From contig JALVVX010000030.1 of assembly GCA_027038555.1 (NCBI GenBank), positions 1 to 38,935 on the forward strand: a stretch of DNA of 38,935 nt, in the 5' to 3' direction. Made by a program: the position numbers and the translations under genes. Of this stretch, positions 1-38,935 are shown piece after piece; the stretch's first letter is position 1, and every line of letters begins with the position of its first letter. The notes beneath the pieces were generated by a model. The model made no database searches. It saw only the letters and a program-made list of their open reading frames with translations, and was not told where the DNA came from. The stretch is from Nautiliaceae bacterium (lineage in GTDB: Bacteria; Campylobacterota; Campylobacteria; Campylobacterales; Nautiliaceae).

Positions 1-797
1 ACGAAAAAAAGAGTGCTGAGGTTAATTATAAATATCAGCTTGATGTATTTAAAAAGAATGCAAAACTTTATAAACTTCATTCTATTTCAGATTTGGAATT
101 TGAAAAATATAAAACGGCAAAAGATACGGCAAAAATTAAAATATCCACATTAGAAGATAATATAAAAGCTCTAAATAAACAGATATCTGAGATAAATGAG
201 AATATAAAAGGACTTGAAAAAAGACTTAAATTTTATACTATTGTTTCACCTGTGAGCGGATATGTAACCAAAAAAATTGCGGTAAACCATCAAATTTTGC
301 CTCCAAATTATACTTTAATTGAAGTTGTTAATCCAAAAGATGTGTGGGTTAAAACTTATATTGACACAAGAATAAGCGGAGATGTAAAAATAGGAGACAA
401 AGCACAAATTAAACTTCGTTCATCCAATAAAAGATATGAAGGAAAAGTTGTTGATATAAATCCTATGAATAATCCGATAACTTACGAAAGAGAAATTGAT
501 GTAAAATTTAATAAAGTGCCGATTCCATTTTATATGGAGGAGCAGGCAAAAGTGTGGATAAAAATTAAAAATCTCAAAAATGTTATAAAAATCCCTGCAA
601 AAGCTATTGTGTTTTATAATGAAAAAGAGGGTGTTTGGATTGTGAGAAATAATAAAGTGTTTTTTAAACCTATACAAATATTAACTCGTTACAAAAATGA
701 AGCGGGAGTTAGAGGGCTTAATATTGATGATAAAATAGTTATCCCAAATCCTAAAAAAGCTCCGCTAAAAAACGGAATGAAAATATACAATGATTAA
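1..797 (+). CDS. HlyD-family periplasmic adaptor (membrane fusion protein), 5' end missing
   Basis: This is the adaptor subunit of an ABC-type exporter, expected to bridge the inner-membrane permease and an outer-membrane channel. The open frame runs unbroken from base 3 to the stop at 795-797, so the real start and the inner-membrane anchor lie outside the window; the TTG at 93 is internal. Visible parts are a lysine/glutamate-rich coiled-coil hairpin, then a lipoyl-like half motif (TIVSPVSGYVTKK), then beta-barrel segments with the family-typical VWVKTYIDTRISGDVKIGD stretch, ending at a short C-terminal strand. The stop overlaps the start of the permease gene by 8 bases, so the two are translationally coupled. 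The substrate cannot be read from sequence. Confidence 0.88.
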   Translation, partial: EKKSAEVNYKYQLDVFKKNAKLYKLHSISDLEFEKYKTAKDTAKIKISTLEDNIKALNKQISEINENIKGLEKRLKFYTIVSPVSGYVTKKIAVNHQILPPNYTLIEVVNPKDVWVKTYIDTRISGDVKIGDKAQIKLRSSNKRYEGKVVDINPMNNPITYEREIDVKFNKVPIPFYMEEQAKVWIKIKNLKNVIKIPAKAIVFYNEKEGVWIVRNNKVFFKPIQILTRYKNEAGVRGLNIDDKIVIPNPKKAPLKNGMKIYND

Positions 798-1935
798 TTT
801 AGCTTATAAAGATATAAAATATTCTTTTACGAAATTTATAATCACAGCTATTAGTGTAGGGATTTTATTTGGGATTGTGATTATTATGATTGGGGTATAC
901 CGCGGAATGATATTTGATGCAAAAGAGCTTGTAAAAGATATTGATGCCCAGCTTTGGGTAGTCCAGCAAAATACTCTTGGACCTTTTGCCGAAACTTCAA
1001 AAGTTCACGAAGATTTAAAAGACCAAATTTCATATCAAGACGGAGTTAAATATGCAGAGGGAATAACATTTCAAAATATGCAAATGAAAAATTCTTACGG
1101 GGCTTTTAAAGTAATGCTTGTCGGATACGACCCGCTTGGTAAAATAAGTCCGATAAATCCTAATAAAATTATAGCCGGAAGACCTCTAAAAAAAGAGCAC
1201 TATGAAATAGTGGTATCAGCTAAAACACATTATAAACTAGGAGAAAAAATAAAGCTTGGAAGAGATTATTACACGGTAGTGGGAATTACCAAAAATACCG
1301 TCTCAAACGGCGGAGATTATTTGATGTTTGTTAGCTTAAAAGATGCCCAGATTTTGCAGTTTACCTATTCAAATGAAAGAATCAGAAGTGATGAGGCAAG
1401 AGGAATAAAAGGAGGAAATCCACATTTGGTAAATGCCGTTATTGCAAAACTAAAAAGCGGATATAATGCCAAAAAGGTGGCAAGGGAAATAGAAAATTCC
1501 ACTCATAAAACAGTTTTTACAAAAGATGAAGAGATAAAATTACTGCTTCAAAGGGTTATTAAAAAATCATCTAAACAAATAGGAATGTTTACAGCTATTT
1601 TGATTATAGTATCTATTGTTATTATTGCTTTGATTATTTACACAATGACTCTTGAAAAAATAAAAGAGATAAGCATTTTAAAACTTATTGGTATTTCAAA
1701 TTTTAAAATTATAAAAATGATTATGCAAGAGACGTTAATTTTAGGAATTTTGGCTTTTATTTCAGGAAATATTTTTGCCCACTTTATGGCTGATAAGTTT
1801 CCTAAAAGGGTGGTTTTAGAAGCAAATGACGCTTGGACATTATTTATTGTAATAATTGTTGCATCTGCCTTTGCTTCTGTTTTCGGAGTTTATAAAGTGT
1901 TAAAAACAGACCCGTCAGAAGCGATAGGAGGATAG
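790..1935 (+). CDS. ABC transporter permease, FtsX/MacB/DevC-like
   Basis: Inner-membrane permease of the exporter begun by the upstream adaptor. There is one hydrophobic segment near residues 15-38, then a large extracytoplasmic domain (about 45-260) and three C-terminal hydrophobic segments (about 265-370), which is the FtsX/MacB topology. The early motif LWVVQQNTLGPFAETS resembles the DevC branch of this superfamily. The segment after the first C-terminal helix, LEKIKEISILKLIGIS, is the typical FtsX-domain coupling region. It overlaps the adaptor by 8 bases. The ATPase follows only after a 101-base repeat-like gap, unlike the tight spacing elsewhere here. Family assignment is strong; substrate (lipid, peptide, siderophore or drug) is unknown. 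Confidence 0.87.
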   Translation: MINLAYKDIKYSFTKFIITAISVGILFGIVIIMIGVYRGMIFDAKELVKDIDAQLWVVQQNTLGPFAETSKVHEDLKDQISYQDGVKYAEGITFQNMQMKNSYGAFKVMLVGYDPLGKISPINPNKIIAGRPLKKEHYEIVVSAKTHYKLGEKIKLGRDYYTVVGITKNTVSNGGDYLMFVSLKDAQILQFTYSNERIRSDEARGIKGGNPHLVNAVIAKLKSGYNAKKVAREIENSTHKTVFTKDEEIKLLLQRVIKKSSKQIGMFTAILIIVSIVIIALIIYTMTLEKIKEISILKLIGISNFKIIKMIMQETLILGILAFISGNIFAHFMADKFPKRVVLEANDAWTLFIVIIVASAFASVFGVYKVLKTDPSEAIGG

Positions 1936-2036
1936 GAAATATTAGTTGCAAGTTCCAAGTTCCTAAGTTAGATATTTTTAGTTATAAAGTTAAAGTGTTG
2001 AGTGTTGAGTTTTTAATGAAGAATGGAGAAACATAA
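1936..2036 (+). repeat. Short-period repeat-like spacer (AGTTCC / GTGTTGAGT units)
   Basis: The gap between permease and ATPase contains short iterated words: GTTGCAAGTTCCAAGTTCC near 1945-1963 and AGTGTTGAGTGTTGAG near 1994-2009. Related words (GTGTTGAGTTTTGAGTTCCAAGTT) recur at 22041-22064 in the clpB upstream region, so the gap shares a repeat family with other intergenic tracts in the window. No reading frame or hairpin of note is seen in it. Confidence 0.5.
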
Positions 2037-2747
2037 ATGAATGATATAGCTATAAAAGTAGAAAATTTAGTCAAAAAATTTGGAAAAGGGGAAAATGAAG
2101 TAACTGTAATAAACGGAGCCAATTTTACTCTTAAAAAAGGCGAATTTGCAGCTCTTGTCGCACCAAGCGGAGCTGGTAAAACAACGCTTTTAATGATGAT
2201 AGGCTGTGTGTTAGAGCCTACAAGCGGGAGGATAGAAATAGGCGGGGAAGTTGTTTATGATAACAGATGGACTATAAAAGATGACAGAGCTCTTAGGAGA
2301 AAAAAACTTGGGTTTATTTTTCAGGCGCACTATTTAATTCCTTTTTTAGATGTTGAAGAAAATGTTTCATTGCTTCCTTATGAAAATGGAGAAAAACCAG
2401 AAGTTGTAAAACCAAGAGTAAAAGAGCTTTTAGATTATCTTGGAGTTGGAGATAAACTAAAAAATATGCCAAGTGAGCTAAGTGGAGGGCAAAACCAAAG
2501 AGTTGCTATTGCCAGAGCCTTAGCAAATAACCCTTCTATTATTTTAGCAGATGAACCAACCGCCGCGCTTGATGCAAAACGCTCTGTTGATGTTGTTAAA
2601 CTGCTTAGAAAAATTGCAAAAGAAAAAGAAGTAACTATTATTATGGTAACACACGATGAAAGACTTTTACCTTATTGTGATAAAGTTTTAACGATTGTTG
2701 ATAAAAAAATAGAAGTAAAAGAGCATTTAGAAGGAGTTATAATATAA
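2037..2747 (+). CDS. ABC transporter ATP-binding protein (MacB/LolD/DevA-like)
   Basis: ATPase that powers the exporter encoded by the two preceding genes. It has a complete nucleotide-binding domain: Walker A APSGAGKTTLL (about residues 42-52), a Q-loop at IFQAHYLIPF, the ABC signature LSGGQNQRVAIARAL, Walker B IILADEPTAALD and the switch His in MVTHDE. At 236 residues it is the normal size for a stand-alone DevA/LolD-type ATPase. The start ATG follows a GGAG (AATGGAGAAACATAAATG). It sits 101 bases downstream of the permease, across a repeat-like spacer, but the partnership is standard for HlyD/FtsX-type exporters. High confidence in family, none in substrate. Confidence 0.92.
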   Translation: MNDIAIKVENLVKKFGKGENEVTVINGANFTLKKGEFAALVAPSGAGKTTLLMMIGCVLEPTSGRIEIGGEVVYDNRWTIKDDRALRRKKLGFIFQAHYLIPFLDVEENVSLLPYENGEKPEVVKPRVKELLDYLGVGDKLKNMPSELSGGQNQRVAIARALANNPSIILADEPTAALDAKRSVDVVKLLRKIAKEKEVTIIMVTHDERLLPYCDKVLTIVDKKIEVKEHLEGVII

Positions 2748-2769
2748 TATTTCTTTTTTTATTAATCCC

Positions 2770-2778
2770 TGATAAAAT
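2770..2778 (+). promoter_or_regulatory. Extended -10 promoter element
   Basis: TG-A-TAAAAT lies about 30 bases before the ATG of the small secreted protein. It matches the TGn-TAWAAT pattern seen upstream of several other genes in the window. No clear -35 box is seen. Confidence 0.45.
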
Positions 2779-2807
2779 ATCACATAAGTTTTTTTAAAAG
2801 GGAAGGG

Positions 2808-3218
2808 ATGAAAAAAATTTTATTATCAGTGTCTGTGATTTTGGCTCTTTTTGGGGAACAGAGTGCCTATAATTTTGGGGGTAATTATACGATTGACGGC
2901 AAAATTATTAAGTGTTATAAAAAATTTTATAATTATGGCAGCATAAAAAGAGAATGGTTTTTTATAGATTTGTCTGTGCAAAATAAAATTTATAATATTG
3001 CAATTATGCCTGCTAATAAGTTATCAAGCATTCCACTTAAAAAGGGAGATAAAATAAAAGTAACAGGTTTTATTTCTAATAATTTAGAAAATAACATTTT
3101 TAATGCAGTTTATATTTATGATTTTACTCAGAAAAAAAAGTACATATTGGCACAAAAGTGTTTTTGGGGAGGAATAGGGAATAGAAGATATTGTGATATT
3201 TATAAACAAATAAATTAA
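2808..3218 (+). CDS. Small secreted protein of unknown function, possible OB-fold
   Basis: I do not recognise the family with certainty. The 136-residue product starts with a short signal peptide (KK, then ILLSVSVILALFG; likely cleavage near SAY). The mature part has alternating beta-type stretches ending in a segment (IPLKKGDKIKVTGFISNN) that resembles the end of small OB-fold proteins. Two or three cysteines in the mature part could form a disulfide. It has its own likely promoter and an AAGGGAAGGG ribosome site. It converges with the NUDIX gene, sharing 4 bases at the stops. It is probably periplasmic; the function is open. Confidence 0.7.
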   Translation: MKKILLSVSVILALFGEQSAYNFGGNYTIDGKIIKCYKKFYNYGSIKREWFFIDLSVQNKIYNIAIMPANKLSSIPLKKGDKIKVTGFISNNLENNIFNAVYIYDFTQKKKYILAQKCFWGGIGNRRYCDIYKQIN

Positions 3219-3664
3219 ATGTTTTTTAAAAAATCTTCTAATATTTTTTTATGGTCAAAAACCAATTCATCCCATGGAATGTCTTCAAGCTTAAAAACAA
3301 AAGTTTCTTTTGCATCGTCTCCCGCTCTTGGAAGAGTGTTTGCTTCACAAACAAAAACGGCACTTGCGGTATGAAGTCTTGGGTCTCTGTTTGGGTCCGA
3401 ATAGATGCCTTGAAGTTTTTCAATTTTTACATCAAGATTTGTCTCTTCTTTCATTTCTCTTTTAAGAGCCTCTTCAACTCTTTCTCCATAATCGACAAAA
3501 CCTCCGGGAAGTGCAAATCCAAGAGGAGAGTTTTTTCTTTTGATTAGAACAATCCCACTAAAATTTGGATTAAAAATTTTAATAATTCCATCAACTGTTA
3601 AAAAAGGAGTTGGTCTTACCCACTCGGGAATATTTAGTTTTTTAGCTTCTTCACAAATTTTCAT
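3215..3664 (-). CDS. NUDIX hydrolase
   Basis: Hydrolase of a nucleoside-diphosphate-linked substrate. The Nudix box begins at about residue 54 with GGFVDYGE, continues through REMKEET and fits G-x5-E-x7-REUxEE; the residue after EE is Thr-Asn where many members have Thr-Gly or xG. At 149 residues it is a single compact domain. The N-terminus ([16 protein letters not shown]) is typical of the ADP-ribose-pyrophosphatase-like NUDIX proteins found in Campylobacterota. Its ATG overlaps the prfA stop by 4 bases, so it follows prfA in a leftward operon. The exact substrate is not readable from the sequence. Confidence 0.88.
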
Positions 3665-4728
3665 AAGCCGGCTTCTTTAAGAGCCTCTGCCTGATAGTGG
3701 GCAATAAGAGGGTCTATTATTTCATCAAAAAGCCCCTCGCTCATAATCTGTTCAAGTCTGTAAAGGGTAAGTCCAATTCTATGGTCGGTGATTCTGTTTT
3801 GTGGGTAGTTGTAAGTTCTAATTCTCTCACTCCTATCACCGCTTCCTACTTGGCTTTTTCTTGCTTCTCCGATTTCAGCCAGTCTTTCGTTTTCAAGCTT
3901 TTCAAAAACTCTCGCTTTTAGAATTTGAAGGGCTTTTTCTTTATTTCTTTGTTGGCTTCTTTCGTCCTGCATTGAAACGGTAATTCCTGTTGGGATATGT
4001 GTCATTCTAACGGCACTCTCAGTCTTATTAACGTGCTGACCTCCCGCACCTCCGGCTCTCATAACTTCTATTTTAATGTCTTTTGGGTCAAGTTCTATAT
4101 CAACATCATCAACTTCCGGCATAACAGCAACTGTTACAGCTGATGTATGGATTCTGCCTTGACTTTCAGTTGCCGGTATTCTTTGAACTCTGTGTGTTCC
4201 ACCTTCATATTTTAGTCTTGAATATACGCTTTCTCCCTTAATAAGAAGGATTATTTCCTTATACCCTCCCATATCGCTTTTAGATTCGCTGACGATTTCA
4301 ACCTTCCAGCCTTTGTTGTCTGCATATCTGAGATATGCTTTTACCAAATCTCCCACAAATAAAGCTGCTTCATCTCCACCTGTTCCCGCTCTTATTTCAA
4401 GGAAAATGTTTTTATCGTCATTAGGGTCTTTTGGAAGTAGTAAAATTTTAATTTCTTCTTCTAAAACTGGTAGTTTTTCTTCTGCCTCTTTTAGTTCTTC
4501 TTTTGCAAGTTCAGCCATTTCGGCATCATCAAGCATCATTTTTGCTTCTTCAATGGTTTCAAGAAGGTTTTTATATTCTTTTGCTTTTTCTACGATAGGC
4601 TCTAAACTTTTGGCTTCACGGGAGAGTTTTGTCATCTGTTTTATATCTTGGGTAATTTCAGGTGAGCTTAGTTTTTGATTTATTTCATTGTATTTGTCTA
4701 TAAATGGTTGAAGCTTTTCTAAAAGCAT
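3661..4728 (-). CDS. prfA: Peptide chain release factor 1
   Basis: Class I release factor that reads UAA and UAG and triggers peptidyl-tRNA hydrolysis on the ribosome. It shows the catalytic GGQ motif ([18 protein letters not shown]) and the RF1-type tripeptide PAT in [10 protein letters not shown], which separates it from RF2 (SPF). The N-terminal coiled coil and the C-terminal arginine-rich region are complete, and 355 residues is the usual length. It is followed directly by the NUDIX gene (4-base overlap) and preceded by rpsT on the same strand with a 57-base gap, so the three probably share a transcript. Confidence 0.97.
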
Positions 4729-4785
4729 AAATATTCCTTTAAATGTAAAGTAAAAAGTATATGAAAGGAGGGGAAAGAAAATTTA

Positions 4786-5061
4786 TTAAGCGTTTTGAGG
4801 CTCTATGGATTTAACTAATTTATGTAATTTAGAAATTTTTCTTCTTGCTGTATTTTTTTTCAAAATACCTTTGTTGATATAGCTTTGAAATTTTTTGTTT
4901 ACAGCTTTCCATGCAGTTAATGCTTCTTCATAATTTCCAGCTTCTACGGTTTCTCTTACTTTTCTTGTAAGTGTTTTAACTCTTGTTCTGTAATATCTAT
5001 TTCTTTCAGTTCTTTTTCTTGTTTGTCTTATTCTCTTTTGAGCAGATTTAGTATTTGCCAT
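4786..5061 (-). CDS. rpsT: 30S ribosomal protein S20
   Basis: Small-subunit protein that binds 16S rRNA. The N-terminus MANTKSAQKRIRQTRKR is diagnostic of S20, followed by a basic helical hairpin; 91 residues is normal length. It is divergent from glmM across an 81-base gap that must hold both promoters. An AAAGGAACTAAATG ribosome site precedes the start. prfA follows on the same strand, an arrangement I recall from other Campylobacterota. Identification is secure. Confidence 0.97.
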   Translation of the reverse strand: MANTKSAQKRIRQTRKRTERNRYYRTRVKTLTRKVRETVEAGNYEEALTAWKAVNKKFQSYINKGILKKNTARRKISKLHKLVKSIEPQNA

Positions 5062-5097
5062 TTAGTTCCTTTTTTTAAAGCGTATTTTATAAAAATT

Positions 5098-5106
5098 TGG
5101 TAAAAT
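5098..5106 (+). promoter_or_regulatory. Extended -10 promoter element of glmM
   Basis: TGG-TAAAAT within ATTTGGTAAAATTT lies 37 bases before the glmM ATG in the divergent rpsT-glmM gap. The same TTTGGTAWAATT word stands before lepA, yggT and gyrA. Confidence 0.5.
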
Positions 5107-5142
5107 TTGCAAATCAAAATTTCATTATGAAAAGGAAAAAGG

Positions 5143-6465
5143 ATGAAATTATTTGGAACTGACGGAGTAAGGGGGAAAGCGGGGGAGTTTTTAACACCGT
5201 TTCTTGCGATGAAACTTGCTATGGCATTTGGCGAGGTTATCCCTAAAAAAACTGGTAAAATACTTGTAGGCAAAGATACAAGAAGAAGCGGATATATGAT
5301 AGAAAACGCCCTTGTAAGCGGACTTACGGCAATTGGGTATGATGTTATACAAATAGGTCCTATGCCAACTCCGGCTGTTGCGTTTTTGACAGAAGATATG
5401 AGATGTGACGGCGGTATTATGATAAGTGCAAGTCATAACCCGTATTATGATAACGGTATAAAATTTTTCAATTCCCATGGAAACAAACTTGGAGAAAAAA
5501 TAGAAAAAGAAGTGGAAAAACGTTATTTTGAAAATAATTTTAAATTAAAAACCGGAAAAGAGATTGGAAAAAGCAAAAGAATCGATGATGTTATAGGAAG
5601 ATATATTGTTCATATAAAATCCTCTTTTCCAAAAGAACTTAATTTAAGCGGGCTTAGAATTGTCCTTGATACCGCAAACGGTGCGGCTTATAAAGTAGGG
5701 CCTACAATTTTTACGGAACTTGGTGCCGATGTGATTACTATAAATAAAGAACCTAACGGATATAACATAAATCAAAACGCAGGAGCTATGCACCCTGAAA
5801 TACTGGCTTCAAAAGTGAAAGAATACAGAGCCGATATAGGTTTTGCACTTGACGGGGATGCGGACAGGCTTGTTGTGGTGGATGAAAACGGTGATATAAT
5901 TGATGGTGATTTGCTTTTAGGTGCGCTTGCTTATTATCTTCACACCCAAAACAAACTTAAAAACGACGCAATTGCTGTAACGGTTATGAGCAACGGGGCG
6001 CTTGAAGATTTTCTTAAAAAACACGGAATCAAAGTATACAGAAGCGCTGTCGGTGATAAATATGTATTAGAAGTGATGAAACAGTATGATTTGAATTTCG
6101 GAGGAGAACAATCAGGCCATATTATTTTCAGCGATTATGCAAAAACCGGCGACGGGCTTGTAAGTGCGCTTCAAGCGGTTGCGTATTTGATTCAAAGCGG
6201 GAAAAAAGCTAGTGAAGCTTTCAGGCTTTTTGACCTTTATCCGCAGGTTCAGACCAACATAATAGTAAGTGAAAAAATTCCGCTCGATAAAATTGACGGG
6301 GCAAAAGAAGCCCTTGATGAAGTTGAGAGAGCCGGATACAGACATCTTGTGAGATATTCAGGGACGGAAAACAAATTAAGACTTCTTATTGAGGGAGAGG
6401 ATAGTAAAAAAGCAAAAGAGCTTTTGGAAAAAATAACAAAATTTTTTAAAAGTAAACTTTCATAA
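5143..6465 (+). CDS. glmM: Phosphoglucosamine mutase
   Basis: Converts glucosamine-6-phosphate to glucosamine-1-phosphate on the way to UDP-GlcNAc for peptidoglycan and lipopolysaccharide. The N-terminus [11 protein letters not shown] is diagnostic for GlmM. The phosphoserine loop is [12 protein letters not shown] with the catalytic Ser at about residue 97. The metal-binding loop DGDADR, the sugar loop GGEQSGH and the phosphate loop RYSGTEN are all present. At 440 residues it is full length. The stop overlaps the lspA ATG, so both are co-translated, coupling two envelope functions. The start is fixed by AAAAGGAAAAAGG just upstream. Confidence 0.97.
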
Positions 6466-6905
6466 TGAAAATTTCAAAATTCCTTTTTTCTTTCTTTTCT
6501 GTATTTTTAGCCGACCAGCTGATAAAAATGCTTTTTTTAAACGGATTTGAATTTAAAAGCAAGTGTATTTCACTGATTTTGGCGATAAATAAAGGCGTGG
6601 CTTTTTCAATGTTCAGTTTTTTGGGTGAAAATCTTAAATATATTCAGGTTGCAATAATTGCAGGGCTTTTTGTTTATTTCATAAAAGAAAAAGTTATTTC
6701 AAAACATCCTGTTTTAAGCGGGATACTCTTTGGTGCCGCACTTTCTAATCTGTTTGACAGATTTACAAGAGGCGGGGTGGTTGATTATGTATACTGGCAC
6801 TGCGGTTTTGATTTTGCGATATTTAACTTTGCGGATGTTATGATTGATTTGTCAATCTTAGGATTTTTATACTTTTATTTTTTCAAAAAAAATGATAAAA
6901 TTTGA
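6465..6905 (+). CDS. lspA: Lipoprotein signal peptidase (signal peptidase II)
   Basis: Inner-membrane aspartyl protease that removes the signal peptide from lipidated prolipoproteins. Four hydrophobic helices are visible. The family boxes are ADQLIK near residue 16, NKGVAFSM near 42, SNLFDR with catalytic Asp98, and FNFADVMID with catalytic Asp124. The second box has Ser-Asn where many members have Gly-Asn, a tolerated change. At 146 residues it is slightly short, mainly in loops. It starts one base into the glmM stop and is followed after 5 bases by tRNA-Val, probably on the same transcript. Substrates in this window include the lipoproteins at 30565 and 35017. Confidence 0.95.
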   Translation: MKISKFLFSFFSVFLADQLIKMLFLNGFEFKSKCISLILAINKGVAFSMFSFLGENLKYIQVAIIAGLFVYFIKEKVISKHPVLSGILFGAALSNLFDRFTRGGVVDYVYWHCGFDFAIFNFADVMIDLSILGFLYFYFFKKNDKI

Positions 6906-6910
6906 TTCGC

Positions 6911-6986
6911 GGTCGCATAGCTCAGTTGGTAGAGCACTACCTTGACATGGTAGGGGTCACAGGTTCGAGTCCTGTTGCGACCACCA
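6911..6986 (+). tRNA. tRNA-Val(GAC)
   Basis: The 76-base cloverleaf has acceptor GGTCGCA/TGCGACC, D-arm AGCTCAGTTGGTAGAGC, anticodon stem CTACC/GGTAG with loop TTGACAT (anticodon GAC), T-loop GGTTCGAGTCC, discriminator A and an encoded CCA. It lies 5 bases after lspA with no separate promoter seen. Confidence 0.97.
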
Positions 6987-7041
6987 TTTAAAATTTAAAA
7001 ATATTTCTTTTTTTGAATTAAAAAATAGGTAATTATTTTTA

Positions 7042-7617
7042 ATGAAAACTTTCAGAACTGCAATAATATTGGCAATAATAATAGTTTTTTTTAAATTTCT
7101 TACACAAAACGGAAATAATTCTGATGAATCAATCAAACACACAACACAAAACATTATTAATCAAATGCAAAATGAATATAAACCTATAAAAGATTTTTCA
7201 TTTTTGGATTTGAATCATTCTTCAAATATAACAGAATCAAAATCTGTAAATCAAACAGAATATAAAAATTTAAAAAATGAAAAAAAAGAATTGTTTATTA
7301 AAATGCAAATTTTGAAAAAAGAAATACATATAAGTCCGCCGGGTCTTATTGTTGATGTTAAAATAGATAAAAACAACCCGTATTTTGATAATGAAAAGTT
7401 TTTTAAAATTGCCACGCAAGCTGTTATATTTACTTTTTGCAATCAAGAAGCCAATGTTTTTTCCGCATCTAAAAGAGCTTATTTGATATTGAATATAACT
7501 AATGGTCTTTATTCAAAATCATTTAATCTTAACGATAAATTTTGTAATTCTTTGAATTTATCTTTATTGGATCAAATTACCGATGATTATACAATTGTGT
7601 TAAAACCAAAAAATTAA
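7042..7617 (+). CDS. Membrane-anchored protein of unknown function
   Basis: I do not recognise this 191-residue protein. It has one N-terminal hydrophobic segment (about residues 7-21, AIILAIIIVFFKFL), then a polar, Asn/Ser/Lys-rich stalk to about residue 90. The C-terminal part is more ordered, beginning at HISPPGLIVDVKID and holding two cysteines near FCNQE and FCNSL. Topology is likely N-in with the rest periplasmic. It stands alone between tRNA-Val and the thrS promoter, with a GTAATTATTTTTA leader and no strong Shine-Dalgarno. It is more AT-rich and lower in complexity than its neighbours, which may mark fast evolution or recent gain. Confidence 0.7.
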   Translation: MKTFRTAIILAIIIVFFKFLTQNGNNSDESIKHTTQNIINQMQNEYKPIKDFSFLDLNHSSNITESKSVNQTEYKNLKNEKKELFIKMQILKKEIHISPPGLIVDVKIDKNNPYFDNEKFFKIATQAVIFTFCNQEANVFSASKRAYLILNITNGLYSKSFNLNDKFCNSLNLSLLDQITDDYTIVLKPKN

Positions 7618-7657
7618 ATATGCAATAAAATAATATTTAACGATTAAATATGTTAAA

Positions 7658-7686
7658 TTGACATTAAAATCAATTTAAGCTAAAAT
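7658..7686 (+). promoter_or_regulatory. Sigma-70 type promoter of thrS-infC
   Basis: TTGACA (7658-7663) and TAAAAT (7681-7686) are separated by 17 bases. The predicted transcript would carry a leader of roughly 100 bases before the thrS ATG, including an AAAAAAGGAG at 7694-7702 that has no gene start directly after it. Confidence 0.7.
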
Positions 7687-7724
7687 TCACATAAAAAAGG
7701 AGATTGCAATAAATAGGGGTTTGT

Positions 7725-7802
7725 TTGAATAGGATTTTGACTGCAATACTTTCTACACTTAACTTCACAATTTTAAAATTTCAAAAGGATATAAATGAGT
7801 AA
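7725..7802 (+). CDS. Possible 25-codon leader peptide overlapping the thrS start
   Basis: A TTG-started frame follows AGGGG by about 6 bases and reads MNRILTAILSTLNFTILKF followed by 6 further codons, ending at TAA 7800-7802, which overlaps the thrS ATG-AGT-AAT. It contains three Thr codons (ACT, ACA, ACA) within ten codons, which could couple thrS translation to charged tRNA-Thr. This rests only on position and composition. There is no obvious attenuator hairpin, and the non-ATG start is weak, so chance is a real alternative. Confidence 0.22.
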   Translation: MNRILTAILSTLNFTILKFQKDINE

Positions 7803-9636
7803 TGATGTTATTGGTTACAAGATAGGCGATAATATTGTCGATTTACAGACAATAGAAGCTAAAAATATAGATATAAATGATGCCGAGCCTGTTTATTTTA
7901 ATGACAGTGAAGACGCACTTGAAATTATCAGACATTCTGCTGCACACCTTATGGCACAGGCTATAAAAGAGCTTTACCCGGATGCCAAATTTTATGTGGG
8001 GCCTACAATTGAAAACGGTTTTTATTATGATTTAAAAACTTCTACACCTATAAGTGATAAAGATTTAAAAAACATAGAAAAGAAAATGAAAGCCTTGGCT
8101 AAGAAAAAAATACCAATTGAGAGATATGAAATAAGCAAAGCCGAGGCGGTTGAAAAATTTAAAGACGATGAGCTTAAACAAGAAGTTCTTAAAATGATAC
8201 CGGGCGATACGGTATCTATGTACAAACAGGGGGATTTTGAAGACCTTTGCCGCGGACCTCATGTGCCGAATACCAAATATCTCCAAAATGTAAAACTTCA
8301 AAAAGTAGCAGGTGCGTATCTTGGAGGGGATTCAAAAAACGAGATGCTTACAAGAATTTACGGAACGGCATTTGCAACAAAAGACGCCTTGCAAAAATAT
8401 CTGAAAATGCTTGAAGAAGCTCTAAAAAGAGACCACAGAAAACTTGGAAAAGAATTAGAGCTTTGGATGTTTGATGAAGATGTGGCACCCGGAATGCCGA
8501 TATGGCTTCCAAAAGGGGCGATGCTAAGAAGCAATCTTGAAAAAATTCTTTTTTCAGCACATATCAGAAGAGAATACGACCCTGTAAGAGGACCTGAACT
8601 TTTAAGAAGCTACATGTGGAAAATATCAGGGCATTACTATAACTATAAAGAAAATATGTATTTTACTGAAATAGAAAACGACGATGAAAATAAAGAGTCC
8701 GAAGAATACGGTATTAAGCCTATGAACTGTCTTTCACACGTAAAAATTTTCGCACACAAAACAAGAAGTTATAAAGAGCTTCCTTTAAGATTTTTTGAAT
8801 TTGGAACGGTTCACAGACATGAAAAAAGCGGTGTTTTACACGGACTTCTTAGAGTTAGGGAATTTACCCAGGATGATGCGCATATTTTTTGCAGACCCGA
8901 CCAGATAGAAGAAGAAGTTATAAAAGTACTTGATTTTGTCGATACTATTATGCAGAAATTCGGATTTGATTATGAAATGGAAATATCAACAAGACCTGAA
9001 AAATCAATAGGAAGTGATGAAATTTGGGAAAAAGCGACCGAATCGCTTAAAAAAGCGCTTGATAATTTAGGAAGAACTTACGGTGTGGATGAAGGAGGAG
9101 GAGCGTTTTACGGTCCTAAAATAGATATAAAAATTACTGATGCAATAGGCAGAAAATGGCAGTGTGGAACAATTCAGGTAGATTTTAACCTTCCGGAGAG
9201 ATTTGACATAAGCTATGTAGATGAAAATAATGAAAGAAAAAGACCTGTAATGATCCACAGAGCCATAATAGGAAGTTTCGAGAGATTTATAGCAATCCTT
9301 ACGGAACATTATGCAGGTGAATTTCCGACTTTCATAGCGCCTGTTAAAGCGATTTTCGTACCAATAGCAGACAAACATGTAGAATATGCAAAAGAGATTC
9401 AAAAAGAACTGCTTGAAAACGATTTGAAAACTGAAATTTTTGCAAGCAACGATTCGCTTAATAAAAGAATCAGAAATGCAGAAAAACAGCGTGTCGGATA
9501 TGTGGTTGTAATAGGTGATGAAGAGGTTGAAAACGGACTTGTTGCCGTTAGAGACAGAAAAAAAAGAGAACAATACAAAATGACAAAAGGAGAATTTGTG
9601 GAAATGATAAAAAAACTTAGCGAGGTTAAACTATGA
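7795..9636 (+). CDS. thrS: Threonine--tRNA ligase
   Basis: Charges tRNA-Thr and edits mis-attached serine. The editing-domain HxxxH is present as RHSAAHLMAQA (His47, His51), with the editing Cys in DLCRGPH. The class II core has GIKPMNC, the motif 2 region RHEKSGVLHGL with RVREFTQDDAH, and MIHRA; Cys, His and His of these segments are the zinc ligands. The C-terminal anticodon-binding domain is complete. At 613 residues the protein lacks most of the N-terminal TGS-like N1 domain of the 642-residue E. coli enzyme, a shortening I recall for Helicobacter and Campylobacter. It overlaps infC by 4 bases. Confidence 0.97.
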   Translation: MSNDVIGYKIGDNIVDLQTIEAKNIDINDAEPVYFNDSEDALEIIRHSAAHLMAQAIKELYPDAKFYVGPTIENGFYYDLKTSTPISDKDLKNIEKKMKALAKKKIPIERYEISKAEAVEKFKDDELKQEVLKMIPGDTVSMYKQGDFEDLCRGPHVPNTKYLQNVKLQKVAGAYLGGDSKNEMLTRIYGTAFATKDALQKYLKMLEEALKRDHRKLGKELELWMFDEDVAPGMPIWLPKGAMLRSNLEKILFSAHIRREYDPVRGPELLRSYMWKISGHYYNYKENMYFTEIENDDENKESEEYGIKPMNCLSHVKIFAHKTRSYKELPLRFFEFGTVHRHEKSGVLHGLLRVREFTQDDAHIFCRPDQIEEEVIKVLDFVDTIMQKFGFDYEMEISTRPEKSIGSDEIWEKATESLKKALDNLGRTYGVDEGGGAFYGPKIDIKITDAIGRKWQCGTIQVDFNLPERFDISYVDENNERKRPVMIHRAIIGSFERFIAILTEHYAGEFPTFIAPVKAIFVPIADKHVEYAKEIQKELLENDLKTEIFASNDSLNKRIRNAEKQRVGYVVVIGDEEVENGLVAVRDRKKREQYKMTKGEFVEMIKKLSEVKL

Positions 9637-10163
9637 GTAAAGACAAAACTATGATTAATGAGGATATTATAAATTTTACAGACAGGGTTAGACTGGTGGA
9701 CGGTGAAGGTGAGCCGAAAATTGTTGACAGTGAAAAAGCTCTTGAAATTGCTTATAATAAAGGGCTTGATTTAGTTCTTGTGGCACCAAATGCCAATCCG
9801 CCTGTTGCAAAAGTAATGGATTACGGAAAATATAAATACGAACAGGAAAGAAAGAAAAAAGAAGCGAAGAAAAAACAGGTAAAAATTGAAGTAAAAGAGA
9901 TTAAATTCACTTCAAAAATTCAGGATAACGATATAAATTACAAAGTAAAACATGCAAGGGATTTTCTTGAAAAAGGAAAACATGTAAAATTAAGAGTATT
10001 CCTAAGAGGAAGAGAACTTGCTACGCCTGAGAAAGGTTTTGAGGTAATAAACAGAGTTTGGGATATGCTAAAAGATGTTGCTGAAAAACAAAATGAACCA
10101 AAACTTGAAGGTAATTATATAAATATGCTTGTAACCCCGATTAAGAAAAAGAAAAAATCTTAA
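9633..10163 (+). CDS. infC: Translation initiation factor IF-3
   Basis: Keeps 30S and 50S subunits apart and proofreads start-codon choice. The N-domain begins MSKDKTMINEDI, the central signature VAPNANPPVAKVMDYGKYKYE is present in full, followed by the basic KKKEAKKKQ linker and the C-domain VKLRVFLRGRELATPEKG. At 176 residues it is complete. It starts with ATG, in the ATGA overlap with thrS, rather than the AUU used for autoregulation in enteric bacteria, so translational coupling to thrS is the more likely control here. The usual rpmI-rplT partners do not follow; the next DNA is a terminator and a pseudogene. Confidence 0.97.
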   Translation: MSKDKTMINEDIINFTDRVRLVDGEGEPKIVDSEKALEIAYNKGLDLVLVAPNANPPVAKVMDYGKYKYEQERKKKEAKKKQVKIEVKEIKFTSKIQDNDINYKVKHARDFLEKGKHVKLRVFLRGRELATPEKGFEVINRVWDMLKDVAEKQNEPKLEGNYINMLVTPIKKKKKS

Positions 10164-10166
10164 TCT

Positions 10167-10190
10167 AAAACAGTTATTCTGTTTTTTTTC
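10167..10190 (+). terminator. Rho-independent terminator after thrS-infC
   Basis: AAAACAG-TTATT-CTGTTTT forms a 7-bp stem with a 5-base loop followed by a run of T, starting 4 bases after the infC stop. The stem is AT-rich, so strength is uncertain. Confidence 0.6.
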
Positions 10191-10512
10191 TTTTGAAATA
10201 TATAAAGCATTATCCATAATTTTAAGGTCTTCATTCGAAGATTTTCCGGTGATTTCTTTAATACCGAAACTTGCCGTTATTTTTTGCCGTTGAAATTATG
10301 ATATTTTTTTTATTTCCTTACGTGCTTGCTCTATCGTCATATCAGTAAATAATATGACAAATTCTTAGCCGTCTCATCTGTAAATTTTTCTTCTTTCCTT
10401 ATGTTTTTTATAATTATTCTTTTAATACATACTCTCCCATATCATCTGCTTAAAAATCATTTTTTGTTTGAAATGGCCAATATCCGCCATAATAAGTTTA
10501 TGATGTAAAGGT
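10190..10512 (-). pseudogene. Decayed GGDEF (diguanylate cyclase) domain gene
   Basis: No open frame exists, but leftward translation in shifting frames recovers the order of a GGDEF domain. LIMADIGHFK (about 10466-10495) matches the IDxDxFK box. After a frame change come ND and then GEYVLKRI (about 10420-10450). Next is the active-site segment, reading R-stop-D-G-stop-E-F-V-I-L (stops at 10374-10376 and 10365-10367), then FTDMTIEQARKEIKKIS. ITASFGIKEITGKSSNED and LKIMDNALYISKEKK form the standard C-terminal signature (VTxSxGI ... ADxALYxAK). At least two frameshifts and several stops are needed. The N-terminal sensor part is not recognisable. Its remnant start runs to about 10520, and the rest up to 10616 shows nothing further. 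Confidence 0.8.
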
Positions 10513-10616
10513 AAATGTAGTTGCACTTTTGAAAAAACTTTTTTTGTTATATGTATTTGTAGTGAATTGTATTTTAATGCATTTAAGAAAAATTTAAGAA
10601 AAAAAGAAAAGAAGAG

Positions 10617-11489
10617 TTACTTAGTAGAAGTATGAGTAACTGCTTTTTCTTTAAATTCTTTAAGTTTTTGGATTAATCTTTCGAATAATCCTTCTGTTTT
10701 GTGTTTTGCTTTTATTTCTTTTTCTATGTGTTCGATACTTTCTTTAAGTGCTTTATATGTTGTATCGCTTTTGCTTGTATATCCCAGAGCTTCTGCAAGT
10801 ATAAGTTGATGTTTTGCTTCTTCAAGGTATCTAATAGCTTCTTTTGGGTCTTTTTTGACGATTTTATTTGCTTCAATAACCAATTGAGTCGCTTTTACAA
10901 GTGGAATCGGAATAATCGTATCAACTTCCACAAGCGTTGAAAGAGCCATTGCAAGTACTTCTTTTGCTTCTTTTATTTTGCCTTCATTGATATATTTAAG
11001 TGCTAAATTAAGTGCCGCCGGGTATGTTGCAAGAGGCAGATTTACTGTTTTAACTACAATTTCATCCCTTAGGGTATTAAGCACTTCTCTTGCCTGAGGA
11101 AGTTTATTTGCCACAACAAGAATTTTTGCCTTTTCCACTGCTTTTTTAATAGTATTTAAATCTCCTGCAAACTGATATGCTTCTATATTTATATCCACTG
11201 GAAGTAGATATGGCGGATTTGGTCTGTTAAGCACATCACTAAGTTCTGCAATGGCTTTTTTAATTGATTCTTTCGCTTTGTCTTTTTGATTTCCGTTTAA
11301 ATAAATAAGTGTATCTTGTGTGTATCTGATAGCATTTATTGCTTCTTTAACAAGCTGATTATTATTTTGAGCTTTTTTTTCAGCTTTTATAACGGCATTA
11401 TTACTGATATTTTTTGTTTTTGCATCTGCTGCAAATGAACCTGTAACCACTAAACCTGCTGCAATAACTGATGTTAATATTTTTTTCAT
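10617..11489 (-). CDS. YfdX-family secreted protein
   Basis: The 290-residue protein has a clear signal peptide (MKKILTSVIAAGLVVTGSFA, cleavage after SFA), so it is probably periplasmic. The YfdX domain spans about residues 45-215. Its hallmarks are LPVDINIEAYQF, a helix pair ending NKLPQAREVLNTL, and VNLPLATYPAALNLALKYI followed by KIKEAKEVLAMALSTL. YfdX in enteric bacteria belongs to acid/oxalate-linked loci and has been proposed to be chaperone-like; that role cannot be assumed here. The lysine-rich helical C-terminus (about 215-290) is an extra extension. It stands alone with a strong promoter and a near-perfect AAGGAGGGAC ribosome site, suggesting high expression. Confidence 0.85.
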   Translation of the reverse strand: MKKILTSVIAAGLVVTGSFAADAKTKNISNNAVIKAEKKAQNNNQLVKEAINAIRYTQDTLIYLNGNQKDKAKESIKKAIAELSDVLNRPNPPYLLPVDINIEAYQFAGDLNTIKKAVEKAKILVVANKLPQAREVLNTLRDEIVVKTVNLPLATYPAALNLALKYINEGKIKEAKEVLAMALSTLVEVDTIIPIPLVKATQLVIEANKIVKKDPKEAIRYLEEAKHQLILAEALGYTSKSDTTYKALKESIEHIEKEIKAKHKTEGLFERLIQKLKEFKEKAVTHTSTK

Positions 11490-11520
11490 TTGTCCCTCCT
11501 TAATTTTTTTGAACGAAATA

Positions 11521-11550
11521 ATTATATAAAATTAAGTCTAATGGTGTCAA
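11521..11550 (-). promoter_or_regulatory. Strong sigma-70 promoter of the YfdX gene
   Basis: Reading leftward, TTGACA (11550-11545) and TATAAT (11526-11521) are both perfect consensus with an 18-base spacer, about 32 bases before the ATG. Few promoters in the window match consensus this well. Confidence 0.8.
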
Positions 11551-11601
11551 GTTTTTTAAGAATTTAATGTTAACTTAATATTTTTTTTGTGTTTGTATAC
11601 T

Positions 11602-11610
11602 TGGTATAAT
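11602..11610 (+). promoter_or_regulatory. Extended -10 promoter element of lepA
   Basis: TGG-TATAAT in ACTTGGTATAATTTC lies 20 bases before the lepA ATG. No consensus -35 box is present, only a T-rich tract at 11581-11588. Confidence 0.55.
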
Positions 11611-11630
11611 TTCAATAAAAAAGGCGCTTG

Positions 11631-13412
11631 ATGCAAGAAAAAATAAGAAACTTTTCCATAATTGCCCATATTGACCATGGAAAATCCACATTAGCCGACA
11701 GACTTATAGAATTTTGCGGTGGAATTACGGACAGAGAAAAAGAAGACCAGCTTCTTGATACTATGGATATAGAAAAAGAAAGAGGTATTACAATAAAAGC
11801 TCAAAGTGTTAGGCTTGAATATAAAGAGCATATTTTAAATCTGATAGACACACCCGGACATGTTGATTTTTCTTATGAAGTTAAAAAATCACTTAAATCA
11901 AGCGAAGGTGCACTTCTTGTAGTGGATGCCACTCAGGGTATAGAAGCGCAGACACTTGCAAATGTCTATCTTGCACTTGAAAACGACCTTGAAATTATTC
12001 CAGTGGTAAATAAAATAGACCTCCCAAGCGCAGAACCTGAAAGAGTTGCGCAAGAGATTGAACAAACAATAGGCATTCCGGCAGAAGAGGCTATATTCGT
12101 AAGTGCAAAAACAGGTGAGGGGATTAAAGAACTTTTAGATGCGGTAATTGAAAGAATTCCCGCACCAAACGGTAATCCCGAAGCACCGGCAAAAGCACTT
12201 ATTTATGACAGCTGGTTTGATAATTATTTAGGCGCGATATGTCTTGTGAGGGTGTTTGACGGGGGTATTAAAAAAGGCCAGGAAGTTCTTGTGATGGGTA
12301 CCGGTAAAAAACATAAAGTTTTAGACCTTTTTTATCCGCATCCTTTAAGAAAAATTAAAACGGATGAAATTAAAACAGGTGAAGTCGGTGTAGTGGTTAT
12401 GGGTCTTAAAAATGTTGCCGATATCAGGGTAGGTGATACCATAACAGATGCCAAAAATCCTGCAAGCGAACCGGCAGATGAATTTGAAGATGCGAAGAGT
12501 TTTGTTTTTGCCGGTATTTATCCAATTGATACGGATAAATACGACGATTTAAGAGACGCGCTTGATAAATTAAAATTAAATGATGCCTCAATTACATATG
12601 AGCCTGAGACTTCACAGGCTCTTGGATTTGGATTCAGGGTGGGATTTCTTGGTATGCTTCATATGGAAGTTGTAAAAGAAAGACTTGAAAGGGAATTTGG
12701 AATTGAGCTTATTGCAACCGCGCCAAGCGTTACATATAAAGTAAAACTGACAGATGGAAGCGAAATTGAAATTTCTAATCCAAGTGAACTTCCGCCTCCA
12801 AATAAAATAGATAAAATTTATGAGCCTTATGTAAAAGCGACTATTTTAACCCCGAATGACTTTGTTGGAAATCTGATTCAGTTTCTTAACGAAAAAAGAG
12901 GAATTCAGCTTAGGATGGAATATCTCTCACCAGAGAGGGTATTGCTTGAATATGAACTTCCTCTTAATGAAATAGTTACCGATTTTTACGATAAATTAAA
13001 AACACTTACAAAAGGTTATGCAAGTTTTGATTATGAGCCGATAGGTTATAAAGAGGGTGACCTTGTCAAAATGGATATAAGAGTTGCGGGTGAAGTTGTG
13101 GACGCTTTAAGTGTAATTGTTCCAAAAGATAAAGCTGAGAGAAAAGGGCGTGAGCTTATTAAGGTGATGAAAGAGCTCATTCCAAGACAGCTTTTTGAAG
13201 TTGCAATTCAGGCAAGTATAGGAAATAAAATTATTGCGCGTGAAACTGTAAAAGCACTCAGAAAAGACGTAACGGCAAAATGTTACGGAGGGGATATTAG
13301 TAGAAAAAGAAAATTATTGGAAAAACAAAAAGAGGGTAAAAAAAGAATGAAAGCTATAGGAAAAGTAAATATTCCGCAAGAAGCGTTTTTAAGCGTTTTA
13401 AAAATTAATTAA
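11631..13412 (+). CDS. lepA: Elongation factor 4 (LepA) GTPase
   Basis: Ribosome-associated GTPase linked to back-translocation and ribosome assembly. The G-domain has [13 protein letters not shown] (G1), the G2 region [17 protein letters not shown] (G3), NKIDLP (G4) and SAKTGEG (G5). The EF-G-like domains and the LepA-specific C-terminal domain (about residues 490-590) are complete. I choose the ATG at 11631 over the TTG just before it, because AAAAAAGGCGC sits at suitable spacing and ATG is preferred. It converges with the MFS gene, sharing TTAATTAA at the stops. At 593 residues it is normal length. Confidence 0.97.
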
Positions 13413-14527
13413 TTTTCTTTTACCTTCATTGCAAAAAGAAGAGAAATTATCAAAAATATAAATGATATTATCCCAATATTATCCAATCCCGCAATATCAC
13501 TGAATACTCCAATTAAAAAAGTAACGAATGCCGGTATTAAAAATGCAAGCATCATATATACACCATTTAAAGCAGTAGAGTTTTCTTGATGATGTATGAT
13601 AGAAAGCATTACCGGGCCTGTTGAAAAAAGGCTAAGTCCTAAAAGAATTAAAGGTAGATAAAGCATATTAAAAAATATAAAAAGAGGCATTGAAGTAATA
13701 GCTAATATTGTTGATATTAAAATGGTTTTTTTGTTGCCTATTTTATCAGCTATATTTCCCGAGAGAAATGTTCCAATTATTGCAAAAAACTGAAAAAACG
13801 ACAACGATACATTTGCCTGTGTAAAACTCTCACCTGTGTGTGTAAGATATAGAGGCAAATAAAAAGCAAAAAATATTTTTGCAAAACTTTGAAAAAACAT
13901 AAAACCTGCCATAATCAAAAAGAAAGTTTTGTATTCTATAAATATTCTAAAATCAGCTTTTTGTTTTACTGTTGGTTTGAAATCTCCTTGAAGTTTACTT
14001 AATTGCCACCATAAAAAAAGTGATGCTATAAATGCAATAACTATTGTTTTGAAAAGCCCTTCAAGTCCCCACATTGCAATGGTGAAAGTAGCTATAAGAG
14101 GAGCAACGGTTCTTGCAAGTTCTCCTCCTACCATAAACATACTCATACCAAATCCCATTTTTGGAGTAACTTCTTTTACAATTGCAGGTGTTGAGATATG
14201 GAAAATCTGAGCGGAAATCCCAGCTAAAAACAGAAGAATAATCAAAATAATATAATTTGGCGCAATACCTATTAAACTCATAAAAACCGCCGTTGTCAGT
14301 GGTGATATAATAGTGAAAAACCTTATGTCTTTTCTTGAAATAAGAAGTGCCAAATAGGGATTAAACAAAGCAGGGATTCTTCTTATCACATCAAGTAAAG
14401 ATGCTTCTGTTACATTAAGGCCAAGCCTTTGTACCAAAATTGGCAAAACCGGTGCAAGAAAAGAAGTATAAATATCATGAGTTAAATGTGCAAACGATAA
14501 TAAAAATACATTAAATCTGCTTTTCAT
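13409..14527 (-). CDS. MFS transporter, Fsr-like
   Basis: A 372-residue inner-membrane protein with eleven to twelve hydrophobic helices in two halves joined by a short basic loop (near [11 protein letters not shown]). The first helix region [20 protein letters not shown] resembles the fosmidomycin-resistance (Fsr) branch of the major facilitator superfamily. The loop [14 protein letters not shown] in the second half is the usual MFS inter-helix motif. I take the ATG at 14527 rather than the TTG at 14530, because AAAAAAGG stands about 8 bases before it. It converges with lepA. The substrate is unknown; efflux of a small molecule is the likely role. Confidence 0.85.
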
Positions 14528-14615
14528 CAATAGACCTTTTTTGTAGCGTAGTTTAGCAAAATAAAAAAATATTATGAAAATTAAAGATATTATAAATTAT
14601 CAAAAAGAAATGAAG

Positions 14616-14655
14616 TTAATTTAACAGGTTTCAGAGAGTTTTAGTGTTAAATTAA
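14616..14655 (-). terminator. Perfect 11-bp inverted repeat after the tRNA cluster
   Basis: TTAATTTAACA and TGTTAAATTAA are exact complements around an 18-base loop, ending one base from the 3' end of tRNA-Asp. Leftward the stem is followed by ACTTCATTTCTTTTT, so it probably terminates the tRNA operon. The rest of the gap to the MFS gene (14531-14615) is AT-rich with nothing recognised. Confidence 0.5.
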
Positions 14656-14656
14656 A

Positions 14657-14733
<77 letters not shown>

Positions 14734-14746
14734 AATGTCTTATAGG

Positions 14747-14822
14747 TGGTGGTCGCTGCAGGGCTCGAACCTGCGACCCCCAGCTTGTAAGGCTGGTGCT
14801 CTCCCAACTGAGCTAAGCGACC
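14747..14822 (-). tRNA. tRNA-Val(TAC)
   Basis: The 76-base cloverleaf has acceptor GGTCGCT/AGCGACC, anticodon stem CCAGC/GCTGG with loop CTTACAA (anticodon TAC), discriminator A and an encoded CCA. With the GAC species at 6911 the window holds both expected valine isoacceptors. Confidence 0.97.
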
Positions 14823-14870
14823 AAGTTAACTTTTGGTGTCAAATGTTAAAATGAAGAATTTTTTATGAAG

Positions 14871-14946
<76 letters not shown>

Positions 14947-14949
14947 ACA

Positions 14950-15025
14950 TGGTGACCCGTGCTGGATTCGAACCAGCGGCCCTCTGCTTAAAAGGCAGAT
15001 GCTCTACCGACTGAGCTAACGGGTC
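14950..15025 (-). tRNA. tRNA-Lys(TTT)
   Basis: The 76-base cloverleaf has acceptor GACCCGT/ACGGGTC, anticodon stem TCTGC/GCAGA with loop CTTTTAA (anticodon TTT), discriminator A and an encoded CCA. It is first in the leftward operon; only 3 bases separate it from tRNA-Glu. Confidence 0.97.
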
Positions 15026-15054
15026 ATCCGTCATAACTTTCGTTGCGGACTGAA

Positions 15055-15083
15055 ATTATATGTAAAAATAAGTTTTAAGTCAA
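15055..15083 (-). promoter_or_regulatory. Sigma-70 promoter of the four-tRNA operon
   Basis: Reading leftward, TTGACT (15083-15078) and TATAAT (15060-15055) are separated by 17 bases, about 30 bases before tRNA-Lys. It is followed by a GC-rich start region (CCGCAACG), unlike the surrounding AT-rich DNA. Confidence 0.75.
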
Positions 15084-15099
15084 GATTTTTGAAGGAAAA

Positions 15100-15903
15100 T
15101 TATAACTTTTCTTTTAAGGGGTCAAATTTAAAAATTTTTACATATTCTTTATATAATTCATGGTAATGAATTTTAAGTGTTTTTGGTTTTAAGAAAAAAT
15201 ATTCTGTGGTAACGGCAAAAAACTCAGCTTTATTTGTATATGCATAATTATCTATTATTCTGTCTTTAATAGCTTTTTCAAAAGCTTCATTAAAAATTTT
15301 TTTAAAATGTTCATAATCGTTTAGCGCAAATACAGGTATTCCATCAACAATACCTTCTTCGAAATCAAGTTCGTGGGCAAATTCATGAATAATTACATTT
15401 CTTTTCTGATAATGAAAAATGTCTCTTTTGGCTTCATCCCAAGCTATTATCACACTTTCACCTATACTTTCTCCGCTTATTAACATTTCTTTTTTAATTA
15501 TGCCGTTTTGATTGATATGTTTTTTTATGATTGTATGAGGATATATATAGATATATTTCAGGGATGGATAGCAGAAATTTTTATATGCGATAGTCGGAAT
15601 ACATGCATAAAAAGCTGTTAAACACTTTATCTCTTCATTTATTTCCATATATTTCGGAATAAATTTTTTTTCATTTAAAAATCTTTTTATTTTAAATTCC
15701 AATATCTCTTTTAATTCATTTGGGATTTTATAGTAATAACCCGAGTTTTCGAAGTATTTTTTACATTTACAAGGTTTGTTTTTCAGTGATTTAAGATAAT
15801 AATTGAATTTTATATAATCAAATATTTCATATATTAAAAAAAGAAAAAAAACGAGCCATAGAATAATTAAAAGTTTTAAAAAATTATCCAAATATAGCCT
15901 CAA
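15100..15903 (-). CDS. MtfA-like zinc metallopeptidase (peptidase family M90)
   Basis: The 267-residue protein carries the zinc-peptidase motif VIIHEFAHELDFEEG (His-Glu-x-x-His, about residues 168-180), preceded by VIIAWDEAKRD and followed by EFFAVTTEYFF, whose Glu is the probable third ligand. This is the MtfA/M90 pattern. E. coli MtfA acts on glucose-uptake control through Mlc, but this phylum lacks a glucose PTS, so that role is unlikely here. Unlike E. coli MtfA it has an N-terminal hydrophobic helix (about 8-29), so it is probably membrane-anchored. It overlaps the crcB end by 20 bases and is the last gene of the leftward operon. Confidence 0.87.
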   Translation of the reverse strand: MRLYLDNFLKLLIILWLVFFLFLIYEIFDYIKFNYYLKSLKNKPCKCKKYFENSGYYYKIPNELKEILEFKIKRFLNEKKFIPKYMEINEEIKCLTAFYACIPTIAYKNFCYPSLKYIYIYPHTIIKKHINQNGIIKKEMLISGESIGESVIIAWDEAKRDIFHYQKRNVIIHEFAHELDFEEGIVDGIPVFALNDYEHFKKIFNEAFEKAIKDRIIDNYAYTNKAEFFAVTTEYFFLKPKTLKIHYHELYKEYVKIFKFDPLKEKL

Positions 15904-16270
15904 CAGATTTATATCCTGCTGCGGCTAAAAGTATGGAGCCTATAACATTAAGAGAGATGTAAACAAGACTTTCTATAATAAGACCGTTTTTCATAAGAAA
16001 AAAACTTTCTACCGCAAATGTGGAAAATGTGGTAAATGCACCCATCATACCTGTTGTAAGCATAGATTTAAGATAAGGATTTTGTATGGCTGAGAATTGA
16101 ATAAGACCAATTAAAGAGCCTAATATAAAACTTCCGATTAAATTGACGGCAACTGTTCCAAACGGGATATCGTGTTTAAATGCATGATTTACAAATCCTG
16201 CCGTATAGGCCCTTAAAATAGCACCGATAAATCCTCCTATTCCTATTGCCAAGTAAGTATCGAATTTCAT
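15884..16270 (-). CDS. crcB: Fluoride channel CrcB/FluC
   Basis: Dual-topology dimeric fluoride channel of the inner membrane that lets toxic fluoride leave the cell. Four hydrophobic helices are visible. The family motifs are GGFIGAILRAY near the N-terminus, FGTVAVNLIGSFILG in helix 2 (the conserved Asn) and GAFTTFSTFAVE in helix 3 with the Phe/Thr/Ser track. The single 128-residue copy fits a homodimer. The Campylobacter jejuni order plsC-crcB is kept. No fluoride riboswitch is seen upstream, where the plsC gene ends only 1 base away. Confidence 0.95.
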   Translation of the reverse strand: MKFDTYLAIGIGGFIGAILRAYTAGFVNHAFKHDIPFGTVAVNLIGSFILGSLIGLIQFSAIQNPYLKSMLTTGMMGAFTTFSTFAVESFFLMKNGLIIESLVYISLNVIGSILLAAAGYKSVEAIFG

Positions 16271-16271
16271 T

Positions 16272-16970
16272 TTACTCCTTTATTTTTTTATATTCTTTAT
16301 CTAAAATTTGTTGCATTTTTTCTCTTGTCTCTTCGTACCAGTTCGGATTTTCTTCCGGATAAAAACTTTTAAGAAAAATTACTTTAATAGGTACTTTTTT
16401 TATTAAAAATTTTCCTTTGAAGGCGTATGGAAGATTGATAATAACAAAAGGTTGAATTTTAGGATTTAATTTTTCAGCCAGTGCTTTTACCCCTTTTTTC
16501 CATGGAAGCATTTTTTTGGGGTTTATCTTATTTCTTGTACCTTCTGGAAAAACTACGACTTTGAAGCCTTCATCTATTTTTTTCTTAACTTCTTTAATCA
16601 TTTGTAAAACAGAGCGTTTGTTTTTTCTGTCTATTAATATCATATCGGTTTTAGTAACCATATATTTTATAATAGGAATATCCCCCAATTCTTTTTTTGT
16701 AACCCATATTAATTTTTCTTTATATACGCTTTCCATTAATGATATATCCAAATTATGTGTGTGATTTCCGATTAGAAGTTTAGCATCAGGGTCAATTTCT
16801 CCTTCAATAATTACTTTTTCGGCAATTAAATTTGTTAAAATTTTAGAAACTTTTTTTCTGTATTTAAGCTCATTTTTAGGGTTTATTCCACACATAGCCG
16901 ACGCATATAAAATAGCAGTTCCACCACGTATAATTTTATAAAAAGATGAAATATAATCAATTATTTTCAT
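16272..16970 (-). CDS. plsC: 1-acyl-sn-glycerol-3-phosphate acyltransferase (PlsC family)
   Basis: Adds the second acyl chain to make phosphatidic acid for membrane lipids. The catalytic H-x4-D is GNHTHNLDISL (His70, Asp75), and the substrate motif FPEGTRNK lies at about residues 141-148. An N-terminal hydrophobic stretch (about 15-28) should hold it on the inner membrane. At 232 residues it is a usual length. It overlaps the preceding gene by 14 bases and is followed by crcB one base later, the same order as in Campylobacter jejuni. A lysophospholipid acyltransferase with other acceptors is possible but less likely. Confidence 0.93.
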   Translation of the reverse strand: MKIIDYISSFYKIIRGGTAILYASAMCGINPKNELKYRKKVSKILTNLIAEKVIIEGEIDPDAKLLIGNHTHNLDISLMESVYKEKLIWVTKKELGDIPIIKYMVTKTDMILIDRKNKRSVLQMIKEVKKKIDEGFKVVVFPEGTRNKINPKKMLPWKKGVKALAEKLNPKIQPFVIINLPYAFKGKFLIKKVPIKVIFLKSFYPEENPNWYEETREKMQQILDKEYKKIKE

Positions 16971-17916
16971 TAACCCATCCTATTTTGTTGTTTATTTTAA
17001 TTTTAATATAATTAGCCCTTTTATTTAATATTTCAGCTTTTGTGTCTTTTTTTACTATATAAAAAACAGTGGAATTTTTAGTAGGTAGAATTTGAACTTT
17101 TGTTCCTTTTTTTAGGATGATATCACCTTTTGGCAAAATTTGAATTATTAGATATATTACTAAAATAATGGGAAACAATAAAATCCATATTTTTTGATAA
17201 ATTAAAAAGATAATAATTCCTATTGCTATAAGAATAAGAATAATTATATTAAGAGGTGTAAATATTTTATTTTCATTCGGATTTATATCGGTTTGTGTAC
17301 TGATAGTCTCTTCTTTTAGTATTACAGGTATATTTAATTTTTCAAATTTGCTTTGATGTATATTGTAATAATAAAAACTTAATTTTTTTTGGTGTTTGGG
17401 TAAAATAATGTAAAATGTTGCTTCGGTAGGAGATACAATTGTCAGATTTTCATCTTTGTTGAGTTTGAAATCATTAATATTGCAATTTTTACATTTTATG
17501 GTAAAAGAAAGAATCGTTTTAGTATTGTCATAAGTTGACGCGATAGGATTGATTATTTGAAAATTATCCGCCAAAACTCCGCAAAAATTTTTGATATGAG
17601 GTAATTTTTTAATTTTTATTTGTTTATTAAGGTAAATTTTTTCTTTTTTATTCTTTGATGAGATTAAAATAATTTTATTTTTATTATCGGCTTTAAATTT
17701 TGTTGTCAATTCGTAAATATAAGGATTTATTTTAGTAATGTTTAAATCAACATCGGAATTATTTATAAAAATTAAATTAGGTTTTGGAGAAATAAGCTTG
17801 AATTTAAGATTTACTATTTGGTTTTTATAATAAAAAGGTTTTAAATTCTCATATTTAATTATAAAATCGGAAGCAAAGAGAAAAAAAGGTATTATTAATA
17901 AAAATATAAATCTCAT
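16957..17916 (-). CDS. Secreted/membrane protein with C-terminal SH3-like domain, function unknown
   Basis: The 319-residue protein has a signal peptide (FIFLLIIPFFLFAS), a periplasmic beta-rich region to about residue 205, two hydrophobic helices close together (about 222-240 and 243-262) and a C-terminal SH3b-like segment (GTKVQILPTKNSTVFYIV, then NYIKIKINNKIGWV). It holds the position of the unnamed periplasmic protein Cj0515 between purQ and plsC in Campylobacter jejuni. Lys/Asn/Ile content is very high. Location next to a cell-wall peptidase suggests an envelope role, but that is inference. Overlaps on both sides (4 and 14 bases) place it firmly in the operon. Confidence 0.8.
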   Translation of the reverse strand: MRFIFLLIIPFFLFASDFIIKYENLKPFYYKNQIVNLKFKLISPKPNLIFINNSDVDLNITKINPYIYELTTKFKADNKNKIILISSKNKKEKIYLNKQIKIKKLPHIKNFCGVLADNFQIINPIASTYDNTKTILSFTIKCKNCNINDFKLNKDENLTIVSPTEATFYIILPKHQKKLSFYYYNIHQSKFEKLNIPVILKEETISTQTDINPNENKIFTPLNIIILILIAIGIIIFLIYQKIWILLFPIILVIYLIIQILPKGDIILKKGTKVQILPTKNSTVFYIVKKDTKAEILNKRANYIKIKINNKIGWVNENN

Positions 17917-19013
17917 TTGAGTGCGATTTTATTTTTTTTCGAGAATTTTTTAATATAACTGAAAAATGCTTTTCTTGCTTTACCCCAAAGGGTAATCCTT
18001 GCAGACTTTCTGATATTCAATGGATTTATCCATTTTCCAAAATGCATAACTCCAAAGTGAAGGTGAGGGCCTGTTGATAATCCGCTATTTCCAAGATACC
18101 CTATTGTTTGTCCTTGTTTTACCCATTGTCCTTTATAAATACCTTTTGGCCATCCGTGTAGGTGTGCATAAAGTGTAATATATCCGTCATTATGTTTAAT
18201 TTTAATAACTTTCCCGTATCCGTGCATCCATCCTTTATATATAATTTTTCCATCAGCTACGGCGTGAACCGGAGTTCCTATTTTGTTTACAAAATCAATA
18301 CCGTCATGCATTCTCCATCTATGCAAAATAGGGTGGTATCTCATACCGAAGTAAGAAGATATTCTTTTATAACTAATAGGAGTAGGTAAAAACATTCCTT
18401 TTAAACTTTTTGCATGTTGATCGTAATATCTTCCGTCACGGGGATTTAAAAAAGCCATATAATTATAATATCTGTTTTTCACAGAAGCAAAGAGTACTTT
18501 AATATCTTTTACTTTTCCAAATTTTGACTTTTCTTCATACACCGCTTTGATTACGGTACCTTTGGGAATAGATTTGAAATTTACTTTATCACCGAATATA
18601 TTTAAAAGTTTACGTGTTAACATATTTGAACCGGTTGCTTTGTAAATATCATAGGTAAGATATTTATGTATCGTAATAGATACTCTTTTTTTAGTGGTAT
18701 CGTAAATTATAGGTACTATTTTTGTTATAAATCTATTTCGTTTCTTTATTATTTGTATCTGTTGTTTGTCATTTAGAGGAATAAGAGCCTGTTTGAAATT
18801 ATTATTGTTTTTTAATATAAAGTACATTGTTCCACTTTTTATATGTCTTACTTCTCTTTTTAATTTTGTGTTAAGAGTATAATATATCTTTAATGGAATA
18901 TGGTAATCTTTAAGAAATTCATAAAAAGTATAATGACTGTTCCATTTTTTAATATCTACCTTATAAGCAAAAAGTAAAAAAGGTATAAAAATTATTGTTA
19001 TTATCTTTTTCAT
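17913..19013 (-). CDS. M23 family peptidoglycan peptidase, Csd3/Pgp3-like
   Basis: Zinc endopeptidase of the LytM/M23 type acting on peptidoglycan cross-links in the periplasm. A signal peptide (IITIIFIPFLLFA) is followed by an N-terminal inhibitory-type region and then the catalytic domain (about residues 215-330). HDGIDF gives the HxxxD ligands (His236, Asp240), and GPHLHFG gives the HxH pair (His317, His319). The N-terminal layout and length of 366 residues are like Helicobacter Csd3 and Campylobacter Pgp3, which shape curved or helical cells. It sits in the purine/envelope operon with 4-base overlaps to purQ and to the SH3-like gene. Confidence 0.9.
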   Translation of the reverse strand: MKKIITIIFIPFLLFAYKVDIKKWNSHYTFYEFLKDYHIPLKIYYTLNTKLKREVRHIKSGTMYFILKNNNNFKQALIPLNDKQQIQIIKKRNRFITKIVPIIYDTTKKRVSITIHKYLTYDIYKATGSNMLTRKLLNIFGDKVNFKSIPKGTVIKAVYEEKSKFGKVKDIKVLFASVKNRYYNYMAFLNPRDGRYYDQHAKSLKGMFLPTPISYKRISSYFGMRYHPILHRWRMHDGIDFVNKIGTPVHAVADGKIIYKGWMHGYGKVIKIKHNDGYITLYAHLHGWPKGIYKGQWVKQGQTIGYLGNSGLSTGPHLHFGVMHFGKWINPLNIRKSARITLWGKARKAFFSYIKKFSKKNKIALK

Positions 19014-19678
19014 TTAAAAAAACCTTCAATCATTTTAATTCCGTCAATTCCTCCTAAAATACTTTCCATTGCCCTTTCAGGATGAGGCATAAGACCGAAT
19101 ACGTTTTTTTCTTTATTGCATATTCCGGCAATGGAATCAACACTTCCGTTCGGATTTAGTTCATTACCGTTTTCATCACAGTATTTTAAAAGTACTTGTC
19201 CGTTGTCATACATTTCTTTTAATGTATTGTCATCAACTTTGTAGTTACCTTCTGCGTGAGCTATCGGAATATTAACAATATCATTTACATTTAAATTTTG
19301 TAAAAATTTATTATTATTGTCTATTACTTTCAAATGATGGAATTTTGAAATAAAATGTAAATTTTCATTTCTTGTCATTGCTCCCGGTAAAAGATGGGAT
19401 TCAAGTAAAATTTGAAATCCGTTACATATTCCCAAAACATATCCGCCTTTTTTTGCAAATTCGGCTACATTTTGCATTACCGGAGAAAATCTTGCAATTG
19501 CTCCGCTTCTTAAATAATCACCGTAACTAAATCCACCAGGTAACACTATTATATCATATTCTTTTAAAGAATGTTCAGTATGCCAGACAAAATCAACTTT
19601 TGCACCTATTTTTTCAAAAGCCCATTTTGTATCTCTGTCACAGTTTGTACCTGGAAAAACAATAACACCGACTTTCAT
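19010..19678 (-). CDS. purQ: Phosphoribosylformylglycinamidine synthase, glutaminase subunit
   Basis: Class I glutamine amidotransferase that supplies ammonia to PurL in step 4 of purine synthesis. The start MKVGVIVFPGTNCDRD is typical. The nucleophile is Cys85 in LGICNGFQIL, and the His/Glu pair is H199 and E201 in MPHPERAME. At 222 residues it is full length. It overlaps purS by 4 bases upstream, as expected for the three-subunit PurL-PurS-PurQ enzyme; the purL gene itself is not in the window. A 4-base overlap leads into the M23 peptidase gene. Confidence 0.97.
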   Translation of the reverse strand: MKVGVIVFPGTNCDRDTKWAFEKIGAKVDFVWHTEHSLKEYDIIVLPGGFSYGDYLRSGAIARFSPVMQNVAEFAKKGGYVLGICNGFQILLESHLLPGAMTRNENLHFISKFHHLKVIDNNNKFLQNLNVNDIVNIPIAHAEGNYKVDDNTLKEMYDNGQVLLKYCDENGNELNPNGSVDSIAGICNKEKNVFGLMPHPERAMESILGGIDGIKMIEGFFK

Positions 19679-19917
19679 TCCTTAACCTCGATTTCATAGT
19701 TTTCAATAACAGGGTTTGCCAATAGTTCATCTGCCATTTTTTTTGCTACTTCAATTGCTTTTTCTTTATTTGTTGTATTAATGTCTATTAAGATTTGCTT
19801 TCCTACTCTTACATCTTTAACATCATCAAAACCCAATGTTTCAAGTGCGTGAAGAACCGCTTTCCCCTGAGGGTCTAAAACACCCTTTTTCAAATGAACG
19901 TTTACGGCAATTTTCAT
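19675..19917 (-). CDS. purS: Phosphoribosylformylglycinamidine synthase subunit PurS
   Basis: Small subunit that joins PurQ and the short form of PurL. The 80-residue product has the hallmark DPQGKAVLHALETLGF and VRVGKQILIDIN, ending ENYEIEV. Its presence implies that this organism uses the small-PurL, three-part FGAM synthase. It lies between purC and purQ with 4-base overlaps at both ends, giving strong translational coupling. Confidence 0.96.
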   Translation of the reverse strand: MKIAVNVHLKKGVLDPQGKAVLHALETLGFDDVKDVRVGKQILIDINTTNKEKAIEVAKKMADELLANPVIENYEIEVKE

Positions 19918-20621
19918 TTCGATTCCTTTATTCTCTTTAATACTTCTTTATATGCTTCGTTAATATCACCCAAATCAAATCTAAATAGGTCTTTATCCAT
20001 TTTTTTACCTGTTTTTTTGTCCCATAATCTGCAACTATCAGGAGTAATTTCATCAGCTAAAATAATATTTCCATTTGTATCTTTTCCGAATTCAATTTTG
20101 AAGTCTACTAAAATTAGACCTGTTTTGTCAAAAAAATCTATTAAAAATTCATTTACTTTTCTTCCATATTCTCTTAAAATATCAAGCTCTTTTCTCTCAT
20201 CAACTAAATTTAAAATCATTGCATGATCGTCATTTATCAGCGGATCGTTAAGTTCATCGTTTTTATAATAAAATTCAACTATTGAAAAAGGAAGTTTTGT
20301 TCCTTCTTTTAAACCTAATCTTTTTGAAAGACTTCCTGCCGCAATATTTCTCACAACTACTTCTATTGGAATAATATCGACTTTTTTAACCAGTTGTTTA
20401 GTTTCGTCTATTTGTTTTATGAGATGTGTGGGAATCCCTTCTTTTTGTAAAGCTTCGAAAATCAAGGTTGTAATGGCACAGTTTAACGCACCTTTACCGC
20501 TTTGAGTGTCAGCTTTTTCCCCGTTAAATGCAGTAAGTGCATCTTTGTATTCGCATATTACTTCATTGGGATTTTGAGTTTCATATATTCTTTTTGCCTT
20601 TCCTTCATATAAAAGTTTCAT
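19914..20621 (-). CDS. purC: SAICAR synthase
   Basis: Joins aspartate to CAIR in purine biosynthesis using ATP. The N-terminus LLYEGKAKRIYETQNPNEV is diagnostic. VEVVVRNIAAGSLSKRLG and LVDFKIEFGKD are further family boxes, and DEITPDSCRLWDKKTG contains the conserved active-site stretch. At 235 residues it is the normal bacterial stand-alone length. It overlaps ctpA and purS by 4 bases each. Confidence 0.97.
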   Translation of the reverse strand: MKLLYEGKAKRIYETQNPNEVICEYKDALTAFNGEKADTQSGKGALNCAITTLIFEALQKEGIPTHLIKQIDETKQLVKKVDIIPIEVVVRNIAAGSLSKRLGLKEGTKLPFSIVEFYYKNDELNDPLINDDHAMILNLVDERKELDILREYGRKVNEFLIDFFDKTGLILVDFKIEFGKDTNGNIILADEITPDSCRLWDKKTGKKMDKDLFRFDLGDINEAYKEVLKRIKESK

Positions 20622-21877
20622 TTATTCTCCTTGGCCTCTTTTGAAATAATTAATGCTTTTAAAATATCAGATGCAGTTAAAAGTTGCAAATCATTTTGAG
20701 GATTAAGCTCGTTTTTATCTGTTTTTTTAATTTTTTTATGTTCTATTTTTGCAAGTTCCGCTTTCAAGTGGTTTTTCAAATCCGCTTCTTTGATAATTAC
20801 GCCTTCATCTTCTTTTTTGATTTTGGCAGGATGTACAGTGATATCAGGTGTTACCCCTTTTGCTTGAATAGTTCTTCCACTTGGAAGGTAATATCTTGCA
20901 ATAGTCAGTCTTATCGCTTCGTCTTTGTTTACCGGAAGTATTGCTTGAACGCTGCCTTTCCCGAATGTTGTTTCACCTACGATAACTGCTCTTTTATGGT
21001 CTTGAAGACTTCCGCTTACTATTTCGCTTGCACTTGCACTTCCGCCATTCACCAATACTACTATCGGAATATTTGTATAAGTGTCTTCTTTGTGTGCGTA
21101 ATATGTATAATTTTCACTTTTTACTCTTCCTTTTTGAGAAACTAAAATTCCTTTGTCAATAAATAAATCAAGAGTTCCAACCGCTTGATTTAAAAGACCG
21201 CCAGGATTATTTCTAAGGTCGATAATAATACCTTCTTTTCCTTCGTTTTTAAGTTTAGGAAGTATTTTTTTAAGGGAATCGACAACATTTTTATCAAATG
21301 AACTTATTCTAATATAAGCGATTTTAGGATATCCTTTTATCTCTTTTTGTTTGACTGATTTAACTTTAATAATAGCTCTTGTAATGGTGACTTTAAAAGG
21401 TTTTTGCCCTTTTCTTACAATCGTAAGAGTGATTTTTGTGCCCGGTTTTCCTCTCATAAGATTAACGGCTTCATCCAAACTCATATCAAGAGTCGCTTTA
21501 TCATTTATCATAAGAATAACATCTCCGGCTTTCAGTCCCGCTTTTGCCGCAGGAGTATCGTCAATTGGAGAAATTACTGTCAAAACACCGTTTTTCATAC
21601 CTACTACTATGCCAAGCCCGCCGAATTCTCCATTCGTTTGTATTTTGAGTTCTTTATATGCTTTTTTGTCAAGATAGCTTGAATGTGCGTCAAGTTCAGG
21701 TAAAAGTCCTTTTAAAGCTTTGTTAATTATTGTTGTTGTATTTAAATCGTCAACATAATAAGCTTCTATCATATTAACAACTTTTACAAATTTCTCATAA
21801 GCTGCAAGTCTTGTTTGTCTTATATCTTTTGCAAAAAGTGATAATCCGATTAGACATATTAATAATATTTTTTTCAA
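20618..21877 (-). CDS. ctpA: C-terminal processing peptidase (S41 family)
   Basis: Periplasmic serine protease that degrades or trims substrates from their C-termini. It has a short signal peptide (KKILLICLIGLSLFA), a PDZ domain at about residues 85-165 (GGLGIVVGMKNGVLTVISPI) and the S41 catalytic core. Ser282 lies in NGGSASASEIVSGS and Lys307 in GETTFGKGSVQ, the Ser-Lys dyad. At 419 residues it is full length. The start is a TTG at 21877-21875 with AAGGAGAATTC just upstream; no in-frame ATG suits. It is the first gene of the leftward operon and divergent from clpB across the repeat region. Confidence 0.94.
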   Translation of the reverse strand: MKKILLICLIGLSLFAKDIRQTRLAAYEKFVKVVNMIEAYYVDDLNTTTIINKALKGLLPELDAHSSYLDKKAYKELKIQTNGEFGGLGIVVGMKNGVLTVISPIDDTPAAKAGLKAGDVILMINDKATLDMSLDEAVNLMRGKPGTKITLTIVRKGQKPFKVTITRAIIKVKSVKQKEIKGYPKIAYIRISSFDKNVVDSLKKILPKLKNEGKEGIIIDLRNNPGGLLNQAVGTLDLFIDKGILVSQKGRVKSENYTYYAHKEDTYTNIPIVVLVNGGSASASEIVSGSLQDHKRAVIVGETTFGKGSVQAILPVNKDEAIRLTIARYYLPSGRTIQAKGVTPDITVHPAKIKKEDEGVIIKEADLKNHLKAELAKIEHKKIKKTDKNELNPQNDLQLLTASDILKALIISKEAKENK

Positions 21878-21934
21878 GAATTCTCCTTGGGGTTTTTGAA
21901 ATTCTATTTTAATTTATAATAAAAATCAAGGATA

Positions 21935-21992
21935 TGGGTGTGAATGGGTGAATGGGTGGATGGGTGGATGGGTGGATGAGTGGATGAGTGAG
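21935..21992 (+). repeat. Tandem 8-base G-rich repeat (GGGTGGAT) with G-quadruplex motif
   Basis: About seven consecutive units of GGGTGGAT or near variants lie between ctpA and clpB. GGG runs at 21936, 21946, 21954, 21962 and 21970 have loops of 7, 5, 5 and 5 bases, which meets the usual G3-N1-7 definition of a G-quadruplex on the + strand. The same 8-base unit recurs at 32351-32450. No reading frame is supported in the gap. Confidence 0.8.
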
Positions 21993-22000
21993 GATAGAGA

Positions 22001-22072
22001 GAGTAGGGAGAAGGAAGTAGGGAGTAGGGAGTAGGGAGGAGTGTTGAGTTTTGAGTTCCAAGTTGGAAGTTT
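22001..22072 (+). repeat. Tandem 7-base AGTAGGG repeat and AGTT-type words
   Basis: The 8-base array passes directly into AGTAGGG units (22001-22039, about four, one degenerate), then GTGTTGAGTTTTGAGTTCCAAGTTGGAAGTT. The tract is almost free of C on the + strand. The last words match those in the spacer at 1936-2036. Together with the preceding array this accounts for about 140 of the 369 gene-free bases here. Confidence 0.7.
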
Positions 22073-22122
22073 TGATTATAGAGTTGTAAGTGTGGTGTTA
22101 AATAATCAGCAGGTGGTTTGGT

Positions 22123-22138
22123 AATACTTTTAAGTATT
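22123..22138 (+). repeat. Short inverted repeat upstream of the clpB promoter
   Basis: AATACTT-TT-AAGTATT gives two 7-base arms around TT, 47 bases before the clpB -35 box. It could be an operator, but no known regulator site is recognised. It does not match CIRCE or the HspR HAIR element. Confidence 0.35.
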
Positions 22139-22184
22139 AAATTTTATACAAATGGGTAAAGCTATAAAAAAGTTTGAAAATAAC

Positions 22185-22214
22185 TTGACATAAGACGACT
22201 AAACTTGCTATAAT
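22185..22214 (+). promoter_or_regulatory. Sigma-70 promoter of clpB
   Basis: TTGACA (22185-22190) and TATAAT (22209-22214) are perfect boxes with an 18-base spacer, and TGC directly before the -10 adds the extended element. The ATG follows 32 bases later with AAGGAGG at 22234-22240. No sigma-32-type boxes are seen. Confidence 0.8.
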
Positions 22215-22246
22215 TTTGCCAACTAAAACTTTTAAGGAGGGAATAA

Positions 22247-24850
22247 ATGGAAAAATTATTCGAAAAATTAACAAACCAAATGATGGAGGCTATTGAAAGC
22301 GGACTAAGCCTTGCGCTTCACAATAAAAATCCGGAAGTGCATCCTTTACATATATTATGGGGACTTTTGACAAATACCAATACTGTATTAAATCAGGCAT
22401 TAAATAAAATGGGAGTTGATAAAGTAGCTATCGAACTTGAAGTAAAAAGTGCGGTTGACAGACTCCCGAAAGTAGACAATATTACAAAAGAATCAATCAG
22501 AATAGGAAGAGAGCTTATTGAAAGTTTACAAAAAGCGGAAGCTCTTGCGACAAAACTCGGGGATAAATATGTAGCGGTTGATACTTGGCTTATTGCAAAT
22601 CTTGATACTTTTAAAGATATTTTAGGTAAATATGTCAATTTAATGGAGCTTAAAAAAACACTTGAAGCAATAAGAGGGGATGCAAAAATAGAAAGCAAAA
22701 GTGCTGATGAAAATCTTGATGCATTAAATAAATACGGAATTGATTTGACAGAAAAAGCAAGAAAGGGTGAGCTTGACCCTGTAATCGGAAGAGATGAAGA
22801 GATTAACAGAATGACTCAGATTTTAATTAGAAAAACAAAAAACAATCCTATTTTACTCGGTGAACCAGGGGTTGGTAAAACAGCACTTGTTGAAGGTCTT
22901 GCACAAAGAATAGTTAAAAAAGAAGTTCCAACTTCACTTCAAAATAAAAAAATTATAGCACTTGATATGACATCTTTAATCGCAGGCGCGAAATACAGAG
23001 GTGAATTTGAAGACAGATTAAAAGCCGTTGTGGATGAAGTAAAAGCAAATCCGAATATTATTCTGTTTATAGATGAAATTCATACAATTGTCGGAGCAGG
23101 TGCAAGTGAAGGAAGTATGGATGCGGCAAATATCCTAAAACCGGCACTTGCAAGAGGGGAGCTTAGAACTATCGGTGCGACAACTTTAAAAGAATACAGA
23201 AAATATTTTGAAAAAGACGCGGCGCTTCAAAGAAGGTTCCAGCCTGTAATGGTTAATGAGCCAAGCGTTAATGAAGCTATAAGAATTTTAAGAGGTCTTA
23301 AAGATAGACTTGAAGCGCACCACAAAGTAAAAATTTTAGATGAAGCATTGGTTGCGGCGGCAAAACTTACAGATAGATACATAACTGACAGATTTTTGCC
23401 TGATAAATCTATTGACGCAATTGATGAAGCGGCGGCTGAGATTAGAATGCAAATTGAGTCTGAACCGTTTGAGCTTTCTAAAATCAAAAGAGAAATTGAA
23501 CAGTTAATGGTTGAAAAACAAGCACTTGAAATGGAAGGTTCAAATACTGAAAAAGTAAAAAAAAGATTGGAAGAAATTGAAAAACAACTGGCTGATTTAG
23601 AAGAGAAAAAAAGACAGCTTAAAGCAAAATACGAAGAAGAAAAAAGAGTTCTTAAAGAAATAGCCGATATTAAAGAACAAATAGAAAAACTCAAAAACGA
23701 AGCTGAAATTGCAAAAAGAGAAGGTGATTTCCACAAAGCTGCTGAAATTGAATATGGAAAAATTGTAGAACTTAATAAAAAATTAGAAGAGTTAGAGAAA
23801 AAATGGGAAGAAATGCAAAAAGAAGGCACACTTTTAAAAAGTGCTGTTGATGAAGAGGCAGTTGCAGATGTTGTAAGCAAATGGACAGGAATTCCTGTAT
23901 CTAAAATGCTTCAAAGCGAACTTGAAAAAATATTACATATTGAAGATGAGCTTAAAAAATGGGTTGTCGGACAAGATGAAGCAATTAAAGCCGTTGCAAG
24001 AGCGATTAAAAGAAATAAAGCGGGACTTGGTGACCCAAATAGACCAATTGGTAGCTTTATGTTTTTAGGTCCGACAGGAGTTGGTAAAACTGAAACAGCC
24101 AAAACATTGGCAAGATTTTTGTTTGATGATGAAAAAGCACTTATCAGATTTGATATGAGTGAATATATGGATAAAATAAGCGTATCAAAACTTATCGGTG
24201 CGGCGCCTGGTTATGTAGGATATGAAGAAGGCGGACAGTTAACAGAGGCTGTGAGAAGAAAACCTTACAGTGTAATTTTATTTGACGAAATTGAAAAAGC
24301 ACATCCTGATGTATTTAATATTCTTTTACAAGTGCTTGATGATGGTAGACTTACGGATAATAAAGGTGTAACAGTTGATTTTAAAAATACAATTATTATC
24401 TTAACAAGTAATATTGCAAGCGATATTATTATGGAAATTAAAGACCCGAAAGCAAGAAAAGAGGCTGTATGGGCAGAACTGAAAAGAAGAATGAAACCTG
24501 AGTTTTTAAACAGACTTGACGAGGTAGTGGTATTTAATCCGCTTGGAAAAGAACAAGTTAAACAAATCGTTGAAATTCTGCTTAAAAAAATCAAAAGCAG
24601 ACTTGCTGAAAGAGATATCGATCTTGTGCTTAGTGAAAGAGCAAAAGACTTTATCGCAGAAGTAGGATTTGATCCGGTATTTGGGGCAAGACCTCTTAAA
24701 AGAGCTCTTGCAGATGTTGTGGAAGATAAACTTGCCGAGCTTATTTTGGCTGGAAAAGTTAAAGACGGAGACAAAGTTGAATTTGACGTTGATGAAAATC
24801 ATATCATAGTTAAAGTTAACGGAGTTGAAGTTGCAAGAGACCCTAAATAA
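22247..24850 (+). CDS. clpB: ATP-dependent disaggregase ClpB
   Basis: Hexameric AAA+ chaperone that pulls apart heat-damaged protein aggregates with DnaK. In order: an N-domain (about 1-145); AAA-1 with Walker [11 protein letters not shown] (from Gly205) and Walker [11 protein letters not shown]; the long charged coiled-coil M-domain (about 400-540), the mark of ClpB rather than ClpA/ClpC; AAA-2 with Walker [11 protein letters not shown] (from Gly608) and [13 protein letters not shown]; and a C-terminal D2 small domain. At 867 residues it is full length. It has a strong promoter and its own terminator, so it is a single-gene unit. Divergent ctpA-pur genes match the Campylobacter neighbourhood. 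Confidence 0.98.
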
Positions 24851-24868
24851 CAGGGTCTTTTTATTTTT
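24838..24868 (+). terminator. Rho-independent terminator of clpB
   Basis: AGACCCT-AAATAAC-AGGGTCT is a 7-bp GC-containing stem followed by TTTTATTTTTTT. The stem overlaps the last codons and the stop of clpB. Confidence 0.88.
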
Positions 24869-24960
24869 TTTAATATTTTCTCCTGCAATTTATCTTCTTT
24901 TTAATTAAATCGTTTTTTTAATTTTTTATGTTTAATTTTTGTTAAAGTATCCGATTTATG

Positions 24961-24969
24961 TGATATAAT
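24961..24969 (+). promoter_or_regulatory. Extended -10 promoter of the small-ORF/PAS/chemoreceptor operon
   Basis: TGA-TATAAT lies 18 bases before the ATG at 24988. A weak TTGTTA at 24939-24944 is 19 bases from it. This is the only good promoter before the run that ends at the chemoreceptor gene. Confidence 0.5.
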
Positions 24970-24987
24970 AAAATAAAAAGGCATATT

Positions 24988-25161
24988 ATGAATGTAAAAC
25001 AAAAAGCTATTGAAAAAATTAAAAAATCCAATCTTGATAAAGATAAAATTGATACTACTATTCATCATATAAAAGAATGGTATATAGAAGATATAACGGA
25101 AGAGAAGTTTTATAAAGAGCTTGTTAAAAAATTTCCTTTTTTGAAACCTCTGTTTTTTTAA
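24988..25161 (+). CDS. 57-residue protein of unknown function
   Basis: A short frame starting ATG at 24988 (after AAAAAGG) and ending TAA at 25159-25161. The product is highly charged and probably helical (KQKAIEKIKKSNLDKDKI, then a W-Y-I-E-D segment) and ends in a hydrophobic KFPFLKPLFF tail. It has no signal peptide or cysteine. The stop is 9 bases before the start of the membrane protein gene, whose ribosome site (TAAAGG) uses the stop region, so the two are likely co-translated. I do not recognise a family. It is supported by promoter, ribosome site, spacing and codon use typical of its neighbours, but its length leaves doubt. Confidence 0.6.
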   Translation: MNVKQKAIEKIKKSNLDKDKIDTTIHHIKEWYIEDITEEKFYKELVKKFPFLKPLFF

Positions 25162-25170
25162 AGGATGGAT

Positions 25171-25548
25171 ATGCTTTCTTTTTATTTTTCTCTTCACATA
25201 ATAGCTGTTACAAGCTGGATAATGTTTTTGCTTCAATTTATAAAATCTCTGCAACATCAAAGAATCAATGAAGGTTATGTATTTGGATTTTTAAGTCTGT
25301 TTTTTTTGGTGGTAACTTTTTATTTGGGTATAAAACTAATAGGGTTTAATCATGATATTTTCAAATCTGGCGGATGGCTTCATTTGAAAATTACTCTGGC
25401 TTTGATGTTGGGTATAGAAAATATATATTATTTTTATAAGTTTGTAAGAAGAAAAAAGATATCGTTAAAACTGGCGGAAATAAATTATTGGATGACATAT
25501 TTAATATTCGTGTTTATTTTGTTTTTGACTCTTTTTAGACCGTTTTAA
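25171..25548 (+). CDS. Small four-helix membrane protein, HemJ/CopD-like
   Basis: A 125-residue integral membrane protein with four hydrophobic helices. A His in helix 1 (FYFSLHIIAVTSWIMF) and the GGWLHLKITLALMLG segment with Lys resemble the HemJ (UPF0093) / CopD-like superfamily, whose members bind heme or act in protoporphyrinogen oxidation. The HemJ-type YHxR elements are not clear, so I do not call it hemJ. I choose the ATG at 25171 because AAAGG lies 6 bases before it; the ATG at 25165 would abut the ribosome site. It sits 10 bases before the PAS-protein gene, suggesting a membrane/redox partner in that operon, which is inference. Confidence 0.68.
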   Translation: MLSFYFSLHIIAVTSWIMFLLQFIKSLQHQRINEGYVFGFLSLFFLVVTFYLGIKLIGFNHDIFKSGGWLHLKITLALMLGIENIYYFYKFVRRKKISLKLAEINYWMTYLIFVFILFLTLFRPF

Positions 25549-25558
25549 AGGATAAATA

Positions 25559-26140
25559 ATGAATAATAAAAGAATAGAAGATAAATTAAAAGCGGGGAAA
25601 AGGCTCTCAAAACTTGATGCGCCCAAAACCATCATAAACAAAGAAAAAATATTAAGCGAGAATGATTTTGTTGTAAGTAAAACAGATACAAAAGGCTATA
25701 TTACATATTGCAACAGAATATTTGTGGAAATGGCCGGGTGGAGCAGGTTTGAGCTGATTGGAGCTAATCATAATATAATAAGGCATCCGGATATGCCAAA
25801 AATCGCTTTTAAAATTCTTTGGGATTTGATACAAAATAAAAAAGAATTTTTCGGATTTGTCAAAAACCTGAGAAAAGACGGTGGATTTTACTGGGTTTTG
25901 GCATATATCACACCTGATTTGGATTTAAACGGAAATATTATAGGCTATACCTCTTTTAGAAAAAAGCCGAGCGGAAAAGGGGTTGAGGCTATGTCTGAAA
26001 TATATAAAAAATTAAAAGAAGCGGAAATGAGCGGAGGTATGAGTGAGGGTTATGAGCTTTTAAAAGAACTTTTAAATGCCGATGACGATAATATAATAGA
26101 TAAATATCATAAATTAGTATTTGATTTACAAAAAGGGTGA
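25559..26140 (+). CDS. Aer/CetB-type PAS-domain redox sensor
   Basis: A 193-residue cytoplasmic protein with one PAS domain (about residues 35-140). It includes YITYCNRIFVEMAGWSRFEL, the loop NIIRHPDMPK (Arg75, His76, Asp78), FFGFVKNLRKDGGFYWV and GYTSFRKKPS. The R-H-x-D spacing equals the FAD-contact residues of E. coli Aer, so FAD binding and redox or energy sensing are likely. It has no membrane helix or output domain, as in Campylobacter CetB, which passes its signal to a separate receptor. The chemoreceptor gene starts 3 bases after its stop, making this a bipartite sensor. The C-terminal helical 50 residues could be the docking part. Confidence 0.88.
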   Translation: MNNKRIEDKLKAGKRLSKLDAPKTIINKEKILSENDFVVSKTDTKGYITYCNRIFVEMAGWSRFELIGANHNIIRHPDMPKIAFKILWDLIQNKKEFFGFVKNLRKDGGFYWVLAYITPDLDLNGNIIGYTSFRKKPSGKGVEAMSEIYKKLKEAEMSGGMSEGYELLKELLNADDDNIIDKYHKLVFDLQKG

Positions 26141-26143
26141 GAA

Positions 26144-27475
26144 ATGTTTTTTAAAAAAAATAAAGTGAACGAAGAAGTCCTTGATAAAATTGAAGATGTG
26201 GTAAAAAAAGCATATGAGGGAGAACTTTATCACAGAATCATTATAAACGGTGAAGAAAGCAAAGAAGAGAAAATTGCCTGGAATATCAATGAAATGCTTG
26301 ATCAGATTGAGGATTTGCTAAGAGAAGCCGAAAACACAATCAAAGGTATTGTTGACGGACAGGAATACAGATATATAATGCCCAGAGGTCTTCACGGGGA
26401 ATTTAAAAATGTTGCTGATGAATTTCAAAAAGTGTCCGAATCTCTTAAAATATCGAAAAAAGTGGAACTTATAAAAGAAATGTCCGATAAATTTATAGAA
26501 ATTGATGGGGGCGTTAGCGCCAATTTGCAATTGGTGGGTGATAATATTTTCGATATTGGTTCTTCTTTTAAAGAGATTGCCGAAAAAGTTAGAGCTTCTT
26601 CAAAACAGGCGGATGAAACATTTGAAAAGATGAAAGAAGCTAAACAAAATTTTGAAATTTTATCTCAAAAAGTTCATGAAACATCAAATGAAGTAAAAGA
26701 TATGAACGAGCATATAACTTCTATTTCAAATATTGTTGAGCTTATTAAAGATATTGCTGACCAGACAAATCTTCTTGCATTAAATGCGGCAATTGAAGCC
26801 GCAAGGGCCGGGGAGCATGGAAGAGGGTTTGCAGTTGTTGCCGATAATGTTCGTGAACTTGCGGAAAAAACACAAAAAGCGACTAATGAAATTGCAATAA
26901 CAATTCAGACGTTACAACAACAGTTTATGAGTATAAACGAAAATACGAATGATATAGTTGAGATAGGTAATACTTCATACAAAACTTTGGAAGATTTTGA
27001 AAAATTGCTTTTTTCTCTCCAAAAAGATTTGAGTATGGTAAATGATATTACGGAAAAAAATATGTTAAAATTGATACTTGTTACATTTAAAATTCATCAT
27101 ATTATTTATAAATCAAATATTTATGCATCAATTGCAAGAGAAAAAGTAGATGATAAAATCTATAATTTAACCGATAAAACTTGTGCTCTTGGAAGATGGC
27201 TTGATAATCCTAAAATAAAAAAAATTTTAAAAAATTATAAAAATTACAATCTTTTAATCGAATTACATAAGAAAATTCACGATTTAGGTCAAGAAGTGTT
27301 GGCAAATGTGAAAAAAGACGGAGTTAAGAAAGAAAATCGGGAGTATTATTTTAAAAAATTGGTAGAATTGGAAGAAAATACGGGAAAATTATTCGATTTA
27401 TTCAACGATTTGGTAGAATTCATTATTAAAATACAAAAGGTAAATGAAATTTTAAAAGAAACTAAGGAAATTTAA
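26144..27475 (+). CDS. Soluble methyl-accepting chemoreceptor with C-terminal zinc-binding CZB domain
   Basis: The 443-residue chemoreceptor has no membrane helix. Residues about 10-110 look like two HAMP-type helical repeats (each with a KG/DG.. then I.WNINEM or [11 protein letters not shown] pattern). The signalling hairpin tip is present as [26 protein letters not shown] onward to [12 protein letters not shown] (split here; about 203-245), which contacts CheA/CheW. The C-terminus is a CZB domain with ligands His318 or His319, Cys347 in CALGRW, His375 and His379 (HKKIH). CZB receptors such as Helicobacter TlpD respond to zinc or oxidants. The TM-less form differs from Campylobacter CetA. 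Paired with the PAS protein 3 bases upstream; gltX overlaps its stop. Confidence 0.9.
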
Positions 27476-28776
27476 TGCTCAGATTTGCGCCGAGTCCTAC
27501 GGGAGATATGCATATAGGAAATTTAAGAGTTGCTATTTTTAATTATATTGTGGCAAAACAGAAAAATGAAAAACTTTTAATAAGAATCGAAGATACCGAT
27601 AAAGAAAGAAATATTGAAGGTAAAGATAAAGAGATTTTGGAAATCCTTGATATTTTCGGGATAAAATATGACCAGGTTGTATATCAGTCTTCAAATTTTC
27701 ATATTCATAGAGAAATGGCTAAAAGACTTCTTGATAATAAAAAGGCATTTGTCTGCTTTTGTAATGAAGATGAAATTGCAGTTGAAAGGGAAAAAGCAAA
27801 AATCGAAAAAAGACCTTACAGGTATTCGGGCAAATGCGAATATCTTGATTCAAAAGAAATAGAGAAAAAAATAAAACATAAAAAACCATTTGTAATAAGA
27901 CTTAAAAAGTCTGAAAAACCGGTTAAATTTAGCGACCTTATAAAAGGTGAAATGGAATTTTCACCGTTTGATATTGACAGTTTTGTAATTATGAGAGCTG
28001 ATTTGACTCCTACTTATAATTTTGCATGTGCGGTTGATGATATGCTTTATGATATTTCTCTTGTAATAAGAGGGGAAGATCATTTAAGCAATACGCCAAA
28101 GCAAATTGCTATAAGAAAAGCACTTGGATATGATAAAGAAATAGAATATGCCCATTTGCCTATAATTCTTAATGAAGAAGGCAAAAAAATGAGTAAAAGA
28201 GATAATGCAAGCAGTGTTAAATGGCTTTTAAAAGAAGGTTTTTTACCAGAGGCAATTGCAAATTATTTAATTTTGCTTGGAAATAGTTTTGAAAAAGAAG
28301 TATTTACTTTAGAAGAGGCAGTTGAGTTTTTTGATTTAAGCAAAATTTCACGTGCACCAGCGAAATTTGATATTGATAAACTTAAATTTTTAAATAAAGA
28401 ACATATGAAAAAATTAAATAATCTTGCTAAAAGATTCGGGGTAAATGAAATATATGAAGGACTTTTGCAGATTTTTAAAGATGAAAGTGATACTTTAAAA
28501 GAGATAAAAGAAAAATTTGATATGGTGTTTGAAAAATGTGAAGATGAAGAGTTTAAAAATGAAAGAGAAATTATAAAAAAAGAGATTTTGGAAAACGAAC
28601 TTGAAGAAAATTATGATGAGTTTAAAAAACATATTCAAACAAATACAGGTCTTAAAGGTAAAAAACTGTTTATGCCATTAAGAGAACTTTTAATAAATCA
28701 AAAACACGGTGCGGAAATTAAAGATTTATATAAAACTATGAGACCTTATTTAAAAGAAGTTATAAAAACAAGATAA
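27475..28776 (+). CDS. gltX: Glutamate--tRNA ligase, GluRS2-like
   Basis: Class I synthetase. The HIGH-type motif is FAPSPTGDMHIGNLR, and the KMSKS-type motif is KKMSKRDNASS. A zinc-like cluster C-F-C (94, 96) with Cys121 follows, as in E. coli GluRS. At 433 residues and with the [16 protein letters not shown] start it resembles the second GluRS of Helicobacter pylori, which mostly glutamylates tRNA-Gln for conversion by GatCAB. A second gltX elsewhere in the genome is therefore predicted. The ATG overlaps the chemoreceptor stop by one base, probably fortuitous clustering. The assignment to the tRNA-Gln type is by recalled similarity, not alignment. Confidence 0.93.
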   Translation: MLRFAPSPTGDMHIGNLRVAIFNYIVAKQKNEKLLIRIEDTDKERNIEGKDKEILEILDIFGIKYDQVVYQSSNFHIHREMAKRLLDNKKAFVCFCNEDEIAVEREKAKIEKRPYRYSGKCEYLDSKEIEKKIKHKKPFVIRLKKSEKPVKFSDLIKGEMEFSPFDIDSFVIMRADLTPTYNFACAVDDMLYDISLVIRGEDHLSNTPKQIAIRKALGYDKEIEYAHLPIILNEEGKKMSKRDNASSVKWLLKEGFLPEAIANYLILLGNSFEKEVFTLEEAVEFFDLSKISRAPAKFDIDKLKFLNKEHMKKLNNLAKRFGVNEIYEGLLQIFKDESDTLKEIKEKFDMVFEKCEDEEFKNEREIIKKEILENELEENYDEFKKHIQTNTGLKGKKLFMPLRELLINQKHGAEIKDLYKTMRPYLKEVIKTR

Positions 28777-28778
28777 TT

Positions 28779-28787
28779 TGGTAAAAT
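28779..28787 (+). promoter_or_regulatory. Extended -10 promoter element of yggT
   Basis: TGG-TAAAAT in ATTTGGTAAAATTA lies directly after the gltX stop and 22 bases before the yggT ATG, so yggT and the lytic transglycosylase can be transcribed apart from gltX. Confidence 0.5.
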
Positions 28788-28809
28788 TAAATAAAAAAAC
28801 GGAGGGGAA

Positions 28810-29088
28810 ATGAATACTGTTTTAATAAGTATTTTACAATTTATAAGTTTAATTATAAGTATTTACATATGGGTTGTAATAATTGCAGCCTTGATAACTT
28901 GGGTTCAGCCAAATCCGTATAATCCTATTGTAAGGTTTTTGTGGAATGTGACAGAACCGGTATATGCTTATATAAGAAGATTTATTCCTACAAATTTCGG
29001 AGGGTTTGACATCGCACCGATTATTTTGATTTTAGCTTTGCAGTTTTTACAGATTCTTATAAATAACATAATTGCGAGGCTATATTGA
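28810..29088 (+). CDS. YggT family membrane protein
   Basis: The 92-residue protein has two hydrophobic helices and the YggT signatures: ALITWVQPNPYNPIVRFLWN in the middle and then VTEPVYAYIRRFIP, with GGFDIAPIILILALQFL in the second helix. YggT proteins are linked to osmotic or ion homeostasis and to cell-division-associated membrane organisation, with the mechanism unsettled. AACGGAGGGG gives a strong ribosome site. The stop TGA overlaps the TTG start of the next gene. Confidence 0.93.
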   Translation: MNTVLISILQFISLIISIYIWVVIIAALITWVQPNPYNPIVRFLWNVTEPVYAYIRRFIPTNFGGFDIAPIILILALQFLQILINNIIARLY

Positions 29089-30575
29089 AGTTTTTATATT
29101 TTTTCATCCCGGCTTTTTTGTTTTCCCTTAATCTTAGTGAAATTTTAACCCATCCGAAAAGTTATGTCAGAGATTTTTATTTAACGGAATTTATGAGAGA
29201 AACTAATAATTCCGTTTTGGCCTTTAAAGCGTATTCTTCTTTGTATAAAGTTAAACTTTTCAAACACACAAGACTTCTCTCAAAATTTCCAGAATTCAAA
29301 GATATATATAGATGTATAAACGTAAAAAAAGAATATTTAAAAGAAGTAGATATTAGTTGTATTTTGAACAATGGACTTTCGCTTGGAACAATCTCAAAAC
29401 TAAATAAAAACGATTTAAAATATTTGTATAATAACCTTCCTCCTTCAAAACAAAAAAAAGCCGTAAAAGTTTTTTTAAATAATGATTTTTCACAAATATT
29501 TAAAAACAGAGATTTGGGTTATTATTTTATTTTAAACTATCCGAGTAAAAAAATAGATCAAAAAATTAATAATTTCAAAATTTTTGAAGACAAATATTTT
29601 TATCTTTTTGTAAAAAGTGCGGTAAAAAATCGTCTTTTAAAAATTAAAAAATCTTTAAATAAGCTAAATTATAAAAAATTTAACGATAAGGTAAAATGGT
29701 GGCTTTTTTTAAATGCCATGACTCTAAATAATCAAAAAAGGGCTTTTAAAATTTTGCAATCTATAAAAAATAAAACTTCGAAAATCAATTTTTGGCTTTG
29801 GAAATTAAGTGATAATAAAAAATACTTAGATAATCTTTTGAAAAACACAAGAGTGAACTTTTATACTCTGTATGCATATGAGCAAGCAGGTAAAAAATTT
29901 AAAAACATTAAAACCGATATAATTTATAATTCAGTAAAAAAACCTGTTTTTAATCAAAATAATCCATGGGATGTGCTTAAATTTTTTGCTACATTAAATA
30001 ACACGAAAAACTTTTTTGCTCTTGCAAAAAAACTTGATAATTATAATTCCGTTGCATTAAAAGCAATTGTTCTTGATAAGGCTTTTCATTATAAATATAA
30101 TTATTTTATAACACCGAATATTTATAATGATAAAAATGTTTCATTTAAAGCCTTTGTATATGCAATTACCAGACAAGAGAGTAGATTTATACCTGCGTGT
30201 GTGAGTAGAAGTTATGCTCTTGGAGCTATGCAGATTATGCCTTTTTTGATTAGAAGTTATAAAGGTAACGTATTTAAACAGTTTGATTATAAAGAAAACA
30301 TAAGGCTTGGTGTAAAACATTTAAAATGGCTCTTTGCTAAACTTCATAATCCTTTAATGGTTGCTTATGCATATAACGGGGGTATAGGGTTTGTAAAAAG
30401 AAAAGTAAAACCATTTTTTAAATATAAAGGGAAATACGAGCCTTTTTTGAGTATGGAACTTGTAAAATATGATGAGAGCAGAGAATACGGGAAAAAAGTT
30501 TTAGCGAATTATGTGATTTATTCTCATATATTCGGCGATAAAAATATAACTCTTCACAAACTCCTTAAAAAGTGA
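29085..30575 (+). CDS. Soluble-type lytic murein transglycosylase
   Basis: Cuts peptidoglycan glycan strands to 1,6-anhydro-muropeptides in the periplasm. A signal peptide (FLYFFIPAFLFSLNLS) precedes a long Lys/Asn-rich helical region (about 20-340, like the superhelical U-domain of Slt70) and a C-terminal SLT domain. The catalytic Glu365 is in ITRQESRFIPACVSRSYALG, followed by AMQIMPF and VAYAYNGG. At 496 residues it is somewhat shorter than E. coli Slt70. The start is TTG at 29085, in a TTGA overlap with yggT; no ATG fits. It converges with the lipoprotein gene, sharing 11 bases. Confidence 0.92.
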   Translation: MKFLYFFIPAFLFSLNLSEILTHPKSYVRDFYLTEFMRETNNSVLAFKAYSSLYKVKLFKHTRLLSKFPEFKDIYRCINVKKEYLKEVDISCILNNGLSLGTISKLNKNDLKYLYNNLPPSKQKKAVKVFLNNDFSQIFKNRDLGYYFILNYPSKKIDQKINNFKIFEDKYFYLFVKSAVKNRLLKIKKSLNKLNYKKFNDKVKWWLFLNAMTLNNQKRAFKILQSIKNKTSKINFWLWKLSDNKKYLDNLLKNTRVNFYTLYAYEQAGKKFKNIKTDIIYNSVKKPVFNQNNPWDVLKFFATLNNTKNFFALAKKLDNYNSVALKAIVLDKAFHYKYNYFITPNIYNDKNVSFKAFVYAITRQESRFIPACVSRSYALGAMQIMPFLIRSYKGNVFKQFDYKENIRLGVKHLKWLFAKLHNPLMVAYAYNGGIGFVKRKVKPFFKYKGKYEPFLSMELVKYDESREYGKKVLANYVIYSHIFGDKNITLHKLLKK

Positions 30576-31014
30576 GTTTTACCTCTCCCCAGTGTTTGCT
30601 TTTGTATATTAAATTATAAGGTTTGTTTGTCTGGTTAAATTCTACAAGGTAGTAGCTCATCCATGAATTATAAAAAGGATAAAATTTATATGGTATGAAT
30701 TTAGGAATTTCTGACGATATTTTCAGAGGTTTTAAACCGTTAAGTGTCAGATTGAATTCTCTGTTTTGGAGTGTGTTGTCAAAGTCGTTATAAACTCCTA
30801 CCAAAAAAGCAGTGTTTTGAAATTTATCCGGGAAAAGAGGGTTAAGATACACAGCATCAATTAAAGCTTTTGTTTCAAGTGAATTTACTATTTGTCCTCT
30901 TTGTGTATATTTTAATGTTTTTTCATATAATGAATCTTTATGAAAAGCGTTTTTTATGGCACATCCGTTAAAAATAATGCCCAAAGTTATCAAAAAGAAA
31001 AATACTCTCTTCAT
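30565..31014 (-). CDS. Putative lipoprotein of unknown function
   Basis: The 149-residue product has a lipoprotein signal (VFFFLITLGIIFNGC, lipidated Cys at about residue 18) and thus a predicted envelope location. The remainder is mixed alpha/beta with a conserved-looking KALIDAVYLNPLFPDKF stretch. I do not recognise a family. It is transcribed opposite to both neighbours. Its last 11 bases overlap the 3' end of the lytic transglycosylase gene, and it is divergent from the gene at 31065 with a 50-base gap. Confidence 0.8.
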   Translation of the reverse strand: MKRVFFFLITLGIIFNGCAIKNAFHKDSLYEKTLKYTQRGQIVNSLETKALIDAVYLNPLFPDKFQNTAFLVGVYNDFDNTLQNREFNLTLNGLKPLKISSEIPKFIPYKFYPFYNSWMSYYLVEFNQTNKPYNLIYKSKHWGEVKLTF

Positions 31015-31064
31015 TTAAAACCTTTTTTTGGTTATTATAACATTAATTTTATTAAAGGAGAATA

Positions 31065-31601
31065 ATGAAATTTAATGTAATCGGAATTGGCGATTATATT
31101 GGCAAATGTATATACGATGAAGCAGAAGATGCTTTATTGGTTAATAATAAAATTGTTTTGGATTTTAAAAAAAAATATAAAAATTTTCTAAAATATACAA
31201 AATTTATGATTAATACGGAAATTGACAGAAATTGGGTTAGTTTTCAATTTATTCCCATAAATTATGAATATTTAAAAAGAAAATTTGCAATAATTACAGC
31301 ATACAATCCTAAAAACCTTATATTAAACGATTTTTTGAATTTCATAAGAAATACCGAACTTGAAAGTCTTATTAAAACCCTTGGATATGAATATATGACG
31401 AGTATTGGAGAACTTTTTGACCACAGTGAAGAGAGTTTTATAATATATGATATCGAAAAAAAAGAAGCTCTTGAAATCGGAAAACAGTTTGACCAAAGTA
31501 CAATATTTTATAATTCGGGAAGTGAAATTTTAATAACCGAATGCGACACGGGTAAAGATATATTAAAATATAATTATGAAAAACATTTTAAAGGATTTTA
31601 A
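31065..31601 (+). CDS. DUF3293-like protein
   Basis: A 178-residue cytoplasmic protein with features I associate with DUF3293: IITAYNPKNLILND in the middle, a DHSEESFIIYDI segment and EIGKQFDQSTIFY near the end. The function of that family is not known. The first 60 residues (DYIGKCIYDEAEDALLVNN) are less typical and may be a lineage addition. The stop overlaps the start of the small membrane protein by one base, so it heads a three-gene group ending in comF. Assignment is from memory of the family pattern. Confidence 0.72.
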   Translation: MKFNVIGIGDYIGKCIYDEAEDALLVNNKIVLDFKKKYKNFLKYTKFMINTEIDRNWVSFQFIPINYEYLKRKFAIITAYNPKNLILNDFLNFIRNTELESLIKTLGYEYMTSIGELFDHSEESFIIYDIEKKEALEIGKQFDQSTIFYNSGSEILITECDTGKDILKYNYEKHFKGF

Positions 31602-31819
31602 TGCAGGATTATAAAGACAGAAAGCTTACAGGTCCTGAGATGGCGGGAGTTAGTGCGGCAATTTTAATGTTTTTCGGTGTAGGAATGATAATGGGAGGAA
31701 GTGCAAGCGGTAATATGAAACTGTTTTGGAGCGGTGTTGGAATTTTTAGTATAGGAAGTGCAATAGCTTTGTATCTTTTGTTTAAATACAAACCTAAAAA
31801 GGATGACGAGAATTTTTAA
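31601..31819 (+). CDS. Two-helix membrane protein of unknown function
   Basis: A 72-residue product with two hydrophobic helices (about 15-33 and 40-62) rich in Gly, Ala and Ser (AAILMFFGVGMIMGGSASG), a polar N-terminus and a lysine/aspartate C-terminus (KPKKDDENF). The ATG overlaps the upstream stop by one base and its own end overlaps comF by 17 bases, so coding status is well supported by packing. No family is recognised. Confidence 0.75.
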   Translation: MQDYKDRKLTGPEMAGVSAAILMFFGVGMIMGGSASGNMKLFWSGVGIFSIGSAIALYLLFKYKPKKDDENF

Positions 31820-32354
31820 TTGTTTGATTTGCGGGGAATTTTCTTTTTCTCTTTTTTGTACAAAATGTAAAAAATTGATTAAACCAGAAATAAAATATAA
31901 TGACGATGTTGTAAGTTTTTATAATTATGAAAATATTGAGTATTTAATAAAATTCAAATATAAAAAATTCGGTAACATTGTATTTAAAGAACTTTCTAAA
32001 CCTTTTGGTGTTTTTTCTAAAAACTATCCCGGTAAATTAAATATTGTGCCAATTGATGATAAAACATACAAAGGATACTCTCATACGGCAATTCTTGCAA
32101 ATGCTATGAAAAAAGATAAAAAGCTTTATTCAACCCTACATTCGCAAAATAATATCAAATATGCCGGAAAATCACTTGAATTCAGACTGCAAAATCCGAG
32201 AGATTTTAAATACACCGGTCCTGAAAATATTGATGTTGTACTTATTGATGATGTAGTTACTACCAAAACCACACTTAATGAAGCAAAAGAAGTGCTTAAA
32301 AAACATAATGTGAATGTTTTGTTTTGTCTGGTGTTAGCTGATTTGAGAAGATGA
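31803..32354 (+). CDS. ComF family phosphoribosyltransferase-like protein
   Basis: The 183-residue protein has an N-terminal zinc ribbon (Cys7, Cys10, Cys19, Cys22) and a C-terminal PRTase-type PRPP loop (VDVVLIDDVVTTKTTLNEA), the ComF layout. In competent bacteria ComF acts in handling incoming single-stranded DNA. In Campylobacter jejuni the same gene is next to gyrA (Cj1028c) and is associated with transformation. The central part is shorter than in many ComF proteins, so whether catalysis is retained is unclear. It overlaps the preceding membrane-protein gene by 17 bases. A repeat tract follows, then gyrA. Confidence 0.87.
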   Translation: MTRIFNCLICGEFSFSLFCTKCKKLIKPEIKYNDDVVSFYNYENIEYLIKFKYKKFGNIVFKELSKPFGVFSKNYPGKLNIVPIDDKTYKGYSHTAILANAMKKDKKLYSTLHSQNNIKYAGKSLEFRLQNPRDFKYTGPENIDVVLIDDVVTTKTTLNEAKEVLKKHNVNVLFCLVLADLRR

Positions 32355-32450
32355 TGGGTGGATGGGTAAATGAGTTGATGGGTGTATGAGCGGATGAGTA
32401 GATGAGTGGATAAGTTATGAGTATTTAGTTTGATGTTATGGGTGGATGAT
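32351..32450 (+). repeat. Degenerate 8-base tandem repeat (GATGRGTN)
   Basis: About nine units can be laid out in an 8-base register (GATGGGTG, GATGGGTA, AATGAGTT, GATGGGTG, TATGAGCG, GATGAGTA, GATGAGTG and onward). A further GGGTGGAT lies near 32440. The strand is nearly free of C. It is the same unit as the array before clpB but more diverged, and it begins at the comF stop. The remaining gap to 32543 holds only the gyrA promoter. Confidence 0.75.
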
Positions 32451-32515
32451 TGATTATGTGTTGATTTTTTTAAATTTAAGCTGATGTTTTCATACTTTTA
32501 AAGTTTTCGGTATTT

Positions 32516-32524
32516 TGGTATAAT
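32516..32524 (+). promoter_or_regulatory. Extended -10 promoter element of gyrA
   Basis: TGG-TATAAT in TTTTGGTATAATTG lies 19 bases before the gyrA ATG. No consensus -35 box is present. Confidence 0.55.
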
Positions 32525-32543
32525 TGTTTAAAAAAGGATATTA

Positions 32544-34988
32544 ATGCAAGTTATTCCTGTTAGAATTGAAGATACCCTTGCGAAAAGTTATCTTGAATAC
32601 TCAATGAGTGTAATTGTGGGAAGGGCTCTTCCTGATGTCAGAGACGGGCTTAAACCTGTTCATAGAAGAATACTTTATGCAATGTATAAAATGGGTATTA
32701 CTTCAAGCTCTCCATATAAAAAATCGGCAAGAATAGTTGGGGATGTAATAGGTAAATATCATCCTCACGGAGACAGTGCCGTTTATGAAGCGCTTGTAAG
32801 AATGGCGCAGGATTTTTCAATGAGAATGCCTTTAATCGACGGTCAGGGGAACTTTGGAAGTATCGACGGTGATAACGCCGCGGCTATGAGATATACCGAA
32901 GCGAGACTTACAAAAATTGCAGAGGAACTTTTAAGAGATATCGATAAAGACACTGTCGATTTTATACCGAATTATGACGGAAGCGAAAAAGAACCGGTGG
33001 TTCTTCCCGCAAGATTCCCAAATCTTTTGGTTAACGGAAGCAGCGGTATTGCCGTTGGTATGGCTACAAACATACCTCCTCATAACCTTACAGAACTTCT
33101 TGATGCACTTATTTATATGATTGATAATAAAGACGCTCAACTTGAAGATATTTTACAGTTTGTAAAAGGTCCGGATTTTCCGACAGGCGGAATTATCTTT
33201 GGAAGAGGGGGAATTCTTGAAGCATATAAAACCGGAAGAGGTTCTATCAAAATAAGGGCAAAACATCATATCGAGCACAGAGGAAACAGAGAAATTATAG
33301 TAATTGACGAACTTCCTTATCAGGTAAACAAAGCAAAACTTATTGAAAAAATAAGCGACCTTGTAAAAGATAAAATAATAGAAGGCATTTCAGAAGTTAG
33401 AGATGAGAGTGACAGGGAAGGTATCAGGGTTGTGATTGAGCTTAAAAAAGATGCAATGAGTGAAATTATTCTGAACAATCTTTATAAACACACTCAAATG
33501 CAGGTAAGTTTTGGTATTAATATGTTGGCTATTATAGATAAAGAACCAAAACTTTTTAATCTGCTTGAAATTTTAAATACATTTATAAAATTCAGAAAAA
33601 CTGTGGTTATTAGAAGAACTATTTATGAACTCCAAGAAGCCAAAAGAAGAGCTCATATTTTAGAAGGTTTAAGAATTGCACTTGCAAATATCGATGAGGT
33701 AGTTGAGCTTATCAAAAAATCAAAAGATACAAAAGACGCAAAAGAAAAACTTATTGAAAGATTTATATTAAGCGAAATACAAGCTCAGGCAATTCTTGAT
33801 ATGAAACTTAGCAGACTGACTTCTCTTGAAATTGAAAAAATAGAAAAAGAGTATGCCGAGCTTATGGAAAAAATAGCATATCTTAATTCTATTTTGAAAG
33901 AAGAAGAAGTTTTAAACGGAGTTATCAAAGAAGAGCTTGAAGAGATAAAAAGAAAATACCCAACTAAAAGACTTACGGAAATAGTGGATGATTATGACGA
34001 TATAGACATCGAAGATTTGATTCCAAATGAAGAGATGGTTGTGACAATTACTCACAGAGGATATGTAAAAAGAGTTCCTTTAAAAACTTATGAGAGACAA
34101 AACAGAGGCGGAAAAGGCAAAAAGGCGCTTACAACCTATGAAGACGACTTTATAGAAGATTTTTATATTGCAAAAGCGCATGATACGCTGATGATTATAA
34201 CGGATAAAGGTCAGCTTCACTGGCTGAAAGTTTATAAAATTCCAGAAGGTAGCAGAACAAGTAAAGGTAAGGCAATTGTAAACCTTATAAATCTTGATAA
34301 AGATGAAAAGATTCAGACAATTATCAAAACAAGCGATTTTGACGAGAGTAAATCCCTTGCATTCTTTACCAAAAACGGAATTGTAAAAAGAACTAATCTG
34401 AGTGAATTTAAAAACATAAGAAGTACAGGAGTTAGGGCAATTACTATTGATGATGGTGATGAGCTTGTAACTGCCAAAATAGTTTATTCTGAGGATAAAG
34501 AACTTTTCATCGTTACAAAAAAAGGACAGGCGATAAGATTCCCGGTAGATACAGTAAGAGAGATGGGAAGAAGTGCAAGAGGTGTTAAAGGTATAACATT
34601 TAAAATTGAAGGTGATGAGGTTGTAGGGGCACTTTCACTTAAAGATGAAAATCAAGAAATACTTACAGTCAGTGAAAAAGGATTTGGAAAAAGAACGGAA
34701 GCAAATGCATACAGGCTTACAAACAGAGGCGGAAAAGGTGTAATTGCTATGAAACTTACCAATAAAACTGGTGATTTGGTAGGAGTTGTCGCAACGGAAG
34801 AAAATCATGATTTAATGCTTTTAACAAGTAAAGGTAAAATGATAAGAGTTAGTATTGATTCAATTAGCAAAACAGGTAAAAATACTCAGGGAGTAAGAAT
34901 TGTAAAACTTGACAATGATGATAAAGTGGTAAGTGTTGCAAAAACTCCGTCACAAAAAGAGGAAGAACTGTTAATTAATGAAGAATAA
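32544..34988 (+). CDS. gyrA: DNA gyrase subunit A
   Basis: Breakage-reunion subunit of gyrase, which introduces negative supercoils. The catalytic tyrosine is Tyr117 in [12 protein letters not shown]. The quinolone-determining region reads [20 protein letters not shown] with Ser78 and Glu82 at the E. coli Ser83 and Asp87 positions, so no common resistance change is seen. The C-terminal pinwheel domain contains the GyrA box as QNRGGKG (second residue Asn in place of Arg) and a second NRGGKG repeat. At 814 residues it is full length. flgP follows 28 bases later and is probably read through, as in Campylobacter. Confidence 0.98.
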
Positions 34989-35016
34989 TGCCGATATAAA
35001 ATAAAAAGGGTTTAAA

Positions 35017-35583
35017 ATGAATAAAACACTTTTATTGAGTATCGGCTCGGTTTTATTATTAAGCGGGTGTTGTTGTAAAACAACACCAAAATGCGCAGAA
35101 AATATATGTGAAAACAAACTTTCTCCTCTTGCACCTGTTAAAATGTCAAAACAGTCAAATCCTGTAATTAAAAAAGTGAATTACAATAATAAAACGTGTA
35201 TAATTGATAATAAAGCAAAAAAAAGTTGTATTTTAACTATTGAAGCAAAAGGAGAAGGTATAGTTCCTTGTAATGGAGCTTGCAGTACGGCACAGGCAAA
35301 AGTTATGGCAAGACGGGCTGCTATACTTGACGGGTACAGAGCTTTAATTGAAAAAATTTACGGTATTAAAATTAACGGAAGAGATACAGTAAAAAATATG
35401 GCTCTTCAATCTTCTGTTGTAAGGGCTCATATAGAAGGCCTTGTAAGAGGTGCGGTAATAGAAGACGAATCTTTTAATAACGGTGTATACAGTGTTGTAA
35501 TGAGTGTCAAATTAAATGTTCGTAAGTGGAACAAATATCTTGAAAACAGTAATTATTCTTCTTATAGCAATTATAGTAATTAA
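35017..35583 (+). CDS. flgP: LPP20-family outer-membrane lipoprotein FlgP
   Basis: In Campylobacter FlgP forms the large outer-membrane-associated basal disks of the flagellar motor and is needed for motility. This 188-residue protein has a lipoprotein signal (LLLSIGSVLLLSGC, Cys18) and an LPP20 domain (about residues 72-172): AQAKVMARRAAILDGYRAL, then YGIKINGRDTV and HIEGLVRGAVIEDE. Its position between gyrA and flgQ-flgR equals the C. jejuni order. Odd points are nine cysteines, including CCC at the lipidation site and pairs around residues 64-92, and a low-complexity NSNYSSYSNYSN tail that the flgQ frame overlaps. Call by domain plus synteny. Confidence 0.88.
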   Translation: MNKTLLLSIGSVLLLSGCCCKTTPKCAENICENKLSPLAPVKMSKQSNPVIKKVNYNNKTCIIDNKAKKSCILTIEAKGEGIVPCNGACSTAQAKVMARRAAILDGYRALIEKIYGIKINGRDTVKNMALQSSVVRAHIEGLVRGAVIEDESFNNGVYSVVMSVKLNVRKWNKYLENSNYSSYSNYSN

Positions 35584-35920
35584 TGCTGAAAATTATTATA
35601 TATCTTTTGATTTTTATTCAAAAAACGGTATTTTAACCTCGTATAATTTTAATTGTTCAAAATCAATGAGAATTTCTTACCGTTTTTCCAAATTAATATT
35701 TGTTTTAGATACAGAGTACGATAATGTAAAAAATTTATGTCACTTTCAAAAAAATCAAATAGTAGATTATCTTTTAAAATATAAGTTACATTTAAGTTCA
35801 TATGATAAAAAAATTAACAATTCGATTTTTTTTAAAACAAAAGGGGTATTTTTGCCTAAACTATTTGATATTATTATAAAAGATAAAAAAGCATATTTTT
35901 ATGTCAAGGAGAATAATTGA
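35540..35920 (+). CDS. flgQ: FlgQ-like periplasmic motility protein
   Basis: A 126-residue product if started at the TTG 35540, which gives a neat signal peptide (KTVIILLIAIIVINA); an ATG at 35516 in the same frame would add 8 residues before it. The mature part is beta-rich and strongly AT-driven (Lys, Asn, Phe, Tyr). The name rests on order flgP-flgQ-flgR as in Campylobacter, where FlgQ supports FlgP stability; sequence similarity cannot be judged by eye. It overlaps the flgP 3' end by 44 bases in another frame and the flgR start by 4 bases, so translation is coupled on both sides. Confidence 0.62.
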   Translation: MKTVIILLIAIIVINAENYYISFDFYSKNGILTSYNFNCSKSMRISYRFSKLIFVLDTEYDNVKNLCHFQKNQIVDYLLKYKLHLSSYDKKINNSIFFKTKGVFLPKLFDIIIKDKKAYFYVKENN

Positions 35921-37026
35921 AAATAGCACTTGTAGAAGATGACATAAACGTCAGAAAATCTCTTACTCTTGCTTTGAAAGAAGAAGGGTATAATGTGCTT
36001 GAATTCAGAGATGCTCCGAGTGCTCTTAAAAAGCTTGATGACAGTATTGATTTGATTATTTCTGATATTACAATGCCGAAAATGGACGGTATTGAATTTG
36101 TAAAAAAGATTAATGGCAAATACGATGTTATTATGATAACAGGTAATGCGTCCCTTGATAGGGCGATTGAGTGTATAAGGCTTGGTGTTAAAGATTTTTT
36201 AACAAAACCGTTTGAACTGGAAGATTTGATTAGTGCAATACAAAGGAAAAAAAGATATAAAGAAAAAATAAAAGCCAAAGAGATAAAAGCCGGATTTATA
36301 GTAGAAGATGAAAATACTCTAAAAGCCCTTGAATTAGCAAAAAAAACTGCTAAAACAAATGTACCAATAATGCTTCTTGGAGAAAGTGGAGTCGGAAAAG
36401 AGGAGTTTGCGAAATTCATTCACAAAGAGAGCGGAAGAAAAGGTGAATTTATTGCTATAAATATGAGTGCAATACCTGAAAATCTGATTGAAAGTGAACT
36501 TTTTGGATATGTAAAAGGTGCCTTTACTGATGCTGTGAATGATAAAAAAGGTCTTTTTGAATTAGCTCAGGGCGGGACTTTGTTTTTGGATGAAATTGCC
36601 GAAATGCCTTATTCTTTGCAGGCAAAATTACTTAGAATTTTGCAAGAAAAAGAATTTTTTCCTCTTGGGGCTACAAAGCCTGTGAAACTTGATGTAAGAA
36701 TAGTAAGCGCAACCAATCAAAATATTGAAAATTTTATAAAAAATAATAAATTCAGAACCGATTTATATTATAGGCTTGCCACTGTGCCGATATATATTCC
36801 TCCTTTAAGAGAGAGAAAAAATGATATACTTCCAATCGCAAAACAAATTTTGGAAAATTCGCTTAAAGAATTCGGAATTGAAAAGAAATATTTTTCAAAA
36901 GAGAGCGAAAAAGCGCTTTTGGAATATGAGTGGCCTGGAAATGTAAGAGAGCTAATAAATGTTATAAAAAGGGCGGTTATTTTAAGCGAAAGTGAAGAGA
37001 TTAAGCCGGAAGATTTATTTTTATAA
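35917..37026 (+). CDS. flgR: Sigma-54-dependent flagellar response regulator FlgR, lacking an HTH domain
   Basis: Response regulator that, after phosphorylation by FlgS, opens sigma-54 promoters of rod-hook genes. The receiver domain (1-115) has acidic Glu7-Asp8-Asp9, phospho-acceptor Asp50 in IISDITMPK and Lys in LTKPFE. The AAA+ domain (about 130-369) has Walker A GESGVGKEEF (from Gly155), Walker B GGTLFLDEIAEMP and the sensor region PGNVRELINVIKRAV. The sigma-54 loop reads GAFTDA (201-206), not GAFTGA. The protein stops at residue 369 with no Fis-type helix-turn-helix, as in Helicobacter FlgR. The start is TTG at 35917 with AAGGAG upstream. asd follows 9 bases later. Confidence 0.93.
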   Translation: MKIALVEDDINVRKSLTLALKEEGYNVLEFRDAPSALKKLDDSIDLIISDITMPKMDGIEFVKKINGKYDVIMITGNASLDRAIECIRLGVKDFLTKPFELEDLISAIQRKKRYKEKIKAKEIKAGFIVEDENTLKALELAKKTAKTNVPIMLLGESGVGKEEFAKFIHKESGRKGEFIAINMSAIPENLIESELFGYVKGAFTDAVNDKKGLFELAQGGTLFLDEIAEMPYSLQAKLLRILQEKEFFPLGATKPVKLDVRIVSATNQNIENFIKNNKFRTDLYYRLATVPIYIPPLRERKNDILPIAKQILENSLKEFGIEKKYFSKESEKALLEYEWPGNVRELINVIKRAVILSESEEIKPEDLFL

Positions 37027-37035
37027 GGAGATAAA

Positions 37036-38091
37036 ATGTATAATGTAGCAATAGCAGGAGCAACAGGAGCTGTCGGAGAAGAGCTTTTAAGAGTTTTGGA
37101 AGAGTATAATTTTCCAGTCAAAAAACTTGTACCTCTTGCAAGTGCGAGAAGCGTGGGGAAAGAGGTTGAATTTAAAGGAAAAAATCTAAAAGTAAAAGAG
37201 CTTACATGTGAAGTTTTTGAAGAAGAAGAGATTGATATAGCGTTTTTTAGCGCAGGTGGAAGTGTTAGTGCGAAATTTGCACCGTGTGCGGCAGCTGCCG
37301 GTGCGGTTGTGATTGATAATACAAGTCATTTCAGAATGGATCCCGATGTTCCTTTGGTCGTTCCGGAAGTAAATCCAGAAGACATTGTTTATTGGAAGAA
37401 AAAAGGAATAATTGCAAATCCAAACTGTTCGACTATTCAGATGGTGATTTCTTTGGCACCTTTACACAAAGAGTTCGGTATAAAAAGAGTTGATGTAGCT
37501 ACATATCAAGCCGTAAGCGGTGCCGGGAAAAAGGGTATGGAAGAGCTAATTGAACAAATGAGAGCGTTATTTAATTTTAAACTTGATAAAAAAGTTGAAG
37601 AAAGAGAAGTTTTCCCATGGCAGATAGCTCTTAATGTAATTCCTCATATCGATAAATTTATGGACGAGGGATGGACAAGAGAAGAGCTTAAAATGGTAAA
37701 TGAAACAAATAAAATTATGCATACTAATATCGAAGTGGCACCTACTTGTGTGAGAGTACCTGTTCTTAGAAGCCACAGTGAGGCAATTACGATTTACTGT
37801 GAAAAACCTGTAAGTGTTGAGAGAGCAAGAGAAGTTCTTGCAAATTTTGAAGATGTAAAAGTAATAGATAATCCACAAAAAAACGAATACCCAATGCCTG
37901 TAATTGCAACTGATACCGATTATGTGTATGTAGGTAGAATCAGAAAAGATTTATATGAAGATAATGTATTACATTTCTTTAATGTGGCTGACCAATTAAG
38001 AGTAGGAGCCGCAACTAATGCCGTAAGAATAGGGCTTAAATGGATAGAAATGGAAGGTGAAAGTTTTTTAAAGGATAAATATGGAAAATAG
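37036..38091 (+). CDS. asd: Aspartate-semialdehyde dehydrogenase
   Basis: Reduces aspartyl phosphate with NADPH to the semialdehyde needed for lysine, diaminopimelate, methionine and threonine. The N-terminus has the nucleotide motif VAIAGATGAVGEELL, and the catalytic Cys131 is in NPNCSTIQMV. Substrate residues lie in YQAVSGAGKKGMEEL and PVLRSHSEAI. At 351 residues it is complete. It is tightly downstream of flgR with an AAGGAGATAAA ribosome site, and its stop overlaps the UPF0114 start by 11 bases. The same order occurs in Campylobacter jejuni (Cj1023c after flgR), so linkage to motility is positional, not functional. Confidence 0.97.
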   Translation: MYNVAIAGATGAVGEELLRVLEEYNFPVKKLVPLASARSVGKEVEFKGKNLKVKELTCEVFEEEEIDIAFFSAGGSVSAKFAPCAAAAGAVVIDNTSHFRMDPDVPLVVPEVNPEDIVYWKKKGIIANPNCSTIQMVISLAPLHKEFGIKRVDVATYQAVSGAGKKGMEELIEQMRALFNFKLDKKVEEREVFPWQIALNVIPHIDKFMDEGWTREELKMVNETNKIMHTNIEVAPTCVRVPVLRSHSEAITIYCEKPVSVERAREVLANFEDVKVIDNPQKNEYPMPVIATDTDYVYVGRIRKDLYEDNVLHFFNVADQLRVGAATNAVRIGLKWIEMEGESFLKDKYGK

Positions 38092-38605
38092 AAATATTTT
38101 AGAAACAATTTTTGAAGGTGGTCTATGGAAGAGTAGGCTTATAGTCATACTTGCAGTGATTTTCGGAATGCTTGGAGGAATTGCACTTTTTATAGTTGCA
38201 AGTTTTGATGTGTGGGATATAATTGTTGATGTTTATAAATTTATTTTTCATCATTACCATCCTGAGCATTTTCATGCGGAAATTATAAGCGGTATTATAG
38301 GTGCAGTGGATTTATACTTAATAGCTGTTGTAATGCTAATATTCTCATTTGGTCTTTATGAGCTTTTTATAAGTAAAATCGATGATGCGGAAGATTCTGA
38401 AATAGGTAGTAAATTGTTGGCTATTCACAGTTTGGATGAACTTAAAGACAAACTCGGAAAAGTCGTTGTAATGGTTCTGATTGTTAGTTTTTTCAAAAAA
38501 GTTATCAATATGGACTTTTCAACTCCTCTTGAAATGATGTATCTTGCCGGAAGTATCCTTGCTTTGGCTCTTGCACTTTACTTTATGCATAAAGGGCAAC
38601 ATTAA
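38081..38605 (+). CDS. UPF0114 (YqhA) family membrane protein
   Basis: The 174-residue integral membrane protein has four hydrophobic helices. It has the UPF0114 pattern: LIVILAVIFGMLGGIALFIV in helix 1, DLYLIAVVMLIFSFGLYELF in helix 3 region, then the conserved loop IHSLDELKDKLGKVVVMVLIV. The function of the family is not established. Between helices 1 and 2 lies a His-rich segment (FHHYHPEHFHAE) that could bind metal and is more pronounced than I would expect. It overlaps asd by 11 bases, matching Cj1022c in synteny. A terminator follows. Confidence 0.92.
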   Translation: MENRNILETIFEGGLWKSRLIVILAVIFGMLGGIALFIVASFDVWDIIVDVYKFIFHHYHPEHFHAEIISGIIGAVDLYLIAVVMLIFSFGLYELFISKIDDAEDSEIGSKLLAIHSLDELKDKLGKVVVMVLIVSFFKKVINMDFSTPLEMMYLAGSILALALALYFMHKGQH

Positions 38606-38615
38606 TTCAAACGAA

Positions 38616-38646
38616 AATAAAAAGGAAAATTTTTTTTCCTTTTATT
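38616..38646 (+). terminator. Bidirectional AT-rich hairpin terminator
   Basis: AAAAGGAAAA and TTTTCCTTTT form a 10-bp stem around a T4 loop with AAT/ATT continuing the symmetry. It follows the UPF0114 stop by 10 bases and probably ends the gyrA-to-UPF0114 unit. Confidence 0.65.
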
Positions 38647-38658
38647 AAAGGTAGCGGT

Positions 38659-38935
38659 ATGAAATATATTTTCGGCCCTGTGGCAAGCAGACGTTTTGGA
38701 ATGAGTTTGGGGATAGATTTGTCTCCGGATAAAAAAAGATGCAATTTTGACTGTATTTACTGTGAACTTGAACCTGCAAAACCTGTGGATGTATATGACA
38801 ATCCACCAAAGGTTGAAGAAATATTCGATGAGGTAAAAAAAGCGGTTGATGAATTTGATTTTGAAGTGCTTACGATTACGAGCAACGGAGAGCCTACATT
38901 ATATCCTTATTTAAACGAACTTATTGATAAACTAA
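38659..38935 (+). CDS. Radical SAM protein (COG0731-like), 3' end missing
   Basis: The first 92 codons are inside the window. The iron-sulfur cluster motif is CNFDCIYC (C-x3-C-x2-C, about residues 32-39), preceded by IFGPVASRRFGMSLGIDLSP, and a TITSNGEPTLYP segment carries the GGE-type SAM contact as NGE. This start pattern is typical of the small COG0731 radical SAM proteins annotated as wyosine-synthase-like Fe-S oxidoreductases, whose bacterial substrate is unclear. The gene is cut by the window edge. It starts after the terminator, so it begins a new transcript; no clear promoter is visible. Confidence 0.87.
   Translation, partial: MKYIFGPVASRRFGMSLGIDLSPDKKRCNFDCIYCELEPAKPVDVYDNPPKVEEIFDEVKKAVDEFDFEVLTITSNGEPTLYPYLNELIDKL

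Follow-up and report, generated by a model that had tools for sequence, protein, structure and literature searches.

An anchorless, CZB-bearing relative of the CetB/CetA receptor pair in a Nautiliaceae bacterium, and repeated change of anchor state among related receptors

Two adjacent genes of a Nautiliaceae bacterium encode a two-protein receptor that is real and well conserved, lacks the membrane anchor and bears a CZB zinc-binding domain. It belongs to a known lineage, the HAMP/PAS (CetB/CetA-type) receptors. We consider it likely that the PAS protein and the chemoreceptor encoded here act together in redox (energy) taxis and that this receptor has lost its membrane hairpin and works in the cytoplasm. 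The absent hairpin is the special feature of this pair and was not raised in the earlier note on this DNA. Our main new result is that the anchor state has changed repeatedly among the related receptors. Two redox-sensing principles, the flavin-PAS and the CZB zinc site, would be joined on one receptor.

The genes lie in the window, by which we mean the whole stretch of 38,935 nucleotides that was analysed, a single contig (C30) of a genome of 1.48 Mb in 51 contigs. The features that matter for the argument are the following.

24835..24861, + strand: terminator-like hairpin behind clpB, upstream border of the unit
24961..24969, + strand: extended -10-like TGATATAAT, candidate promoter judged from the sequence
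24988..25161, + strand: open reading frame for a 57-aa protein, observed at loci of the window's genus only
25165..25548, + strand: four-helix membrane protein of 127 aa, distant HemJ/SirB relative, start more likely at 25171
25559..26140, + strand: CetB-like single PAS protein of 193 aa, with R75, H76 and D78 as the Aer FAD residues
26144..27475, + strand: CetA-type chemoreceptor of 443 aa without membrane hairpin and with a C-terminal CZB (Pfam, frame, hydropathy, tree)
26156..26506, + strand: HAMP-like di-repeat, residues 5-121, putative PAS docking site (helix pattern of the model)
26630..27052, + strand: MCP signalling domain, residues 163-303 (Pfam)
27098..27301, + strand: CZB zinc-binding domain, residues 319-386, ligands by homology H319, C347, H375 and H379
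27475..28776, + strand: gltX, sharing one base between its start codon and the receptor stop; does not belong to the receptor

Four open reading frames are tightly packed on the forward strand from 24988 to 27475, and all four genes recur in relatives. The four cistrons with gaps of 9, 10 and 3 bases that had been described agree with the list of reading frames (24988-25161, 25165-25548, 25559-26140 and 26144-27475), the 9-base gap being obtained with the ATG at 25171; six orthologues of the membrane protein start at or behind this codon. For the promoter-like element the outcome is mixed. The stretch TGATATAAT is indeed present at 24961-24969 and, by eye, TGATACAAT or TGTTACAAT precedes the gene in L033, L035 and L037, while L034 and L036 show by eye no equally clear promoter-like stretch before the gene. 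A consensus promoter scan gave 37 sites, where chance alone predicts 24, and the element at 24961-24969 was not among them; the evidence for a promoter is therefore weak. The cluster does not end at 27475 as had been supposed: the start codon of gltX shares one base with the receptor stop, the transcript therefore probably continues past this position, and gltX is probably on the same transcript as the receptor gene. The genes of the cluster are presumably cotranscribed, and yggT and a transglycosylase gene follow further downstream on the same strand.

The PAS protein matches Pfam PAS_3 (3.5e-13) and has the PAS domain of Aer as its best match in the PDB (8dik, 3.8e-26). The Aer FAD residues that had been recognized in it are kept, with R75, H76 and D78 aligning on the RHPD stretch of Aer; the Aer counterparts are R57, H58 and D60 in the numbering of PMC2628428. 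Among the PAS relatives listed, 73 of 80 have a receptor gene directly downstream. Of the other seven, three lie where their contig stops, L040 and L041 are followed by a different gene and for L045 none was found; at L077 the receptor frame overlaps the PAS gene beyond the limit set. In the window a stand-alone PAS gene is followed by the receptor gene after 3 bases. Such pairs are bipartite or HAMP/PAS receptors, as CetA/CetB in Campylobacter, and 55 of them have been announced (PMC2628428). Since CetA/CetB and CetB2/CetA2 are already known, the module is of a known kind. The flavin-type PAS gene placed directly before a soluble CZB receptor, on which the earlier note had built, thus stands as a CetB/CetA arrangement with a TlpD-like zinc domain. 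This combination is not special to the window genome: a CZB profile, built from 23 family members of which some are in the scored set, matches 83 of 93 sampled pairs.

The receptor itself is recognized by Pfam as MCPsignal (4.3e-35) and CZB (2.4e-10). Its CZB scores 41.0 bits against a Pfam cut-off of 29.4 and holds the three histidines and one cysteine of a CZB chemoreceptor. All four zinc ligands proposed before are present as H319, C347, H375 and H379, residue 319 being the conserved one of His318/319, and the ligand columns do not vary among the 8 sequences of alignment A5. A CZB profile search of the PDB gave no credible chain. The two HAMP-like repeats are borne out in part. Pfam detects no HAMP in the window receptor at E<=1, and among 29 family members HAMP matches 6 and HAMP_2 matches 4. 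The pattern of the AlphaFold model, a monomer built with 29 sequences (pLDDT 84, pTM 0.57), fits them better: predicted helices at 5-24, 40-70 and 85-121, joined by connectors of about 15 residues, correspond to two linked HAMP units, and beyond these the model shows a long signalling hairpin and then a C-terminal helical CZB region. Within the HAMP region G26, R31, N49, L52, D53, Q54, R60, R76 and G82 are invariant in the 29 members of alignment A2. With the receptor model Foldseek found nothing at E<=0.001; a poly-HAMP chain of Aer2 ranked 46 with E 0.47.

That the receptor has no membrane helix, as first noticed from the sequence, is confirmed by a maximum of 0.90 on the 19-residue Kyte-Doolittle scale and by a stop-to-stop frame of 444 codons, which leaves no room for one. 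The same frame length excludes a wrong start codon hiding an anchor, for the window and for three relatives. Nine orthologues outside the genus (seven from Nautiliaceae, two from family f13) carry a hydrophobic N-terminal hairpin of about 40 residues, resembling the anchor of CetA, with 19-residue maxima of 1.65-2.41, and the receptors of the window and its congeners start just behind this stretch. In 13 of these 14 pairs, the window's genus included, 2-4 bases separate the PAS stop from the receptor start (L016 has -23 with the first possible start), which places the difference in the coding sequence immediately after the start codon. The same genome holds an anchored paralogous pair (C11), whose receptor hairpin ends in LFFFGKEEKK; FGKEEKK of this sequence aligns with FFKKNKV of the window receptor. 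A short start of the MFFKK type could still touch the membrane. CetA proper is recognized by an N-terminal two-helix membrane hairpin, which the window receptor does not have, and we therefore regard it as an anchorless variant and not as CetA itself.

How often the anchor state has changed was read from two sets of trees. The cut-off for calling an anchor was 1.1 on the 19-residue Kyte-Doolittle scale; values run from 1.14 to 3.26 in anchored rows and from -0.95 to 0.75 in anchorless rows. The receptor tree set holds 93 of 149 non-redundant receptor frames, and the careful trees use 70 of these 93. Frames lacking a PAS neighbour were left out, as were the loci L050-L112 except for 12 representatives and five campylobacterial rows, eight loci removed by hand (L077, L076, L090, L185, L213, L007, L107 and L070), and L100; L007, from the window's genus, holds an anchorless receptor cut off by a contig end. 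PAS adjacency was a condition for entry into the set, and is for this reason no result of it. In a quick tree of the 93 PAS-adjacent receptors, which leaves out everything before the HAMP region, anchored rows number 77 and anchorless rows 16, frequencies that are not unbiased because sampling went by similarity to the window proteins; this tree has 8 changes of anchor state, 6 of them forced. The careful receptor tree (n=70) likewise has 8, of which 7 are forced by supported branches, and none of 200 bootstrap receptor trees gets by with a single change. A tree that holds all anchorless rows in one clade is rejected (p 6e-77). For the PAS partners, which are encoded by a separate gene, the tree has 9 changes with 7 forced. 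Both trees nest the window pair among hairpin-bearing pairs.

Within the window's genus the two trees differ. Five anchorless rows of the genus form a supported clade in the receptor tree; in the PAS tree the genus is not one clade, and a supported set of six combines four anchorless and two anchored rows. A single loss in the genus thus rests on the receptor tree, because the PAS tree splits the genus. The outgroup rows are anchored, and from this we conclude that most of the changes are probably losses. L020, an anchored receptor nested among anchorless ones, could represent a regain. A scan of 298 genomes brought up further receptors with short frames.

In the anchorless pairs the flavin residues and mostly the zinc site are kept. 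The CZB profile matches 16/16 of them and 67/77 of the anchored ones, and all four zinc ligands, read by alignment, are found in 75 of the 83 matching rows (14/16 anchorless, 61/67 anchored). The two anchorless exceptions are L028 with one ligand and L177 with none, and here the zinc input is probably gone as the ligands are lost. Hairpin-bearing receptors of about 458 residues (L198, L200, L204 and L205), which we take to be Campylobacter-like from the length of CetA, are without CZB. In the PAS partners of the anchorless receptors the flavin residues are R in 16/16, H in 16/16 and D in 15/16, with one E; in those of the anchored receptors they are R in 77/77, H in 77/77 and D in 64/77.

These counts bear on another view, in which the window protein would be a TlpD-like zinc or oxidant receptor only and its PAS partner a vestige that no longer signals to it. 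A soluble receptor having a CZB with all four ligands would suit this view, and TlpD has been reconstituted in vitro with CheW and CheA only (PMC6715182). However, all three flavin residues are kept in 15 of the 16 PAS partners of anchorless receptors, the HAMP-region residues are kept as well, and so is the adjacency of the pair, though this was the entry condition for the 16. In addition, the PAS protein is more similar to its three nearest congeners (86-90% identity) than the receptor is (78-81%). We therefore think it unlikely that the PAS partner is vestigial, and hold to a two-protein receptor.

The membrane protein encoded upstream of the pair was described earlier as HemJ/CopD-like. 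Its model has 4 helices (pLDDT 89), and in a set of 19 homologues, 18 from Nautiliaceae and one from f13, H11, W71 and K75 are invariant while H73 and the PF end are nearly so. Pfam searches at E<=0.1 match PF03653 (HemJ) to 9/19 of these homologues, at best with 4e-6, and SirB also to 9/19, at best with 9e-5. The profile of the set aligns over its whole length with one made from six HemJ proteins (probability 97.9%, E 5e-13). The homology to HemJ is thus supported, but it is distant: the window protein scores 13.9 bits with Pfam HemJ, below the cut-off of 34.2, and the FFR-NEVPT stretch of the six HemJ proteins is absent from the homologues. A Foldseek search with the model gave no match at E<=0.001. 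One could suppose that this protein is the protoporphyrinogen oxidase HemJ which is otherwise missing in Nautiliaceae, given that no HemJ over the cut-off is found in any of 21 Nautiliaceae genomes, that 20/21 have a ferrochelatase and that the profiles are homologous. Yet a HemY-type oxidase over the cut-off is present in 20/21, and we have rejected the candidate on this ground; the sub-threshold Pfam score and the absent stretch also speak against it, so that such a role is highly improbable. As HemY-type oxidase and ferrochelatase each occur in 20/21, heme synthesis is independent of the membrane protein. By its sequence it is best described as a divergent HemJ relative and not the missing HemJ.

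Gene order decides which of the four genes belong together, and only the PAS and receptor genes are a unit. The earlier note would have counted it against its proposal if related genomes regularly had these two genes apart and lacked the small and membrane genes; across the relatives the PAS and receptor genes stay together. The orthologous pair occurs in 12 of 21 Nautiliaceae genomes (G000-G020) and the membrane gene in 17 of 21; the four genomes in which the latter is missing (G001, G010, G016, G020) are 57-83% complete. In all 12 pair-bearing Nautiliaceae the membrane gene lies directly upstream and gltX directly downstream of the pair, in G002 across two contig ends. Five further Nautiliaceae (G006, G007, G013, G015, G019) have the membrane gene between clpB and gltX and no pair. 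An ORF of about 170 aa without a match to the window's proteins stands there in G015 and G019. In G007 an ORF of 39 aa at this place resembles the receptor C-terminus (23.8 bits), and this apparent remnant suggests that the pair was lost. The other family, f13 (G032, G049), has the pair at other loci, and its membrane gene is located elsewhere in G032 and was not found in G049. The 57-aa gene, which differs from its counterparts in four relatives mostly at third codon positions, is present at the locus in six of the eight genomes belonging to the window's genus, including G006 and G007, which have no pair, and is missing at the locus in G003; in the corresponding loci of other genera it was not seen. 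By this comparison the PAS and receptor genes form a module from which the small and membrane genes can be separated.

All four genes had been read as one functional unit. This would amount to a four-component sensory complex, in which the HemJ-like membrane protein anchors the soluble receptor or feeds heme or quinone redox information to it. The constant position of the membrane gene in the 12 pair-holding genomes, the homology to HemJ and the conserved H11, W71, K75 and H73 would be in line with such a complex, but the membrane gene keeps its place in the five genomes without the pair, the two genomes of the other family hold the pair at other loci, and G003 lacks the small gene at the locus, whereas G006 and G007 have it and no pair. 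As a replacement anchor the membrane protein was rejected, since its gene adjoins anchored receptors equally and also occurs without any receptor. Neither the small nor the membrane gene tracks the pair or the loss of the anchor. The idea of a heme- or quinone-linked membrane partner had only the distant HemJ homology behind it, and the link to the receptor is positional. We thus judge the four-part complex quite unlikely; the 57-aa and membrane genes probably encode no subunits and are neighbours in the operon that have become fixed at the clpB-gltX locus.

For the two-protein receptor we propose the following working. The PAS protein would bind FAD and dock on the receptor dimer at its HAMP-like region, and a change in the redox state of the flavin would shift the HAMP region and with it the activity of CheA. 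The C-terminal CZB would bind zinc and provide a second input, dependent on oxidant or zinc, on the same receptor. Because the CZB follows the returning helix in the model, the two inputs would be expected to converge at the HAMP end of the coiled coil. Without the hairpin both would report on the cytosol and not on the membrane surface. In the window genome a single cluster (C48) contains three CheW-domain frames, with the lengths of CheA-, CheW- and CheV-like proteins; no CheW-domain gene was found in G003, a congener with the pair, perhaps owing to incompleteness. A wider generalization we put forward tentatively and with less than even confidence: bipartite redox receptors may have been freed from the membrane repeatedly, the PAS/HAMP mechanism needing no anchor, so that its loss would yield a cytosolic sensor reading flavin redox state in trans and zinc or oxidant in cis, and one cell could compare membrane-bound and cytosolic versions.

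Several known systems share parts of this arrangement. Aer of Escherichia coli has a PAS domain with the same R, H and D flavin residues. To our knowledge it carries no CZB. Unlike the window pair, it is one polypeptide and membrane-anchored (PMC2628428). TlpD of Helicobacter pylori, whose structure is described in a recent preprint, is a soluble receptor with a C-terminal 3His-1Cys CZB like the one found here; in contrast to the window receptor it has its own N-terminal PAS fold with no obvious ligand pocket, and the sections of the preprint available to us mention no separate flavin-PAS partner (PMC12871147). Another preprint reports a CZB receptor that drives attraction to oxygen through zinc (PMC13370339). 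In Magnetospirillum gryphiswaldense the genes for CetB2 and CetA2 overlap, the PAS and receptor proteins have been shown to interact, and the pair is FAD-dependent and steers aerotaxis; CetA2 differs in that it is described as linked to the inner membrane, and the term CZB is absent from the main text of that paper (PMC12442639). Among the open-access papers that came up for CZB with a CetB-type or PAS partner, as judged from titles, the beginnings of abstracts and selected passages, we found no description of a flavin-PAS and a CZB zinc site on one receptor.

The closest parallel is CetA/CetB of Campylobacter jejuni, where a separate PAS protein with Aer-type flavin residues and a HAMP/MCP receptor are likewise encoded by neighbouring genes (PMC2628428, PMC3558505). 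CetA has, however, a two-helix membrane hairpin, predicted for the region of residues 6-43 (36-38 residues; PMC2628428), and the window receptor has none. In C. jejuni the CZB is found on another receptor, Tlp6, so that flavin-PAS and CZB serve different receptors (PMC9665402). The reason for the membrane placement of CetA "remains unknown" according to the 2013 CetABC paper (PMC3558505). Natural hairpin-free receptors keep their PAS partner, the flavin residues and mostly the zinc site, which indicates that the anchor is dispensable, and since the window genome supplies related soluble and anchored pairs, the role of the anchor becomes testable.

Many of the receptors that lack the N-terminal membrane hairpin (anchorless receptors) share a common start, in which the initial M is followed by a few F, L, G, S or N residues and then by K or S, as in MFFKK, MSFFTK, MGLFSS and MNLFSS. 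The same type of start is present in the receptors at loci L202 and L203, which have no PAS neighbour. The window provides one example:

26144-26170, N-terminus of the receptor

This short start may be what is left of the second helix, or it may act as a localisation signal. In two anchorless receptors the CZB-like domain has lost zinc ligands, three at locus L028 and all four at L177, and the zinc input may have decayed or changed after loss of the anchor.

Three Nautiliaceae genomes, G007 being a congener, bear on gene content where the PAS-receptor pair is missing:

L140:5614-5733 (G007), 39-aa ORF flanked by the membrane gene and gltX
L142:4372-4884 (G015) and L143:4475-4984 (G019), protein of about 170 aa in the slot held by the pair in relatives

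The 39-aa ORF resembles the C-terminal end of the receptor and looks like what a lost pair has left behind.

The protoporphyrinogen oxidases HemY and HemJ were both searched in the same 36 genomes, each against a cut-off. A HemY-type oxidase exceeded it in 24 and HemJ in 11; none of the 36 had both, and G016 (57% complete) had neither. No CheW-domain match was found in G003, a congener with an anchorless pair, which is possibly only a matter of missing sequence, because this genome is 91% complete. Six window ORFs of 136-319 aa had no Pfam match at 1e-5:

2808-3218, 7042-7617, 16957-17916
30565-31014, 31803-32354, 35017-35583

The window's genome also encodes a paralogous pair, which was compared in sequence with the window pair:

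G000:C11, L147:5894-7841, PAS-receptor pair

The PAS proteins are identical at 87 of 173 aligned positions and the receptors at 144 of 431, and the C11 receptor keeps both the hydrophobic hairpin and the CZB domain. An anchored and an anchorless pair within one genome offer a natural comparison.
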